A stretch of DNA of 64,000 nt from Allopontixanthobacter sediminis (GTDB taxonomy: Bacteria; Pseudomonadota; Alphaproteobacteria; Sphingomonadales; Sphingomonadaceae): contig NZ_WTYL01000002.1 of the NCBI RefSeq assembly GCF_009828115.1, positions 992,001-1,056,000 of the forward strand. Reading direction: 5' to 3'. Below, one piece after another: positions 1 to 64,000 of the stretch (the first letter of the stretch is position 1; each line of letters starts with the position of its first letter). Made by a program: the position numbers and the translations under genes. The notes beneath the pieces are model-generated. The model ran no database searches. It was not told the DNA's origin and was given only the letters and a program-made list of their open reading frames with translations.

Positions 1-897
1 GTTGCCACAATGCGGGGGGCGAAGTTCCTCGCCGGGGGAACCAACCTTCTCGACCTCATGAAACTGGAGATCGAAGCGCCCTCCCACCTGGTCGATGTGC
101 AGGACCTTGATTTCGGGGAGATCGCGGATACCGACGACGGCGGTATCCGGATCGGAGCGATGGTTTCGAATACCATGCTTTCCGCACATCCCAGGGTGCG
201 GCGCGATTATGCGGTCCTGACGCGCGCCATCCAGGCCGGCGCTTCTGGGCAGCTCCGCAACAAGGCGACCACAGCTGGCAACCTGCTGCAGCGAACCCGC
301 TGTTCGTATTTCTATGATACCAACATGCCGTGCAACAAACGCAGGCCCGGTGATGGGTGCTCCGCGATCGGCGGATCCTCCCGGCAATTGGGAGTAATCG
401 GGATTTCCGATTCCTGCATTGCTACCTATCCCGGCGATATGGCGGTGGCGATGCGGGTCCTGGACGCGGTCGTGGAAACGGTCACGCCAGATGGTTCAAC
501 CCGTTCGATCCCGATAGCGGATTTCCACCGCCTATGGGGTGATACGCCGCAGGAAGAGACGGTCCTCGAGCGCGGCGAACTGATTACGGCGGTCACGCTG
601 CCACGCCCGCGGGGGGGCAAGCATTTCTATCACAAGGTTCGCGACCGGCGTTCGTATGCGTTTGCGCTGGTGTCCGTTGCGGCGGTCATACAGGACGACC
701 AGACGGGGCAAGTTGCCTTCGGCGGGGTTGCTCCCAAACCCTGGCGCGTGCCGGAAGCGGAGGAACTGCTGCCCCAAGGTGCCGCCGCCGTGGTCTCGCG
801 GGCCTTCGCCGAAGCGCGCCCGACCGACCAGAACAAGTTCAAGATCCCGCTTGCCGAGCGAACGCTGGCAGGCATCATTGCCGACGCGAGGAGCTGA
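1..897 (+). CDS. paoB: Molybdenum hydroxylase FAD-binding subunit, PaoB-like (5' end outside window)
   Basis: FAD-binding electron-transfer subunit of a xanthine oxidase-family aldehyde oxidase. The reading frame is open to the first base of the window and family members begin some 20 residues earlier, so the N-terminus is cut off. Seen directly: the FAD-site motif [13 protein letters not shown] near the start, and a cysteine-rich insertion with C98, C108, C117 and C136 (numbered from the methionine at base 10; motifs RTRC, PCNKR, GDGC, DSC). Such an insertion carries an extra [4Fe-4S] cluster in E. coli PaoB and in 4-hydroxybenzoyl-CoA reductase-type subunits. The CO-dehydrogenase flavoprotein C-terminal domain follows. 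The stop lies 2 bases before the next gene. The matching [2Fe-2S] subunit is expected just upstream. Family is secure; the substrate (probably aromatic or aliphatic aldehydes) is inferred. Confidence 0.9.
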
Positions 898-899
898 CG

Positions 900-3095
900 A
901 TGGAATTCAACGCCCCGGCAGGACAGAACCTTTTCGACCGCGCAAAGATCGTCGGCAAGTCGACACCTCGGATCGATGGACCGCTCAAGGTAACCGGCAC
1001 AGCTCCGTATGCGGCGGAACGTCACGGCGTGGCCGCCAACCAGGCGTATGGCTGGATCGTCGGTTCGGCTATTGCCAAGGGTAGGATTCGGTCGATGGAC
1101 CTCGATGCAGCGCGCCGCGCGCCGGGTGTGATCGCGATCGTCGCAGCGACCGAACACGAACCCGTTGGAACCAGCGATTACAACTACGCACCGCTGTTCG
1201 GGGGAAACGAGGTTTCCCATTATCATCAGGCAATCGCAGTGGTGGTGGCGGAAACCTTCGAGCAGGCCCGGTCGGCGGCCGGGCTGATCGGCACTGAGTA
1301 TGACCGCGTGGACGGCAGTTTCGATCTCGCCAGCTCGAAGGACGGAGCGCCTCTGGCAAGTGAGGGCGGCAGTGATTTCGCGAAACTTGGGAAATTTGAA
1401 GAAGCGTTTGCCGCGGCGCCGGTAAAAGTGGACGAGACCTACACCACGCCCGACGAATCGCACGCTATGATGGAACCGTTCGCGACCATCGCCGCGTGGG
1501 ATGGACCCGATCTCACTCTCTGGACTTCGAACCAGATGATCCATTGGGGCAAGCAGGCCATGGCTTCGATCTTGGGGATGCCCGAGGAGAACGTCCGGGT
1601 CGATTCGCCGTTTATCGGTGGCGGTTTCGGCGGCAAGCTGTTCGTGCGGGCCGATGCTGTCATGGCCGCGCTTGGCGCGAAGGCTGCCAACCGCCCGGTC
1701 AAGATTGCGATGCAGCGACCGCTCATGTTCAACAACGGCACCCACCGGCACGCGACCATCCAGCGCCTGCGGATCGGGGCGGAGCGTGACGGCAGGATTA
1801 CCGCGATCGCCCACCAGAACTGGTCCGGCAACATCACCCAGAAGGAAGGCGAAAACGGTACGCTGCAGACGCCGAAACTCTATGCGGGCGCAAACCGCCT
1901 GATCGAAAACCGGATCGCCCAGCTCGACCTGCCGGAAGGCAACGCCATGCGCGCACCGGGTGAAGCGGCGGGTCACTTGGCGCTGGAAGTCGCGATGGAC
2001 GAATTGGCAGAAAAACTGGCGATGGATCCGGTTGAATTGCGTATCCTCAACGATGCGTCCGGAACGGTACCGGGTGACCCCGACACCAAGATTTCGGACC
2101 GGCACCTCGTACGCTGCTTGCGCGAAGGCGCCGAACGGTTCGGCTGGTCGAAGCGGAATGCGGTCCCGGGTCAACAGCGCGATGGGCGCTGGCTCACTGG
2201 CATGGGCGTGGCGGCGGGTTACCGCGCCGGCCCGACGACAAAATCGGCGGCGCGCGTACGGATGTCTGCCGACGGTCATGTCACGGTCGAAACCGACATG
2301 ACCGACATCGGCACCGGCTCTTACACCATCATCGCGCAGACCGCGGCGGAGACAATGGGTTTGCCGTTGGAAAGTGTGACGGTCAAACTCGGCGATTCCA
2401 GCTTTCCGGTTTCGTCCGGTTCGGGCGGCCAATGGGGCGCGGCCAGTTCCACCGCCGGGGTGTACGCAGCTTGCGTCAACCTGCGCCGGATGATCGGCGA
2501 GAAGCTCAATTTCGATGCGGACGCGGCGAATTTCGCAGATGGACGTGCAACCCTGGACAACCAAAGCTGGCGCATCGCGGATGCGGGCGAGCTAACTGCA
2601 GACGGAGAAATGAACTACGGCGATTTCAAGGACGGCTATGATGTCGGGACCTACGCCGGTCACTTCGCCGAAGTGCGGGTCGATGCCTACACCGGCGAGA
2701 CCCACGTCACCCGGATGCTCGCCGTATGCGACGCGGGCCGGATCCTGAACCCGCTATCGGCACGCAGCCAGGTCATTGGCGGCATGGTCATGGCGGCTGG
2801 CGCGACCCTGATGGAAGATCTTCATGTCGACAAGCGCTTCGGCTTCTTCGTCAATCACGACCTCGCCGGTTACGAAGTGCCCGTCCATGCCGATATTCCG
2901 CACCAAGAATGCATTTTCCTCGACACGCTCGATCCGGTCATCTCGCCGATGAAGGCCAAGGGTGTCGGCGAGCTCGGCATTTGCGGTCCGGGAGCGGCAG
3001 TGGCGAACGCGATCTATAACGCGATTGGTGTCCGGGTGCGCGAATATCCGGTCACGCTCGACAAGTATCTCGACCGGCTGCCCCCTGCCGCTTGA
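900..3095 (+). CDS. paoC: Molybdenum hydroxylase molybdopterin-binding subunit, PaoC-like
   Basis: Large catalytic subunit (731 aa, full length for PaoC/YagR) that oxidises the substrate at the molybdenum cofactor and passes electrons through the Fe-S and FAD subunits. Seen: the N-terminal hammerhead domain up to about residue 130, the cofactor-binding motifs IGGGFGGK and MRAPGEAAG, and C-terminal GVGELGICGPG. In the last motif E691 falls where the general-base glutamate of the family sits. The gene starts 2 bases after the FAD subunit and its stop overlaps the start region of the XdhC-family gene, so the genes form one operon. With a MobA/MocA-like gene downstream, a cytosine-dinucleotide molybdopterin cofactor, as in E. 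coli PaoABC, is the likely form (inference). Confidence 0.92.
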   Translation: MEFNAPAGQNLFDRAKIVGKSTPRIDGPLKVTGTAPYAAERHGVAANQAYGWIVGSAIAKGRIRSMDLDAARRAPGVIAIVAATEHEPVGTSDYNYAPLFGGNEVSHYHQAIAVVVAETFEQARSAAGLIGTEYDRVDGSFDLASSKDGAPLASEGGSDFAKLGKFEEAFAAAPVKVDETYTTPDESHAMMEPFATIAAWDGPDLTLWTSNQMIHWGKQAMASILGMPEENVRVDSPFIGGGFGGKLFVRADAVMAALGAKAANRPVKIAMQRPLMFNNGTHRHATIQRLRIGAERDGRITAIAHQNWSGNITQKEGENGTLQTPKLYAGANRLIENRIAQLDLPEGNAMRAPGEAAGHLALEVAMDELAEKLAMDPVELRILNDASGTVPGDPDTKISDRHLVRCLREGAERFGWSKRNAVPGQQRDGRWLTGMGVAAGYRAGPTTKSAARVRMSADGHVTVETDMTDIGTGSYTIIAQTAAETMGLPLESVTVKLGDSSFPVSSGSGGQWGAASSTAGVYAACVNLRRMIGEKLNFDADAANFADGRATLDNQSWRIADAGELTADGEMNYGDFKDGYDVGTYAGHFAEVRVDAYTGETHVTRMLAVCDAGRILNPLSARSQVIGGMVMAAGATLMEDLHVDKRFGFFVNHDLAGYEVPVHADIPHQECIFLDTLDPVISPMKAKGVGELGICGPGAAVANAIYNAIGVRVREYPVTLDKYLDRLPPAA

Positions 3096-3097
3096 TC

Positions 3098-4111
3098 GTG
3101 ACTTGGGAATTGCAAAAAGGACCAGCCAGCAAAAGCCCTGAGTGGCTCGTGCACGGACTTGAGGACGACGTGCGTCCGCGCATGTTTGAGGCTGCGGACC
3201 GGGGCCAGCCATTTGCATTGGCGACGATCATCTCGGCGGACGGCGGGCCGCGTCCACCCGGCGCGCAGATGGTGGTAACCGAGCGCGCAAGCTGGGGTTA
3301 CCTGTCGGGCGGCTGCATCGAGGACGATGTGGCGCTGAATGCCCGCGAGGTCATCAAGTCTGGCGAGCCGCGCACGCTGGTCTACGGCGAGGGGAGCCCG
3401 TTCATCGACATCCGGTTACCATGCGGTGGACGCATCGAGGTCGCGGTCGAGCGCGTCCCTCCCGATGACACTGCCTTGCATGCGCTGCGCAGTCTTACCG
3501 CCACCCGCCGCCCGGCTGTCTGGACGAGCGACGGGTCCACGCGGACCTGCGTACCTGCAGAAGATTGCGGGGATATTGGTAGGGAGCCCATCTTGCGGCG
3601 TTACGATCCAGCCCTGCGTCTGATAGTCGTCGGATCCGATCCGTTCGCGCTGGCGATATGCGCGATGGGCAAGACGATTGGCTGGGAGGCGGTCCTGCTC
3701 GCTCCTTTCGGTCCCGCCGGCGATGCTCCCTTCGGGATCCGCCATGACCGCCGACCACTGGGCCAGTCCCTTGGCGAGTTCGACCTCGACGGCTGGACGG
3801 CTGTTGCCGTTGCGACCCACGATCTCGATCTGGACGAGGCGGCGCTCGTTCCCGCGCTTCGTTCTCGCGCGGGCTATGTCGGTGTGCTGGGATCACGCCG
3901 CAAGCTTGCCCAGCGGCGGGTGGGCCTTGCTGAAGCGGGCCTGACCGAGGCGGAGATATCCCGCCTCCATGCGCCGATCGGGATAGCCATCGATGCGCAA
4001 TCGCCGTGGGAAGTGGCTGTGGCGGTCATTGCCGAGATTATCGAGAACCAGCGCAGCATTGGAAGTTTACATCTGCAGTTGGCGTCACCGGGAATCCATG
4101 CTGCGGCATGA
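3098..4111 (+). CDS. XdhC/CoxI-family molybdenum cofactor maturation protein (PaoD-like)
   Basis: Chaperone that binds the finished molybdenum cofactor and inserts it into the partner hydroxylase. The N-terminal XdhC_CoxI domain (about residues 25-95) contains the family signature GYLSGGCIEDDV and a conserved cysteine-glycine pair in LPCGGRIE. A C-terminal Rossmann-like XdhC_C domain carries VGVLGSRRK. The start is uncertain: GTG at 3098 is used because homologous N-termini reach past SPEWL, but GTG at 3170 and ATG at 3182 are in frame. It follows the molybdopterin subunit directly and overlaps the next gene by 14 bases, as expected for a dedicated maturation factor. Confidence 0.85.
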   Translation: MTWELQKGPASKSPEWLVHGLEDDVRPRMFEAADRGQPFALATIISADGGPRPPGAQMVVTERASWGYLSGGCIEDDVALNAREVIKSGEPRTLVYGEGSPFIDIRLPCGGRIEVAVERVPPDDTALHALRSLTATRRPAVWTSDGSTRTCVPAEDCGDIGREPILRRYDPALRLIVVGSDPFALAICAMGKTIGWEAVLLAPFGPAGDAPFGIRHDRRPLGQSLGEFDLDGWTAVAVATHDLDLDEAALVPALRSRAGYVGVLGSRRKLAQRRVGLAEAGLTEAEISRLHAPIGIAIDAQSPWEVAVAVIAEIIENQRSIGSLHLQLASPGIHAAA

Positions 4112-4703
4112 ACCCTTCGCAGGCTGCCATGCGATCGTGCTGGCTGCAGGCGCGGCCTCGCGCTTCGATGGCGCCAAGTTGGTCGCCCCCTTTGCTGGCC
4201 AGCCGCTGATTTGCCGGGCGGTTGGCGCCGCTCTCGACTCGCGGGTAGAGCGCGTCACCGTGATCCTGGGATCACGGGCGGATGAGGTCGAGGCGGCGTT
4301 GGAACCCCTGCGGGACAAACGGCTCGAACTGGTCCGATGCGCGGACTGGCAAGATGGTCTCTCTGCGTCGCTACGCTGCGGGCTTTCGCATCTGCCCGAC
4401 TGCCGCGCTGCGGTTATTTTCCTCGGGGACATGCCGAACGTATCGGCTGCATTGGCCGATAGAGTACTCAAGACGGTAATGGATGGCGCTCCTGCTGCAT
4501 TTCCGGAATACGGCGGCTCGCCCGGCCATCCGGTGGCGATAGCGAGTGATCTTTTCAGGTCGCTTGAACGGTTGAAAGGCGATCAGGGTGCGCGCGCATT
4601 TCTCGAAGGGACGAAAGGCGTGGTGAGGCTGACAACCGGCGATGCCGGTTGCGTTCAGGACGTTGACACACGACACGATCTCACCCGGTTAGCATCCGCC
4701 TAA
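4098..4703 (+). CDS. MobA-like nucleotidyltransferase, probable molybdenum cofactor cytidylyltransferase
   Basis: A 201-aa protein of the MobA-like NTP-transferase family (GT-A fold). The nucleotide-binding loop is visible as VLAAGAASRFDGAKL near residue 11, and the metal-binding acidic motif as FLGDMPNVS near residue 112. In operons with PaoABC/XdhC-type hydroxylases these proteins attach CMP to molybdopterin (MocA activity), making the cofactor form those enzymes need. The ATG at 4098 starts inside the end of the XdhC-family gene (14-base overlap) and gives the expected N-terminus. It ends the operon. Cytidylyl rather than guanylyl transfer is inferred from context, not from a diagnostic residue. 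Confidence 0.85.
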   Translation: MLRHEPFAGCHAIVLAAGAASRFDGAKLVAPFAGQPLICRAVGAALDSRVERVTVILGSRADEVEAALEPLRDKRLELVRCADWQDGLSASLRCGLSHLPDCRAAVIFLGDMPNVSAALADRVLKTVMDGAPAAFPEYGGSPGHPVAIASDLFRSLERLKGDQGARAFLEGTKGVVRLTTGDAGCVQDVDTRHDLTRLASA

Positions 4704-4748
4704 TCCCGCGGCGGTAGCGGGAAGCGTGGCTCGCATGGCCCTTTGGCA

Positions 4749-4940
4749 TTAATCCGGAGGGGAGTGCGTCCTCTCGCCAACTTCTTCCCGAATTTCATCG
4801 ATATTACGTTCGCGCCGCCCGTCCATCGGATGGCGGTTGCGCGGTTTACGTATGAACCGCAGAAACAATACCAACGCAATTAGCAGAGCAACCGCTAGGG
4901 TTCCAGAGCCGAGCCACGACGTCATTTCACCAGTACCCAT
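4749..4940 (-). CDS. Small single-pass membrane protein of unknown function
   Basis: A 63-aa protein with one hydrophobic segment (about residues 12-28, rich in A, L and V), then a basic stretch (RFIRKPRNR) and a charged C-terminal tail, so probably an inner-membrane protein with a cytoplasmic tail. A good ribosome site (AAAGGTGATTT) stands before the ATG at 4940, which is the main reason to accept this short gene. It converges on the molybdenum hydroxylase operon and diverges from the MaoC-like gene. No known family is recognised. Confidence 0.55.
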   Translation of the reverse strand: MGTGEMTSWLGSGTLAVALLIALVLFLRFIRKPRNRHPMDGRRERNIDEIREEVGERTHSPPD

Positions 4941-5099
4941 AAATCACCTTTGTTCCTTTCACCATTTGGAAAAACGGCTTTTATGCCAAGAGGTTCCGTC
5001 TGCCGCGCTGTGAGTAAAGGCCGTCTGGTTACGTGATCGCGAGCTATCACAATTGCAGTGCTGGTGTTTCCCGCAACTGGGCGGTACCTCTGGGAGGCA

Positions 5100-5960
5100 A
5101 TGATAACGGGCAGGCGGATGGACGAATTCGAGGACTGGATCGGCCGCAGCGTGACGGCCACGGACACGCTGGAACCGGCGCGCAGCAATGCGCTTGACCG
5201 CGCGCTTGGCGGGGCTGGCGACCTGGCGGCGGGGAACGTCCTGCCTCTGCTCGACCACTGGCTGTATTTCTGGGACGTCCAGCCTCCCGCCGCTTTGGGG
5301 AGCGATGGCCACCCTGCCAAGGGCGGGTTCCTGCCGCCGGTAGCGCTGGCGCGCAGGATGTGGGCCGGCGGTCGGATACGTTTCCACAAATCGCTGGTGT
5401 TGGGCGCTTCGGTGACAAGAACATCTACGATCCTGTCGGTGACCGAGAAAACCGGCAAGACAGGGCCGCTGGTGTTCGTCACCGTGCGGCATGACATTGA
5501 AGGGAACGACGGACTGGCCATCAGCGAAGAGCAGGACATCGTCTATCGCGGCGCTGCCGGCGAACCGGCCGCGGTATCAATTCCGGCCCACGATTCCGCT
5601 CCCATGCGGCATGCCGACTGGACTTGGGCGGTTGATCCCGATCCCGTCCTGCTGTTCCGCTACTCCGCGCTGACCATGAACGGTCACCGGATTCATTACG
5701 ACCGTGCCTACGCGGTGGAGGAGGAATTCTACCCCGGCCTGGTGGTGCATGGCCCGCTGCAGGCCAAGCTGATGATGCGGCTGGCGAGCGGCCATTGCAC
5801 CGATCCGATCACACGTTTCCAGTTTCGCGCACAAACTCCGGCGATCGCTGGCATACCGCTCCATATATGCGGCAATCTCAAGGGCGCAGAAATCGAACTG
5901 TGGACGCAGCAAGGGGAGATACGGAACATGATCGCTGACGCCAACATCGAGGTACTGTAA
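5100..5960 (+). CDS. MaoC/FAS1-like acyl-CoA dehydratase (mesaconyl-C4-CoA hydratase-like)
   Basis: About 286 aa resembling the HTD2/FAS1-like dehydratase proteins often annotated as mesaconyl-C4-CoA hydratase or acyl dehydratase, with a double hot-dog fold. Seen: the N-terminal half with MDEFEDWIGRS and a GGFLPP loop, and a C-terminal half containing YPGLVVHGPL, the typical hot-dog hydratase motif that holds the catalytic histidine. The start is not certain: ATG 5100 has a GGGAGG too close to it and ATG 5118 gives the more typical N-terminus. The neighbouring methylmalonate-semialdehyde dehydrogenase suggests a role in short-chain or branched acyl-CoA metabolism, which is inference. Confidence 0.8.
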   Translation: MITGRRMDEFEDWIGRSVTATDTLEPARSNALDRALGGAGDLAAGNVLPLLDHWLYFWDVQPPAALGSDGHPAKGGFLPPVALARRMWAGGRIRFHKSLVLGASVTRTSTILSVTEKTGKTGPLVFVTVRHDIEGNDGLAISEEQDIVYRGAAGEPAAVSIPAHDSAPMRHADWTWAVDPDPVLLFRYSALTMNGHRIHYDRAYAVEEEFYPGLVVHGPLQAKLMMRLASGHCTDPITRFQFRAQTPAIAGIPLHICGNLKGAEIELWTQQGEIRNMIADANIEVL

Positions 5961-6109
5961 GGCGCTCGACCGGGCAACGCGTGGACGAAGTTCGACCTGC
6001 GATCGAGCAGCACCCTTGCCGCGAGGTCACCAAGCCGGTTAGGGCAGCAGCACAAACGGATTGCCTGAACCCGTAACGGCTCAATCAAGACAAAATCGAG
6101 GATTTCATC

Positions 6110-7615
6110 ATGCGACAGATCGACCATTTCATCGCCGGCGGCGCGGGCTTTTCCGGAGCCGGACGCACGCACAAAGTCTGGAACCCCTCTACCGGCGAAG
6201 TACAGGCGGAAGTGCCGTTGGGCGACGCTGCGCTGCTCGACCGCGCGGTGGCCAATGCGATGAAAGTCCAGCCCGAATGGGCGGCGACCAATCCGCAGCG
6301 CCGTGCCCGCGTGATGTTCCGCTTCAAGGAACTGATCGAAGCCAACATGCAGGAGATGGCCGAGTTGCTGGCGTCCGAGCACGGTAAGGTGATCGATGAC
6401 GCCAAGGGCGATATCCAGCGTGGGCTGGAAGTGATCGAATACGCCTGCGGCATACCCCAGGTGCTGAAGGGCGAGTACACGCAAGGCGCCGGGCCGGGCA
6501 TCGATGTCTATTCGATGCGCCAGCCGCTCGGCATCGGCGCAGGGATTACCCCGTTCAACTTTCCCGCCATGATCCCGATGTGGATGTTCGGCATGGCAAT
6601 CGCCGCCGGCAACGCCTTCATCCTCAAGCCGTCCGAACGCGATCCTTCGGTGCCTGTCCGGCTGGCCGAGCTGTTCCTCGAAGCAGGCGCGCCCGAAGGC
6701 CTCCTTCAAGTGGTTCACGGCGACAAGGAAATGGTCGACGCGATCCTCGACCACGCCGATATCGCCGCGGTCAGCTTCGTCGGATCGTCCGACATTGCGC
6801 ATTATGTCTACAAGCGAGGTGTCGCGGCGGGCAAGCGCGTGCAGGCGATGGGCGGGGCCAAGAACCACGGCATCGTGATGCCCGACGCCGATCTGGACCA
6901 GGTGGTGAACGATCTTGCCGGCGCGGCCTTCGGCTCGGCTGGTGAACGCTGCATGGCGCTGCCGGTGGTGGTGCCGGTGGGCGAAGACACGGCGAACCGC
7001 CTCCGCGAGAAGCTGATCCCGGCGATCCACGCCTTGCGGATCGGCGTCTCGAACGATCCCGAAGCCCATTACGGCCCCGTCGTGACCCCGGAACACCGGG
7101 CGCGTGTGGAACAATGGATCGATACGGCGGAAAACGAAGGCGGCGAGATCGTCGTCGATGGCCGCGGTTTCAGCCTGCAGGGGCATGAGAAGGGATTCTT
7201 CATCGGCCCCACCCTGATCGACCACGTCACCACCGGCATGGAAAGCTACAAGGAAGAGATTTTCGGGCCGGTTCTCCAGATCGTCCGCGCGAAGGATTTC
7301 GAGGAAGCGGTCCGCCTGCCCAGCGAGCACCAATATGGCAACGGCGTCGCGATCTTCACCCGCAACGGCCATGCGGCCCGCGAATTCGCCAGCCGGGTGA
7401 ACGTCGGGATGGTCGGGATCAACGTGCCGATCCCGGTGCCGGTCGCCTATCACAGCTTCGGCGGGTGGAAGCGCAGCGCGTTCGGCGATACCAACCAGTA
7501 CGGCACCGAAGGCCTCAAGTTCTGGACCAAGGTGAAAACCGTGACCCAGCGCTGGCCCGATGGAACTGCCGACGGATCGAATGAAAACGCGTTCATTATT
7601 CCGACCATGGGATGA
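6110..7615 (+). CDS. mmsA: CoA-acylating methylmalonate-semialdehyde dehydrogenase
   Basis: A 501-aa enzyme converting (methyl)malonate semialdehyde plus CoA and NAD+ to propionyl- or acetyl-CoA with loss of CO2, in valine, pyrimidine and inositol breakdown. Seen: the aldehyde dehydrogenase fold with GITPFNFPAMIPMWMF near residue 144, a VSFVGSS NAD-binding loop, and the catalytic cysteine C281 in SAGERCMALPV. The N-terminal IDHFIAGG and the FNFP/GERCMAL motifs distinguish MmsA from other aldehyde dehydrogenases. A GAGGA ribosome site lies 7 bases before the ATG. It stands 149 bases after the MaoC-like gene and is followed by a strong hairpin. Family and length are fully typical. Confidence 0.95.
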   Translation: MRQIDHFIAGGAGFSGAGRTHKVWNPSTGEVQAEVPLGDAALLDRAVANAMKVQPEWAATNPQRRARVMFRFKELIEANMQEMAELLASEHGKVIDDAKGDIQRGLEVIEYACGIPQVLKGEYTQGAGPGIDVYSMRQPLGIGAGITPFNFPAMIPMWMFGMAIAAGNAFILKPSERDPSVPVRLAELFLEAGAPEGLLQVVHGDKEMVDAILDHADIAAVSFVGSSDIAHYVYKRGVAAGKRVQAMGGAKNHGIVMPDADLDQVVNDLAGAAFGSAGERCMALPVVVPVGEDTANRLREKLIPAIHALRIGVSNDPEAHYGPVVTPEHRARVEQWIDTAENEGGEIVVDGRGFSLQGHEKGFFIGPTLIDHVTTGMESYKEEIFGPVLQIVRAKDFEEAVRLPSEHQYGNGVAIFTRNGHAAREFASRVNVGMVGINVPIPVPVAYHSFGGWKRSAFGDTNQYGTEGLKFWTKVKTVTQRWPDGTADGSNENAFIIPTMG

Positions 7616-7682
7616 GGCAAGGCGGGCGGACCGCTGCAGTCCTTCAGGACGTGGCGGTCAAAACACTGAAGTAAGCTTGGGC

Positions 7683-7713
7683 CCGCCGAGGTTGGCTGTT
7701 GCAACCTCGGCGG
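7683..7713. terminator. Perfect 12-bp hairpin between convergent genes
   Basis: CCGCCGAGGTTG at 7683-7694 is followed by a 7-base loop and its exact complement CAACCTCGGCGG at 7702-7713. It lies between the 3' end of mmsA and the 3' end of the leftward photosynthesis arm. There is no T-run on either side, so it may act as a bidirectional transcription barrier or 3'-end stabiliser rather than a classical intrinsic terminator. Confidence 0.6.
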
Positions 7714-7723
7714 CGGCGCCCGC

Positions 7724-7999
7724 CTAGCCGGTCTTTTGCGCCTTATCTCCGCTCAGCATCCGCCTGCGGTACAAGTCATACACGTGCACCGGGAATGATG
7801 CCGCCAGGGGTAGTGCAACGTAGGGCCAGGACAATCCGGTCAGCCCTGCGCGTAGGGCGATCATCATCAGTACGGCGGGGACCAGTGCGGCGAGTATTCC
7901 GGACCAAGGATTGCCTCGCCATTTCAGCCAGAGCATTTCGAACGCCAGTACCGCCAGCACAACATCGACCGCACGTCCGCTGGAGAAGAATTCCTCCAT
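7724..7999 (-). CDS. Small multi-pass membrane protein downstream of tspO
   Basis: A 91-aa hydrophobic protein with about three membrane segments (residues roughly 11-27, 33-52 and 57-72) and a basic C-terminus (DLYRRR). No family is recognised. It begins 9 bases after the tspO stop and therefore probably sits at the end of the bchG-pucC-bchP-tspO transcript, under the same PpsR-type operator. A role in photosynthetic membranes or pigment handling is suggested only by position. Confidence 0.65.
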   Translation of the reverse strand: MEEFFSSGRAVDVVLAVLAFEMLWLKWRGNPWSGILAALVPAVLMMIALRAGLTGLSWPYVALPLAASFPVHVYDLYRRRMLSGDKAQKTG

Positions 8000-8008
8000 C
8001 AGGCGATC

Positions 8009-8491
8009 TTAGCCGAACGGGCCGTTGAGCTGCACCACCTGGTAATTGAGGAAGCCGGCAATCGTCACCCAGACAAGGTACGGTACCAGCAGCACGGCGG
8101 AACCCTTCGAAAAGCGACCGCAGAACAGGATCAGCGCGGCAATCGACAGCCACAGCGCAACGAGTTCGAAGAACGCCAGGTCGGGCCGGTGCAAGCGGAA
8201 GAAGATGAAGCTCCATAGCAGGTTGAGGAACCCGTTGAGGGCGAACAGACCGAGCATGATTTCCGCGTCGCGCCGGGTCGGGGCGGCTCTCCAGCCAAGC
8301 ACGCCGGCGATCGCGATCAGGGCGAAGATAGCAGTCCAGATGACACCGAACATGTAGCCAGGGGGCGCCCATGCGGGCTGCTGCAGGCCGTAATACCACT
8401 CGTCCAGAACGGTTATGGTGCCGCCGACCGTGGCGGTCAGGAATGCCAGCACCGCCGCAATGACGATCGGGAAAAACGCGGCGCGGCTCAT
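8009..8491 (-). CDS. tspO: TspO/MBR family tryptophan-rich sensory protein
   Basis: A 160-aa inner-membrane protein with five transmembrane helices, the TspO/peripheral benzodiazepine receptor fold that binds porphyrins and related ligands. Seen: conserved tryptophan-rich PAWAPPGYMFGVIWTA at about residues 38-53, NLLWSFIFF, and PYLVWVTIAGFLNY near the C-terminus. The ATG at 8491 overlaps the bchP stop by 4 bases, so expression is coupled to bchP. In Rhodobacter sphaeroides TspO lowers photosynthesis gene expression through the PpsR/AppA pathway. Finding it here in the same operon as bchG and bchP, next to ppsR, fits such a role, though that link is inference for this organism. Confidence 0.95.
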   Translation of the reverse strand: MSRAAFFPIVIAAVLAFLTATVGGTITVLDEWYYGLQQPAWAPPGYMFGVIWTAIFALIAIAGVLGWRAAPTRRDAEIMLGLFALNGFLNLLWSFIFFRLHRPDLAFFELVALWLSIAALILFCGRFSKGSAVLLVPYLVWVTIAGFLNYQVVQLNGPFG

Positions 8492-9684
8492 CCCTTGACC
8501 GGCTTGAGCCCGATCAGATGCCCCAGATCCTTGAAGAATATCTTCATATGCGCCTTCGGCTCCCGTCTGACCAATTCCTTGTTCATATAGGCTTCCCAGG
8601 TCAAGCGCTGAACATCGGGGTCGGCGCACATTTTGACGAAGCGTTCGCGCATGCTGTCGTTGCGATACCAGAAAAACTGCATCATCCCGAGAATCCAGAA
8701 CACCCGGCCATGCGCCTTCATGAATTGGCGCCGGGCCCCCTTCAACGCCTTCGCGTCCCCGGTTCGGAGGAACTCGCTGACCGCATTTGCGCTCATCCGT
8801 CCGGCGGTCATGGCATAAAATATTCCTTCGCCCGAAGACGGCGCGACCACGCCGGCGGCGTCGCCCGCGACCAGCACGTTGCGGCCATTGTCCCACCGCT
8901 TGAGCGGCTTCAACGGGATTGGCGCGCCTTCCTTGCGCAGCGTTTCCCATTTGGACAGGCCAGTCTGTTCGCGCATCAAACGGGTCGTTTCACGCAGCGG
9001 GAAGCCCTTGTTCGCGCTGCCGAGCCCGATGCTGGCGGTTTCGCCATGCGGGAACACCCAGGCGTAGAAATCGGGCGACAAATGCCCTTGATAATAGACG
9101 TCGCAGCGGGCGGGATCGTAGTCCTCGGTGATCGTGTCCGGCACCTTTACCACCTCGTGATAGGCGAACACGCATTTCATCTTGTCACCGCCGGGGATGC
9201 ATTGCTGGGCCACGCGTGACCGCGCCCCGTCCGCACCGATGACGCAGCGCGCGGTGACGGTTTGCGCCGCCGCGTTGCGGCCTTCCCGGTAAGAAACCAC
9301 AGCCATGCCGTCCGCGCGGTCATCCACGGCTTCGCAGGTTCCGGTTATTCGCATGGCACCCGCGTCACCGGCCCTTGCGCGGAGCCATTCGTCGAACACA
9401 TCCCGGTCTACCATTCCGACGAAGCCGTCGCCCACCGGCATGTCGACCGTCTTGTTAGACGGCGCGATGATCCTTGCCGATTTCGCATGCGCCACCAGCA
9501 GCGACTGCGGAATGTCGAAATCCTTGAGCAGGCGGGGCGGCACCGCCCCGCCGCAGGGCTTGATCCGCCCCGCCTTGTCGAGCAGCATGACCCGGTACCC
9601 CTGCACCGCGAGATCATGCGCGGCAGTCGCGCCCGAAGGTCCCCCGCCGATGACGATTGCATCGAAATCCGGTTGAGTTGTCAT
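8488..9684 (-). CDS. bchP: Geranylgeranyl diphosphate/bacteriochlorophyllide a reductase
   Basis: A 398-aa flavoprotein that reduces three double bonds of the geranylgeranyl tail to phytyl on bacteriochlorophyll a. Seen: the N-terminal FAD-binding motif VIGGGPSGATAAHDLA (about residues 12-27), the KPCGGAVPP motif of geranylgeranyl reductases near residue 45, and the internal FAD motif GDAAGVVAPSSGEGI. The chosen ATG at 9684 places the dinucleotide-binding fold at the very N-terminus as in the family and overlaps the upstream transporter stop by 4 bases. The stop overlaps tspO by 4 bases. Length and neighbours (bchG, PucC family) are typical. Confidence 0.97.
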   Translation of the reverse strand: MTTQPDFDAIVIGGGPSGATAAHDLAVQGYRVMLLDKAGRIKPCGGAVPPRLLKDFDIPQSLLVAHAKSARIIAPSNKTVDMPVGDGFVGMVDRDVFDEWLRARAGDAGAMRITGTCEAVDDRADGMAVVSYREGRNAAAQTVTARCVIGADGARSRVAQQCIPGGDKMKCVFAYHEVVKVPDTITEDYDPARCDVYYQGHLSPDFYAWVFPHGETASIGLGSANKGFPLRETTRLMREQTGLSKWETLRKEGAPIPLKPLKRWDNGRNVLVAGDAAGVVAPSSGEGIFYAMTAGRMSANAVSEFLRTGDAKALKGARRQFMKAHGRVFWILGMMQFFWYRNDSMRERFVKMCADPDVQRLTWEAYMNKELVRREPKAHMKIFFKDLGHLIGLKPVKG

Positions 9685-11006
9685 GCTGGAAATGTCCTTT
9701 CGTGGACGGGTGAACGCGCGAGCGTGGTGCCCACCGCGACGATCGCCGCGACAATGAACAGCACGGCCTCGGCCATGAAAACGAACTGGAATGCCGCGGC
9801 ATCCTGTCCGGTCGCTGCGCGTAGCTGGTCGACCAGCACGGCACCGGTCAGCCCGCCGATGCCGAACGCGATGGCCTGTGATGCGCCCCACACGCCCATC
9901 CGCGCCCCTTCGGCCGATCCGCTGCCTTTGCTGGCCAGGCCGAGCATCGCGCCGACCGCTGCGACGGCAAATATACCGTTGGCAACGCCGAGACCGAAGA
10001 CATTTGCCACCAGCGGCCATTCGGTGCCCTGCGTCGCGGCGAACGACAGGCCTGCGAGCATGACTGCCGAGCCGGTGCAACCAAGGGCAATCCAAAGTTT
10101 CAGGTTCTGCCCGAAATAGCGGGTGTAGAGACTGCCGCCGAGCCCCGCCGCGAGCATGCCGAGCAGGATGCCGCTGTGCTGGATGCTGGAAAGCTGGGTG
10201 GATTCGCCGGGAGTCATTTCGAACAGGAAGCCGGCGAACGGTTCCATGATCAAATCCTGCATGGAATAGGCGAGCATCGAAATGAAGACGAAGAAAGTGA
10301 ATCGGCGGGCTTCTCTTTCCGCCCAGATTTCTCGTAACGCGTCGGGGAAACTTTGCCGTTCCCCGGTGTTATTCGGCTGCAGGACAGGCGGGTTGCGGTC
10401 TTCGAGATTACGCAGCGCCATCATCGCGAGGCAGAAGGCGACCAGCACCACGAGGCTCGAAACGATGGCGAGGCGGGCCTCGCTGAAGGGGTCGAGATAC
10501 GCGCCGGAGACGCCTGCTGCGATCACGATCCCCGCGATCATCATGGTCCAGCTAATCGCCGCGGCGGCTGGCTTGCGCTCCGCCGAAACGCGCGAGGCCA
10601 GAAGCGCGAGAAGCGCGGTGCCGGACATGCCGACGCCGAACCCGATCATGGTAAAGCCGAGCAGCGCGAGGATTGCGGCGCCGAAACCAGGATCGGCCAT
10701 CAGGATCGTTGCATCGACCGCCAGCACCGCTCCGAATGCCAGAATCCCCATTCCGCCGACAATCCACGGGGTGCGGCGGCGTGACTGGTCCGATTTATGG
10801 CCCCACAGCGGGCGGGTCAGTTGAACCGCGTAATGCCACGCCAGCAGCCCGGCCGGAACCGCTGCCGCGACGGAATATTCGACCACCATTACTCGGTTGA
10901 GGAGGGAGGTGGCGAGCATCACCATCGCGCCGATGGCAGCCTGCACCGTGCCCAGGCGGACGATGCCCAGCCAGCCTAGGCCTTGGGGCTGCTGCCGCGC
11001 CGCCAT
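9681..11006 (-). CDS. PucC-family (BCD) MFS transporter between bchG and bchP
   Basis: A 441-aa protein with 12 predicted membrane helices in the bacteriochlorophyll delivery (BCD/PucC) branch of the major facilitator superfamily. It carries the family's N-terminal sequence LNRVMVVE and the loop motif GHKSDQSRRRTPWI, matching the GHRSD..R..LGWRRVP motif of LhaA in this same window. Members in this position are thought to help deliver or insert bacteriochlorophyll during assembly. The ATG at 11006 overlaps the bchG stop by one base and the stop overlaps bchP by 4. It is a second paralogue of lhaA (23158-24594). The exact substrate is unproven. Confidence 0.9.
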   Translation of the reverse strand: MAARQQPQGLGWLGIVRLGTVQAAIGAMVMLATSLLNRVMVVEYSVAAAVPAGLLAWHYAVQLTRPLWGHKSDQSRRRTPWIVGGMGILAFGAVLAVDATILMADPGFGAAILALLGFTMIGFGVGMSGTALLALLASRVSAERKPAAAAISWTMMIAGIVIAAGVSGAYLDPFSEARLAIVSSLVVLVAFCLAMMALRNLEDRNPPVLQPNNTGERQSFPDALREIWAEREARRFTFFVFISMLAYSMQDLIMEPFAGFLFEMTPGESTQLSSIQHSGILLGMLAAGLGGSLYTRYFGQNLKLWIALGCTGSAVMLAGLSFAATQGTEWPLVANVFGLGVANGIFAVAAVGAMLGLASKGSGSAEGARMGVWGASQAIAFGIGGLTGAVLVDQLRAATGQDAAAFQFVFMAEAVLFIVAAIVAVGTTLARSPVHERTFPA

Positions 11007-11908
11007 TACAGGTATCCTCCCAAACCAAGCGCCGCGGCGAGCATTCCTAGGACGTAAAGCAGGACGCCGGTGGCGTTGTACCACGGCGCGAATTTGCGCG
11101 GATCGCTTAGCAGGCGCGCCATCAGGGCAACTTGCGCGGCAAGAGAGGCACCGACAATGGCCGCAGAAAGAACCAATCCCCACTGCACCAGCAAGGCGGC
11201 GACTGCGACTTGTGCGAGGGTCATCACCGCGCATGCCGTCAGCGCAGCCTTTCGGACCCCAAGTGTTACTGGAAGCGAACGCAGCCCGGTGGCGCGGTCG
11301 CCGTCGACGGCTTTGAAATCGTTGAGTGTCATGATCCCGTGCGCGCCGAAGCTATACAGAAGCAGAATTGCGATGATGCCGGTACCGGGCAAGCCTCCCA
11401 CCATCACCGCCGCACCGGTAAACCACGACAACCCTTCATAGCTGAGCGCACACGCCGCCGGCCCCAGCCACCCGCTGCGTTTGAGACGAAGGGGCGGGGC
11501 GCTGTAGGCCCAGCCAAAAAACAGTGCGACGCAGGTTGCGGCAAACACCCAGACGCCAAGCAGTGCGCCGACGACTAGCGAAATACCGGTCCCTGTGAGC
11601 GCGATCCATACTGGCCAGCGTCCGGGCACCCGGCCCGACGGGATCGGTCGATCGGGTTCGTTGATCGCATCGACATGCCGGTCGCACCAATCGTTGATCA
11701 CTTGGCTGGTCCCGCAAACGATCGGGCCGGTAAGCAATATCCCTGCGGCCAGAAATATCCAGTTCTCGGTGATCGACACACCCGACGAAACCACCCCGCA
11801 CATGAACGCCCACATCGGCGGGAACCACGTGACCGGCTTGGTTAACTCGACAACGTCTCTCAGTGCGGGAGGCCGCGCTGGCGTTGCCGAGAGGGACGAA
11901 TCTGCCAT
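11006..11908 (-). CDS. bchG: Bacteriochlorophyll synthase (chlorophyll synthase)
   Basis: A 300-aa UbiA-family prenyltransferase that esterifies bacteriochlorophyllide a with geranylgeranyl diphosphate. It is a polytopic inner-membrane enzyme with about nine helices. The two aspartate-rich metal and diphosphate motifs are visible: NDWCDRHVDAINEPDRP near residues 67-83 and NDFKAVDGDRATGLRSLP near residue 197. The ATG at 11908 is preceded by GGGGGAGG. First gene of the bchG-pucC-bchP-tspO-orf91 transcript, with an exact TGT-N12-ACA PpsR-type operator 30 bases upstream. Length is normal for the family. Confidence 0.97.
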   Translation of the reverse strand: MADSSLSATPARPPALRDVVELTKPVTWFPPMWAFMCGVVSSGVSITENWIFLAAGILLTGPIVCGTSQVINDWCDRHVDAINEPDRPIPSGRVPGRWPVWIALTGTGISLVVGALLGVWVFAATCVALFFGWAYSAPPLRLKRSGWLGPAACALSYEGLSWFTGAAVMVGGLPGTGIIAILLLYSFGAHGIMTLNDFKAVDGDRATGLRSLPVTLGVRKAALTACAVMTLAQVAVAALLVQWGLVLSAAIVGASLAAQVALMARLLSDPRKFAPWYNATGVLLYVLGMLAAALGLGGYL

Positions 11909-11937
11909 AGGGGGAGGCTATGCCTACCATGCCTAGG

Positions 11938-11955
11938 TGTCAACTTTTTTGGACA
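11938..11955. promoter_or_regulatory. PpsR/CrtJ-type operator upstream of bchG
   Basis: TGTCAACTTTTTTGGACA fits the TGT-N12-ACA palindrome bound by PpsR/CrtJ repressors exactly. It sits 30 bases before the bchG start codon and 43 bases after the ppsR stop, so it should control the bchG transcript. Its reverse complement differs at one base out of 18 from the operator upstream of bchF. Confidence 0.85.
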
Positions 11956-11998
11956 GTCACAATGTAAAGGTTGGGAGGCGGCAAATTGGACCGCAAAA

Positions 11999-13429
11999 TC
12001 ACTCTTTACCGGGCAAGTTCCCGAGGCCATGCCGGTGGAGTTTCGAATACAGGCTCTGCCGGCTGAGGCCGAGGATTTCCGCCGCTGATGCGCGATTGTC
12101 GGAGGTATGCGCCAAAGCTGCCTCGATGCACATGCGTTCGATCAGGTCGGTACTCTCGCGGACGATTTCCTTGAGCGGCTTGCGACCGATCAACTCGGTG
12201 AGCTGTTCGACCGAACGCGGCAATTCGCGGCCGCCGGTGGGCAGGTCCCGTTCGCGCCGGCCGATCGCGCGGATCGAATATCCGAACAGCGGCTTTTCCC
12301 GCTCGATCATCAGGGCGGAAATTTCCACCGGTTCCACACCGCCGTTGAGATCGTTGACCACAGAACCGAAATTGCGGACATTCCGGTGATCCTTGAGCTG
12401 CTTCTTTAGCAGGCCGAGATCGATCGAAGGGCGCCCGACAAACCGGCTCAGTGAAACGCCGACCAATTGTTCGACCGAGGCGGATTGAACCAGCTCCGCG
12501 AAAGACCGGTTGGCCACCACGATGTCGTGCTTCTCGTCGGTCAGGACAAACGCGTCGGGCATCTTTTCCACCGCATCGAGGACGTAGCGGTCGGATTGGC
12601 GGGCTGGCACTTCGTGCTGGCCATCATCGATGTTGATCAACCAATACTGCCTTCCGGACTGGCGAAATGCCGACATGGCAAACTTCACGGTACCCTCGAG
12701 TCCGATCAGGCGGAGTTCGACTGGTTCCGCCGAGCTGCTGACCGAAGCTGCACCCACGTGGCCGAGCAGTTTTTCGCGCGATTCCGGGGCGACCAGTTCG
12801 GTAAGGGCCTTCCCGTCGATACTTCCCGGCGCGGCATCGATCAGGCTATGCAGGGCACGGTTGGCCTGCTGTATCTGGAGGTTGTCCGCATCCGCGATCA
12901 AAACGGGATAGGAGATATTGTCGAACAGCAGGCGGTACCGCGTTTCCGTCTGGCGCAGGTTCAGATAGTCCCGCTCCATCGATTGCTGCGTCTTCAACAG
13001 GCGCTGCTGCAGGGCCGAGATCGCCCTGAGGTCGCGGCCTACCGCAATCGTCGAACGGTTGTCCGTGGAACGGAAAACGCGGTAACTGACCGGGACATCT
13101 TCGCCTTCATCACCGTGCAGGTGATTGACCTGTCGCCATTCCGCTTCGCCGCCATAATAGGGGTCGAGCAATTGTTCGATTTTCGCCACGCTCTCAACGG
13201 TGACTGTATCGACCCACTTCTTGCCGATCCACTGGCTCGCCAGACCTTTGTCGTTGGCGTTGAGAGCCAGGTCGCGGACAATCCCGTTCTCGTCGATCGC
13301 CAGCAGGAAATCGCCGGCGCAGCAGGCAAGTTCGATAATCTCGTCACGAGTGAACCCGGCGAACATCGCGTCAGGATCGCTGAACGGGATCCTGCTGCCG
13401 CCAGATGATCGGATGTCCATCACATTCAC
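11999..13429 (-). CDS. ppsR: PpsR/CrtJ transcriptional repressor of photosynthesis genes
   Basis: A 476-aa regulator with an N-terminal region plus two PAS domains (PAS about residues 160-260 and 280-390) joined by a long helix, and a C-terminal Fis-type helix-turn-helix (about residues 432-470, with NRASAAEILGLSRQSLYSKL). It binds TGT-N12-ACA sites and represses bch, puf and related genes in oxygen or light. Cysteines are limited to C36, C37 and C434. C434 sits at the start of the DNA-binding helices like C424 of the Rhodobacter protein, but there is no cysteine in the middle of the protein to match C251. The start may be GTG 13429 or ATG 13420. It follows ppaA by only 6 bases. Confidence 0.95.
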   Translation of the reverse strand: MNVMDIRSSGGSRIPFSDPDAMFAGFTRDEIIELACCAGDFLLAIDENGIVRDLALNANDKGLASQWIGKKWVDTVTVESVAKIEQLLDPYYGGEAEWRQVNHLHGDEGEDVPVSYRVFRSTDNRSTIAVGRDLRAISALQQRLLKTQQSMERDYLNLRQTETRYRLLFDNISYPVLIADADNLQIQQANRALHSLIDAAPGSIDGKALTELVAPESREKLLGHVGAASVSSSAEPVELRLIGLEGTVKFAMSAFRQSGRQYWLINIDDGQHEVPARQSDRYVLDAVEKMPDAFVLTDEKHDIVVANRSFAELVQSASVEQLVGVSLSRFVGRPSIDLGLLKKQLKDHRNVRNFGSVVNDLNGGVEPVEISALMIEREKPLFGYSIRAIGRRERDLPTGGRELPRSVEQLTELIGRKPLKEIVRESTDLIERMCIEAALAHTSDNRASAAEILGLSRQSLYSKLHRHGLGNLPGKE

Positions 13430-13435
13430 AACCGG

Positions 13436-14395
13436 CTAGCTTCTGGGTACGCTGTCATGCGCTCTCAAGGGGACCAGTCCATCGGCCACGGCAACTGCGC
13501 TGATCGCATCGGATGCGCTGCCATCAGCGCCGCATTGAATCACCAATTCGGTCTGCGTATTGACGAAACGTCCGCCGATCATGATACGAATTCCCGGATT
13601 ACTGGAAACCGATCTGATCGCCTTGATCAACCCGGTGAGGCTGGCCGTAGGGCAGTCTTTACTGATGGTCAATCCGACCATGTCATAGCTCTTGTTTACG
13701 AACTTGGCTGTCAACTCTGCCTGAGTCGGCTCCATAAGGACTTCCGCATCCCATCCGGCCCGCTGGAAACATTCGGCGACCATCAGCGTCCCGAGGCTGT
13801 GCTGTTCCCCCGGCATGGTGGAAAACAGGGCTGACCGTTGTCCCTGGCCCGAAGCGTTTGGAGGCGGGATGCGAAGGGTCAGTTCGCGCAGCACTTCCTG
13901 GATCCGCCACAAACCCATCGTCACATCAACAAAGTCTGTTGTGTCGGCTTCCCACAGTTCCCCTAGACGCCGCGCGGTGGGTGCCAGCAGGTCCACGTAG
14001 ATGTCTTCGATCGAGTTTCCCGTAGCGAGGCAATTGTCGATAAAATCCAGCATCGCGCTGGTCTGGGAATCGAGGGAAAGTTTGGTGAATGATTCTATAT
14101 CGCGCAATGAGATGGGCCGCCTCCGGTCCGTGCCGATAGTTTCCGCCAGCGCCTTCTCGCCAATCCGGCAGGGCCAGCCATCATGACCCCCGTCACGGTG
14201 CGCGATAAGTTCGGGAATAACCAGATTTTCCAGGATGACGGACAGGCTTATGAAGTTGTCGGGGTCCTCGACGACCCTGCAGATATCGATCTCGGCGGGA
14301 CTTTCGGCAGATGGGCCAGCTCTAGGCTTTAGCTTGGCGGATCGCCAGTCATCGAACCTTGAACGAAGTTCCGACAGCCCGAAATCTGTAGCCAT
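13436..14395 (-). CDS. ppaA: PpaA/AerR family B12-binding photosynthesis regulator
   Basis: A 319-aa regulator of the PpaA/AerR family that modulates PpsR/CrtJ. The helical domain around residues 130-172 has LGELWEADTTDFVDVTMG, the AerR version of the B12-binding helix bundle. The cobalamin-binding Rossmann domain (about residues 188-300) opens with PGEQHSLGTLMVAE, an E-x-H-x-x-G motif in which H199 can be the lower cobalt ligand. In Rhodobacter capsulatus AerR binds cobalamin in a light-dependent way and acts as an antirepressor. A GGGAGAG ribosome site stands 7 bases before the ATG. It is co-transcribed with ppsR, so sensor and repressor are made together. Confidence 0.93.
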   Translation of the reverse strand: MATDFGLSELRSRFDDWRSAKLKPRAGPSAESPAEIDICRVVEDPDNFISLSVILENLVIPELIAHRDGGHDGWPCRIGEKALAETIGTDRRRPISLRDIESFTKLSLDSQTSAMLDFIDNCLATGNSIEDIYVDLLAPTARRLGELWEADTTDFVDVTMGLWRIQEVLRELTLRIPPPNASGQGQRSALFSTMPGEQHSLGTLMVAECFQRAGWDAEVLMEPTQAELTAKFVNKSYDMVGLTISKDCPTASLTGLIKAIRSVSSNPGIRIMIGGRFVNTQTELVIQCGADGSASDAISAVAVADGLVPLRAHDSVPRS

Positions 14396-14601
14396 GTGCA
14401 GACTCTCCCTAAGAAGCCTGGTCGGCGTGACATAACGTCGGCCATGGGGCAGTTATTCTGCCTCTCGCGACTCGGATGCTATGCCATTTGTAAGCCGTTG
14501 GCAATCTATCCACTGTCAACTTTTCTTGATGTCCAAAAAACTTGACACTTTGTTCCGTGGAGTCGTAGCTTCCTGTTCTGAGTAGAGCGGGAGAAGGTCA
14601 G
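14396..14601. promoter_or_regulatory. Divergent ppaA/bchF control region
   Basis: About 206 bases between the start of ppaA (leftward) and the likely start of bchF (rightward), with no coding content. It holds the exact PpsR-type operator at 14530-14547 and, directly abutting it, an imperfect copy beginning TGTCAACTTTT at 14514 whose right half is ATG instead of ACA. Promoters in both directions are expected here; no clear sigma70 boxes could be assigned by eye. Confidence 0.7.
14530..14547. promoter_or_regulatory. PpsR/CrtJ-type operator upstream of bchF
   Basis: TGTCCAAAAAACTTGACA matches TGT-N12-ACA exactly. It lies 54 bases before the proposed CTG start of bchF and should govern the long bchF-to-hemA operon. 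A degenerate copy at 14514-14531 overlaps it by two bases, giving a tandem arrangement such as PpsR/CrtJ uses for cooperative binding. Confidence 0.85.
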
Positions 14602-14682
14602 CTGTCCTCACGAGTAGCCATCGAGTCGGCACCCATAGTCCGCCAACCCGCCGCGCGGGCGGGTCCCGCGGTCTCGGGAGCG

Positions 14683-16421
<1,739 letters not shown>

Positions 16422-16425
16422 GGCG

Positions 16426-17956
16426 ATGCAGCTTTCCGTCTGGACATACGAAGGCCCGCCCCACGTCGGGGCCATGCGCGTGGCGACGGGGATGAAGGGC
16501 ATCCATTACCTGCTCCATTCGCCGCAAGGCGATACCTACGCCGATCTGTTGTTCACCATGATCGAACGGCGCGGGCAGCGTCCGCCGGTGACCTACACCA
16601 CCTTTCAGGCGCGCGATCTGGGGAAAGATACTTCGCAGCTGTTCCAGGACGCTGCCCTGGACGTAGTCGAGCGGTTCGCGCCAGACGCGCTGCTGGTCGG
16701 CGCGTCCTGCACTGCCGAATTGATCCAGGATGATCCGGCGGGGCTGGTCGAGAAGATGGGCCTGCCGATCCCGGTCATTCCGCTTGAACTGCCCAGCTAC
16801 CAGCGCAAGGAGCACTGGGGCGCGGCGGAGACGTTCTACCAGATTGTCCGCACCTTGGCGGACAAGACACGCACGCCAAGCGATCCGGCCACGCGCCGCC
16901 CGCTGGCCAATTTGCTCGGCCCTACCGCGCTCGGATTCCGCCACCGCGACGACATCATCGAAGTGACCGGCTTGCTTGCAAAACTGGGCGTCGATGTGAA
17001 CGTGGTGGCGCCGCTCGGGGCATGCGCCGCGGATGTCGCGCGGCTCGGCGAAGCGGATTTCAACATTGTAATGTACCCTGAAACCGGGGACCTCGCCGCC
17101 GATTACCTCAAGCGCGAATTTGGCCAGCCGATCGTCCGCACCGTGCCCATCGGGGTTGGCGCAACGCAGGATTTCATCCGCGAAATCGCTGATTTGGCCC
17201 AGCTCGATCCCGCGCCGCTTTTGGCCGAGGGGCTGTCCCGCCTGTCGTGGTGGAGCCGCTCGGTTGATTCCAATTACCTGACCGGCAAACGGGTGTTCAT
17301 TTTCGGCGACGGCACGCACGCTGTCGCGGCCGCGCGCGTCGCGCATGAGGAGCTTGGCTTCAAGGTCGTCGGTCTCGGCTGCTATAATCGCGAATACGCC
17401 CGCGATGTCCGCGCCGCCGCGAAGAAATACGGCGTGGAGCCGCTGATTACCGACGATCATCTGGCCGTCGAACAGGCGATTGCCGACGCGCAGCCCGAGC
17501 TGGTCCTGGGCACGCAGATGGAACGCCATATCGCCAAGCGCCTCGGCATGCCCTGCGCGGTGATTTCCTCGCCCGTGCATGTGCAGGATTTCCCCGCGCG
17601 CTTCTCGCCGCACATGGGCTTCGAAGGCGCGAATGTGCTGTTCGACGATTGGGTCCATCCGCTGGTGATGGGGCTGGAAGAGCATTTGCTGACGATGTTC
17701 AGCGACGATTTCGAATTCAATGACGGCGCTGGTCCCTCGCACCTTGGCCCCCATGCAGGCCAGAACGCGGCGTCTGATCCCGCTATTAAGCCGGCCAACG
17801 ATACCGAAACGGTGTGGAGCGAAGACGCCGAGCGCGAGCTGAAGAAAATCCCGTTCTTCGTCCGCGGCAAGGCCCGCAAGAACACGGAGAATTTCGCCGC
17901 CGAACACGGCGTTACCACCATCGAACTGGCCACCCTTTACGAAGCGAAGGCACATT

Positions 17957-17967
<11 letters not shown>
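16426..17967 (+). CDS. bchB: Dark-operative protochlorophyllide reductase subunit B
   Basis: A 513-aa catalytic partner of BchN in the NB tetramer. D36 in [12 protein letters not shown] is the aspartate ligand of the NB-cluster, and [15 protein letters not shown] near residue 95 is a family signature. The C-terminal light-independent POR domain ends with [18 protein letters not shown], the usual tail. A variable linker (about residues 435-465) precedes it. The gene overlaps bchH by 11 bases. Start, length and order in bchFNBHLM are standard. Confidence 0.98.
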
Positions 17968-22447
<4,480 letters not shown>

Positions 22448-22448
<1 letters not shown>

Positions 22449-23161
22449 TGGCGCAGGCACTTCACGCAAATACTCCCGGGGCGTCCACCACCTACCGCGA
22501 CAGCCGGGTGCGGCTGGAGGAGTATTTCGACAAGACCGCGCGCAAGGCGTGGGAAGACCTGACCTCCGATGTGCCCGTCAGCGGAATCCGCGCCACGGTG
22601 CGGGCGGGGCGCGATGAAATGCGCAATCTGCTGCTGTCCACCTTGCCGGCCGACATGCATGGGATGCGCCTGCTCGATGCGGGATGCGGCACCGGTGCGC
22701 TGGCGATTGCGGCGGCGGAACGCGGCGCGGAGGTGGTGGCAATCGATGTGTCCCAGGGCCTGATCGATGTGGCAGCAAAGCGAGCACCGGAAGCGCTGTC
22801 GATCGACTGGCGCGTGGGCGACATGCGCGACACGTCACTCGGGATTTTCGACCATGTGATCGCGATGGATTCGCTGATCCATTACGACGCGGACGACGTG
22901 GTGGCGGTGCTGGATGCATGGTCCGGCCGGGCCAACCACATGGCGTTTACCTTTGCCCCCGGGACGCCGCTACTGCGCACGATGCATGTCGCGGGCAAGC
23001 TGTTTCCGCGCAGCGACCGTTCGCCCGCGATCAAGCCGATCGGCGAAGCGCACCTGATCAAGTCGATTACCGCGACTCTGCCCATGTGGCAGATTGATTT
23101 CACCCGGCGCGTGTCGAGCGGGTTCTACAAATCGCAGGCCATGGGAGTGACGCGCCGGTGA
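22448..23161 (+). CDS. bchM: Magnesium-protoporphyrin IX O-methyltransferase
   Basis: A 237-aa S-adenosylmethionine-dependent methyltransferase that methylates the ring C propionate of Mg-protoporphyrin IX, making the substrate for AcsF. Seen: SAM-binding motif I LLDAGCGTGALAIAAA near residue 76, and the C-terminal Mg-PIX methyltransferase segment with RVSSGFYKSQAMGV. The ATG at 22448 overlaps the bchL stop and puts the methyltransferase core at the usual position. The stop overlaps the lhaA start. Confidence 0.97.
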
Positions 23162-24594
23162 CCGAGCGGCCATCATCCGTGACGTTCTGGCAAGCCGTGG
23201 GTACACGGTTCCTGCCGTTCGCGGATGCGGCTAGCGACGCCTTGCCGCTGTCACGGATACTCCGGCTCGCCTTGTTCCAGGTGAGCGTTGGGATCGCCGC
23301 GGTGCTGCTGAACGGCACGCTCAACCGGGTGATGATCGTCGAACTGGAAACACCGACGTGGATCGTTGCGCTGATGATCGCGATCCCCCTGCTGATCGCC
23401 CCCTTCCGCGCCCTGATCGGACATCGCAGCGATACGCATCGCTCTGTACTCGGCTGGCGGCGGGTTCCCTACATCTGGTTCGGCACTCTCGGCCAGTTCG
23501 GCGGACTGGCGATCATGCCGTTCGCGCTGGTGCTGCTGACCCGGCCCGATACTTTCGCGCTTGGCCTGGCTGCGGGATGCCTCGCCTTCCTGCTGACCGG
23601 GGCGGGGATGCATGTCACGCAGACCGCTGGTCTTGCACTGGCAACCGACATCGCGCCTGCGGACAAACGCCCCAGCGTGGTCGCACTGCTCTATGTGATG
23701 CTGCTGGCCGGGATGATGGCGGCAGCGTTTACCATCGGCAACCTGCTGACCGATTTTTCCGCAACCCGCCTGATCCAGGTGATCCAGGGGGCCGCGGTGC
23801 TCACCATCGCCCTGAACATTGTCGCCCTGTGGAAGCAGGAGGCGCGAAACACCGCGGTCACCATGTCGCCGGAACCTGCGCCCGGTTTTTCCGAAATGTG
23901 GGCCTCCTTCACCAGCCAGCCGAACACCAGGCGGCTGCTGCTCGCCATTGGTGTCGGCGCGATGGCGTTCTCGATGCAGGACGCGCTGCTGGAACCCTAT
24001 GGCGGCGAGATCCTCGGGCTCGGCGTCGGGTCCACCACCAGCCTGACCGGTGCATGGGCGATGGGCGCGCTGGTTGCATTTGCCTGGTGCGCCAGGCGGC
24101 TGCCGGCCGGTTCCGATCCGCTTCGCCTTGCTGCTGTCGGCCTCGTCGTCGGTATTGCCGCATTCCTGATGACGCTGTTCGCCGCGCCCCTTTCCTCGCC
24201 ATCCCTGCTGTTCGCGGGTGCTGGCGCGATCGGCTTTGGTACCGGGCTGTTTTCGGTCGGGACGATGATCGCGGCGATGGCGCTGGCGAAAGACGGCGCG
24301 GCGGGAATGGCGCTCGGCGCATGGGGTGCGGTGCAGGCCAGTTGTGCCGGTGCAGGTATCGCGCTGGGCGGCCTGATCCGCGACGGGATAGCCTATCTGG
24401 CGCTGACCGACGCGATGGGCGCGACGCTGGCCGACCGCGCAACCGGCTACGGCACCGTCTATTCGCTGGAGGTCTTCCTCCTGTTCGTCACGTTGGTTGT
24501 GCTGGGCCCGGTCGTCGGACAGGTGGCTGCCCTGCGGCAAGACACCGGCGCACCGCACCGCGGACGTTTCGAATTGAATGAATTTCCGACCTGA
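23158..24594 (+). CDS. lhaA: Light-harvesting 1 assembly protein / bacteriochlorophyll delivery MFS protein
   Basis: A 478-aa, 12-helix PucC/LhaA-family membrane protein needed for assembling the core antenna (LH1) in Rhodobacter. Seen: LNRVMIVELETPTW and GHRSDTHRSVLGWRRVPYIW, the signature loop of the bacteriochlorophyll-delivery branch. Translation appears to start at GTG 23158, which overlaps the bchM stop by 4 bases. It lies between bchM and puhA as in most purple bacterial clusters. The LH1 structural genes themselves (pufBA) are not in this window. Confidence 0.95.
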   Translation: MTERPSSVTFWQAVGTRFLPFADAASDALPLSRILRLALFQVSVGIAAVLLNGTLNRVMIVELETPTWIVALMIAIPLLIAPFRALIGHRSDTHRSVLGWRRVPYIWFGTLGQFGGLAIMPFALVLLTRPDTFALGLAAGCLAFLLTGAGMHVTQTAGLALATDIAPADKRPSVVALLYVMLLAGMMAAAFTIGNLLTDFSATRLIQVIQGAAVLTIALNIVALWKQEARNTAVTMSPEPAPGFSEMWASFTSQPNTRRLLLAIGVGAMAFSMQDALLEPYGGEILGLGVGSTTSLTGAWAMGALVAFAWCARRLPAGSDPLRLAAVGLVVGIAAFLMTLFAAPLSSPSLLFAGAGAIGFGTGLFSVGTMIAAMALAKDGAAGMALGAWGAVQASCAGAGIALGGLIRDGIAYLALTDAMGATLADRATGYGTVYSLEVFLLFVTLVVLGPVVGQVAALRQDTGAPHRGRFELNEFPT

Positions 24595-24633
24595 TTGCCA
24601 GGCGAAGAAAAGAGTTGGCTAGGAGAGTGTGAG

Positions 24634-25404
24634 ATGGATGATATCAAGATCGTAGGCACGTTCGACGTGACGGAGATGGTGTTTCTCGCCTTCGTCCTGT
24701 TCTTCATTGTCCTGATTTTCTACCTGCGTCGCGAGGATCGCCGCGAGGGATATCCGCTGGAAGACGAGGTTACCGGCCGGGTCGATACCGCGGCCGGGGC
24801 CTTGCATTCGGCAACCGCCAAAACCTTCCTGATGCCGTTCGGACGCGGTTCCGTGACGACCCCGACAAAGGGCCGCGAAAAAGTGGACGTTGCCGGGGCG
24901 CGGACCTTCCGTTCCGCCGGGGCGCCCTACTATCCGACCGGCAACCCGCTGGTCGACGGGATCGGACCGGCTGCATGGGCCGACCGGGCGAACCATGCCG
25001 ATCTCGATGCGGAGGGGCACAACCGCATTGTTCCCATCGGTATGGTTCCGGCGATAACCGTCCACCGCAAGGACGCCGACCCGCGCGGGATGAACGTGGT
25101 CGGCGCGGACGGCCACAGCGCCGGGATCGTCACCGACCTGTGGGTCGACCGCGCGGAGCACCAGATCCGCTATCTCGAAATCGACACCGGGGTCCGCAAA
25201 GTCCTGGCGCCGATGGCCATGGCGAAAGTGAAGGGCAGCCGCAGGACCGTGGTGATCGACGCCCTGAACGCCGCGCAGTTCGCCGAGGCGCCGGTCCCGG
25301 TCACCCCCGGCGCGATTACGCTGTACGAAGAAGAGCGCATCGTCGCCTATTTTGGCGGCGGGTATCTCTACGCCAACCGCGAGCGGCAGGAGCCCTACCT
25401 ATGA
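24634..25404 (+). CDS. puhA: Photosynthetic reaction centre H subunit
   Basis: A 256-aa H subunit that caps the cytoplasmic face of the type II reaction centre and shapes proton delivery to QB. One N-terminal membrane helix (about residues 11-31) is followed by YLRREDRREGYPLED and then the cytoplasmic PRC-barrel domain with VVGADGHSAGIVTDLWVDR. The ATG at 24634 has AGGAG upstream and gives a typical start. It is the first of puhABC, with a 4-base overlap into puhB. Confidence 0.98.
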   Translation: MDDIKIVGTFDVTEMVFLAFVLFFIVLIFYLRREDRREGYPLEDEVTGRVDTAAGALHSATAKTFLMPFGRGSVTTPTKGREKVDVAGARTFRSAGAPYYPTGNPLVDGIGPAAWADRANHADLDAEGHNRIVPIGMVPAITVHRKDADPRGMNVVGADGHSAGIVTDLWVDRAEHQIRYLEIDTGVRKVLAPMAMAKVKGSRRTVVIDALNAAQFAEAPVPVTPGAITLYEEERIVAYFGGGYLYANRERQEPYL

Positions 25405-26018
25405 GCGAATACGATCATGAGCCGACGCGCGGCCTGCCCGAAGCGCTGCCGGAAGATGAGCACATCATCTGGCAGGGCAAGCCCGAATGGAAAAAGCTGG
25501 CGGCGACCGCGCTCCATATCCGCTTGGCAGTGCTGTACTTCGCCCTGATTGCAGGGGTGTCGCTGATGCGAAGCGATGCGAACACGGCAGCAGCGATGGT
25601 AGTGTTCGCGGTGGTGGTGACCGGGTTCCTGGTCCTGTTCGCCTACGGGGTCGACCGGACGACGGTCTATACTCTCACCAACAAGCGGATCGTCCTGCGG
25701 ATCGGGGTGGCGCTGAACAAGTGCATCAACATCCCGCTCAGCGAAATCGACACGGCAAACCTCAAGACCTTGCCTGGCGGATCGGGCAGCATCGTGCTGA
25801 CGTTGAAGGGCCTACCCCGCATGGGGTACCTGATGCTGTGGCCGCATGCCCGGTCGCTTAGGATCGTCCGCCCGCAACCGATGCTGCGCGCGATCCCCGA
25901 TGCGGCGCGGGTTGCTCGCCTGCTGTTCAACGCCGCCCGCGAAGTGCAGCCGGTTGCTCCGATTGCGCAGGCGCCGGTCACCGTGGACGAGCCCGAACTG
26001 GAAGGTCTGGCAGCATGA
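25401..26018 (+). CDS. puhB: Photosynthetic complex assembly protein PuhB
   Basis: A 205-aa membrane protein that helps assemble the reaction centre. Seen: N-terminal LPEDEHIIWQGKPEWKKLA, then two to three hydrophobic helices (about residues 37-83), and a PH-like (bPH2) domain containing YTLTNKRIVLRIGVALNK. The ATG at 25401 overlaps the puhA stop by 4 bases, and the stop overlaps puhC by 4. Sequence pattern and position are typical. Confidence 0.96.
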   Translation: MSEYDHEPTRGLPEALPEDEHIIWQGKPEWKKLAATALHIRLAVLYFALIAGVSLMRSDANTAAAMVVFAVVVTGFLVLFAYGVDRTTVYTLTNKRIVLRIGVALNKCINIPLSEIDTANLKTLPGGSGSIVLTLKGLPRMGYLMLWPHARSLRIVRPQPMLRAIPDAARVARLLFNAAREVQPVAPIAQAPVTVDEPELEGLAA

Positions 26019-26491
26019 GCCACGCCCATGACCATGACCCGACCGTTCCGCGCGAAGCCCTGATCGCGATTGCGGCGGTGCTGCTGGCGGTCATGGGCCT
26101 CGCGGGGGCGGTCCGTCTCGGTATCGTGCCGCAGTCGGCCAATCCGGAATTGTCGCGGGCGGCGGCCAACGTCGCCCCGGCCCAGCAGCGCAACCTGCGC
26201 TTCGCCGACCGGGAGGACGGCGCGGTGCTGGTAACCGATGCCGACACCGGCGAAACTGTGAAGGTGATCGGTTTCGGGGAAGGCGGGTTCGCCCGTGCCA
26301 CCATGCGCCGCATGGCCAAGCGGCGGATGCACGAAGGGATCGGCCCGCTGCCGCCATTCACGCTGACCCGCTGGCAGAATGGCGCGCTGTCGCTGTCCGA
26401 TCCGCAGACCGGCGAGACCGCCGAAATCCACGGTTTTGGTGCCGATCACAGCGCAACCTTTGCCGAGATGCTCGAAGGAGCCCGGTCATGA
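26015..26491 (+). CDS. puhC: Photosynthetic complex assembly protein PuhC
   Basis: A 158-aa protein with one N-terminal membrane helix (about residues 15-33) and a periplasmic domain of two similar halves: GAVLVTDADTGETVKVIGFGEGGF and GALSLSDPQTGETAEIHGFGADHS both show the pattern GA-L---D--TGE---I-GFG. PuhC assists reaction-centre/LH1 assembly in Rhodobacter. Coupled by 4-base overlaps to puhB and to the next small gene. Confidence 0.95.
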   Translation: MSHAHDHDPTVPREALIAIAAVLLAVMGLAGAVRLGIVPQSANPELSRAAANVAPAQQRNLRFADREDGAVLVTDADTGETVKVIGFGEGGFARATMRRMAKRRMHEGIGPLPPFTLTRWQNGALSLSDPQTGETAEIHGFGADHSATFAEMLEGARS

Positions 26492-26784
26492 TGGGCTTGC
26501 TGTCATCCCGCGCGTTCGAGACCGGGTGCCGGATCGAGATCGAACAAAGCCCGGACCGTTTCCACGCCCACGTGAAACTTGACGGCAATATCCCGATCTA
26601 CCCCGGTGACCGGGTGCAGGTTCACGGCGCGCCGGTGATGGTGTCCTTCGGCGAAAAGGTTACCTTCAACCGCAGCGCCACCGTCCGCCGCGCCGGCCTG
26701 CTGCGCCGCGCGTGGACGAAGTTCGCCGGCCATTTCGAGATGGCTGAGCTTTACGAAGTCAGCTTCAACCCAGGGAGGCTCTGA
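26488..26784 (+). CDS. Conserved-looking 98-aa protein between puhC and acsF, unknown function
   Basis: A soluble-looking 98-aa protein without a signal peptide or membrane helix. It shows [20 protein letters not shown], a PGDRVQVHG motif that suggests a small beta-barrel or carrier-like fold, and a C-terminal [14 protein letters not shown]. Start and stop are each locked to their neighbours (4-base overlap with puhC, one base shared with acsF), so its translation is tightly coupled to assembly and cyclase genes. A small gene often occupies this slot in alphaproteobacterial photosynthesis clusters. Function is not known to me; assistance to AcsF or reaction-centre assembly is the obvious guess. 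Confidence 0.85.
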
Positions 26785-27860
26785 TGAACGCCCATACAAA
26801 GATCGCAGCCGAATTGCCCGATACGCCCGACACCATGGCGATCGCCACGCAGGACACCGTCCTGTCGCCGCGGTTCTACACCACCGATTACGAAGCGATG
26901 GACCGGATCGATGTGTCGCTGGTGCGCCGCGAATGGGACGGGCTAATGGCCGAAATGGAAGGCGACCCGAACAAGAAACACTTCCGCAAAACCGACCAGT
27001 TCGACGGTGTGATCGAAGGTCTGGAGCCTGAACTGCGGAAGGAATTTATCGATTTCCTTGCCAGTTCGCTGACCTCCGAGTTTTCCGGCTGCATCCTCTA
27101 TGCGGAGATTGCCCGGCGAACGAAAAACCCGGACATGAAAAAGCTGTTTAAGCTGCTCGCGCGGGACGAAAGCCGCCACGCCGGGTTCATCAACGAAACG
27201 CTGAAAGGCTCGGGCATCGGGGTCGATCTCAGCTTTTTGACCAAGACCAAGAAATACACCTATTTCCGGCCCAAGTTCATTTTCTACGCGGTCTATCTGT
27301 CGGAGAAGATCGGCTACGCCCGCTACATCACGATCTTCCGCGAACTGGCGAAGCGGCCGGAAAACAAGTTCCACCCGATCTTCGACTGGTTCGAAGAATG
27401 GTGCAACGACGAGTTCCGCCACGGTGAGGCCTTCGCGCTACTGCTGCGTGCCGACCCGAAGCTGTTGCAGGGCGTCAACAAATTGTGGATCCGTTTCTTC
27501 CTGCTGTCAGTCTATGCCACGATGTATGTCCGCGATCACAACCGGCCTCTGTTCCACAAGGCGCTGGGCGTCGATCCGGCTGAATACGGCTACAAGGTCT
27601 TCTCGATCTGCACGCAGATTAGCAAGCAGGTGTTCCCGGTCGAACTCGACACCGACGATCCGCGGTTCCGCAGGGCGATGGAAGATCTGCGGTTGGCATC
27701 GGTCGGGATCGAGGATGCCAAGACGCGCGGCGGAATCTCCGGCGCGCTGGGCAAGGGTGCGAACATGGCCAAGGCCGGATTTGCCTTCGCCCGGATGTTT
27801 TTCATGAAGCCCAAGGTCAACGAACTGCCGCAGACCGTGAGACTGCAGCCCGCATGGTAG
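26784..27860 (+). CDS. acsF: Aerobic Mg-protoporphyrin IX monomethyl ester oxidative cyclase
   Basis: A 358-aa diiron enzyme that makes the isocyclic ring E using O2. The iron ligands are visible as E99 (TSEFSG), E129 and H132 (DESRHAG) and E210 and H213 (DEFRHGE). The oxygen-independent BchE is not seen in the window, so pigment synthesis here depends on oxygen, the hallmark of aerobic anoxygenic phototrophs. The ATG shares a base with the upstream stop, and puhE overlaps its end by 7 bases. Confidence 0.98.
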
Positions 27861-28636
27861 GTTTCGCCGATCTCGGCCTGCCGTTCGCGGTGGTGATTGC
27901 CTTGTGGTTCGTGAGCACCGGGCTGGTGGCGATGCTCAACCACCGATTCCGGCAGTCGTTCGGCCGGGCGCTGGTAATTGCCGGGGTCTGCGCGATCGGC
28001 GGCCTGACACTGGTCGCGTTCACCAGCAACATCACCTCGATCTGGGCGGTCTATGCGTCCTTCGTGGGCGGGCTGATGATCTGGAGCTGGCACGAAATCA
28101 GCTTCCTGACCGGCGCAGTGGCGGGTTCTCACCGCGAACCGTGCCCCGCCAACGCACAAGGGTGGGAGCGTTTTTCCGCCGCCACCATGGCGCTGATCCA
28201 TCACGAGGTTGCGCTGGCCATGACCGCCGGGCTGCTGCTGTCGCTGGCCGCGTTCACCGGCAATCCGACTGCCGCATACACCTTTGCGCTGCTGCTGATT
28301 TTCCGGCTGTCGTCCAAGCTCAATATCTACTGGGGTGTTCCCAACATGAGCGACGAATTGCTGCCCGTGCATCTGGCCTATCTCAAAAGCTATTTCGGCC
28401 CCAAGCGTCTGCGTCCGGTACTGCCGCTGAGCATCGCGGCCATCGGCGGGCTGGCAGTGTACTTCGGACTGCAGGCGGCCAACGCCCAGACCGCGCCCGC
28501 GGCTGTACAGGGCGCGCTGCTGTGCTGCCTGTGCAGCCTCGCCGCGCTCGAGCATATTTTTCTCGCAATCCCGTTTCGCGATTCCGCCTTGTGGCAATGG
28601 GCGCTTGACGGACGGATGGATCAGACGGACAAATAA
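27854..28636 (+). CDS. puhE: PuhE family photosynthetic complex protein (DUF3623)
   Basis: A 260-aa integral membrane protein with about seven helices. The central [29 protein letters not shown] and [12 protein letters not shown] stretches are hallmarks of the PuhE/DUF3623 family. In Rhodobacter PuhE modulates bacteriochlorophyll production, but its mechanism is unclear. It overlaps acsF by 7 bases and precedes hemA by 19, the common order acsF-puhE-hemA. Confidence 0.95.
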
Positions 28637-28655
28637 CCATGGGGGTTTATTGAAC

Positions 28656-29876
28656 ATGGACTATGAGAACTTTTTCGGCAGCGAACTGCAATCGGTTCGG
28701 GACGAAGGCCGCTACCGGGTCTTTGCCGAGATCGAGCGCAAGGCCGGGAATTTCCCCCAGGCGACGCGTTACGTTGACGGCGAAACCAGCAACGTCACCG
28801 TGTGGTGTTCGAACGACTACCTCGGCATGGGCCAGCATCCCAAGGTGCTGCAGGCGATGCACACGGTGATCGACGAATGCGGTGCCGGTGCTGGCGGCAC
28901 GCGCAACATTTCCGGCACCAACCATCACCACGTGTTGCTTGAAACCGAACTGGCGGACCTTCATAACAAGGAAGATGCGCTGCTGTTCACCTCGGGATAT
29001 GTCTCGAACTGGGCTGCGCTTGGCACACTGGCTGCGCGCATTCCGAATTGCATGGTTTTGTCCGACGCACTCAACCACGCCTCGATGATCGAAGGTATCC
29101 GTTACAGCCAGGCGGACCGGATGATCTTCGAGCACAATTCGCCCGAGGATCTCGACCGGAAACTGGCCACGCTCGATCCCGACCGGCCCAAACTGGTGGC
29201 GTTCGAAAGCGTCTATTCGATGGACGGCGACATAGCCCCGATCGCGGAAATTCTCGACGTTTGCGAAGCGCATAACGCGATGAGCTATATCGACGAGGTC
29301 CACGGCGTCGGCTTGTACGGCCCGCGCGGCGGCGGCGTGGCGGAGCGTGAGGGGTTGATGGACCGGATCACGGTGATCGAGGGGACGTTGGGCAAGGCGT
29401 TCGGGGTCATGGGCGGATACATCGCGGCATCCAAGAACCTGTGCGATTATGTCCGCACCTTCGCCAGCGGGTTCATTTTCACCACTGCCCTGCCGCCCGC
29501 CGTGGCCGCCGGTGCCTGCGCCAGTATCCGGCATCTGAAGGAAAGCAGCGCCGAGCGCGAACGGCAGCAGGACCGGGTCGAGAAAGTCCGTAGTGCGCTG
29601 GACCGGATGGGCATCCCCCATCTGCCCAACCCGAGCCACATTATCCCGGTGATGGTGGGGGATGCGCACAAGTGCAAATTCATCAGTGACTGGCTGATGG
29701 AAAACCACGGTATTTACGTACAGCCGATCAATTATCCGACGGTGCCCCGGGGGACCGAACGGCTGCGTCTCACTCCGTCACCGGTGCATAGCGACGGAGA
29801 TATCGACCGGTTGCTCTCGGCGCTGAGCGAAATCTGGTCGCATTGCGAGTTGGCGCGGCGGGATATTGCCGCCTGA
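28656..29876 (+). CDS. hemA: 5-aminolevulinate synthase
   Basis: A 406-aa pyridoxal-phosphate enzyme condensing glycine and succinyl-CoA to 5-aminolevulinate, the committed precursor of haem and bacteriochlorophyll (Shemin pathway). Seen: N-terminal MDYENFF, the glycine-rich [13 protein letters not shown] loop, [12 protein letters not shown], and the cofactor lysine K247 in [13 protein letters not shown]. Last gene of the bchF operon, closed by a strong terminator. Placing hemA here links precursor supply to the photosynthesis programme. A separate housekeeping copy may exist elsewhere. Confidence 0.97.
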
Positions 29877-29909
29877 TTCCGATTGCCGAACCGAATGCAG
29901 ATACAAAAA

Positions 29910-29933
29910 GGGGCCGGATGACCGGCCCCTTTT
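29910..29933. terminator. Bidirectional intrinsic terminator after hemA
   Basis: GGGGCCGG and CCGGCCCC form an 8-bp stem with a 4-base loop, flanked by AAAAA on the left and TTTT on the right. It lies between the hemA stop and the end of the convergent cytochrome c gene, so it can end transcripts from both sides. Confidence 0.9.
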
Positions 29934-29954
29934 CATTCCCGCAAGATCGATCGA

Positions 29955-30485
29955 TCAGGTTGGATTCTTGAGATAGGCAATCACGTCCGCACGCTTCTGC
30001 GCGTCGCGCAGGCCAGGGAAAATCATCTTTGTCTTGGGGACGACGCGCTGCGGATTTTCGAGGTAGGCATACAGATGCTCCTCGGTCCACGTTATGCCGC
30101 TGTTGGCGTTGGCCGGGGAATAATTGTAGCCATCCACCGATCCGGCGGTACGGCCGACAATTCCTGCGAGCGATGGACCGGTCTTGTTGACGCCGGGCTC
30201 GGTCACATGGCAGCTGCGACACTGCGCAAAGACGACTTTGCCGGCGGCCGCGTCACCGGTCAGGCTGGCATAGGCGATGCCATCAGTAGTCGCCCACTGG
30301 TCGGCGGGGGCCCCAGCGGCCGCAGCGGGATCAGCGGCGGCGGTTGTTTCGACAGCAGCGGGTGCTGCCGGCGCGGCCGGTTCGCTGGTTGCCGCGGGTT
30401 CGGCGGGTTCGGATTCTCCACCCGAGCAAGCCGCTGTCATAACCGCTAAAACGGCTGCGCCTGCCATTGCCTGAAGTCTGAGCAT
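29955..30485 (-). CDS. Lipoprotein c-type cytochrome (class I)
   Basis: A 176-aa periplasmic cytochrome c with a lipoprotein signal: hydrophobic leader ending TAAC, C20 being the lipidation site. A flexible linker of about 50 residues rich in Ala, Pro, Glu and Thr follows, then a heme domain with CRSCH (C89, C92, H93) and the axial methionine M154 in TKMIFPG. Start at ATG 30485 is preferred because GGGAG lies 5 bases upstream; ATG 30497 is the alternative. A cytochrome gene next to hemA is common in aerobic phototroph clusters, and a membrane-tethered donor to the reaction centre is plausible. Such proteins also serve cytochrome oxidases. Confidence 0.9.
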   Translation of the reverse strand: MLRLQAMAGAAVLAVMTAACSGGESEPAEPAATSEPAAPAAPAAVETTAAADPAAAAGAPADQWATTDGIAYASLTGDAAAGKVVFAQCRSCHVTEPGVNKTGPSLAGIVGRTAGSVDGYNYSPANANSGITWTEEHLYAYLENPQRVVPKTKMIFPGLRDAQKRADVIAYLKNPT

Positions 30486-30597
30486 ATACACTCCCATAGC
30501 TTTCTTATTGACCCGATGATCAATGCTTCCATTGCTACCCTAATACCGGCGAGATGGAAAGTATTTCCCAGACCGCTCCACCGAGGGTAAAACCGAA

Positions 30598-31869
30598 CTA
30601 ATCGGTGTCCAGATCCTCCTCCTTCAACACGTTGCCGCGGGAGTGCCGGACGAAGGCATAAATGGCCGCGATTGCAGGTATTGTGATGGCCCCGATCACC
30701 AGGTCTGTCGTGGAACCGAAAGGCCACGCAGCTGCGCCCGCAACCAGGAATTTGACCAGGCCGATCAGGTAATAGGCGGCTGCGATAACGGAAAGCGCCT
30801 CGATCAGGCTCTGCAGCCGGAATTGTAGCTGGATCGAGCGCTCCATCCGTTTGGTCAGGATCAGGTTCTGGGCCTTGATCCTGGTGTCGACCCGCACGTC
30901 GAGCGTGTGCATCACCCGCGATATCCGTTCGGCGATCCGGGCCAGCCGGTCGGTGAATACCGCGCAGGTGCGGGCCGCAGGGACCAGGCGGCGCTCGGTA
31001 AATTCGGCGAGGCTCTGACGATTGGGGACCGGCCGCACCTCGAGCGCCTGCAGGCGGTCCGCCGCCACGTCGGCGTAGGCTGCGGTGGCGCTGAGGCGGA
31101 AACCGGTGGCGGAGCGGATTACTTCGAGGCGGGAGGATATCTCGATCAGTTCCTGGAGCAGGCGGTCGTCCTGAGCGCTGTCCTGCATCCGCGCCACGCG
31201 GTCGGCATGGTCGGACAGTTCTTCCTCCAGCTTGTCGGCCTGCGGGCCGTAATGCTGGACCGTCGACAGGCCGAGCAGCGCCAGATTGCGGTAATTGCCC
31301 AGCTCCTGCAGTCGCTGCACGATCCGGCCACGTTCGGCATCGGAGACGTTACCGGCGCTGACGATCAACCGTCCGTACCCGTCGTCACGCAGGCTGAAAT
31401 CAGACCAGATGCGGATCCCGCCGTTGACATCGGAACAGACCTGATCGCTCACATCCATGCCTTTGGCGGCGGAGATGTTGTTGACCTCATCTTGGTCCGG
31501 GATCACGAAGACGCGGGTGGCGCGCACGACGGAGCCGACCCACTGTTCCATCCAGGCGATATAGGGCGCGCGGACATCTGCGGGGCATTCGTGGGGAAAA
31601 ATCAGGGTCAGGGTGCTGGCTTCGGTGTGCCGTTCCCACAGGAAGATGATGCCGCCTGCATGGCTGCCCGTGGCATCGCGGGAAGCAAGACGCCATTCGT
31701 CGAACGGGGGCTTGTCGCCAATCAGCATCCGGTCTTCCCGATCGCGGTCCTGCGCCTCGATCAGGCGGACTGACTGGAAGATTTCGCAATGGGGCGGCAC
31801 CGGCGCGAACCGGCGCAGATGCATCTCGTCGACGGCCCATTGCCGCAAAGGATGGTCGTCCGGCCTCAC
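30598..31869 (-). CDS. DUF3422 family membrane protein
   Basis: A 423-aa protein of the DUF3422 family. The N-terminal half is soluble, with LRQWAVDEMHLRRFAPV and IFLWERHTEASTLTLIF. The middle is helical and probably coiled (about residues 190-330), and the C-terminus has two membrane helices (residues roughly 350-372 and 385-405). Function is unknown. It diverges from the ArsR-type regulator at 31998, sharing a 128-base AT-rich control region. Confidence 0.85.
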   Translation of the reverse strand: MRPDDHPLRQWAVDEMHLRRFAPVPPHCEIFQSVRLIEAQDRDREDRMLIGDKPPFDEWRLASRDATGSHAGGIIFLWERHTEASTLTLIFPHECPADVRAPYIAWMEQWVGSVVRATRVFVIPDQDEVNNISAAKGMDVSDQVCSDVNGGIRIWSDFSLRDDGYGRLIVSAGNVSDAERGRIVQRLQELGNYRNLALLGLSTVQHYGPQADKLEEELSDHADRVARMQDSAQDDRLLQELIEISSRLEVIRSATGFRLSATAAYADVAADRLQALEVRPVPNRQSLAEFTERRLVPAARTCAVFTDRLARIAERISRVMHTLDVRVDTRIKAQNLILTKRMERSIQLQFRLQSLIEALSVIAAAYYLIGLVKFLVAGAAAWPFGSTTDLVIGAITIPAIAAIYAFVRHSRGNVLKEEDLDTD

Positions 31870-31997
31870 TTGCTCCCCCCTCGAAACGCCCGATGCCCGA
31901 CATTCTACAGCAAAGTGGCCGATTTGCCTCCAAAATGTTGTGACCTTCAGATTATAAAAGAACTTGCTAATTTAGAAATAGTGAATATAAGGACTGC
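31870..31997. promoter_or_regulatory. AT-rich divergent promoter region with a small palindrome
   Basis: The segment from 31940 is strikingly AT-rich against a GC-rich background and holds the palindrome CTAATTTAG at 31967-31975 close to the regulator start. ArsR-family repressors usually bind such sequences over their own promoter. AAGGA precedes the ATG at 31998. The operator assignment is inference. Confidence 0.45.
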
Positions 31998-32327
31998 ATG
32001 AGTTTGAATGCTGATGCCATCGATCTTTCCGCCATGGTTGAGAAATCGGAGGAGGCGGCTGCGCTGATGCGTGCGCTGTCGAGTGGTCCGCGGCTGCTTA
32101 TCCTGTGTCATCTCGCGGCATCGGGGGAGCTACCGGTCGGCGCGCTGGTCGAGCGGGTTGGTTTGAGCCAGTCCGCCCTGTCGCAGCACCTCGCCAAGCT
32201 GCGGGAGCAGGAACTGGTCACGTTTCGCCGTGAATCGCAGTCGCTCCATTACCGGATTGCCGATCCGAACGCACTTCGGGTCCTGGAATTACTGCATGAA
32301 ATCTTCTGCCCGGAACTCGGAAAGTGA
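31998..32327 (+). CDS. ArsR-family regulator of the BigR/SqrR persulfide-sensing type
   Basis: A 109-aa winged-helix repressor. The recognition helix is LSQSALSQHLAKLREQELV. Two cysteines, C37 (LILCHLA) and C104 (IFCPEL), are 67 residues apart. They sit in the same helices as the reactive pair of BigR and SqrR, which forms a tetrasulfide when exposed to persulfides and then releases DNA. The two downstream YeeE/YedE genes are the usual BigR-regulon partners, supporting sulfur sensing. In Rhodobacter capsulatus SqrR also controls photosynthesis genes, so its place next to the photosynthesis cluster is noteworthy. Confidence 0.88.
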   Translation: MSLNADAIDLSAMVEKSEEAAALMRALSSGPRLLILCHLAASGELPVGALVERVGLSQSALSQHLAKLREQELVTFRRESQSLHYRIADPNALRVLELLHEIFCPELGK

Positions 32328-32377
32328 CTTGCACGCCCAATCAAAAACATTCGCTGGAAACATTGTGAGGAACTTCG

Positions 32378-32806
32378 ATGGAACCGCTTGATCCCTTTGT
32401 GGCCCTCGCCGGAGGCCTGCTGATCGGCACTGCCGCTGCGCTCCTGCTGCTGCTGTCCGGGCGGATTGCCGGGGTAAGCGGAATGCTCGCCCGGGCGACC
32501 GGAATTGCCGATAGCGGACCCAGGCGCTCGCACGCGCTGGCTTTCGTGCTGGGGCTGCCGATCGGCGCTGTGCTGATCGCAGGATTTGTTCGTGCGCCCG
32601 ACGTTATCGTCACATCCTCGATCCCGCTGATTATTGCGGGCGGTTTGCTCGTCGGCTTCGGAACCCGGTTGGGCAACGGCTGCACCAGCGGCCACGGGGT
32701 GTGCGGGATGGCCCGACTGTCACCACGCTCCATTGCCGCGACCGCGACTTTCATGGCGGCGGGTTTCCTGCTGGTCGGCGTGATGCGCCATGTAATCGGA
32801 GCCTGA
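32378..32806 (+). CDS. YeeE/YedE family sulfur-transport protein (first half)
   Basis: A 142-aa membrane protein with four helices. The family motif [21 protein letters not shown] (residues about 90-110) carries the cysteines used by YeeE-type proteins to relay thiosulfate or sulfane sulfur. It lies 50 bases after the regulator and 4 bases before a second YeeE/YedE gene; together the two resemble the two halves of a full-length YeeE. Likely imports or exports reduced sulfur under control of the upstream repressor. Confidence 0.88.
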
Positions 32807-32810
32807 TATC

Positions 32811-33257
32811 ATGCGAAACGTCCTTGCCGCCTTGCTGACCGGAGTCATTTTCGGCGCGGGCCTGACCCTGTCCGATATGACCAATCCGGCGCGCGTGATC
32901 GCGTTTCTCGACTTGTTCGGTGCGTGGGATCCCACCTTGGCGTTTGTCATGGGCGGAGCGCTGGTTCCGTCCGCACTCGCCTATGTAGTGACCCGCCGGA
33001 TGCGGCGGCCGCTGCTGCACACCGCCTTCCATATTCCTGAGAACCGTACCCTGGACCGCCAATTGCTGATTGGCGGCGCTATCTTCGGTCTGGGTTGGGG
33101 CCTGGTCGGCTATTGCCCCGGGCCAGCGCTCGCAGGGCTGGCGCTCGGCGCGTGGCAGACCTGGCTATTTGCAGGAGCGATGTTGGCGGGCATGTGGCTA
33201 CACAGCGTCACCGACCTGCCGATCCTTCGCAGCCGTTCGGGCCTTGTGCGGAGCTAG
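32811..33257 (+). CDS. YeeE/YedE family sulfur-transport protein (second half)
   Basis: A 148-aa membrane protein with four helices and the second family motif [18 protein letters not shown] (residues about 92-109), whose cysteine matches that of YeeE. It starts 4 bases after the preceding half-transporter, and its stop overlaps the end of the convergent queuosine-precursor transporter gene by 4 bases. The pair with the BigR-like regulator forms a compact sulfur-response operon. Confidence 0.87.
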
Positions 33258-33943
33258 AGCGGCTTGCGGTCGAGCGTCTTCGCCCAGGTCACGAACAGCG
33301 TGATCAGGAATGGCACCAGCAAGAAACTGAGCGCGACCTTCGCGAGCATCTGGCCGGCTATCAGCGAACCGATCGGAAATTCGCCGTAAAAGGCGAGCGT
33401 CACGAAAATCAGCGTGTCGATCGCCTGGCTGAGGGCAGACGCAATCGCTCCGCGCAGCATGATGCTGAAATTGCCGCCGCTGTCATTCTTCCCGCGCAGC
33501 CGCTCGAAGATCCAGACGTTGAGCAGTAGCGAGACGCCGTAGGCGACCGGCCCGGCCGCCATGATGCGGGGTGTCTGGGACAACACCCGCTCGAATGCGG
33601 AAATGTTTTCCGGAGGCATGTTCACGGACGGCGGCAACACCAGCACCAGCAAGACCAGCAACGCAGCCCCCGCGAGCGGCAGGAAACCCCAGAACACCAT
33701 CCGGTTGGCCATGGCCTGCCCGTGCAATTGCGCCACCGTGCTCGACAGGACCACCAGCATCAGGAAAGCAAAAATCCCCGCCTCGACCGCGAGCGGACCA
33801 AGCGCCACCTGCTTGAACCCGAGCACGCCGGCAATCACCGTCATTCCGCCGTAAATCAGCGCGAACACGAACAGCGATCGGGGGATGGCAGGCGGCGTTG
33901 GCGCTGGTGTCACGGTCGGCGCCGCAGATGAGGTGTCGTTCAT
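33254..33943 (-). CDS. YhhQ/VUT family queuosine-precursor transporter
   Basis: A 229-aa inner-membrane protein with six helices, of the vitamin-uptake-transporter/YhhQ family that imports 7-cyano- or 7-aminomethyl-7-deazaguanine for queuosine tRNA modification. Typical motifs are GPVAYGVSLLLNVWIFERLR and SALSQAIDTLIFVTLAFYG. The ATG at 33943 is chosen because the residues before it do not fit a membrane protein start. It diverges from a nucleoside transporter. I looked for a preQ1 riboswitch upstream and found none convincing. Confidence 0.85.
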   Translation of the reverse strand: MNDTSSAAPTVTPAPTPPAIPRSLFVFALIYGGMTVIAGVLGFKQVALGPLAVEAGIFAFLMLVVLSSTVAQLHGQAMANRMVFWGFLPLAGAALLVLLVLVLPPSVNMPPENISAFERVLSQTPRIMAAGPVAYGVSLLLNVWIFERLRGKNDSGGNFSIMLRGAIASALSQAIDTLIFVTLAFYGEFPIGSLIAGQMLAKVALSFLLVPFLITLFVTWAKTLDRKPL

Positions 33944-34074
33944 CGCGCCATGCCTATTGGCTGATATCGAAAAAGGGAAGTATCCCGCTGTGGATCGCTG
34001 CTGATAAGTCCATTTGACGCCAGCGCCGCAAAAGGCGAATAGCAACGCTTCTCTGTCGTTCCCCGAAAGCGCCC

Positions 34075-35385
34075 ATGCCCCTTTTCCTGAACAGCCTGAT
34101 CGGCGTAGTTGCAATCCTGTTTCTCGCCTTTCTGCTGTCGGTCGGCAAGAAGCGGATCAAGTTGCGGATCGTCAGTGCGGCCTTCGCGCTGCAATTGCTG
34201 ATGGCGTTCCTGGTGCTGGGGACGGACACCGGACGCCGGGTTATCCGGACCATGGCGGACGGGGTATCGGCATTGCTGTCCTATGCCAATGAAGGCACCG
34301 CCTTCCTGTTCGGGGCGGACAACCCACTGTCCAATACCTTTGCGCTCGGGGCGCTGCCGGTGATCGTGTTCTTCGCGTCGCTGGTCTCGATCCTCTACCA
34401 CCTCGGCATCATGCAGCGCGTGGTCCGCTGGGTCGGCGGGGCGATCGGCTGGATCACCGGCATCAGCAAGGTCGAGGCGCTCGGTGCGGCGGCGAATATC
34501 TTCGTCGGCCAGTCGGAAAGCCCGCTGGTGGTGCGCCCCTATCTCGCGGCGCTGACACCTGCGCGGCTGTTCACGCTGATGACGGTGGGCATGGCGGGCG
34601 TCGCCGGCACGATCCTGGCGGCCTATGCTGGGCTACTCGGCTCGGAATACCTTCCCTTCCTGCTCGCGGCGGCGTTCATGTCCGCGCCCGGCGGCATCCT
34701 AATGGCCAAGATCATCATGCCTGACGAGGACGAAGAGCCGCCAATGACGGAGGGCAAGATCGCGCTGCCGAAAGCACGGATCAGTTCGGAAGGGCCCGCA
34801 GCCCTGACCGAAAGCGGCCGGGCGCACGAAGTCGAAGTGGCCGAGACTTTTGAAGAAGGCACCAAGCCGGCCAACATCATCGAGGCCGCGGCCCAAGGCG
34901 CACAAACCGGCGTCAAACTGGCGGTTGCGGTCGGCGCGATGGTGCTGGCGTTCGTCGCGCTTGTGGCGCTTGCCAACGGTCTCCTCGGATCCGCGGGCGG
35001 GCTGTTCGGATATCCCGAGCTGTCATTCCAGCAGGTGCTGGGCTGGGTGTTCGCCCCGTTCATGTTCCTGATCGGCGTGCCGTGGACCGAAGCGGGCACT
35101 GCGGGCGGCCTGTTCGGCACCAAGATCGTCCTCAACGAATTCGTCGCCTTCATCGAACTCGGCCAACTCGGCCCTGAAGTCCTCAGTGACCGCAGCCGCG
35201 CCATCGTGACCTTTGCCCTGTGCGGCTTTGCCAATTTCAGTTCCATTGCTATTCAGATGGCCGTGACCGGCGGACTCGCGCCGAACCAGCGCCCGGTCAT
35301 TGCCAAGCTGGGTTTGCGGGCGCTTGCAGCGGGGTCCCTCGCCAATCTGATGAGCGCGGCGCTGGCCGGCCTGTTCATTCTTTAA
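34075..35385 (+). CDS. CNT family nucleoside transporter (NupC-like)
   Basis: A 436-aa concentrative nucleoside transporter using a cation gradient. Seen: the nucleoside recognition motifs VGQSESPLVVRPYL (about residues 143-156), LAAAFMSAPGGILMAKIIMP, and a C-terminal ALCGFANFSSIAIQMAVTGG. The family has eight or more helices and the length is normal. A hydrophilic loop at about 220-270 (DEDEEPP onward) is typical. It stands 12 bases before the dioxygenase-like gene and could share its transcript. Confidence 0.92.
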   Translation: MPLFLNSLIGVVAILFLAFLLSVGKKRIKLRIVSAAFALQLLMAFLVLGTDTGRRVIRTMADGVSALLSYANEGTAFLFGADNPLSNTFALGALPVIVFFASLVSILYHLGIMQRVVRWVGGAIGWITGISKVEALGAAANIFVGQSESPLVVRPYLAALTPARLFTLMTVGMAGVAGTILAAYAGLLGSEYLPFLLAAAFMSAPGGILMAKIIMPDEDEEPPMTEGKIALPKARISSEGPAALTESGRAHEVEVAETFEEGTKPANIIEAAAQGAQTGVKLAVAVGAMVLAFVALVALANGLLGSAGGLFGYPELSFQQVLGWVFAPFMFLIGVPWTEAGTAGGLFGTKIVLNEFVAFIELGQLGPEVLSDRSRAIVTFALCGFANFSSIAIQMAVTGGLAPNQRPVIAKLGLRALAAGSLANLMSAALAGLFIL

Positions 35386-35397
35386 CCGAGACACTTG

Positions 35398-36342
35398 ATG
35401 ACCGACATTACCTCCCAGTCCATCGCTTCCGTTTCGCTCGCCCGCCCGCTGGCGGATATCGCCGACGAACTGGGCCGCAGTTTCGCCGAGTTCGGTTTCG
35501 GAGTGGTGCGCGATCATGGTATACCGGCGGACCTGATCGCGCGGGCGGAAGAAATGTCGAAGCGTTTCTTCGCCCTGCCGGACGATGTGAAGCGCGCGTA
35601 CAAGATCGAAGGCGGCGGCGGTGCGCGCGGATATACGCCCTTCGGCACGGAGAAAGCGAAGGACGCGAAGGTCCACGACCTGAAGGAATTCTGGCACGTC
35701 GGGCGCGATCTGACTGCGGGCGATCCATTGGCGGAATACATGGCGCCCAACATCTGGCCGTCAGAGGTGTCCGGCTTCCAGGAAACGTTCGAGGAACTCT
35801 ACGCCGCTTTCGACAAGGCGGGGGACACCATCCTGCGCGCGATTGCGCTGCATCTCGGGCTGGCGGAAGATTTCTTCGTGGCGACGGTGGAGGACGGCAA
35901 TTCGGTGATGCGGCTGCTGCATTATCCGCCGCTGGACAGCGCGGAGGCAGAAGGCGCAATCCGCGCCGCCGCCCACGGCGATATCAACACCATCACCCTG
36001 TTGCTGGGTGCGGAAGAAGCAGGGCTCGAACTTCTGACCCGGCAGGGCGACTGGCTCGCGATCGATCCGCCAGAAGGCGCGCTGGTGGTCAATATCGGCG
36101 ACATGCTGGACCGTCTGACCAACGGAAAACTGCGCTCCACTACGCACCGCGTGGTCAACCCGAAGGGCGAAGCAGCGCACCGGGCGCGGTATTCGATGCC
36201 GTTCTTCCTGCACTTCCGGCCGGACTATGTGATCGAAACGTTACCCGGCTGCGTCGACAGCGAATCGAGCAGCGAAGTTCCGCCGCCAATATCGAGTCAC
36301 GAGTTCCTGTTGCAGCGCCTGCGCGAGATCAACCTCGCCTAA
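35398..36342 (+). CDS. Isopenicillin N synthase-like 2-oxoglutarate/Fe(II) oxygenase
   Basis: A 314-aa non-heme iron oxygenase. The iron ligands are H193 and D195 (HGD) and H250 (STTHRVV), and R264-x-S266 is the 2-oxoglutarate-binding pair. The N-terminal DIOX_N domain has FAEFGFGVVRDHGIP. It resembles the bacterial family acting on small organic acids, amino acids or purine-like substrates; the actual substrate is unknown. ATG 35398 is preferred over the TTG one codon earlier. A terminator lies 75 bases after the stop. Co-location with a nucleoside transporter might hint at a purine-type substrate, but that is speculative. Confidence 0.88.
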   Translation: MTDITSQSIASVSLARPLADIADELGRSFAEFGFGVVRDHGIPADLIARAEEMSKRFFALPDDVKRAYKIEGGGGARGYTPFGTEKAKDAKVHDLKEFWHVGRDLTAGDPLAEYMAPNIWPSEVSGFQETFEELYAAFDKAGDTILRAIALHLGLAEDFFVATVEDGNSVMRLLHYPPLDSAEAEGAIRAAAHGDINTITLLLGAEEAGLELLTRQGDWLAIDPPEGALVVNIGDMLDRLTNGKLRSTTHRVVNPKGEAAHRARYSMPFFLHFRPDYVIETLPGCVDSESSSEVPPPISSHEFLLQRLREINLA

Positions 36343-36417
36343 AGGCCTGCTTTTACACAGGCCGGAATCCTCGCGAATATTATTCTTCCTGATTGTTGCA
36401 TTGCAGCAACAGCGCGT

Positions 36418-36442
36418 AAACCCCTGCAAAAGGGGGGTTTTT
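36418..36442 (+). terminator. Intrinsic terminator before the TonB-dependent receptor
   Basis: AAACCCC pairs with GGGGTTT across a 9-base loop and runs into TT, giving a typical stem and U-tract. It should end the nucleoside transporter/dioxygenase transcript. The remaining 150 bases before the receptor gene are probably its promoter region. Confidence 0.7.
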
Positions 36443-36596
36443 ACCGGCTAAAAGTCGCGCAAGTATTGTTTCGTGAATATTGTCACGCTCCGGTAACAAA
36501 ACTTACTCTTTAGCGTCGTGCATCGGTCTTATCGGGACGTGACTATTCGTCTAACGCCCCAAACATCTACCGCGATCGTCACGCAAGGAACTCTAC

Positions 36597-39500
36597 ATGA
36601 AAATCAAATATCTCTTGGCGGCCAGTTTCGTCAGCCTGTCCGCAGCCGCAGTTCTCCCTGCGCCGGTAATGGCACAGCAGATCACGTCCGGTATCGAAGG
36701 AACGGTGTCCGCGGCCGATGGTTCCGCCATCCCTGGCGCGACCGTGACCGTGACCGATACCCGGACCGGTCAATCGCGTGAGCTGACCGCTGGCGCCGAC
36801 GGCCAGTTCCGCGTCGACAGCCTGATTACCGGCGGCCCTTACGAAGTGACCGCGACTGCGCCCGGCTATGAAGGCCAGACGGTCGAAAGCATCTTCATCA
36901 ACCTGCAGGGCAATTCGCAGCTGACCTTCTCGCTCAGCGATGCCGGTGCAGGCGAAGAAAACGTCATCGTTGTTTCCGGTACGCGCGTCCAGCTGTCGCA
37001 GCGGGCAATCGGCCCCGGCCAGTCGTTCGGCACCGAAACCATCGAAGCGTTCCCTTCGATCAGCCGCGACGTGCGTGACATCATCCGCCTCGACCCGCGC
37101 GTCAGCCTCGACCGTTCTGACGAAGTCGACCGCGTTTCCTGCCTAGGCGGCAACGACCGCACCAACGCCTTCACGGTTGACGGTATTGCCCAGTCCGACC
37201 TGTTCGGCCTGAACGGCACCCCTTTTGCCAGCCGCAACTCGCTGCCGCTTCCTTATGACGCCGTGCGCGAAACGTCGGTCGAATTTGCCCCGTTCGATGT
37301 ACAATACGGACAGTTCACCGGCTGCGCGATCAACGTCGTCACCAAGTCGGGCGGCAACGAATTCCACGGTTCCGCCTTCTTCACCTATGCCAGCGACAGC
37401 CTGCAGGGTGACAAGGCCGGCGGCGTCGATTTCGCAGGACAGCCTTACAAGGAAAAGCGCTGGGGCGCGACGCTGAGCGGCCCGATCATCAAGGACCGCC
37501 TGTTCTTCTTCGGTGCCTATGAAGAAACCGATCTGGCAGACAGCCAGGAAGAGGGCCCCCAGGGCGCCGGTTACCCGGAAGAACTGGATTTCGTTACTGA
37601 AGACCAGTTCAACCAGTTTTCCGATATCCTCAGCAATGTCTACGGTATCGAAAGCGGTGGCCTCGCAACCACCCTGCCGGAAAGCAGTGTGCGATATTTC
37701 GGCCGTCTCGATGCGATCATCAGCGACAGCCAGCGTCTTGAGGCGACCTACCAGAACCTCAAGGAAACCAACGTCGAGCCCGACGATTTCTCTGACCAGG
37801 GACGGGTATTCACCGGCCTGAATTCGTTCGAGGATGAAGGCACCGAAAGCGAATATTATTCGCTGCGCCTGTATTCCGACTGGTCGGATAATTTCTCCAC
37901 CGAACTCCGTGCGTCGCGCGCCATCGTGCAGGACGTCCAGGGACCATTCGGCGGTGGTGAAGCGCAGAGCGACAACCCGATCCCGCGTATCGTGGTCGGC
38001 GTCAGCGACGGCGGCAACGAGGGTTCGATCGTAGCCGGTCCGGGTTTCTCGCGTACTTCCAACGACCTCAAGACCACGGTCACCCAGTTCAAGGCTTTGG
38101 GCCGCCTCAATGCAGGCAACCACACCTTTACGGTCGGCGGTGAATACAACCAGCTCAAGGTCTTCAATCTGTTCGCGCAGAATTCGACCGGGACGCTCAC
38201 CTTTGCGAACCTGACCGATTTCGCCAACGGCCTGCTGACCAGCGGCACCGACACGTTCCCCAACGGGTCCGCGATCAACGCGGGTACGGCAGCGGGTGCC
38301 TATGGCAACTTCACCGCCAGCGGCGACATTAACGATGCCGCAGCAAACTGGAAGCGCAACACGTTTAGCGCCTATGTTCAGGATGAATGGCAGGCAACCG
38401 ACCAGCTCGGTATCGTCGCGGGCGTCCGCGTCGACTGGCTGTCCGGTAGCACGCCCGACATCAACCAGAACTTCGTGGACCGTTACGGTTTCTCCAACGC
38501 GGTTGGTTTCGGCAAGATCGATCCGGTTGTCCTGCCGCGTTTCGGCTTCACCTACGAAGTGGATAATTCGGGCTTCTTCAGCAACACCCAGATCAAGGGC
38601 GGCCTGGGCCGGTTCACTGGCGGCGATCCGGCGGTGTATTTCTCCAACGCGTTTTCCAACAACGGCTTCGCGGTGGGCTTCGGCCGTACCGGTACCTCGT
38701 CCTGTGGCCCCGCTGGGACCCAGCTCGATGTCACTCCGGGCGGGACCTTCACCGGTGTTCCCGACTGCGTAGTCGCTGCAGGCGGTGCGCAATCGGCCGG
38801 CGGTCTTGCCGACACCCAGTCGACCGATCCCGATTTCAAGATGCCGACTGTCCTCCGTGCCAACCTTGGTCTCTCGACCATGTTCGGTACCGAGAGCGGA
38901 TTCTTCAGCGATTGGCGCCTGAATCTGGACTTCATCTACAGCAAGTTCGTCGATCCGGTTGATTTTGTCGACCTTTCGCAAGTCGTGAACCCTGCGCTGG
39001 GCCTTAATGGTTTCACGGTCGACGGTCGCCCGATTTACCGTGCGATCGATCCGACTGCGACGGGATGCAACGCAGTGCTGCAGGATCAGGGCGGCATTCC
39101 GCCGACCTATACCGGTGTTACGGCGGCATGCTTCAGCACTGGCCGGGATGATGAAATCCAGCTGACCAATGGCAAGAGCTTCGAAAGCAAGATTGCTTCC
39201 GTAATCGTCTCGAAGTTCTGGAACCGCGGCATCCTGACCGATGGCGGCAGTGTTAACTTCAACCTCGGCTATGCTTACACGGATGCTGAAAACAACCGTT
39301 ATTCGAGCAGCTCGACGGCAACTTCGAGCTTCGACATCGTCGCGGCCTTCGATCGCCAGAATGTCGACGTGGGAACGGCGGAGTTCCAGACGAAGCACAA
39401 CTTCACCCTGGGCCTGAATTTCCAGGAAGAGTTCTTCGGTACGAACGCAACAAGCTTTGGTTTCGTGTTCGTCGCCCGTTCGGGTCGTCCATACTCGATC

Positions 39501-40022
39501 GTCCAGGATAACGTGAGTTCGAGCGTGTTCAACGACAGCGCCAGCGGCGACTTCAACTCGCTGCTGTACGTTCCGACCGGACCAACCGATCCAAACGTCG
39601 TCTATGCAGCTGGTGGTGGCCAAACCGCAGCCGATGCAGCCGCCGGGCTTGATGCCTTCATCAACGCCAACGAATGCATCAGCAAGTTCCGCGGGCAGAC
39701 GATTACCCGCAACAGCTGCACCAATCCGTGGTTCTACGATCTCGACCTGCGGTTCAGCCAGGAACTGCCCGGACCGGCGAGCTTCTTTGGTCTGACCGAC
39801 GACAAGATCAAGCTGTTTGCCGATTTCGACAACTTCCTGAACCTGATCGACAGCGGTTCGAATGTGTTCAAGCGCTACCGGTATTCCGAAGCGCCGATCC
39901 AGGCGAACTTCAACTCGGCGGGCCAGTACGTCTATTCCAACTTCCGGGATTACGGTGCGCCCCAGGTGCAGTCGAGCTCCTCGCTGTGGAAGATCCAGCT
40001 GGGCGTGAGCTACGAATTCTAA
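36597..40022 (+). CDS. TonB-dependent receptor with carboxypeptidase-like N-terminal domain (Oar-like)
   Basis: An 1141-aa outer-membrane receptor. A signal peptide (residues 1-26, ending VMAQ) is followed by a carboxypeptidase-regulatory-like beta-sandwich (about 30-112, IEGTVSAADGSAIPGATVTV), a plug domain (about 120-250 with NAFTVDGIAQ and INVVTKSGGNEFHGSAF) and a beta-barrel ending in aromatic SYEF, the usual outer-membrane C-terminus. Oar-type receptors of Sphingomonadales are used for large or protein-derived substrates. Its own upstream region and a hairpin downstream make it a separate transcript, followed by a TonB-like gene. Confidence 0.93.
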   Translation: MKIKYLLAASFVSLSAAAVLPAPVMAQQITSGIEGTVSAADGSAIPGATVTVTDTRTGQSRELTAGADGQFRVDSLITGGPYEVTATAPGYEGQTVESIFINLQGNSQLTFSLSDAGAGEENVIVVSGTRVQLSQRAIGPGQSFGTETIEAFPSISRDVRDIIRLDPRVSLDRSDEVDRVSCLGGNDRTNAFTVDGIAQSDLFGLNGTPFASRNSLPLPYDAVRETSVEFAPFDVQYGQFTGCAINVVTKSGGNEFHGSAFFTYASDSLQGDKAGGVDFAGQPYKEKRWGATLSGPIIKDRLFFFGAYEETDLADSQEEGPQGAGYPEELDFVTEDQFNQFSDILSNVYGIESGGLATTLPESSVRYFGRLDAIISDSQRLEATYQNLKETNVEPDDFSDQGRVFTGLNSFEDEGTESEYYSLRLYSDWSDNFSTELRASRAIVQDVQGPFGGGEAQSDNPIPRIVVGVSDGGNEGSIVAGPGFSRTSNDLKTTVTQFKALGRLNAGNHTFTVGGEYNQLKVFNLFAQNSTGTLTFANLTDFANGLLTSGTDTFPNGSAINAGTAAGAYGNFTASGDINDAAANWKRNTFSAYVQDEWQATDQLGIVAGVRVDWLSGSTPDINQNFVDRYGFSNAVGFGKIDPVVLPRFGFTYEVDNSGFFSNTQIKGGLGRFTGGDPAVYFSNAFSNNGFAVGFGRTGTSSCGPAGTQLDVTPGGTFTGVPDCVVAAGGAQSAGGLADTQSTDPDFKMPTVLRANLGLSTMFGTESGFFSDWRLNLDFIYSKFVDPVDFVDLSQVVNPALGLNGFTVDGRPIYRAIDPTATGCNAVLQDQGGIPPTYTGVTAACFSTGRDDEIQLTNGKSFESKIASVIVSKFWNRGILTDGGSVNFNLGYAYTDAENNRYSSSSTATSSFDIVAAFDRQNVDVGTAEFQTKHNFTLGLNFQEEFFGTNATSFGFVFVARSGRPYSIVQDNVSSSVFNDSASGDFNSLLYVPTGPTDPNVVYAAGGGQTAADAAAGLDAFINANECISKFRGQTITRNSCTNPWFYDLDLRFSQELPGPASFFGLTDDKIKLFADFDNFLNLIDSGSNVFKRYRYSEAPIQANFNSAGQYVYSNFRDYGAPQVQSSSSLWKIQLGVSYEF

Positions 40023-40051
40023 TCGCCCGCGGTTAGTATTGAAAGAAGCGG

Positions 40052-40080
40052 CGGCGGCACCCCCTGGGTGTCGCCGTTTG
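40052..40080 (+). terminator. Probable terminator after the TonB-dependent receptor
   Basis: CGGCGGCACCC and GGGTGTCGCCG form an 11-bp stem with one G-T wobble and a 3-base loop, followed by TTTG. It sits 30 bases after the receptor stop. Confidence 0.7.
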
Positions 40081-40144
40081 CGTTTGCAGACGCTAGGACC
40101 ATCTGTATCTTCGTGCGGTGTCGCGCATTCACAGGAGACCGGTC

Positions 40145-40864
40145 TTGAACGACAGCCCCCGATTTTCGGCAACGAAGCGCCGGCTCAAGCCCGGCACGCT
40201 GGTGCTGATCGGCCTGCTGCATCTGCTTGCATTCTACGGTCTGGTCCGGGCCTTCGCTCCGGACTTTACCGCCGGGGTCGAACGCTCGGTTGTCTCGGCC
40301 TTCACCGTGACGGTCACCACACCGGAGGAACCCGAAACGCCTGAACCCGAACCGGACGAAGGAGTTGCGGGCGATCCGGGCAAGGAAGCCGTACCGCAGC
40401 CCGTTACCGCACCTACCCCGAAGGTAGTCGTGAAGCCCGATCCGCCCGCACCGCGCGCCTCGTCAACTGGCGATGCAGTGACATCCGGCGCCAAGGAGGA
40501 GGGTGACGGCACCGGCGCGGCGGGGTCGGGACTTGGCACCGGCAGCGGGGACGGCGGCAGCGGACAGGGAGGCGTCGCTCCGACCAGGCCGGAGCATATA
40601 TCCGGCCAGATCGACAACGCGCGCGATTTTCCGGTGCCCGAAGGAGGGCGGCAGGCACGCCGCGGCAACGAGGTGATCGTGAAGGTTACGGTCGGCACCG
40701 ACGGCCGGGCTCGGAACTGTAGCATATACCAGCCCAGCCGCGATGCAGAGGCAGACCGCATCACCTGCGCGCTGGTGGTCGAGCGGCTGCGCTTCAAACC
40801 TGCGACAGACCGCCGCGGTAATCCGGTCGCCGCTCCTTTCTATTGGAAGCAGCGCTGGTTTTAA
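40145..40864 (+). CDS. TonB-like energy transducer protein
   Basis: A 239-aa protein with one N-terminal membrane helix (about residues 19-37), a long Pro/Glu/Gly-rich periplasmic linker with repeated GTGSGDGGSG-type stretches, and a C-terminal TonB domain (VKVTVGTDGRARNCSIYQPS ... RLRFKPATD). TTG at 40145 is chosen as start because AGGAG lies exactly 7 bases upstream; the in-frame ATG at 40118 has no such site. Placed directly after the large TonB-dependent receptor, it may serve as a dedicated energy coupler, which is inference. Confidence 0.88.
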   Translation: MNDSPRFSATKRRLKPGTLVLIGLLHLLAFYGLVRAFAPDFTAGVERSVVSAFTVTVTTPEEPETPEPEPDEGVAGDPGKEAVPQPVTAPTPKVVVKPDPPAPRASSTGDAVTSGAKEEGDGTGAAGSGLGTGSGDGGSGQGGVAPTRPEHISGQIDNARDFPVPEGGRQARRGNEVIVKVTVGTDGRARNCSIYQPSRDAEADRITCALVVERLRFKPATDRRGNPVAAPFYWKQRWF

Positions 40865-40958
40865 GACAGATTGCAAGTTACAGATCGGGCCGGTCACATG
40901 ACCGATACCGGCGCAGCCTGGCGCCGTGACAACAGCAGCTTGGAAGGCCGTGCCACCC

Positions 40959-41990
40959 GTGATTCATCCGATTATCCTGTGCGGCGGCAGCGGAACCCGG
41001 CTGTGGCCGCGCAGCCGCGCAGTGAAGCCGAAGCCATTCCTGCCGCTGGTCGGGAATGCGACCCTGTTCGAGGCGGCGCTGGCCCGCTGCGCTGATCCGG
41101 CGGTATTCGCGGCTCCGACCGTGGTCACCGGCCGCGATCACCTGGACCACGTGGCCGCCCAGTCGCGGGGCGTGGCGGGGGTGCAGATAATCGTCGAGCC
41201 AGCGGCCCGGAACACCGCTCCCGCAATCGCGCTGGCGGCGGCGCGGTTGCCGGCTGATGCGATCATGCTCGTCTGCCCTAGCGATCACCATATCGGCGAC
41301 GAGGCCGCCTTTGTGCGCGCTGCTCACGCGGCGGCAACGCTGGCGGCGGACGGCTGGATGGTCGCGTTCGGTATCGAGGCAAAAAGTCCCGAGACCGGTT
41401 TCGGTTACATCCTGCAGGGCGCGGCGATCGGACAGGGCGGTTACCGCATCGAACGCTTCGTGGAAAAGCCGGACCGGGCCCGGGCTGAGCAATTCCTGGC
41501 TGCTGGGGGCTACAGCTGGAACGGCGGGATATTCGCGTTCCGTGCAGGAGACTACCTCGCGGAACTGGGATGCCATCGGCCCGAGATGGCCCGTTTGGTC
41601 CGCAAATCGGTCGATGAGGGCATTGTGGACGGCGCGCATTTTCATCCGGACGCCAAGGCGTTCGCGGCCATCGAACCCGATTCCGTTGATTACGCAGTGA
41701 TGGAAAACACCGCCCAGGCCGCGGTGGTCGCGGCCGACATGGCTTGGTCCGACATCGGCAACTGGAACGCCTTGCAGGAAGCGCGCGCCCGCGACGACGC
41801 GGGCAACCATGTCACCGGCAGGGCCGAGCTGATCGATTGCTCCAACGTCATGGTCGAAAGCGACGGGCCGCGCGTTTCCGTGATCGGGTTGCACGACGTC
41901 GTTGTAGTCGTGGACGGTGACGAGGTGCTCGTCGTATCCGCCGCGGGGGCCCAGCAAGTGGGCAAGCTGGACGGAGCCAAGTTCCAGTGA
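40959..41990 (+). CDS. manC: Mannose-1-phosphate guanylyltransferase
   Basis: A 343-aa enzyme forming GDP-mannose from GTP and mannose-1-phosphate for exopolysaccharide or lipopolysaccharide sugars. Seen: the signature PIILCGGSGTRLWPRSRAVK at the N-terminus, PKPFLPL, FVEKPD, and ETGFGYI. It lacks the phosphomannose isomerase domain present in bifunctional enzymes; that activity is encoded by the next gene. GTG at 40959 is likely the start, since the family begins a few residues before the signature; GTG 40926 and 40950 are alternatives. Confidence 0.92.
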   Translation: MIHPIILCGGSGTRLWPRSRAVKPKPFLPLVGNATLFEAALARCADPAVFAAPTVVTGRDHLDHVAAQSRGVAGVQIIVEPAARNTAPAIALAAARLPADAIMLVCPSDHHIGDEAAFVRAAHAAATLAADGWMVAFGIEAKSPETGFGYILQGAAIGQGGYRIERFVEKPDRARAEQFLAAGGYSWNGGIFAFRAGDYLAELGCHRPEMARLVRKSVDEGIVDGAHFHPDAKAFAAIEPDSVDYAVMENTAQAAVVAADMAWSDIGNWNALQEARARDDAGNHVTGRAELIDCSNVMVESDGPRVSVIGLHDVVVVVDGDEVLVVSAAGAQQVGKLDGAKFQ

Positions 41991-42805
41991 CCGAGGGCCG
42001 AGCCCGCAGCGGGAAGTTGCCGGTGCTGAGCGTGGAAAAGGTTTGGGGGATGGACACCTTGCCCGTGCCCTTTGCTGCGCCGGCGGGGCAACGTATTGGT
42101 GAGATCTGGTTTGAACCGCCACCGCAGCTTGATCGATTGCTGGTCAAATACCTGTTCACGAGCGAGAAGCTGTCGGTTCAGGTCCATCCCTCGGATGCCC
42201 AGGCCCCGGCGGGGGCCAGCGGCAAGGAGGAATGCTGGCTGGTGATCGATGCCGCGCCCGGTGCGCGGCTGGCCATAGGGTTCGAGGACGAAATTTCACG
42301 TGACGAGATGCGGGCTGCAGCGCTCGACGGTTCGATTGAGCACCTGCTGCAGTGGCATCCGGCCCGGCCGGGCGATTTCTTCTACCTGCCGGCGGGCACA
42401 GTCCATGCGATCGGTTCGGGCCTGAGCCTGGTTGAAATCCAGCAGAATTGCGACATCACCTACCGTCTGTTCGATTATGGCCGCCCCCGCGAACTTCATC
42501 TGGACGATGCGATTGCCGTCGCCAGCCGCGGCCCGCATCCGGCGGAACTGCGGCGTAGCCTCGAACCGGGCGCAGACGCGCAGCTGGTCGATGGGCCGCG
42601 CTTTCGGCTGGACCGGATTGCGGGACCTCCTTCTTCCGCTACGCTCGCCCGCTACAGTGGTCCGGTGCTGGTGGTACCGCTCGAAGGGGCTGTCTCGCTG
42701 GAAGGCGTCCGAATCAACCCTGGGGAATGCGGCTGGGCTGCCGATCTTGACTTGGTGGACTTCAGAGACGCCCTTACCAGCCTCGTCGCGCAGCCTTGTG
42801 GCTAG
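41987..42805 (+). CDS. manA: Class I mannose-6-phosphate isomerase
   Basis: A 272-aa cupin-type zinc enzyme interconverting fructose-6-phosphate and mannose-6-phosphate. Metal ligands are visible in LSVQVHPSD (Gln and His), the glutamate of GKEECWLV, and PAGTVHAIG (His). The GTG start at 41987 overlaps the manC stop by 4 bases, so the two GDP-mannose steps are co-translated. It is shorter than the E. coli enzyme (about 390 aa) but matches the compact bacterial class. Confidence 0.92.
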   Translation: MTEGRARSGKLPVLSVEKVWGMDTLPVPFAAPAGQRIGEIWFEPPPQLDRLLVKYLFTSEKLSVQVHPSDAQAPAGASGKEECWLVIDAAPGARLAIGFEDEISRDEMRAAALDGSIEHLLQWHPARPGDFFYLPAGTVHAIGSGLSLVEIQQNCDITYRLFDYGRPRELHLDDAIAVASRGPHPAELRRSLEPGADAQLVDGPRFRLDRIAGPPSSATLARYSGPVLVVPLEGAVSLEGVRINPGECGWAADLDLVDFRDALTSLVAQPCG

Positions 42806-42915
42806 GCCCGCATACGAATTCCGCCGGTCCCGGGGCGGGCATGCCCGATGGCGCCGTTTCGCGGCGAGCCGGTTATGGCTAGGGTGCGGGAAATGACACC
42901 AATGAGGCCCTATCC

Positions 42916-43356
42916 ATGATCGCACAGACCATCCAGCTGGCCCTCGCTCCCGTTTTCGTGCTGGTCGCGATAGGCAATATCATGAACCTGCTTTCGACGC
43001 GGCTCGGGCGGGTGGTGGACCGGGCGCGGACAATGCAGGAACGCCACAGCACAACCAGCGGCGTGGAGCATGATCTGGTGGTGCGCGAGATCAGGTTGCT
43101 CGACCGGCGCATCCTCCTGATCGGGCGGGCGATCCTGCTGCTGGTGCTCAGCGGCCTGACCATCGGACTGACAGTGGTCATCCTGTTCCTCGGCGATTTC
43201 CTCCAATGGGACCTGCCGCAGTTGACTGCCGCGTCCTTTATCCTTGCGATCGGCTTACTGATGGGAGCGTTGTTGCTGTTCCTGCTGGAAACGCGGGAGG
43301 CATCCGCAGCGCTGCGAATTCCCCGGGATTACCTGGAACTAGAACGCAAGATCTAG
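42916..43356 (+). CDS. DUF2721 family membrane protein
   Basis: A 146-aa protein with three membrane helices (about residues 5-25, 70-92 and 100-122). FVLVAIGNIMNLLSTRLGRVVDRAR near the N-terminus and RRILLIGRAILLLV identify the DUF2721 family, whose function is unknown. GAGG lies 8 bases before the ATG. It converges with the leftward PHA-like/XpaC-like/TelA operon. Confidence 0.88.
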   Translation: MIAQTIQLALAPVFVLVAIGNIMNLLSTRLGRVVDRARTMQERHSTTSGVEHDLVVREIRLLDRRILLIGRAILLLVLSGLTIGLTVVILFLGDFLQWDLPQLTAASFILAIGLLMGALLLFLLETREASAALRIPRDYLELERKI

Positions 43357-43376
43357 TCCCGTCCGGGGCGATCCGG

Positions 43377-43673
43377 TCAGGTGAGCAGTTTCTGGCCTTG
43401 CTGCCGGATGGAACCGGCGATCATCGGTTCGAGGAAACCGAGTGCCGCAGGCAAGGCGATTTCGAACACCAATTGGTTCTCCTCGATATCCACTACGCCG
43501 CGCAGGCTCTGGCCCATCGTGCTGATTGTGAGGTTCATGCGGTCCTCGTTCGGCCAGTCGGTCGCCACTTGGGCCATGCCGCCCGGTATGTGGTCGGCGA
43601 TCTCATGGCTCCGCGATTTCAGCCGGTCACGCACGACGTCGCGCGAAAGGTCGAAGGGTATGGCAACGCGCAT
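43377..43673 (-). CDS. Polyhydroxyalkanoic acid system family protein
   Basis: A 98-aa soluble protein of the PHA_gran_rgn family, named for polyhydroxyalkanoate granule association. Seen: MRVAIPFDLSRDVVRDRLKS at the N-terminus and a C-terminal LPAALGFLEPMIAGSIRQQG. It is the last gene of a three-gene operon, its ATG sharing a base with the XpaC-like stop. Its link to PHA rests only on the family name, and no PHA synthase is nearby. Confidence 0.82.
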   Translation of the reverse strand: MRVAIPFDLSRDVVRDRLKSRSHEIADHIPGGMAQVATDWPNEDRMNLTISTMGQSLRGVVDIEENQLVFEIALPAALGFLEPMIAGSIRQQGQKLLT

Positions 43674-44425
43674 CAGGTGTTCTCGCCGCTATGGTTCGGC
43701 AGCGCATCGGGCGTCTCGCCGTATTTGTAATCGAGAAAGCGGTTCTTGATCGCCAGATCGTCGAGCGCGCCATCGGCCAATTGGCGCGTCACGCTGTCGA
43801 TTTCCCGGCTGATATTGGCAAGGCCCTGGGTCAGCTGTTCGTCCGGGGTCGCCCCGCCGCGCTTCTCGGTCCGCAGGCTTGCAGGGACTTTGCGATAAGA
43901 ATCGACCATCTCGGGCAAATGCTCGCCGACCAGCTTGCGAACTTCGCGTGCTGCGGGATGTTCCTGGTCCACCGTCTGCAATTGCAGTCCGAGCGCGTCC
44001 AGCTGGACTCCGATCTGGTCGACCAGCGTCACGGCTGGCGGGGGCAGGGCGGGGCGCTGCGCTTCCAGCCACAATTCCGTCCGCCCGACCATCTGCGCAG
44101 CGCTGCCCTTCGTTAGTTCGGCGCGCTTCGGCACCTTGATCTTGGGGAATGCGGCAAAACCGACGGTCGCCGCGACGATCGCGAGGAAGGTCAGCATTAC
44201 GCCGACAAACCCGATCCCGTCGATGATCAGGCCCGCTACCATCGCGGCGATCACGATGGCGCCGATAGCGAGCACGATCCGCTTTACCTTGGCCAGCAGG
44301 TGCTGTGTCTTGATCTCCGCCGAGCCCTTGCCGATCGAAACGCGGCGGCCCCCGGCCCGCTGGACCTGCAGGCTGTTCCCCGCTGCCGCCATGATCCGGT
44401 CACTATCTTTGGTCAGGTCGTTCAT
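43673..44425 (-). CDS. XpaC-like protein with two membrane helices, TelA partner
   Basis: A 250-aa protein with a hydrophobic hairpin (about residues 50-92), then a cytoplasmic helical domain containing VDQIGVQLDALGLQLQTVD and VRKLVGEHLPEMVDSYRKVP. This is the arrangement of XpaC-type (5-bromo-4-chloroindolyl phosphate hydrolysis) proteins that accompany TelA. The ATG at 44425 lies 16 bases after the telA stop. Function is unknown; membership in the tellurite/toxic-anion response set is inferred from the neighbour. Confidence 0.75.
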   Translation of the reverse strand: MNDLTKDSDRIMAAAGNSLQVQRAGGRRVSIGKGSAEIKTQHLLAKVKRIVLAIGAIVIAAMVAGLIIDGIGFVGVMLTFLAIVAATVGFAAFPKIKVPKRAELTKGSAAQMVGRTELWLEAQRPALPPPAVTLVDQIGVQLDALGLQLQTVDQEHPAAREVRKLVGEHLPEMVDSYRKVPASLRTEKRGGATPDEQLTQGLANISREIDSVTRQLADGALDDLAIKNRFLDYKYGETPDALPNHSGENT

Positions 44426-44441
44426 GCAAAAATTCCCGGCA

Positions 44442-45659
44442 TCAGCCTTCAAGACTTAAAAGCGGGGACTCGGTGACCGACTTGGAGGCCTGGGCCTGCC
44501 CCTCGGCGCGGGCGATGTAGCCCTTCGACTTCTGCACTTCGTCGGACAGGACGGTGACGGTCTGCTTCATGCTCGACAGCGCTTCCAGCTTGAACCGGTC
44601 GACCTCGTCCATGGTGTCGTAGATATTCTGGAACGCGCGCTGCAGAGTTTCCAGCGGGATGGTGGAACTGGCCGCCTGCTGGTGGATCTTGCCGGTCTGG
44701 TCGCGCAGCATCGTGCTGGTGGAATCGATGATCCCTGCGGTCGTTTCGTTGAGTGCGGTGATCTGGTTCAGGACCAGTCGCTGGTTGGTCATCGCCTCGG
44801 CAACGGTTACCGCGGTGCGCAGCGCGCCGACGGTGGTGGTGCTGGCGCGGTCCACGCCCTTGACCAGTTCGATGTTGTTTTTCTTGACCAGGTCCAGCGC
44901 CAGATAGCCCTGCACGCTGACCGCCATCTGGGTCAGCAGGTCCTGCGTGCGCTGGCGGACATAGAACAGCGCGGTTTCGCGCAGCGCCTTGGCCTTGGCC
45001 GGATCGGTCGCATCGAGGTCGAGCGCGGTATCCTCCAGCTTCTGGTCGAGCTGCTTCGAAATGTGGATCATCTGTTCCAGATTGCCCATCGCTTCCCACA
45101 ATTTCTGGCGTTCGACGTCGATCGCGGCGTTGTCGAGGATGAGCTCGTCCTTGCCCGAAGCAAGATTGCCCAGGATCGACTGAATGTGGGTCTGCGCGCT
45201 CTGGTAGCTGCGGAAATAATTGGTCAGTTTGTTGCCGAAGGGAATAATCCCGAGGATCTTGCGAGGGCCGCTCAGTTTGCCGCGCTTGCCCGGATCGAGA
45301 TCTTCCACCACCCGGCGCAATTCGGCGAGGTCGGCGCCGACGCCTTCGTCCTTGTCCATCGCCCGGACCGGCCGGTCGAGGAAGCGGTTGGACATGCCCG
45401 CCGCCGCCATGATTTCCTTGCGCCCCATATTGGTCAGCTGGTCCACCTTCTGGCCGAATTCGGGCGAGTTGGCGTCTTGCGCAATCAAGTCGGCGACGAA
45501 GCTGTCGACCTTGGTCGCAAGCTTCGATTTCACTTCGTCCGTCACCGGTACGAGGCCGGCGGCCCTGTCTGCCGAGACCTGCGGCACCGGATCGGGCGCG
45601 GTCAGTTCGAGGTCGACGGCGGTCGCGGTCTGGGCTTGCGGTTTCGGCGTTTCAGTCAT
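44442..45659 (-). CDS. telA: TelA family toxic anion resistance protein
   Basis: A 405-aa, mostly helical cytoplasmic protein of the TelA family, linked to resistance to tellurite and other membrane stress. Seen: IPFGNKLTNYFRSYQSAQTHI (residues about 140-160), LREAL-type ALRETALFYVRQRTQDLLTQ, and GALRTAVTVAEAMTNQRLVL, all typical. It leads the telA-XpaC-PHA operon and diverges from the DUF389 gene across 181 bases. Mechanism of TelA is not settled. Confidence 0.92.
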   Translation of the reverse strand: MTETPKPQAQTATAVDLELTAPDPVPQVSADRAAGLVPVTDEVKSKLATKVDSFVADLIAQDANSPEFGQKVDQLTNMGRKEIMAAAGMSNRFLDRPVRAMDKDEGVGADLAELRRVVEDLDPGKRGKLSGPRKILGIIPFGNKLTNYFRSYQSAQTHIQSILGNLASGKDELILDNAAIDVERQKLWEAMGNLEQMIHISKQLDQKLEDTALDLDATDPAKAKALRETALFYVRQRTQDLLTQMAVSVQGYLALDLVKKNNIELVKGVDRASTTTVGALRTAVTVAEAMTNQRLVLNQITALNETTAGIIDSTSTMLRDQTGKIHQQAASSTIPLETLQRAFQNIYDTMDEVDRFKLEALSSMKQTVTVLSDEVQKSKGYIARAEGQAQASKSVTESPLLSLEG

Positions 45660-45840
45660 GGGAAGCGGCTTGCTCCTGTTCGCCCGCGGGGCCGCGGGTG
45701 GTTGATTTCAATTACTGTATTAAGGGCGTAAGACACGAACTTCAAGATTTGTGCCGCATACCGGTGGCTTCGTCCATACTTTCGTTCCGTATTGAAGCCG
45801 TCTAGACGCCTAGGTAGCAATTTCAGAAGGGTGAAGCGGG

Positions 45841-47370
45841 ATGGAGGCGGAGACTACTCCGGGGACCACAGGAGCGGCCGTCAGAAGCCAGTCGTTCGGC
45901 ACCGTCGTATTGAGCTGGCGCAAATGGTGGCGGGATGCGGTTGTCGGGACGGTCGATCAGGCCACCGTGATCGCGAAGCGGCGCGAGGATTGCGCCATGT
46001 CTGCCCGTTACATGTTCATGATTGCCATGTCGGCCGGGATCGCCGTTCTCGGGCTGCTGCTGTCGTCGCCGGCGGTCGTCATCGGGGCGATGTTGCTGTC
46101 CCCCCTGATGGGGCCGATCATCGGTCTCGGGTTTGCAATGGCGATCGGGGAATTCGGCTGGCTTCGGCAATCGGCGCGTTCGCTGGCCTACGGGTCAATC
46201 ATCGCAGTGCTGCTGTGTGCGCTGATCGTGTTCCTGTCCCCGCTCCAGACGGTAACCAGCGAAATTGCGGCGCGAACCCGGCCAAACCTGTTCGACTTGC
46301 TGGTGGCGCTGTTTTCCGCGCTCGCAGGCGCTTATGCGATGATCCGCGGCAAGGAAGGCACGATTGTCGGCGTGGCGATCGCGACGGCGTTGATGCCCCC
46401 GCTGGCGGTCGTCGGTTTCGGCCTGGCGACGTGGAACTGGACAGTGTTTTCCGGCGCGCTGCTGCTGTATTTCACCAATTTGATGACCATTGCGCTGACC
46501 GCTGCGCTGATGGCCCGCCTGTACGGGTTCCGCTCGACCCTGAGCAGTCGGCAGACACAGTTCCAGAATGCGGTAATCGTGGTTGCGTTCGTCGGGTTGG
46601 CCGTGCCGCTGGGCTATTCGCTGCGTCAGATCGGGTGGGAGGCCAATGTCTCACGCCAGATCCAGGGCGAGGTTCTGGACGCATTCGACGGTCAAGCGCG
46701 TCTATCGCAATTCGACATCAATTACGACGCGGAGCCAATTGAGGCATCCGCGACCGTGCTCACTCCGCAATTGAGGACCGATGCGGAGCGGGTCGCGTCC
46801 CGCGGGATGGAACGGATCGCGGGGCGTCCCGTCAATTTCACCATCACCCAGTATCAGGTCGGCACCAGCAAATCCGCTGCGGAACAGGCGCAGCTTGCCG
46901 CGGTGCAGGCGCAGGAACAGGTCGCCACGGCCCGGGCGGACGAGTTGGCCGCGCGACTGGCCTTGCTGGCGGGCATGTCCGAAGATGAAGTGCTGGTCGA
47001 CCGGCAGCGGCGGCGCGCGGTGGTCAGAGCCAAGCCGCTCGAGGGTGCCTCCCTGGCGGCCTACGCCGATCTGGAACGGCGCATCGCGGTTACCGAACCC
47101 GAATGGCGGATCGAACTGATCCCGCCAGTGCGTGCGTTGCCCCGGATCGAATTTGAAGAGGGCGAACCGACAGCCGACGGGGTAAAGGCAATTGCGCTGA
47201 CCGCGTGGACTGCGAGGCGCCTTGGCGTTCCCTTACTGCTGACCGGCCCGGCCGAGGACATCCAACGCCTCCGGGACCTGCTTGCGGAGCAGGGCGCTGG
47301 GGATATGCGGACCGAGATCCGTTCGGGGCGCGTCATCGCGCAATGGGATAACGTTGCAAGCGAAAGCTGA
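45841..47370 (+). CDS. DUF389 family membrane protein (TIGR00341-like)
   Basis: A 509-aa protein. The first half holds about six membrane helices with the DUF389 hallmark SSPAVVIGAMLLSPLMGPI (about residues 75-93) and IATALMPPLAVVGFGLA. The second half is soluble and repetitive in A, E, Q and R (about residues 345-385), possibly coiled, ending in a small alpha/beta domain. Function of the family is unknown; transport or membrane stress has been suggested. A GAAGGGTGAAG ribosome site lies before the ATG. Confidence 0.88.
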   Translation: MEAETTPGTTGAAVRSQSFGTVVLSWRKWWRDAVVGTVDQATVIAKRREDCAMSARYMFMIAMSAGIAVLGLLLSSPAVVIGAMLLSPLMGPIIGLGFAMAIGEFGWLRQSARSLAYGSIIAVLLCALIVFLSPLQTVTSEIAARTRPNLFDLLVALFSALAGAYAMIRGKEGTIVGVAIATALMPPLAVVGFGLATWNWTVFSGALLLYFTNLMTIALTAALMARLYGFRSTLSSRQTQFQNAVIVVAFVGLAVPLGYSLRQIGWEANVSRQIQGEVLDAFDGQARLSQFDINYDAEPIEASATVLTPQLRTDAERVASRGMERIAGRPVNFTITQYQVGTSKSAAEQAQLAAVQAQEQVATARADELAARLALLAGMSEDEVLVDRQRRRAVVRAKPLEGASLAAYADLERRIAVTEPEWRIELIPPVRALPRIEFEEGEPTADGVKAIALTAWTARRLGVPLLLTGPAEDIQRLRDLLAEQGAGDMRTEIRSGRVIAQWDNVASES

Positions 47371-47400
47371 GCACAGCGGGCTTGGCGCAAAATCGCCTGA

Positions 47401-49155
47401 TCAGGCGGCGATGAGCAATTCCAGCGGGACGATCTCGCCGGCCATGTACATCCGCTTGGCCTTCGCCCGGGACAATTTGCCCGAGGACGTGCGCGGCAAG
47501 GTCCGCGGCGGGACCAGTTCGACCACGCAGTTCATCCCGGTGATCGAACGCACCTTGTCGCGGATGGTCTCGTGCAGCTTGATCCGTTCTTCGGGATCCG
47601 AAACGCGGCAATGGACCAGCACCGCGGGGGCTTCTTCGCCCGCTTCCGTCTCGATGCTGAAGGCAGCGATGTCACCGTGGTTGAAGCCGGGCAATTGTTC
47701 CACCGCCCATTCGATGTCCTGCGGCCAGTGGTTCTTGCCGTTGATGATGATCATGTCCTTGGCCCGGCCGACAATGAACAGGTAGCCTTCGGCCATGTAG
47801 CCCATGTCGCCGGTATCGAGCCAGCCATCCACCAGGCATTCCGAGGTTGCTTCAGGATTGCGGAAATAGGAATGCATCACGCTGGTCCCGCAGCACCAGA
47901 CCTTGCCGATCTGGCGGTCGTCCTTGGGCCGGTCGTTCGGTCCGCGGATTTCCACGTCCATACCCTGGATCGGCTTGCCGCAGTTTACTATCGCGCGATA
48001 TCGGGCGGGCCGCGACAAATCGCGCGGGGTGCCGGACAAGCGCTCTTCTTCCACCAGCTCGACTCGGATGCCTTCGCCCGGCGGCATCACGGTCACCGCC
48101 AGCGTGGCTTCAGCAAGGCCGTAGCTGGGGGTGAACGCGCTGGCCTTGAAACCGGCTTCAGAAAAGGCGTTGACGAAATTCTGCATGACGTCGGGGCGGA
48201 TCATGTCCGCGCCGTTGCCGGCGGTGCGCCAGCGCGACAAGTCGAAACGGTCGGACACCTGGCTCTGGCTGGAAATTCGCCGTGCGCAGATATCGTAACC
48301 GAAGGTCGGGGAATAGCTGAGCGTCGTCCCCTGGTTACGGCTGATCAGGTCCAGCCACGCCAGCGGACGGCGCGCGAAATGTTCGGTCTTGAGGTAATCG
48401 ACCGACATCTGGTTGGAAATCAGCGACAGGAAACAGCCAACGAGGCCCATGTCGTGATACCACGGCAGCCAGCTGACCACGCGGTCACCCTCGCCAACGT
48501 TCATCGAATTCGCATGGCCTGCCAGATTGTCCAGCAGCGCGCGGTGCGTAACCGCCACGCCGGTGGGGAAACGGGTCGATCCGCTCGAATATTGCAGATA
48601 GCAGATGTCGTCCGGATCGGGCGGTGTCAGGGTGCAATCGGGGGTCTCCCTGGAAGCGAAGCTCTCCCAGTCCGCACCTTCGCAGCCTTGCCGGGTTGCG
48701 GCCGCAGCGCCCATATCGGCGATCTCGGCCGGGTACAGCAGCATTTTGGGGTCGGAGCTGGCAAGCTGGATAACCAGTTGGTCGATATAGCCTTCCTTGC
48801 CGCCGAACCCGGTCGGCAGCGGCAACGGCACTGGCCACGCGCCGGCATACACAGCGCCGCAGAAAAGCGCGGCGAATTCGGCACCGGTTTCGGCAATCAG
48901 CGCGACCCGGTCACCCTTTTCGATCCCGGCAGCGCGGAACCGTCGGGCCATGCCGAGCGCGTCGGCGCGCAGTTCGACATAGGTGTACACGCGTTCCAGC
49001 GTCCCGCGCATGTCATGGAAATTCATGCCCTTGGCGCTTTTCGCGGCGTAATCCAACGCGTCCGTAAAGGTCGCAAAGTCGGAGCGGCGGCGGGGCAGGG
49101 GGCAATCGTTTGGCGTTGCCTGCAATGCACCGGACAATTGTTCGATTTCGGTCAT
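47401..49155 (-). CDS. Fatty acyl-AMP ligase (FAAL/FadD32-like)
   Basis: A 584-aa adenylate-forming enzyme that activates a fatty acid as acyl-AMP, usually for transfer to an acyl carrier or polyketide synthase. Seen: ATP-binding YSSGSTRFPTGVAVTH (about residues 188-203), the FAAL motif WLPWYHDMGLVG, YGLAEATLAV, and DGWLDTGDMGYM with IINGKNHWPQDIEWA, typical of FAAL rather than acyl-CoA synthetases. No carrier protein or polyketide synthase is next to it. It is followed (convergently) by DUF389 and diverges from recX. Confidence 0.9.
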   Translation of the reverse strand: MTEIEQLSGALQATPNDCPLPRRRSDFATFTDALDYAAKSAKGMNFHDMRGTLERVYTYVELRADALGMARRFRAAGIEKGDRVALIAETGAEFAALFCGAVYAGAWPVPLPLPTGFGGKEGYIDQLVIQLASSDPKMLLYPAEIADMGAAAATRQGCEGADWESFASRETPDCTLTPPDPDDICYLQYSSGSTRFPTGVAVTHRALLDNLAGHANSMNVGEGDRVVSWLPWYHDMGLVGCFLSLISNQMSVDYLKTEHFARRPLAWLDLISRNQGTTLSYSPTFGYDICARRISSQSQVSDRFDLSRWRTAGNGADMIRPDVMQNFVNAFSEAGFKASAFTPSYGLAEATLAVTVMPPGEGIRVELVEEERLSGTPRDLSRPARYRAIVNCGKPIQGMDVEIRGPNDRPKDDRQIGKVWCCGTSVMHSYFRNPEATSECLVDGWLDTGDMGYMAEGYLFIVGRAKDMIIINGKNHWPQDIEWAVEQLPGFNHGDIAAFSIETEAGEEAPAVLVHCRVSDPEERIKLHETIRDKVRSITGMNCVVELVPPRTLPRTSSGKLSRAKAKRMYMAGEIVPLELLIAA

Positions 49156-49284
49156 ATTTTTATGCTTTACCCGTCATCTGCGCGTTTTGGAAACGCTGCC
49201 AATTATTGTGCACAGCTGCCAATTTCCCAAGTTTGGCGCTGCAATCTTTCCCATTTCAATCAGACTGTGGCACGAATATGGCCA

Positions 49285-49896
49285 ATGACCGACCGTGACA
49301 CCTCCCGCAGACGCAAGAATCGCACGCCGCGTCCCCCTCCGCCGCCGCTGGACAGCGCCAAGTTACAGGAACTTGCACTGGCCTATGTCGCACGATTTGC
49401 GACCACTTCGGCGAAGCTGGAGAGTTACCTTTCGCGCAAGATACGTGAACGCGGGTGGAACAGGGATGAAGACGGGCATCCCGAAAACATGCCGGATCTT
49501 GGCGAAATCTCCGCCCGGTTCGCGGATCTGGGCTATATTGACGAGGACGCATATGCCCGATCGCGCCGCCGGGGGTTGCTCGGGCGCGGTTTCGGGCCGC
49601 GGCGGGTGTCACAGGACCTCTACGCTGCCGGGATCGACGAGCAGACGCGCAGCGAAGTCGCCCCCGGGCAAGGTGCCATCCGGCGGGCGGCATTCGCACT
49701 GGCCAAGAAGCGCCGGTTCGGGCCGTTTGCGGCGGACGAACCGGACGCGGAAAAGAATCGCAGCCGGAAACAGAAACAAGTGGCGGCCATGCTGCGTGCA
49801 GGGCATGGCTTTGACACGGTAAGGGCAGTAATGGATGCAGCCAGTGTCGCGGCGGCGGAAGAATGGGTCGCCGAGGCCCAGGACGAGGAATTGTAG
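49285..49896 (+). CDS. recX: Regulatory protein RecX
   Basis: A 203-aa helical-repeat protein that modulates RecA filaments. Seen: LALAYVARFATTSAKLESYL, FADLGYIDEDAYARSRRRGLL and GFGPRRVSQDLYAAGI, the RecX repeats. The N-terminus (MTDRDTSRRRKNRTPRP) is basic and proline-rich. The same frame stays open for 1.7 kb upstream across the antisense strand of the acyl-AMP ligase, but ATG 49285 is the only start that gives a RecX N-terminus. recA is not in the window. The stop abuts the next ATG directly. Confidence 0.88.
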   Translation: MTDRDTSRRRKNRTPRPPPPPLDSAKLQELALAYVARFATTSAKLESYLSRKIRERGWNRDEDGHPENMPDLGEISARFADLGYIDEDAYARSRRRGLLGRGFGPRRVSQDLYAAGIDEQTRSEVAPGQGAIRRAAFALAKKRRFGPFAADEPDAEKNRSRKQKQVAAMLRAGHGFDTVRAVMDAASVAAAEEWVAEAQDEEL

Positions 49897-50385
49897 ATGA
49901 TTCGCAGTTTTGCCATTGCCGCCGGGGTTTTCCTGTTTGCCGCGTGTTCGCCTCAGCAGTCAGCCGAGGGCGCTCCGGCCGCCGCTGCGGCCGAAACGGC
50001 TGTCCATCCGGTATCGGGCCTGGCGGTGGTTCCGCTGACAGTGTCGGACGGCAAGAAGGTCCACCGGTTCCGGGTTGAAGTCGCGGCGACTCCACTGGAT
50101 CAGGCCAAGGGGCTGATGTTCCGCACGGAAATGGGGCCGAACGAGGGGATGATCTTCCCGCGTGACGGCTATTCCCAGGCGAGTTTCTGGATGAAGAATA
50201 CGCCGCTACCGCTCGATATCATCTTCATCGGGACCGATGGCCGGATCAGCAATATCGCCGCGAACACCGTGCCCTATTCGCTCGAATCGGTTACCTCGGA
50301 CGGGCTTGCCTCGGCGGTTCTGGAGTTGAATGCCGGGCGTGCAGCCGAATTGGGTATCGTGCCTGGAAACAAGGTCGAATGGTGA
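49897..50385 (+). CDS. DUF192 family lipoprotein
   Basis: A 162-aa exported protein. The leader ends FAACS with C17 as lipidation site, followed by an alanine-rich linker and the DUF192 domain: QAKGLMFRTEMGPNEGMIF, SFWMKNTPLPLDIIFIG and AVLELNAGRAAELGI. The family is small, exported and of unknown function. It begins immediately after the recX stop, so is co-translated. Confidence 0.9.
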   Translation: MIRSFAIAAGVFLFAACSPQQSAEGAPAAAAAETAVHPVSGLAVVPLTVSDGKKVHRFRVEVAATPLDQAKGLMFRTEMGPNEGMIFPRDGYSQASFWMKNTPLPLDIIFIGTDGRISNIAANTVPYSLESVTSDGLASAVLELNAGRAAELGIVPGNKVEW

Positions 50386-50455
50386 GCGCAGATTGCTTGG
50401 GGGCAAGGCCGGTAGGCTCTTGGCCCCGGGCGGCGAATAGGCTAACCGCGCCGCT

Positions 50456-50854
50456 ATGAGCGTCTTGGGCAAAATATTCACCTGGTGGGACGGTGCCACG
50501 ATCGGCACCCTGCTGAACAGCTGGCGTACTGGCGAACAGGTCGGCACCGACGCGCAGGGCAACCGCTATTTCCGCGCACGCAAGACCCCTGCTGGCACGA
50601 ACGAGCGCCGCTGGGTCCTGTATGCGGGCGCCAACGATGCCAGCCGCGTCCCGCCGGAATGGCACGGCTGGCTGCACGGCCATTTCGTGGACGTGCCCGA
50701 AAGCCTGCTGCCGCCCGCGAAAATCTGGGAGGTGGAGTATACTCCCAACGCAACCGGTACGCTGGGCGCTTACCGCCCGCAGGGTGCGCTGGAACGGGGC
50801 GGCCGCCGCGCCGGTGCGTCCGGCGATTACGAATCCTGGACCCCGGATAGCTGA
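50456..50854 (+). CDS. NDUFA12-family NADH:ubiquinone oxidoreductase accessory subunit
   Basis: A 132-aa homologue of mitochondrial NDUFA12 (B17.2), an accessory subunit of complex I in alphaproteobacteria. Seen: KIFTWWDGATIGTLLNSWRT, GQNRYF-like GNRYFRARK, RRWVLYAGANDASRVPPEWH and a tail with GDYESWTPD. The core nuo genes are elsewhere. It precedes the DUF2155 gene by 2 bases, an arrangement widespread in alphaproteobacteria. Confidence 0.95.
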   Translation: MSVLGKIFTWWDGATIGTLLNSWRTGEQVGTDAQGNRYFRARKTPAGTNERRWVLYAGANDASRVPPEWHGWLHGHFVDVPESLLPPAKIWEVEYTPNATGTLGAYRPQGALERGGRRAGASGDYESWTPDS

Positions 50855-50856
50855 TA

Positions 50857-51510
50857 ATGCGCGGCATGGTTCCTGCCGCGATGCTGCGCGCGCGGCCAGC
50901 ACTTGTAGCCGCCGTGACAGGCGCTGCCCTGTTCGCGGCCTCGTGTTCTTCGGAAGCCCCCGAGCGGGAAGCGGTGGAAACCGAAGTCCCCGCTGAATTG
51001 CAGCAAAAGCCGCCGGCGCCCACGGCGGGTCAGGCCCTGAGCGCTGCGTCCGGTACCCCGATGGCAGAGCGCATCGCGACTATCGGACTGCTCAATAAAC
51101 GCAACAATGTCTCGCAGGATTTGGTGATGAAGCCCGGCGAATCGCGCCGGGTCGGTAACGTTGTCGTCCGGCTGGCCGCGTGCGAACGGACCCCGATCTG
51201 GGAGCTTCCCAACGAAACCGGAGCGTTCGTGCAAGTGCTGGTGCGCGATACCGGAGGCGAACAATCCTGGCGGAAAGTGTTCTCCGGCTGGCTGTTCAAA
51301 CGTTCACCGTCACTCAACGTGGTCGAGCACCCGATCTACGATGTCTGGATCAAGGACTGCGCGATGAGTTTCCCGGGAGAGGAAAAGCCGGAAGCGGCGT
51401 CGGAGGATGCACCCGCGGCGCCTCGGCCAGCGGCGTCACCTTCGCCGACCGCCCCGCCCGCCGCGACAGCGGAGCCTGCCGAGGCAGAGGCGCCGACCAG
51501 CGAGGAATAA
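50857..51510 (+). CDS. DUF2155 family exported protein
   Basis: A 217-aa protein with an N-terminal signal of lipoprotein type (LFAASCSS) and the DUF2155 domain (about residues 85-170: VRLAACERTPIWELPNETGA, FSGWLFKRSPSLNVVEHPIY, DVWIKDCAM). The last 40 residues are a low-complexity tail of Ala, Pro, Ser and Glu. That tail is encoded by DNA also used, on the other strand, by the end of aat (51336-51510). Function unknown, though the gene accompanies NDUFA12 and aat in many alphaproteobacteria. Confidence 0.88.
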   Translation: MRGMVPAAMLRARPALVAAVTGAALFAASCSSEAPEREAVETEVPAELQQKPPAPTAGQALSAASGTPMAERIATIGLLNKRNNVSQDLVMKPGESRRVGNVVVRLAACERTPIWELPNETGAFVQVLVRDTGGEQSWRKVFSGWLFKRSPSLNVVEHPIYDVWIKDCAMSFPGEEKPEAASEDAPAAPRPAASPSPTAPPAATAEPAEAEAPTSEE

Positions 51511-52127
51511 GCCTCGGGAATAGTCAGGCGCGCCGAAATTCCAGATTGCGCGACGAGGTCCAGATAGCGCGACTGGGGGATTTCCACTGCCCCCATGGAC
51601 GCGAGGTGATCGGTCATGAATTGGCAGTCCAACAACCGGTAACCGCCCCGACGCATCATCGCCACCAACCAGGCCAGCGCCACCTTGGAGGCGTTGCCTT
51701 CGCGGCTGAACATACTCTCCCCGCAAAACACCGAATCGAAGCTGACGCCGTAGAGCCCGCCGACCAGCCGTCCCTCCCGCCAGCATTCGACCGAGTGGGC
51801 GTGGCCCGCATCGTGCAGTGCGCCGTAGCTGGCGGCGATGCGGTGGCTGATCCAGCTGCCGCCGCCTTCGGTCTCGCGCGGGGCTGCGCATTCTTCCACC
51901 ACAGCCTCGAATGCGGTGTTGCAGGTCACTCGGAACCGATCCTGCCGGATTACCTTGGCAAGTGATTTCGCACAGTGGAATTCGTCCAGGGGGATAATTG
52001 CCCGCTCGCGCGGCTCGACCCAGAACAGTTCGCGGTCATCCCGGCTGTCCGCCATCGGGAAAATTCCACTGCGATACGCTGTCAGCAGCAGATCGGCCGG
52101 GATCAGGGGCGGGGCAGGGGCGTGCAT
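51336..52127 (-). CDS. aat: Leucyl/phenylalanyl-tRNA-protein transferase
   Basis: A 263-aa enzyme that adds Leu or Phe to N-terminal Lys/Arg of proteins, marking them for ClpAPS degradation. Seen: LLLTAYRSGIFPMADSRDD at the N-terminus, WVEPRERAIIPLDEFH, the active-site region WISHRIAASYGALHDAGHAH and DCQFMTDHLASMGAVEIP. The catalytic domain ends around residue 208. About 55 extra residues rich in A, G and S follow, encoded antisense to the end of the DUF2155 gene. ATG 52127 is the standard start. Confidence 0.92.
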   Translation of the reverse strand: MHAPAPPLIPADLLLTAYRSGIFPMADSRDDRELFWVEPRERAIIPLDEFHCAKSLAKVIRQDRFRVTCNTAFEAVVEECAAPRETEGGGSWISHRIAASYGALHDAGHAHSVECWREGRLVGGLYGVSFDSVFCGESMFSREGNASKVALAWLVAMMRRGGYRLLDCQFMTDHLASMGAVEIPQSRYLDLVAQSGISARLTIPEAYSSLVGASASAGSAVAAGGAVGEGDAAGRGAAGASSDAASGFSSPGKLIAQSLIQTS

Positions 52128-52268
52128 GCACGGTATATAGGGTAAGTTTGCGGGATGGCACCACCGCGCCGAAGCGAAAGGCCAATTATGCCGAACACCG
52201 CCAAGGCGGCTTGCCATCTCCCGCGCGCCGCACTAAATGCGCGCCTGCCTCTAGGCCAAGTTGCCTGC

Positions 52269-52344
52269 AGGAGTGTAGCTCAGTTGGTAGAGCATCGGTC
52301 TCCAAAACCGAGGGCCCACGGTTCGAGTCCGTGCACTCCTGCCA
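52269..52344 (+). tRNA. tRNA-Trp (CCA anticodon)
   Basis: A 76-base cloverleaf: acceptor AGGAGTG pairs with CACTCCT, followed by discriminator G and an encoded CCA. The anticodon arm CGGTC-TCCAAAA-CCG exposes CCA, and the T arm contains GGTTCGAGTCC. It lies upstream of secE-nusG, the usual alphaproteobacterial order, but is separated from secE by a small gene and a symporter. Confidence 0.97.
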
Positions 52345-52544
52345 GGCCTTCCCCCCCAAGCGAATAATGCCGGATTCGTCCAAGCATCGCGCATGCCGCC
52401 GGTGTATATTCGCGACATGGTTCCGCGTTAGGACTTTCCCCCTCCGTTGTACCAATCCGGAGCGAGCGGCGTTCGGCGCTGGAACCATACGACGAGTCGT
52501 TCATTATAAGAGACAGGTCGCGCAACCTAACAGAGGAGTTGATT

Positions 52545-52694
52545 ATGAGCAGTATCAGTTTTCGTAGCAGCCGCCCTGACGGTTGGACAGTTCCCCGCCC
52601 GCACCGCGATGCCAGTCTGCGCTACCGTGCGCACGGCCCGATCCAGCCAATGAGCCAACCGGGCCTTCTCGCCCGCCTGTTGGGCAAAAACTAA
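52545..52694 (+). CDS. 49-residue protein after tRNA-Trp, unknown function
   Basis: A short gene with a textbook ribosome site (GAGGAG, 7 bases before ATG) and a terminator 40 bases after its stop. The product is basic and hydrophilic (ISFRSSRPDGWTVPRPHR ... GPIQPMSQPGLLARLLGKN), has no membrane helix and ends in an amphipathic LLARLLGKN. No family is recognised. Between the tRNA and this gene are nested inverted repeats (52417-52488) that could form a structured leader. Its spacing and signals favour real translation. Confidence 0.6.
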   Translation: MSSISFRSSRPDGWTVPRPHRDASLRYRAHGPIQPMSQPGLLARLLGKN

Positions 52695-52734
52695 GGTCGG
52701 GGCACTAGCCGCGTCAGTTTCTGAGCAAAAAAGA

Positions 52735-52767
52735 GGGCCGGTCACGCAAATGACCGGCCCCTTTTTT
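52735..52767. terminator. Bidirectional intrinsic terminator
   Basis: GGGCCGGTCA at 52735-52744 pairs with TGACCGGCCC at 52751-52760 (10 bp, 6-base loop), followed by a T-run ending at 52767. An A-run lies just left of the stem, so it can also end the leftward symporter transcript. Confidence 0.92.
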
Positions 52768-52785
52768 GTGCATTATCGCGCGGCG

Positions 52786-54303
52786 TCAGTACTGGTCTGG
52801 CTCTTCCGGCGTAACAGCCAGATGGTCCTTGCCGGCGCTCCGATCGCCCTTGGCCAGCTTGAACACCACGCCGGATAGAAGGGCCAGCGCGAGCAGGTTG
52901 GGCAGCGCCATCGCGGCGTTGGAGATATCGCCCATGCGCCACACCAGCTCGGAGGGTTGCGCCGCCCCGATAAAGATCGCCACGCACCAGATGCCGCGCC
53001 AGATGTAGTGGAGGATCTTCTCCCCGCGCAGCGTCGATCCCGGTATCCGGTCATAGATGAACGTGATCGCCCGTTCCCCGTAATAGGACCAAGTCAGAAG
53101 GGTGGTGAACACGAACAGCAACAAGGCAACGCTGGCGACCAGCGTGCCAATCGGGATCGAGCCGACTTCCAACGGGAAGGCTGCGGCGAACGCACCGGAG
53201 GTCATGGCGAATCCGGTCAGGTCCGATTGCCACGCGTGCAGTACCGCTTGTCCGCCGCCGGTGAAGTTCCCTTCCACGGTCAGGATAACCAGCGCGGTCA
53301 TGGTGCAGATTACCACCGTATCGATAAAGGTCCCAAGCATTGCCATCCGGCCCTGCTGTTCGGGATCGTTGGTTTGCGCCACCGCATGCGCGATCGGGGT
53401 CGAACCCTGTCCCGCCTCGTTGGAGAACAGCCCGCGGGCCACACCGGCACGCAACGCGATGATGATCGCCGCCCCGACGAAGCCGCCGGTTGCTGCCTGC
53501 GGATTGAACGCACCGTAGAAAATACGGCCAAACGTCTCCGGCAAATCGCCAAAGTTCAGGATCACGGCGATCACGGCCATGACGATGTACGCTGCTGCCA
53601 TGGTCGGGACGATCTTTTCCGCGAGATTGCCGATCGACTTGATCCCGCCGATGATCACGATGAACACCGCGAACGCGACGATCAGGCCGCCGAGCCATTC
53701 CTCGATGCCGAACAATTCGTTCAGCCCGTCCGCCACCGCGTTGGACTGGATCGCGTTGCCGGTAATCAGCGCGGAGGCGAGGGTGCCGACGCAGAACACG
53801 ATGGCAAGCCAGGTCCACTTGGGACCAAGGCCGATCATGATGTAGCTCATGGGGCCGCCGCGATACGTCCCGTCGGAGGCAGTTTCGCGATAACGGATCG
53901 CGAGCGAACCTTCGGCGAACGCCAGCGCCATGCCGAACAATGCGGTAACCCACATCCAGAAAATCGCGCCAGGCCCACCGAGGGCAATAGCCGTGGCGAC
54001 GCCCGCCAGATTACCGGTGCCGACCTGGCCCGAAAGTGCGGTCGAGAGAGCCGCGAAGGGGGAAATCTCGCCCGCACCGGCAGCTTTCCTGCCTTTGAAC
54101 AACCCGGCGAATGCGCTGCCGAGCTTGGTAATCGGGTAGAACCGCAGGCCGACCATCATCCACAGGCCCAGGCCCAGCAATGCCAGGATCATTGGCGGAA
54201 ACGGCAGCACTTCCTGGCCGTTCCATAAGCCGGCCCAGATAAAGTCGGATACGTTGGTAACTGGTGCGATCCAGGCTTCCGCCCCGGTCAAATTTGCGGC
54301 CAT
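52786..54303 (-). CDS. Alanine/glycine:cation symporter (AGCS family)
   Basis: A 505-aa sodium- or proton-coupled alanine/glycine symporter with about ten membrane helices. Seen: GTGNLAGVATAIALGGPGAI (about residues 88-107), GGPMSYIMIGLG, and the family signature region GLFSNEAGQGSTPIAHA. ATG 54303 has AGGGGAAG 7 bases upstream and is preferred over ATG 54321. Its insertion between tRNA-Trp and secE interrupts the more usual adjacency of these genes. Confidence 0.93.
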   Translation of the reverse strand: MAANLTGAEAWIAPVTNVSDFIWAGLWNGQEVLPFPPMILALLGLGLWMMVGLRFYPITKLGSAFAGLFKGRKAAGAGEISPFAALSTALSGQVGTGNLAGVATAIALGGPGAIFWMWVTALFGMALAFAEGSLAIRYRETASDGTYRGGPMSYIMIGLGPKWTWLAIVFCVGTLASALITGNAIQSNAVADGLNELFGIEEWLGGLIVAFAVFIVIIGGIKSIGNLAEKIVPTMAAAYIVMAVIAVILNFGDLPETFGRIFYGAFNPQAATGGFVGAAIIIALRAGVARGLFSNEAGQGSTPIAHAVAQTNDPEQQGRMAMLGTFIDTVVICTMTALVILTVEGNFTGGGQAVLHAWQSDLTGFAMTSGAFAAAFPLEVGSIPIGTLVASVALLLFVFTTLLTWSYYGERAITFIYDRIPGSTLRGEKILHYIWRGIWCVAIFIGAAQPSELVWRMGDISNAAMALPNLLALALLSGVVFKLAKGDRSAGKDHLAVTPEEPDQY

Positions 54304-54580
54304 TAAGCGGCTTCCCCTCATGCTAACCCATCAAGCGCGCAACGCTAATGGCGGCGGGCGGACATTGCCAGCCTTAAACGGCCAGCTATCGACAGCCCTC
54401 TTTTGGCGGAGATAGCCGCTCGTTCGTCAGGCTCTTGCCTTTCCCGCGGCCCCCGCCTAAGTGAGCGGTGTCTTCCGACATTAGTTGGTGTTACAGCCCC
54501 TCCCGGACTTGAACCGGGGCGGCAATGACCCCATCCCGTAAGACAGGTATTTTCGAGTTAAGCAGCAAGAGCGCGCGCAA

Positions 54581-54775
54581 ATGGCCAAGAACAGCCCGGG
54601 GCAATTCTTCAACCAGGTGAAAGCCGAAGCCAGCAAGGTGGTGTGGCCCACCCGCCAGGAAACCGTGACCACGGCGATTTTCGTCGGGATCATGATGGTG
54701 ATCCTGTCGCTGTTCTTCCTCGGCGTCGATTCGGTTTTTGGTGCGGTGGTCCGCTGGCTCCTCACTCTGGCGTAA
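54581..54775 (+). CDS. secE: Preprotein translocase subunit SecE
   Basis: A 64-aa inner-membrane protein of the SecYEG channel. One C-terminal membrane helix (about residues 33-55) follows the conserved amphipathic FFNQVKAEASKVVWPTRQET, whose WPTR is the SecE signature. Short, single-helix form as usual outside enterics. It is followed by nusG after 50 bases. Confidence 0.97.
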   Translation: MAKNSPGQFFNQVKAEASKVVWPTRQETVTTAIFVGIMMVILSLFFLGVDSVFGAVVRWLLTLA

Positions 54776-54825
54776 CGTCCGGTCCGGCCCTGCTGCCGGC
54801 ACAGATTTTCTAAACGGGATACACT

Positions 54826-55362
54826 ATGGCTCGCTGGTACATCATCCACGCCTATTCGGGTTTCGAGAACAAGGTTCGCGAAGCGATCATTTCAGAAGCC
54901 GAACGGCTGGGCCTGTCCGAAGCGGTGGAGGAAGTCGAAGTTCCGACCGAGACCATCACCGAAGTGAAGCGCGGCAAGAAGGTCCAGGTCGAACGCAAGT
55001 TCATGCCGGGCTATGTCCTCGCTAAGCTGACGATGACCGACGATGTCTACCACTTGGTGAAAAACACCCCGAAGGTGACCGGATTCCTTGGTTCCAACAA
55101 CAAGCCTCAGCCGATCACCGACAAGGAAGCGGCCCGGTATTTCGGCGGTGTGGAAGAAGCCAAGTCGGCTCCGAAGAAGCAGGTCAGCGTCGAATACGAA
55201 ATCGGCGATTCGGTCAAAGTGCTCGACGGTCCCTTCGCCAGCTTCACCGGCGTGGTGGAAGAACTCGACTTCGACAAGAACAAGGTCAAGGTCAGCGTAT
55301 CGATCTTCGGCCGCGCGACCCCGGTCGAACTGGACTTCGAACAGGTCGAACTGGCGAAGTAA
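54826..55362 (+). CDS. nusG: Transcription termination/antitermination protein NusG
   Basis: A 178-aa elongation factor linking RNA polymerase to Rho or the ribosome. The NGN domain ([20 protein letters not shown], then [11 protein letters not shown]) is followed by a KOW domain ([20 protein letters not shown]). Normal length and position between secE and rplK. Confidence 0.98.
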
Positions 55363-55548
55363 TTTCTTGAATTTGGCGGCCCTATCGATTACGGGCCCGC
55401 CTTCCCAAGCGACAGCGACGGAAAACCCCATTCCGGGGATGCGGGAGGAAGGGTGTAGAGCCCCTTTCGTTTGACCGCTTAACATGAGTTCTTCGAACCG
55501 CTCATCCAGAGCTTGTCGAAGGGCGACAGTGTGAAAGGAGGCCTAACC

Positions 55549-55980
55549 ATGGCCAAGAAGATTGAAGGCTATATCAAGTTGCAGGTGCCAGCCGGCGCTG
55601 CAAACCCGTCCCCGCCGATCGGCCCGGCCCTGGGCCAGCGCGGCGTCAACATCATGGAATTCTGCAAGGCGTTCAACGCCGCGTCGCAGGACATGGAAAA
55701 GGGCGCTCCGATCCCGACGGTCATCACCGTCTATGCGGACCGTTCGTTCACCTTCGTGACCAAGACCCCGCCCGCCAGCTTCTTCCTGAAGAAAGCTGCC
55801 AAGCTGAAGTCCGGCTCGAAAGAACCGGGCAAGATTTCCGCCGGAACGATCAAGCGTTCGCAGGTTCGTGAAATCGCCGAAGCAAAGATGGCCGATCTCA
55901 ACGCAAACGATCTCGACCAGGCAACCTTGATCATCGAAGGCTCCGCGCGTTCGATGGGTCTCGAAGTGGTGGAGGGCTGA
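55549..55980 (+). CDS. rplK: 50S ribosomal protein L11
   Basis: A 143-aa ribosomal protein of the GTPase-associated centre. Seen: the N-terminal [39 protein letters not shown], and the RNA-binding C-terminal domain with [12 protein letters not shown] 55549 has AAAGGAGG 7 bases upstream, so the 12 extra in-frame residues before it are not used. It is 4 bases from rplA. Confidence 0.98.
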
Positions 55981-55984
55981 GAAC

Positions 55985-56683
55985 ATGGCTAAACTGACCA
56001 AGACACAGAAGCTGCGGCTCGAAAAGCTCGACCCGGAAGCGATGTATGATTTCGACGAAGCGCTGAAGACGCTGCGTGAACATTCCAAGAAGAAGTTCGA
56101 CGAGACGATCGAAGTCGCGATGAACCTCGGTGTCGATCCGCGTCATGCCGACCAGATGGTTCGCGGCATGGTGTCGCTGCCTTCGGGTACCGGCAAGGAC
56201 GTTAAGGTTGCGGTTTTCGCCCGCGGTGAAAACGCCGACAAGGCGCTTGCTGCCGGTGCCGACAAGGTTGGCGCGGAAGACCTGATGGAAGACATGCAGA
56301 ATGGCAACCTCGATTATGACCGCGTGATTGCCACGCCGGACATGATGGGCGTCGTCGGTCGTCTGGGTAAGGTTCTGGGTCCCAAGGGCCTGATGCCGAA
56401 CCCCAAGCTGGGTACCGTTACCCCGAACGTGGAACAGGCCGTGAAGGACGCCAAGGGCGGCCAGGTCGAATTCCGCGTGGAAAAGCAGGGCATCATCCAC
56501 AGCGGCATCGGCAAGATGTCGTTCACCGATGAAGCGTTGAAAGCCAATTTCCTGGCGTTCACCAGCGCGATCGCGCGGGCCAAGCCATCGGGCGCCAAGG
56601 GCAAGTACATCCAGAAGGTCTCGCTGACTTCCTCGATGGGCCCCGGCCTGAAGATCGACAACGCGGGCATCGAAGGCGCGTAA
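55985..56683 (+). CDS. rplA: 50S ribosomal protein L1
   Basis: A 232-aa protein of the L1 stalk that also represses its own operon by binding mRNA in many bacteria. Signature region [20 protein letters not shown] and the C-terminal [20 protein letters not shown] are present. Length is standard. A strong terminator follows 27 bases after the stop. Confidence 0.98.
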
Positions 56684-56710
56684 TTTCCGCCTGACTGCAA
56701 ATCACCAAGG

Positions 56711-56741
56711 GGCCGGGAAGGGAAACCTTCCCGGCCTTTTT
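56711..56741. terminator. Intrinsic terminator after rplA
   Basis: GGCCGGGAAGG pairs with CCTTCCCGGCC (11 bp, 4-base loop GAAA) and runs into TTTTT. The last T is shared with the stop codon of the convergent GNAT-like gene. Confidence 0.95.
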
Positions 56742-57709
56742 CATGTCTGTTCGGCCCCGGTTCGTCGAATCGCCCGGCGCACGGCAGCCAGCGCCCCCGT
56801 CTTGGCGAGCAGCATCCTGGCCCGCGCAACGCTGGCATCGAACAGGTCGAGCGCGGCCAGCAGCAGCCAGTTGCCGAACGATGCCCGCAGCAGGAAATAG
56901 GAACAGGCCGCCACCGAACGGTTGCCGAACAGCGCCTTGTGCGGGCCATCACCCTCGGTGAAATCGAAATAGCGATAGCGCTGCTCCGTAAACAGGCTCT
57001 CAAGCGCGTGCATCTGGAGCACGGTTCCGGGCGAAAACCGGGCGTACTCCGGATCATAGCCGAGAAAGGCGTAGATTACCGTATCGCCTGAAACGGGTAG
57101 GCATAGGTAGCTGATCGGCTCCCCGGCGAAATGCAGCAGGAAGCAGCGCAAATTGTCCTGCGCGGCCAGTTCCATCATTTCGCAGCGGGAGGCCGCGTCC
57201 TCCGGCAGCCCTGCATCCAGCATCCGCGTCTGGTAGGTTCGGCGCGAGAGCGGCAAGGCGATCTCCAGAAACTCGGCGATTTCGTCAGGACCGCGGAATT
57301 CGCGAACGGATACCGCGCTGCCCGCGTCAACGGCTGCCCGCTCCAGCTTGCGCTGCTTGCGCCGCAGCGTCGAGCGGGTCTTGGCCGAAAAGTGGTTCAT
57401 GTAACTGTCGAAGCTGCCCGCCATATCGATGAAATGGCGGCAATACCTTTGCTCGCCTCCCCTGATAAAACCGCGCGGCGCCTGCTCGATCTGTGAAGCG
57501 GAGCGGATGGGGGCCGAAAGGATCCGGTAGCCATCGAGCTCGTCCGGCAATGGGGGAAGGGGATGCACCCCGCCTTCAGAAAGATCGCCCAGAGTGAAGC
57601 TGACCTTCCGCAGGTGCTTCGGGACCGACAGGATTTGCCGCGATCCAATAATGAATTTGACTGGAAACAGCGTTTCCGGTGCAGGGAGTCCCCGCTCGGC
57701 CGCCGACAT
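56741..57709 (-). CDS. GNAT/FemAB-like (BioF2-type) acyltransferase
   Basis: A 322-aa protein of the GNAT_6/BioF2-like (CelD-like) family. Seen: [20 protein letters not shown] (about residues 100-119) and the C-terminal GNAT half with [22 protein letters not shown] and [18 protein letters not shown]. Such enzymes transfer acyl or aminoacyl groups, often to envelope polysaccharides or peptides; the substrate here is unknown. It is convergent with rplA. Confidence 0.85.
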
Positions 57710-57806
57710 GAATTAACCCCCGCTTGTTCGGGAGCGGGTATAACGCAGTCAGGTTAAGAGCAGGTTTTCAAGACTCCATCCCGGCACTGGCTATGTCCAA
57801 CGTCCC

Positions 57807-58574
57807 TCAGATCCCGCCCGGGGTGAAGTCATAGCCCCGTTCGGACAGGCCTTCGCACAGCGCCGCGACGCAGTGCGCAAGTGCATCCGCTTCCGTCGAT
57901 CGGACCACGAAGTTCGCGCCGACATGGCCGCTGCGGAAGAAGGGGTAACTGCCGATCTGGCAGCTGTCATGCGCCCGTTCCGCCTCGCGCAGCAAATCCG
58001 CCACTTCGCTTTCCGGGACCCAGCAGCCGATCGTCTCGGACAGCAGGCGCGCGCCGCCCTCCAGCGTGCCGGTCAGCGCGTCGAGCATTCCTGCAGTGAT
58101 ATGCGGTACTCCCGCCATCAGGAAGACATTGCCGATCTTGATGCCGGGCGCTCCGGACATGCGGTTGGGGATCAGTTCCGCGCCTTCGGGAACGCGCGCC
58201 ATGCGTAGCCGTCCTTCGTTGGTTCCACCCTTGTCGGCGTAATAGCGTTCGAGGATTTCGCGCGCTTCGGGATGGATGACGACCGGAACACTCAGCGCCT
58301 GCGCCACGGCGTCGACGGTAATGTCGTCATGCGTCGGGCCGATGCCGCCGGTGGTGAACAGGTAGTCATAGGAAGCGCGCAGGCTGTTCACGGCGTCCAC
58401 GATCCGGTCCTGGACATCGGCCACCACCCGCACTTCGGTCAGACGTATGCCCTGCACCTGAAGCCAGCTGGCGACTTGTGCAATGTTCTTGTCATGGGTC
58501 CGGCCGGACAGGATTTCGTCACCGATGATGACGAGGCCGGCGGTATAGATACGCCCGTTCGGGTTTGTGTTCAT
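57807..58574 (-). CDS. CinA-like molybdopterin-binding domain protein
   Basis: A 255-aa protein with the MoCF_biosynth fold (about residues 10-175): AGLVIIGDEILSGRTHDKN, TTGGIGPTHDDITVDAVA and GAPGIKIGNVFLMAGVPHI. This is the N-terminal half of competence/damage-inducible CinA, without the nicotinamide nucleotide amidase domain. The ADP-ribose pyrophosphatase activity known for CinA N-domains is possible. Lies 38 bases after the flavin monooxygenase gene on the same strand. Confidence 0.9.
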   Translation of the reverse strand: MNTNPNGRIYTAGLVIIGDEILSGRTHDKNIAQVASWLQVQGIRLTEVRVVADVQDRIVDAVNSLRASYDYLFTTGGIGPTHDDITVDAVAQALSVPVVIHPEAREILERYYADKGGTNEGRLRMARVPEGAELIPNRMSGAPGIKIGNVFLMAGVPHITAGMLDALTGTLEGGARLLSETIGCWVPESEVADLLREAERAHDSCQIGSYPFFRSGHVGANFVVRSTEADALAHCVAALCEGLSERGYDFTPGGI

Positions 58575-58612
58575 ACCACGCTCGTAAGCGATCTGGCCGC
58601 CAAGGTGAAGCG

Positions 58613-60100
58613 TTACTCCGCCGCCTGCAGGTTTGCACTTGAATGGGCGGCTTCGAAGCGCAGGATACCGTCCTCGATCGGCAGATTTTTCAAATCATCC
58701 CGGTCCTTGCGGTAATCCTGATTCATGCGCCAGGGCATGACCGGCGAGTTCCTGGGCATCAAATGTTTGGAGCGCTGGAGATAGCCGGACGAGAAATCGA
58801 AAATGTCGTCTTCCTCCAGCCCATGGTTCTCGGCCAGTATGGGGGTGACGATTTCCGCCCCCAGTTCGTCCATCCGGTTCATCACCTTGCAAACATATTC
58901 GGCGACGATATCGACCCGCAGCGTCCAGCTTGCGTTGAGATAACCGAATACCGCCGCGAAATTCGGCAGGTTCGAAAACATGCAGTGCTTGTAATAGTAG
59001 CGTTCGTTGAACCGGACCGGTTCGCCATCGACGCTGATGGCGATCTTGCCCATCACCGCAATATTCAGTCCGGTTGCGGTGACGATGATGTCGGCCGGAA
59101 GAACGCTCCCCGATGCAAGCCTGATTCCTTCCGGCACGAAGCGGTCGATCTGGTCGGTAACAATTTCGGCCTTACCGGCCTTCATCGCTTCGAAAAGATC
59201 ACCGTCCGGAATGAAGCACATTCTTTGTTCCCACGGATTATAGGGCGGTTCCAGGGCTACTGGATCGTATTTGTCCCCCAGCGCTTTTCGCGCCCGGTCC
59301 TTCAGCGAATCCGCCACTTGCTCGGGGTGGGTCCGCGAACGCTTGAACATGAGATCGGTCAGGAAGACGTTTTTCCACCGGGTCAGCCGATAGGCCCATT
59401 CATCGGGCAGGACCTTGCGCAGGAAATTGGCAATGCCGTCTTTCGCCGGGACCGACCGAATCCATGTCGGGGTCCGCTGCAGCATCGTTACCTTCGCCGC
59501 TTTTTCCGCCATGACCGGGACGATGGTTACCGCCGTTGCGCCGGATCCGATCACGACCACGTTCTTGTCGGAATAATCGAAATTCGCGGGCCAGAATTGC
59601 GGGTGGACAATTTCGCCGGCGAAATCTTCGGTTCCCTGGAACCCGGCGTCATAGGGCTGATCGTAATCGTAATAGCCTGAGCCTAGGAACAACCAGTTGG
59701 CGGTCATCACATGCTGCTGACCGCCGGTTTCCACGGTAACGTGCCAGCGTGCCTCCTCATGGCGGAAGTCAGCACTGAGGACCTTGTGATCCAGGCGGAT
59801 ATGGCGGCGGATGCCGCGTTCATCCGCAATGCGGTTCAGATAATCGAGAATCCGCTCGCCTTTGGCGATGCTTTCCTCGTCCCGCCACGGCTCGAACCCG
59901 AAACCCAGGGTATGCATGTCGCTGTCGGAACGGATCCCGGGATAACGGAACAGGTCCCATGTCCCGCCCAGCTTCTCGCGCCGGTCGAGCACCGCATACG
60001 ACCGATTGGGACAGGTCATTTCCATGTGCGCGGCCATGCCGATGCCGGAAATACCGGCGCCGACGATCAGTACATCGAAATCAGGGGGCGTCGCGAGCAA
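58613..60100 (-). CDS. Flavin monooxygenase with Baeyer-Villiger fingerprint
   Basis: A 495-aa FAD- and NADPH-dependent monooxygenase. Two Rossmann motifs are visible, VGAGISGIGMA (FAD, residues 12-22) and VIGSGATAV (NADPH, about 187-195), and between them FAGEIVHPQFWP fits FxGxxxHxxxW(P/D), the type I Baeyer-Villiger fingerprint, not the FMO form ending in YK. It therefore probably inserts oxygen into ketones. The start is TTG 60100, backed by TAGGAGAG 5 bases upstream; no suitable ATG exists. Confidence 0.88.
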   Translation of the reverse strand: MLATPPDFDVLIVGAGISGIGMAAHMEMTCPNRSYAVLDRREKLGGTWDLFRYPGIRSDSDMHTLGFGFEPWRDEESIAKGERILDYLNRIADERGIRRHIRLDHKVLSADFRHEEARWHVTVETGGQQHVMTANWLFLGSGYYDYDQPYDAGFQGTEDFAGEIVHPQFWPANFDYSDKNVVVIGSGATAVTIVPVMAEKAAKVTMLQRTPTWIRSVPAKDGIANFLRKVLPDEWAYRLTRWKNVFLTDLMFKRSRTHPEQVADSLKDRARKALGDKYDPVALEPPYNPWEQRMCFIPDGDLFEAMKAGKAEIVTDQIDRFVPEGIRLASGSVLPADIIVTATGLNIAVMGKIAISVDGEPVRFNERYYYKHCMFSNLPNFAAVFGYLNASWTLRVDIVAEYVCKVMNRMDELGAEIVTPILAENHGLEEDDIFDFSSGYLQRSKHLMPRNSPVMPWRMNQDYRKDRDDLKNLPIEDGILRFEAAHSSANLQAAE

Positions 60101-60142
60101 TGGTTCTCTCCTACTGACACCGATGTAAGCACATGCGTTGCC

Positions 60143-61186
60143 TCAAGGCCAGTCCCTCTTTGCAACCTTGGTCCGCTGGTCCGGCATTCCCATGGCGACG
60201 AGCAAACCGGTTTTTTCCTGCCGGTCTCGGAAATCGTCCTTGCTGCCCATGCCGCGCCAATCCGCCAGGATCAGCGATTGCGCAACCGCTCCGCCCAGGG
60301 TCGTGCCCGGTCCGGTGACAATGAACAAGTCGGGCGCGAATTCGCGTGCGGCCACTTCCACGGCACGGGTAAAGTCGTAGGTTCGGGTGACTTGCGCACC
60401 CAACGTATAGTCCCATAGCGCGTCGGTGTCGCTGGCATGCGGCCACCAGACCGCGCCGCGCCCGTCGATCATCGGGAGGGAGGGCTGGCCGAACATCCCG
60501 GGCGGCAGTCGCTCGCGGCCCCGGGCAGCCACCGGTTCCTGCAATCGGGTGTGGAACGCGGCATGATTGCCCAGCCGCATCGGGAAGCGGCCTTGCAGCA
60601 GCTCCGCTTCCGCCTCGAACGCTGCCAGACCGGACGCATCGCCTGCCAGCACCAGCATCCCGCCAAGCGCGATCGACAGCCGCAGCGTATGCCCCTCGCG
60701 CGCGTCGATATCCGCGGCCATCGCCAACAGGGCATCGCGCCGGCCCGGATCGGGCCGCCAGTCGTCCCCGAGGAACGGATACACCAGTTGTCCGCCGATC
60801 AGCGATTCCTGCATCAACGTACCCATGGTGTTGGCTACCTTGAAACCGTCTTCCGGCGACACCGCACCCGCGCAGGCCAGCGCCGAGTACCAGCCCATCG
60901 AATTGCCGGTCACCGCCACGACCTCGGCTTGGTCCGGGTCGATGCTGAGGAAATCACCCAACGTCGCGGCGTAGATCAGGCCGGAAGCGTTATCGCCGCG
61001 GGTATGCTTGAGCCCGGAAAATCGCTCCGCACCGTCGAGTTCGCTCAGTGTTTCCTGTCCGGCGGCTGCGCGCTGCGCGTCGAATTGTGCCAGCAGCGCC
61101 GCGTCGGGGAAATGCCGCGCAAGGTATCCGAGCTCCGGTTTGTTGTAGGTTCCGCGTCCGGGGCAGATGACGACTGCGGTCTTCAT
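60143..61186 (-). CDS. FabD-like acyltransferase lacking the malonyl-binding arginine
   Basis: A 347-aa protein with the malonyl-CoA:ACP transacylase fold. The nucleophile is S96 in TGNSMGWYSAL and the catalytic histidine H212 in AAFHTRLQ. Two FabD features differ: the oxyanion glutamine of PGQG is R11 (CPGRGTY), and the arginine of RG-LMQ that grips the malonyl carboxylate is M121 (NTMGTLMQES). This suggests a non-carboxylated acyl substrate. It overlaps the upstream E1 gene by 4 bases, so the pair probably works together. The function is inferred. Confidence 0.82.
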   Translation of the reverse strand: MKTAVVICPGRGTYNKPELGYLARHFPDAALLAQFDAQRAAAGQETLSELDGAERFSGLKHTRGDNASGLIYAATLGDFLSIDPDQAEVVAVTGNSMGWYSALACAGAVSPEDGFKVANTMGTLMQESLIGGQLVYPFLGDDWRPDPGRRDALLAMAADIDAREGHTLRLSIALGGMLVLAGDASGLAAFEAEAELLQGRFPMRLGNHAAFHTRLQEPVAARGRERLPPGMFGQPSLPMIDGRGAVWWPHASDTDALWDYTLGAQVTRTYDFTRAVEVAAREFAPDLFIVTGPGTTLGGAVAQSLILADWRGMGSKDDFRDRQEKTGLLVAMGMPDQRTKVAKRDWP

Positions 61187-63378
61187 TTCGCATCTCCCAC
61201 CAACGTCCGCGCGGCGGTGATGATCTGCTCCGCTGAGGGCATAGTCGCCGCATAGGCGGGGCCGGTCGGGATGAAGCTGTCACGCGCGCTGATCCGGGCG
61301 AGGGGGCGGTTTTCGCGGTCCTGCTCCGTAAATATGGTCATGAGCGCATCAGCGATGCCGCCGCTGGCGCGGGTTTCATCGACGATCAGCACGTGGCGGC
61401 AGCCCTCGGCGGCGGCCAGCATGGCCCGTTCGGGCAGCGGTGATAGCCAGTTCAGGTCGATGACGCGCGCCGATATCCCCTCAGCCTCGAGCGTCCGCCG
61501 AGCCTGATGCGAAAGATAGGCCCCGTTGGCGAAGCTGATGATCGCGAGGTCTTCACCAGCCCCGGTTGTGGTCACTTCGCCAAACCCGATCCGTTCGCCT
61601 GTCGCCGGGTAGGTGCCGAGCGAGCCGCCATCGCCCGTTTCATGAAGGTCACGCATTCCGTACAGCGCGATCGGTTCGAGAAAGACCACCAGCCGCTGTT
61701 CTTCTCGCGCCAGCCGCACGCATTCGCGCAGCAGCCGGACGGCGTTTGGCCCATTGGACGGGCATGCCAGGATCAGGCCGGGAATATCGCGCAGCACCGC
61801 CACCGAATTGTCGTTGTGGAAATGCCCCCCGAAGCCTTTTTGATAACCAAGCCCGGCGATCCGCAGAATCATCGGGTTGGTGTATTGGCCGTTCGAGAAA
61901 AACGGCAGGGTCGCCCCTTCGCCGCGCAGCTGGTCCTCGGCGTTATGGAGATAAGCCAGGAATTGGATTTCCGGAATTGGCAGCAATCCGTTCTGCGCCA
62001 TGCCAAGCGCCAGTCCGAGGATGGACTGCTCGTCCAGCAGCGTATCGATCATCCGCGCACGCCCGAAGCGCTGGGTGAGCTTTTGGGTCACGCCGTAGAC
62101 CCCGCCTTTGCGGCCGATATCCTCCCCCATCATCACGATCTCCGGGTGGTCCAGCATCAGATCGGTCAGCGCGAAATTGATCAGGCGAGACATGATCTGC
62201 GGCTGGTCAGCGGATTTCAGGTCGGCCCCGAAGACTGCGCTGCGCACGTCATCCGGTACGCCGTTGGTCGGGGTGTGCTCGCGGCGCGGCGGGATGATGC
62301 TGTCCATGACCTCTTCCGCCGTTTCGAGCCGCGGGCGCGTGACCGCCTCCTGCGCCACCCGCTCGACTCGCCGGTTGGTGCTCTCATAGATCGCAAGTGC
62401 CTCGTCTGGCGTCAGCGCACCCGCATCGGCCAACAGGCGGACCGAATGGAGCAGGGGATCGTTCGCTTCATCCGCCTCGACCTCGGACTTGGCGAGGTAA
62501 GTTGTCGGTACGTCCGCGCCGGCGTGGCCATACAGTCGGACGGTGCGGATATGAAGGAAAGCAGGTTTGCGGCGGGTACGGACGAAATCTGCGGCCTCGG
62601 CAGCAACACGGAACGTCTCGAAGATATTTAGCCCGTCGCAGTGGAAATAGCGGAGGCCGGGCCGATGGGCGAAGCTGGCAGCGATCCAGCCATCGGGCGT
62701 CTTGGTGGAGATACCGATGCCGTTGTCCTCGCATACGAACAGCAGCGGCAGCGGGACCTTCTGGAATGCCGTCCAGCAAGCGGTGTTGATCGCACCTTGC
62801 GCCGTGGAATGGTTGGCGGAGGCATCGCCGAAGGAACACATGACGATCGCATCGTCGGGCAACAGCTGATGTTCCGGGCGAATGCGCCTTGCGAGGCCGA
62901 CCGAATACGCTGCCCCCACCGCTTTGGGCAAATGGCTGGCGATGGTCGAAGTCTGCGGCGGGATATTTAGCGCTTTCGACCCGAGCACCTTGTGCCGCCC
63001 GCCCGAAATCGGGTCTTCGCTGGAGCAGGCGAAGGACAGCAGCATGTCCCAGGTGATGGTTTGGCTCGCAACCTGGCTTGCGCGCTGGATCTGGAAAGCG
63101 GCGTCGCGGTAGTGGAGGAACGCCATGTCAGTCGGGCGCAGGGCGGCCGCGACAGACGCCATCCCTTCATGACCGGAAGAACCGATGGTGTAGAACCCCT
63201 GTCCCGCCGCCTGCATCGCGCGGCTGGTACGGTCGAGAGCTCGGGTCAGGCAACCGGATCGGTAGATGGAAACGGCCAGCTCCGGCGGCAGCGCTGCACC
63301 GGGCGCGTTGCCCGCGGGCAGGTCGCCCGCCGCGACCCGGCGCAGGAAATTGTCGTGAACGATAGCCGCGCGGTCCAT
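61183..63378 (-). CDS. Fused alpha/beta E1 component of a 2-oxoacid dehydrogenase
   Basis: A 731-aa thiamine-diphosphate enzyme with both E1 halves in one chain. The alpha part (about residues 1-370) has HYRDAAFQ and the cofactor motif GDASANHSTAQGAINTACW ... EDNGIG. The beta part (about 395-731) has VMMGEDIGRKGGVYGVT and ILACPSNGPNAVRLL. Such enzymes decarboxylate 2-oxo acids (branched-chain type) and pass an acyl group on. No E2 lipoyl acyltransferase or E3 is near; the downstream acyltransferase overlapping by 4 bases may be its acceptor or partner. Confidence 0.9.
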   Translation of the reverse strand: MDRAAIVHDNFLRRVAAGDLPAGNAPGAALPPELAVSIYRSGCLTRALDRTSRAMQAAGQGFYTIGSSGHEGMASVAAALRPTDMAFLHYRDAAFQIQRASQVASQTITWDMLLSFACSSEDPISGGRHKVLGSKALNIPPQTSTIASHLPKAVGAAYSVGLARRIRPEHQLLPDDAIVMCSFGDASANHSTAQGAINTACWTAFQKVPLPLLFVCEDNGIGISTKTPDGWIAASFAHRPGLRYFHCDGLNIFETFRVAAEAADFVRTRRKPAFLHIRTVRLYGHAGADVPTTYLAKSEVEADEANDPLLHSVRLLADAGALTPDEALAIYESTNRRVERVAQEAVTRPRLETAEEVMDSIIPPRREHTPTNGVPDDVRSAVFGADLKSADQPQIMSRLINFALTDLMLDHPEIVMMGEDIGRKGGVYGVTQKLTQRFGRARMIDTLLDEQSILGLALGMAQNGLLPIPEIQFLAYLHNAEDQLRGEGATLPFFSNGQYTNPMILRIAGLGYQKGFGGHFHNDNSVAVLRDIPGLILACPSNGPNAVRLLRECVRLAREEQRLVVFLEPIALYGMRDLHETGDGGSLGTYPATGERIGFGEVTTTGAGEDLAIISFANGAYLSHQARRTLEAEGISARVIDLNWLSPLPERAMLAAAEGCRHVLIVDETRASGGIADALMTIFTEQDRENRPLARISARDSFIPTGPAYAATMPSAEQIITAARTLVGDAK

Positions 63379-63417
63379 AGCCTGCCTGTATAAGTCCTTT
63401 TTCGCCTAACCGCCGGA

Positions 63418-64000
63418 TCAGGCGGGAACGGTTATCTTCTTGCCGCTGAACACGGCTTGCCAGCTCTGGATTTCGGAAAAAACCACATCGTCCGCCGCGT
63501 GCATCAGTTCCGCGACGTGCCGGTATTCCAGCCGCTCTGCCGGCGCGCCTTGCAACAATGCGATGCGGTCCGCAACCACCCCCAGCTTTTCCGCGGCAAC
63601 TTCCGAAATCGTCGCGAAACGTTCGAAATCGCCGAAGTAACGAATGCCCGCGAAGGCACCGCCGAGGGTCGGCAAGGCGACGCCTAGCACGGTAAAAAGC
63701 TTTGCCGCATGGTCCGGCCATCCGCCAGCAAGGCCTGTGAAATGTTCGGCGGCCACCAGCCCGAGGTAGATTGCAACGGCCAGTACGGCAGCAACGAACA
63801 GCACGGCTGACAGCCTGTCCAGCCCTTCGTGCACCCGGTTCAGTTGGCGGGCCTTGCGCCGATGATAGTCGCGCTGCGGCAAAACCTGGTGATCGCGCAA
63901 GATACCCAGCGCCGCGTGGAGGTATGGCTTGCCGATTTTCGCTTCCGGCAGGCCGACCGCGCGCATGCTGTGGCGGGCATACCATTCGGGCCAGAAGCTC
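63418..64000 (-). CDS. Membrane protein, C-terminal part (N-terminus beyond window)
   Basis: The frame is open to the right edge: coding sequence continues upstream of the internal ATG at 63966 (SFWPEWYARHS before it), so the true start lies outside. The visible 193 residues show a basic helical stretch (DYHRRKARQLNRVHEGLDRL), two membrane helices (about 55-75 and 90-112 from the internal ATG) and a short cytoplasmic tail. The pattern resembles DUF4231/SLATT-type membrane proteins, but I cannot assign it with confidence. Confidence 0.65.
   Translation of the reverse strand, partial: SFWPEWYARHSMRAVGLPEAKIGKPYLHAALGILRDHQVLPQRDYHRRKARQLNRVHEGLDRLSAVLFVAAVLAVAIYLGLVAAEHFTGLAGGWPDHAAKLFTVLGVALPTLGGAFAGIRYFGDFERFATISEVAAEKLGVVADRIALLQGAPAERLEYRHVAELMHAADDVVFSEIQSWQAVFSGKKITVPA

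Follow-up and report, generated by a model that had tools for sequence, protein, structure and literature searches.

The published consensus of PpsR (CrtJ) operators reads TGTcaN8tgACA (PMC2654016), and several described systems bear comparison with the locus analyzed here. In Dinoroseobacter shibae, PpsR sites are reported over the −35 and −10 elements of bchF, and mutation of these sites derepresses bchF-lacZ (PMC10890935). Its likeness to our window (the whole 64,000-nucleotide stretch from Allopontixanthobacter sediminis) lies in the divergent bchF–ppaA region, where in D. shibae four PpsR sites are predicted and one covers the −35. It differs in that the TGT-N12-ACA motifs lie over the −10 and −35, and the accessible parts of that paper mention no 2-bp overlap (PMC10890935). 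Tandem CrtJ/PpsR palindromes have been described with an 8-bp gap at R. capsulatus bchC (PMC5362033) and with gaps of 7–9 bp elsewhere (PMC4452267, PMC2654016). As in these, and as at bchC of the genome that contains the window, two neighboring TGT-N12-ACA-like sites occur in the window on one promoter. However, while the tandem sites have centers 25–27 bp apart, the composite described below has a gap of minus 2 bp and centers 16 bp apart. In Rubrivivax gelatinosus, the pucB and crtI promoters carry the natural half-site variants TGT-N12-ACG and cGT-N12-ACA, and PpsR binds these promoters in vitro (PMC4452267). The CG-centered form of the composite has both variants, but the Rubrivivax sites are 8 or 9 bp apart and do not overlap (PMC4452267).

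In R. sphaeroides, ChIP-seq gives a bchC site, TGTCCAATAAAGTTGACA, that matches the bchG site of the window at 17 of 18 positions, and the PpsR targets include both ppaA and bchF; this bacterium, however, belongs to another order and has two separate motifs for these genes (PMC4344238). Across the open-access PubMed Central literature searched, we found no description of overlapping PpsR sites. The overlapping arrangement is apparently new, yet it may already be in print.

The ppsR–ppaA neighborhood and its two matching sites

The genome encodes a PpsR: the product of 11999–13429 (minus strand) scores 375.5 bits against the equivalog TIGR02040 (cut-off 275.4) and displays the PAS domains and C-terminal Fis-type HTH (HTH_8) that define PpsR/CrtJ. 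This HTH is nearly invariant among relatives, with its Cys434 kept in 112 of 113. Next to it, on the same strand, 13436–14395 codes for a B12-binding regulator (PF02310, 43.4 bits), termed ppaA/aerR-like on the basis of this match and synteny. The pair is flanked by bchG (11006–11908, minus strand; TIGR01476 and NF005742, over cut-off) and by bchF (14683–15141, plus strand; TIGR02020, 178.4 bits), the latter followed by bchN, bchB and bchH.

A sequence-only reading of this DNA had proposed that two mirror-copy PpsR operators bracket ppsR and ppaA, one per outward-facing operon. The two sites are indeed present at 11938–11955 and 14530–14547; both fit TGT-N12-ACA, and their identity across strands, when recomputed, is 17/18, with the runner-up 18-mer within the window matching the bchF site at 13/18. 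Read in the direction of their own genes, both have the form TGTCCA-(A/T-rich)-TTGACA, namely TGTCCAAAAAAGTTGACA before bchG (minus strand) and TGTCCAAAAAACTTGACA before bchF (plus strand). Of the two flanking genes, however, only bchF diverges from the regulatory pair; bchG runs in the same direction as ppaA–ppsR. Further, the 12-base core is not the usually free segment it was taken to be, as the published consensus is TGTcaN8tgACA (PMC2654016); both full sites conform to this extended form.

The bare TGT-N12-ACA motif was rejected as evidence: the window has 11 matches against 5.5 expected, and at least 11 occur in 4 of 100 shuffles. The longer pattern TGTCNA-N6-TTGACA is found in the window only at the bchG and bchF sites, with 0.04 expected. 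A scan of the whole genome with two mismatches was uninformative (200 forward matches versus 164 for the reversed control) and was redone without mismatches; the exact pattern is present at just three places, bchG, bchF and bchC, and the reversed control at none. Three other candidate sites of this genome, C1:770745, C1:1092741 and C3:122061, were set aside: no photosynthesis gene was assigned to any of them, and the first lies inside open reading frames.

Likeness of the bchG and bchF sites

At the sequence level, both sites lie in photosynthesis-gene promoters and overlap the −35 in a conserved −35/−10 geometry. Before bchG, alignment of the window with 10 relatives points to a −35 box TTGACA (11938–11943, minus strand), followed after a 17-bp spacer by a predicted −10 box TAGCCT (11915–11920, minus strand), with the ATG 6 bp downstream; the bchG mRNA is accordingly predicted to be leaderless. 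Before bchF, the predicted −35 box TTGACA (14542–14547, plus strand) is present in 75 of 75 composite-bearing sequences of the Sphingomonadales set, four of its bases belonging to the selection score. The predicted −10 box TAGCTT (14566–14571, plus strand) was recognized by positional conservation: a TAGNYT-like element occurs in 77 of 88 sequences, 60 of these with an 18-bp spacer. The two sites are very likely PpsR operators that cover the −35 boxes of bchG and bchF. Their likeness would follow from the −35 box, whose TTGACA supplies half of the PpsR palindrome in each.

At bchG, TGTC.A/TTGACA is retained in the window and 10 relatives, as is a CATAG 15 bp further on. The six-base center of the bchG site is variable among close relatives, whereas the bchF side retains AAAAAACTTGACA in most. 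The residual match in this center is most likely chance within an A/T-rich spacer.

The sequence-only reading had gone further, suggesting that the two sites are tuned to equal affinity or form a 2.6-kb loop around ppsR–ppaA. The 17/18 identity favors such pairing, gaps of 76 and 240 bp are on record in R. capsulatus (PMC4452267), and an unblocked permutation over all 55 pairs gave P = 0.0005. However, in the near clade (16 genomes including the window), within-genome identity was 14.19 versus 14.13 between genomes (P = 0.46). The non-near-clade pairs alone showed no pairing signal (P = 0.19), and neither did shuffles confined to three coarse clades (near, 16; Blastomonas-like, 9; other, 30; P = 0.14). 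These tests left out regions scoring below 12, bchG sites below 7/8 and sites less than 15 bp from the start. As all three results are non-significant, we attribute the unblocked value to differences between clades.

The geometry expected of a looping pair, a kept spacing or helical phase, was likewise not found. The distance between the two sites is 2555–2634 bp, with no clear clustering of helical phase (Rayleigh p ~0.19, at the low power of 8 distinct values). In seven Blastomonas-type loci, bchG and its operator lie 1.7–7 kb from ppsR, and the two sites are 4.3–9.6 kb apart. The operator travels with the gene, its distance to bchG being 21–30 bp even where bchG has relocated by kilobases. 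Moreover, the R. sphaeroides bchC site is just as close (17/18) to the bchG site as the bchF site is (PMC4344238). We therefore consider a matched pair most improbable. What survives of the earlier proposal is a predicted PpsR operator at each of bchG and bchF, kept in relatives, and not a match between the two: they read as ordinary switches on two pigment-gene promoters rather than as a special mirrored pair.

The composite element between ppaA and bchF

A third, degenerate copy had been described as abutting the bchF site. This left, ppaA-side PpsR-like site (14514–14531, plus strand; TGTCAACTTTTCTTGATG) actually shares 2 bp (14530–14531) with the right, bchF-side site. Together, the two TGT-N12-ACA-like sites make up a predicted 34-bp composite PpsR operator (14514–14547, no strand assigned) with the palindromic form TGTC-N10-GACGTC-N10-GACA. 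The two full sites with a 7–9 bp gap that define a tandem operator are absent from bchF, where the centers are 16 bp apart, but are present at the bchC promoter of the same genome, with a gap of 7 bp (locus L124, 7594–7636).

From 124 loci, 120 were usable, and removal of identical composite-plus-flank copies left 95 distinct ppaA–bchF regions. The composite scores at least 12/14 in 88 of these, compared to 0.18% of shuffles, and a scan of half-site spacings peaks at 16 bp in 73 regions, the next best spacing reaching 11. The seven regions below 12 include one (L183, score 8) that was clipped in extraction and whose genome does contain the composite. Among the loci L017–L080, 31 of 54 assayable ones have no composite at 12/14; almost all of these are Limnohabitans-like loci from betaproteobacteria, and one comes from a Rhodobacteraceae MAG.

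Two draws of 397 genomes each were made from the source organism's family to look for PpsR and for the strict pattern. The pattern is observed in 39, all of them among the 76 PpsR-bearing genomes (hypergeometric P ~4 × 10−33), at 302–1364 bp from ppsR; it is present in 0 of the 321 sampled genomes that have no PpsR and is missing from 37 of the 76 that do. The reversed control pattern occurred in 2 of 397 genomes in one scan and in none of the matches listed in another. This confinement to PpsR-bearing genomes, like the sequence, its conservation and the promoter geometry, is directly established. It also bears on whether the composite could belong to a different regulator that accompanies PpsR, such as a reader of the central GACGTC. 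The strong conservation of the central ACGT would suit such a factor, but the outer and inner half-sites fit the PpsR consensus TGTcaN8tgACA, and PpaA, which also accompanies PpsR, yielded no HTH family match in domain searches. We judge a different regulator to be very unlikely.

An alternative with somewhat more to commend it, though still unlikely, is that the right half alone is a PpsR site, the left being kept for another reason, for example as a ppaA promoter element. The right half is the more conserved, and the TG center of the window favors the right site, weakening the left one, which ends in ATG and falls outside TGT-N12-ACA. Each base of the left outer TGTC is kept in 91–100% of the 75 composite-bearing sequences of the Sphingomonadales set. 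Against this alternative, ppaA has a predicted −35 of its own, TTGCCA (14499–14504, minus strand; score 13/13), 9 bp past the left edge of the composite, with a predicted −10 TAGCAT at 14476–14481 (minus strand). This −35 scores at least 11 in 48 of 73 sequences (mononucleotide shuffles, 1.2%), and its position varies: index 14–15 in 26 of the 48, 31–36 in 12 and elsewhere in 10. Therefore, the left TGTC is not this predicted −35. The ppaA leader contains a conserved block, with a hairpin possible around the ribosome-binding site; an RNA element was rejected, with no supporting covariation in 30 sequences, no Rfam match and a fold in the window no better than shuffles.

The shared dinucleotide also argues against a lone right half. 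It is CG in 81 of 88 composites and in most species, with TG in the window and a few relatives; with the shared bases unscored, the center is CG in 67 of 73 and TG in 6 of 73. A right half acting alone should begin mostly with T, as do 68 of 77 promoter-anchored bchG sites (C in 9; 90 regions examined; anchor TTGAC(A/G) plus TA 16–18 bp on), but on the same scoring the first base of the overlapped bchF site is C in 67 of 73, as expected if the CG also serves the left site. An earlier count of T in 55 of 55 bchG sites was dropped, since choosing rows by TGTC...GACA favors T. The shared CG is, on this sequence pattern, a putative compromise between the two halves, yet by itself no proof of one, because an ACG end is tolerated without overlap in 30 of 55 isolated bchG sites.

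Predicted regulation of the divergent promoters

Taken together, we favor as the likely explanation that PpsR operators cover the −35 boxes of bchG and bchF and that a conserved composite serves the divergent bchF and ppaA–ppsR. The regulator of both sites would be the PpsR encoded between them. As each site covers the −35 of its own gene, bound PpsR should exclude RNA polymerase, blocking bchG and the bchF operon. The bchF site would at the same time be the right half of the composite, set between the bchF and predicted ppaA promoters, such that a single PpsR-occupied element could serve both units. Binding, repression and the use of both halves are what we infer from these patterns. Since two dimers cannot obviously dock together on sites sharing 2 bp, the left half may be bound weakly or alternatively.

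A bolder version, which we rate as improbable, makes the composite a distinct class of PpsR operator and a divergent switch: PpsR, alone or with PpaA, would use the right half to shut bchF, whereas the left half, whose center lies ~55 bp before the predicted start of ppaA, would leave ppaA–ppsR on or activate it, with the shared dinucleotide setting the split between the two sides.

PpsR with PpaA/AerR forms a central light/oxygen switch of bacteriochlorophyll synthesis, and the basis of its action as repressor in one setting versus activator in another is the subject of ongoing work. An overlapping operator that is conserved between a pigment operon and the regulator genes offers a compact natural test object, in which a swap of one dinucleotide (CG, TG, CA) could probe how much binding goes to each promoter.

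Probable PpsR operators on the bchG and bchF promoters

The window carries two predicted PpsR sites, one before bchG (TGTCAACTTTTTTGGACA, 11938-11955) and one before bchF (TGTCCAAAAAACTTGACA, 14530-14547), which, as the sequence-only reading had observed, are near-identical across strands, differing at just 1 of 18 positions. With the bchF site as query, a scan of the window gave scores of 18 for itself and 17 for the bchG site; this similarity is real, because the third-best score was only 13. By itself, TGT-N12-ACA is unremarkable in the window (11 matches versus 5.5 expected). The fuller form TGTCNA-N6-TTGACA occurs twice in the window versus 0.04 expected, and genome-wide at three places, namely bchG, bchF and bchC (control: 0). 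The 12-base core had been described as usually free, but the consensus TGTcaN8tgACA given in PMC2654016 fixes more than the outer triplets. The two sites are very probably ordinary PpsR operators, at which binding is predicted.

Towards their genes, both sites read TGTCCA-N6-TTGACA. Across the window and its ten closest relatives, the bchG site follows TGTC(C/A)A-N6-TTGACA and lies 29-30 bp upstream of bchG (41 in one), with variable central six bases (AAAAAG, AATAAT, ATTAAT, AATAGT and others) and CATAG 15 bp downstream. The predicted bchG promoter comprises TTGACA as the -35, a 17-bp spacer and a TAGCCT-like -10; thus, the operator overlies the promoter. For bchF, 75/75 sequences of the Sphingomonadales set that bear the composite site described below have TTGACA, and a TAGNYT-like -10 was identified in 77/88, with an 18-bp spacer in 60 of those 77. 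TTGACA serves as the -35 box and also forms one half of the PpsR palindrome, which is why two promoters of this kind look alike and share an orientation.

In the region 11906-11920 (minus strand), the predicted bchG -10 is 6 bp upstream of the ATG, a distance of 6-7 bp being the rule among near relatives; hence, the bchG mRNA is probably leaderless, which would account for the constant 29-30 bp between operator and start codon. Upstream of bchG in the wider family (e.g., loci L178, L180 and L173), the operator reads TGTCAA-N6-TTGACG, and many rows have TGTCA 8 bp further, just ahead of the -10, resembling one half of a second, tandem site. The photosynthesis genes of this genome lie on two contigs: C2 (the window) carries bchG-ppsR-ppaA-bchFNBH, while the 158 kb C4 (locus L124) carries a bchC-like dehydrogenase, a NifH-type (bchX-like) protein, two antenna and two reaction-centre proteins. 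The bchC-like promoter (L124 7594-7636; C4:47593-47635) displays a classic tandem PpsR pair, TGTCCTGACGAAGTGACA and TGTCCAGTTTAGTTGACA, with a 7-bp gap, the second site covering a TTGACA box.

The regulator and the matched-pair proposal

Curated models confirm bchG, ppsR, bchF, bchN, bchB and bchH, with the ppsR product reaching 375.5 bits against TIGR02040 (cut-off 275.4); ppaA is named from its B12-binding domain and gene position. The ten best ppsR matches in named contigs are 62-72% identical, all with Sphingomonadales titles save one MAG titled Oceanobacter; a full PpsR match was found in 0/5 other genomes of the genus. The PpsR HTH is near-invariant across aligned relatives, making a common specificity across these genomes reasonable. 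Its Cys434 is kept in 112/113 aligned sequences. A second redox cysteine has been described in CrtJ; it seems absent from the window protein, because the only other cysteines, 36 and 37, are both rare.

The sequence-only reading had further proposed that the sites form a mirror pair, one per outward-facing operon. However, bchG (11006-11908) shares the direction of ppsR (11999-13429) and ppaA (13436-14395), and bchF (14683-15141) alone is opposite. Comparison of both sites in related genomes gave no sign of a matched pair. In the near clade (16 genomes, counting the window), bchF-side and bchG sites had a mean identity of 14.19 within a genome and 14.13 across genomes (P=0.46). The full set of 55 usable pairs gave a higher within-genome value (12.25 versus 11.70, P=0.0005), but with shuffling confined to clades the figures were 12.25 versus 12.12 (P=0.14). 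Moreover, a ChIP-mapped bchC site of R. sphaeroides, TGTCCAATAAAGTTGACA (PMC4344238), is identical to the window bchG site at 17/18 positions; therefore, such likeness needs no pairing. In near relatives the centres lie 2555-2634 bp apart, and their helical phasing is not clear. The distance from ppsR to bchG is 1.7-7 kb at seven Blastomonas-type loci (L011-L016, L024), yet an operator is still 21-30 bp before bchG: the operator moves with the gene. The sequences thus do not support paired mirror operators.

An overlapping composite site before bchF

A third, degenerate copy said to abut the bchF site is indeed present, but it overlaps that site by two bases. Aligning ppaA-bchF regions revealed a 34-bp palindrome, TGTC-N10-GA(C/T)GTC-N10-GACA (14514-14547; halves 14514-14531 and 14530-14547). 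At least 12 of its 14 fixed positions are matched in 88/95 distinct regions versus 0.18% of dinucleotide shuffles, and a two-site search over centre spacings of 10-44 bp returned 16 bp in 73/95 regions (next-best spacing, 11 regions). The strict pattern TGTCNA-N9-ACGT-N9-TTGACA, run on 397 genomes of the family, matched 39, at a single place each, 302-1364 bp from ppsR; every one of these belongs to the 76 PpsR-bearing genomes (hypergeometric P about 4e-33). A second, A-tract pattern, for which two mismatches were allowed, matched 21 genomes, all with PpsR (reversed control, two genomes), and the patterns combined cover 49/76 PpsR-bearing genomes.

Among 64 further loci (L017-L080; threshold at least 12/14; 10 without bchF to test), the composite is present in 23, from Hyphomicrobium, Bradyrhizobium, Woeseiaceae, Rubrivivax, one Blastomonas (L024) and others, and absent from 31, which are Limnohabitans-like betaproteobacterial loci plus a single Rhodobacteraceae MAG. 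The Limnohabitans-like loci (L035-L067, not L045 or L051) lack it wherever bchF was found, excepting L061, a Woeseiaceae MAG. Most have TGTCAA-N6-TTGACA before bchF, and in many a second site lies either about 21 bp downstream or 25 bp upstream; two sites before bchG occur in some. Searches of the open-access literature found no description of overlapping PpsR sites.

Both halves appear to be under selection. At the shared dinucleotide a perfect right site would need TG and a perfect left site CA; we found CG in 81/88, TG in 7/88 (the window included) and CA in 0/88, or CG in 67/73 and TG in 6/73 with the dinucleotide left unscored. A CG centre costs each half one base. When bchG sites were located from the promoter only, the first base was T in 68/77 and C in 9/77, so an isolated site seldom starts with C. 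A point against selection on both halves is that 30/55 isolated bchG sites end in ACG, a variant thus tolerated without overlap. In vitro, the PpsR of Rubrivivax binds promoters that carry TGT-N12-ACG and cGT-N12-ACA (PMC4452267).

The ppaA side and the predicted mechanism

The window has a predicted ppaA promoter, TTGCCA-N17-TAGCAT, 9 bp beyond the left half; the left TGTC was rejected as the ppaA -35 given this separate promoter. Promoters of this type (score at least 11/13) occur in 48/73 sequences versus 1.2% of shuffles, the -35 falling at index 14-15 in 26 of the 48, at 31-36 in 12 and at other positions in 10. The Blastomonas-type loci have an extra PpsR-like site, TGTCCAGNNNGCCTGACA, 192 bp upstream of bchF, which by eye overlaps a TTGTCA-type ppaA -35, as if ppaA-ppsR there had its own operator. 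In the ppaA leader (14396-14446, minus strand), the block GGCCGACGTTATGTCACGCCGACC is conserved in near relatives, and the stretch that reaches the start codon contains CAGRCT...GGAG...AGTCTG, which could form a fold around the ribosome-binding site; as an RNA element, the leader had no Rfam match and no support from covariation over 30 sequences.

Ordinary repression by PpsR covering the -35 boxes is the most likely mode at bchG and bchF; such repression was tested by mutation in Dinoroseobacter (PMC10890935). The composite would add a second PpsR contact, facing the divergent ppaA-ppsR promoter, its halves perhaps being filled either alternately or by one tetramer. Through it ppaA, a repressed PpsR target in R. 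sphaeroides (PMC4344238), may be either repressed or helped.
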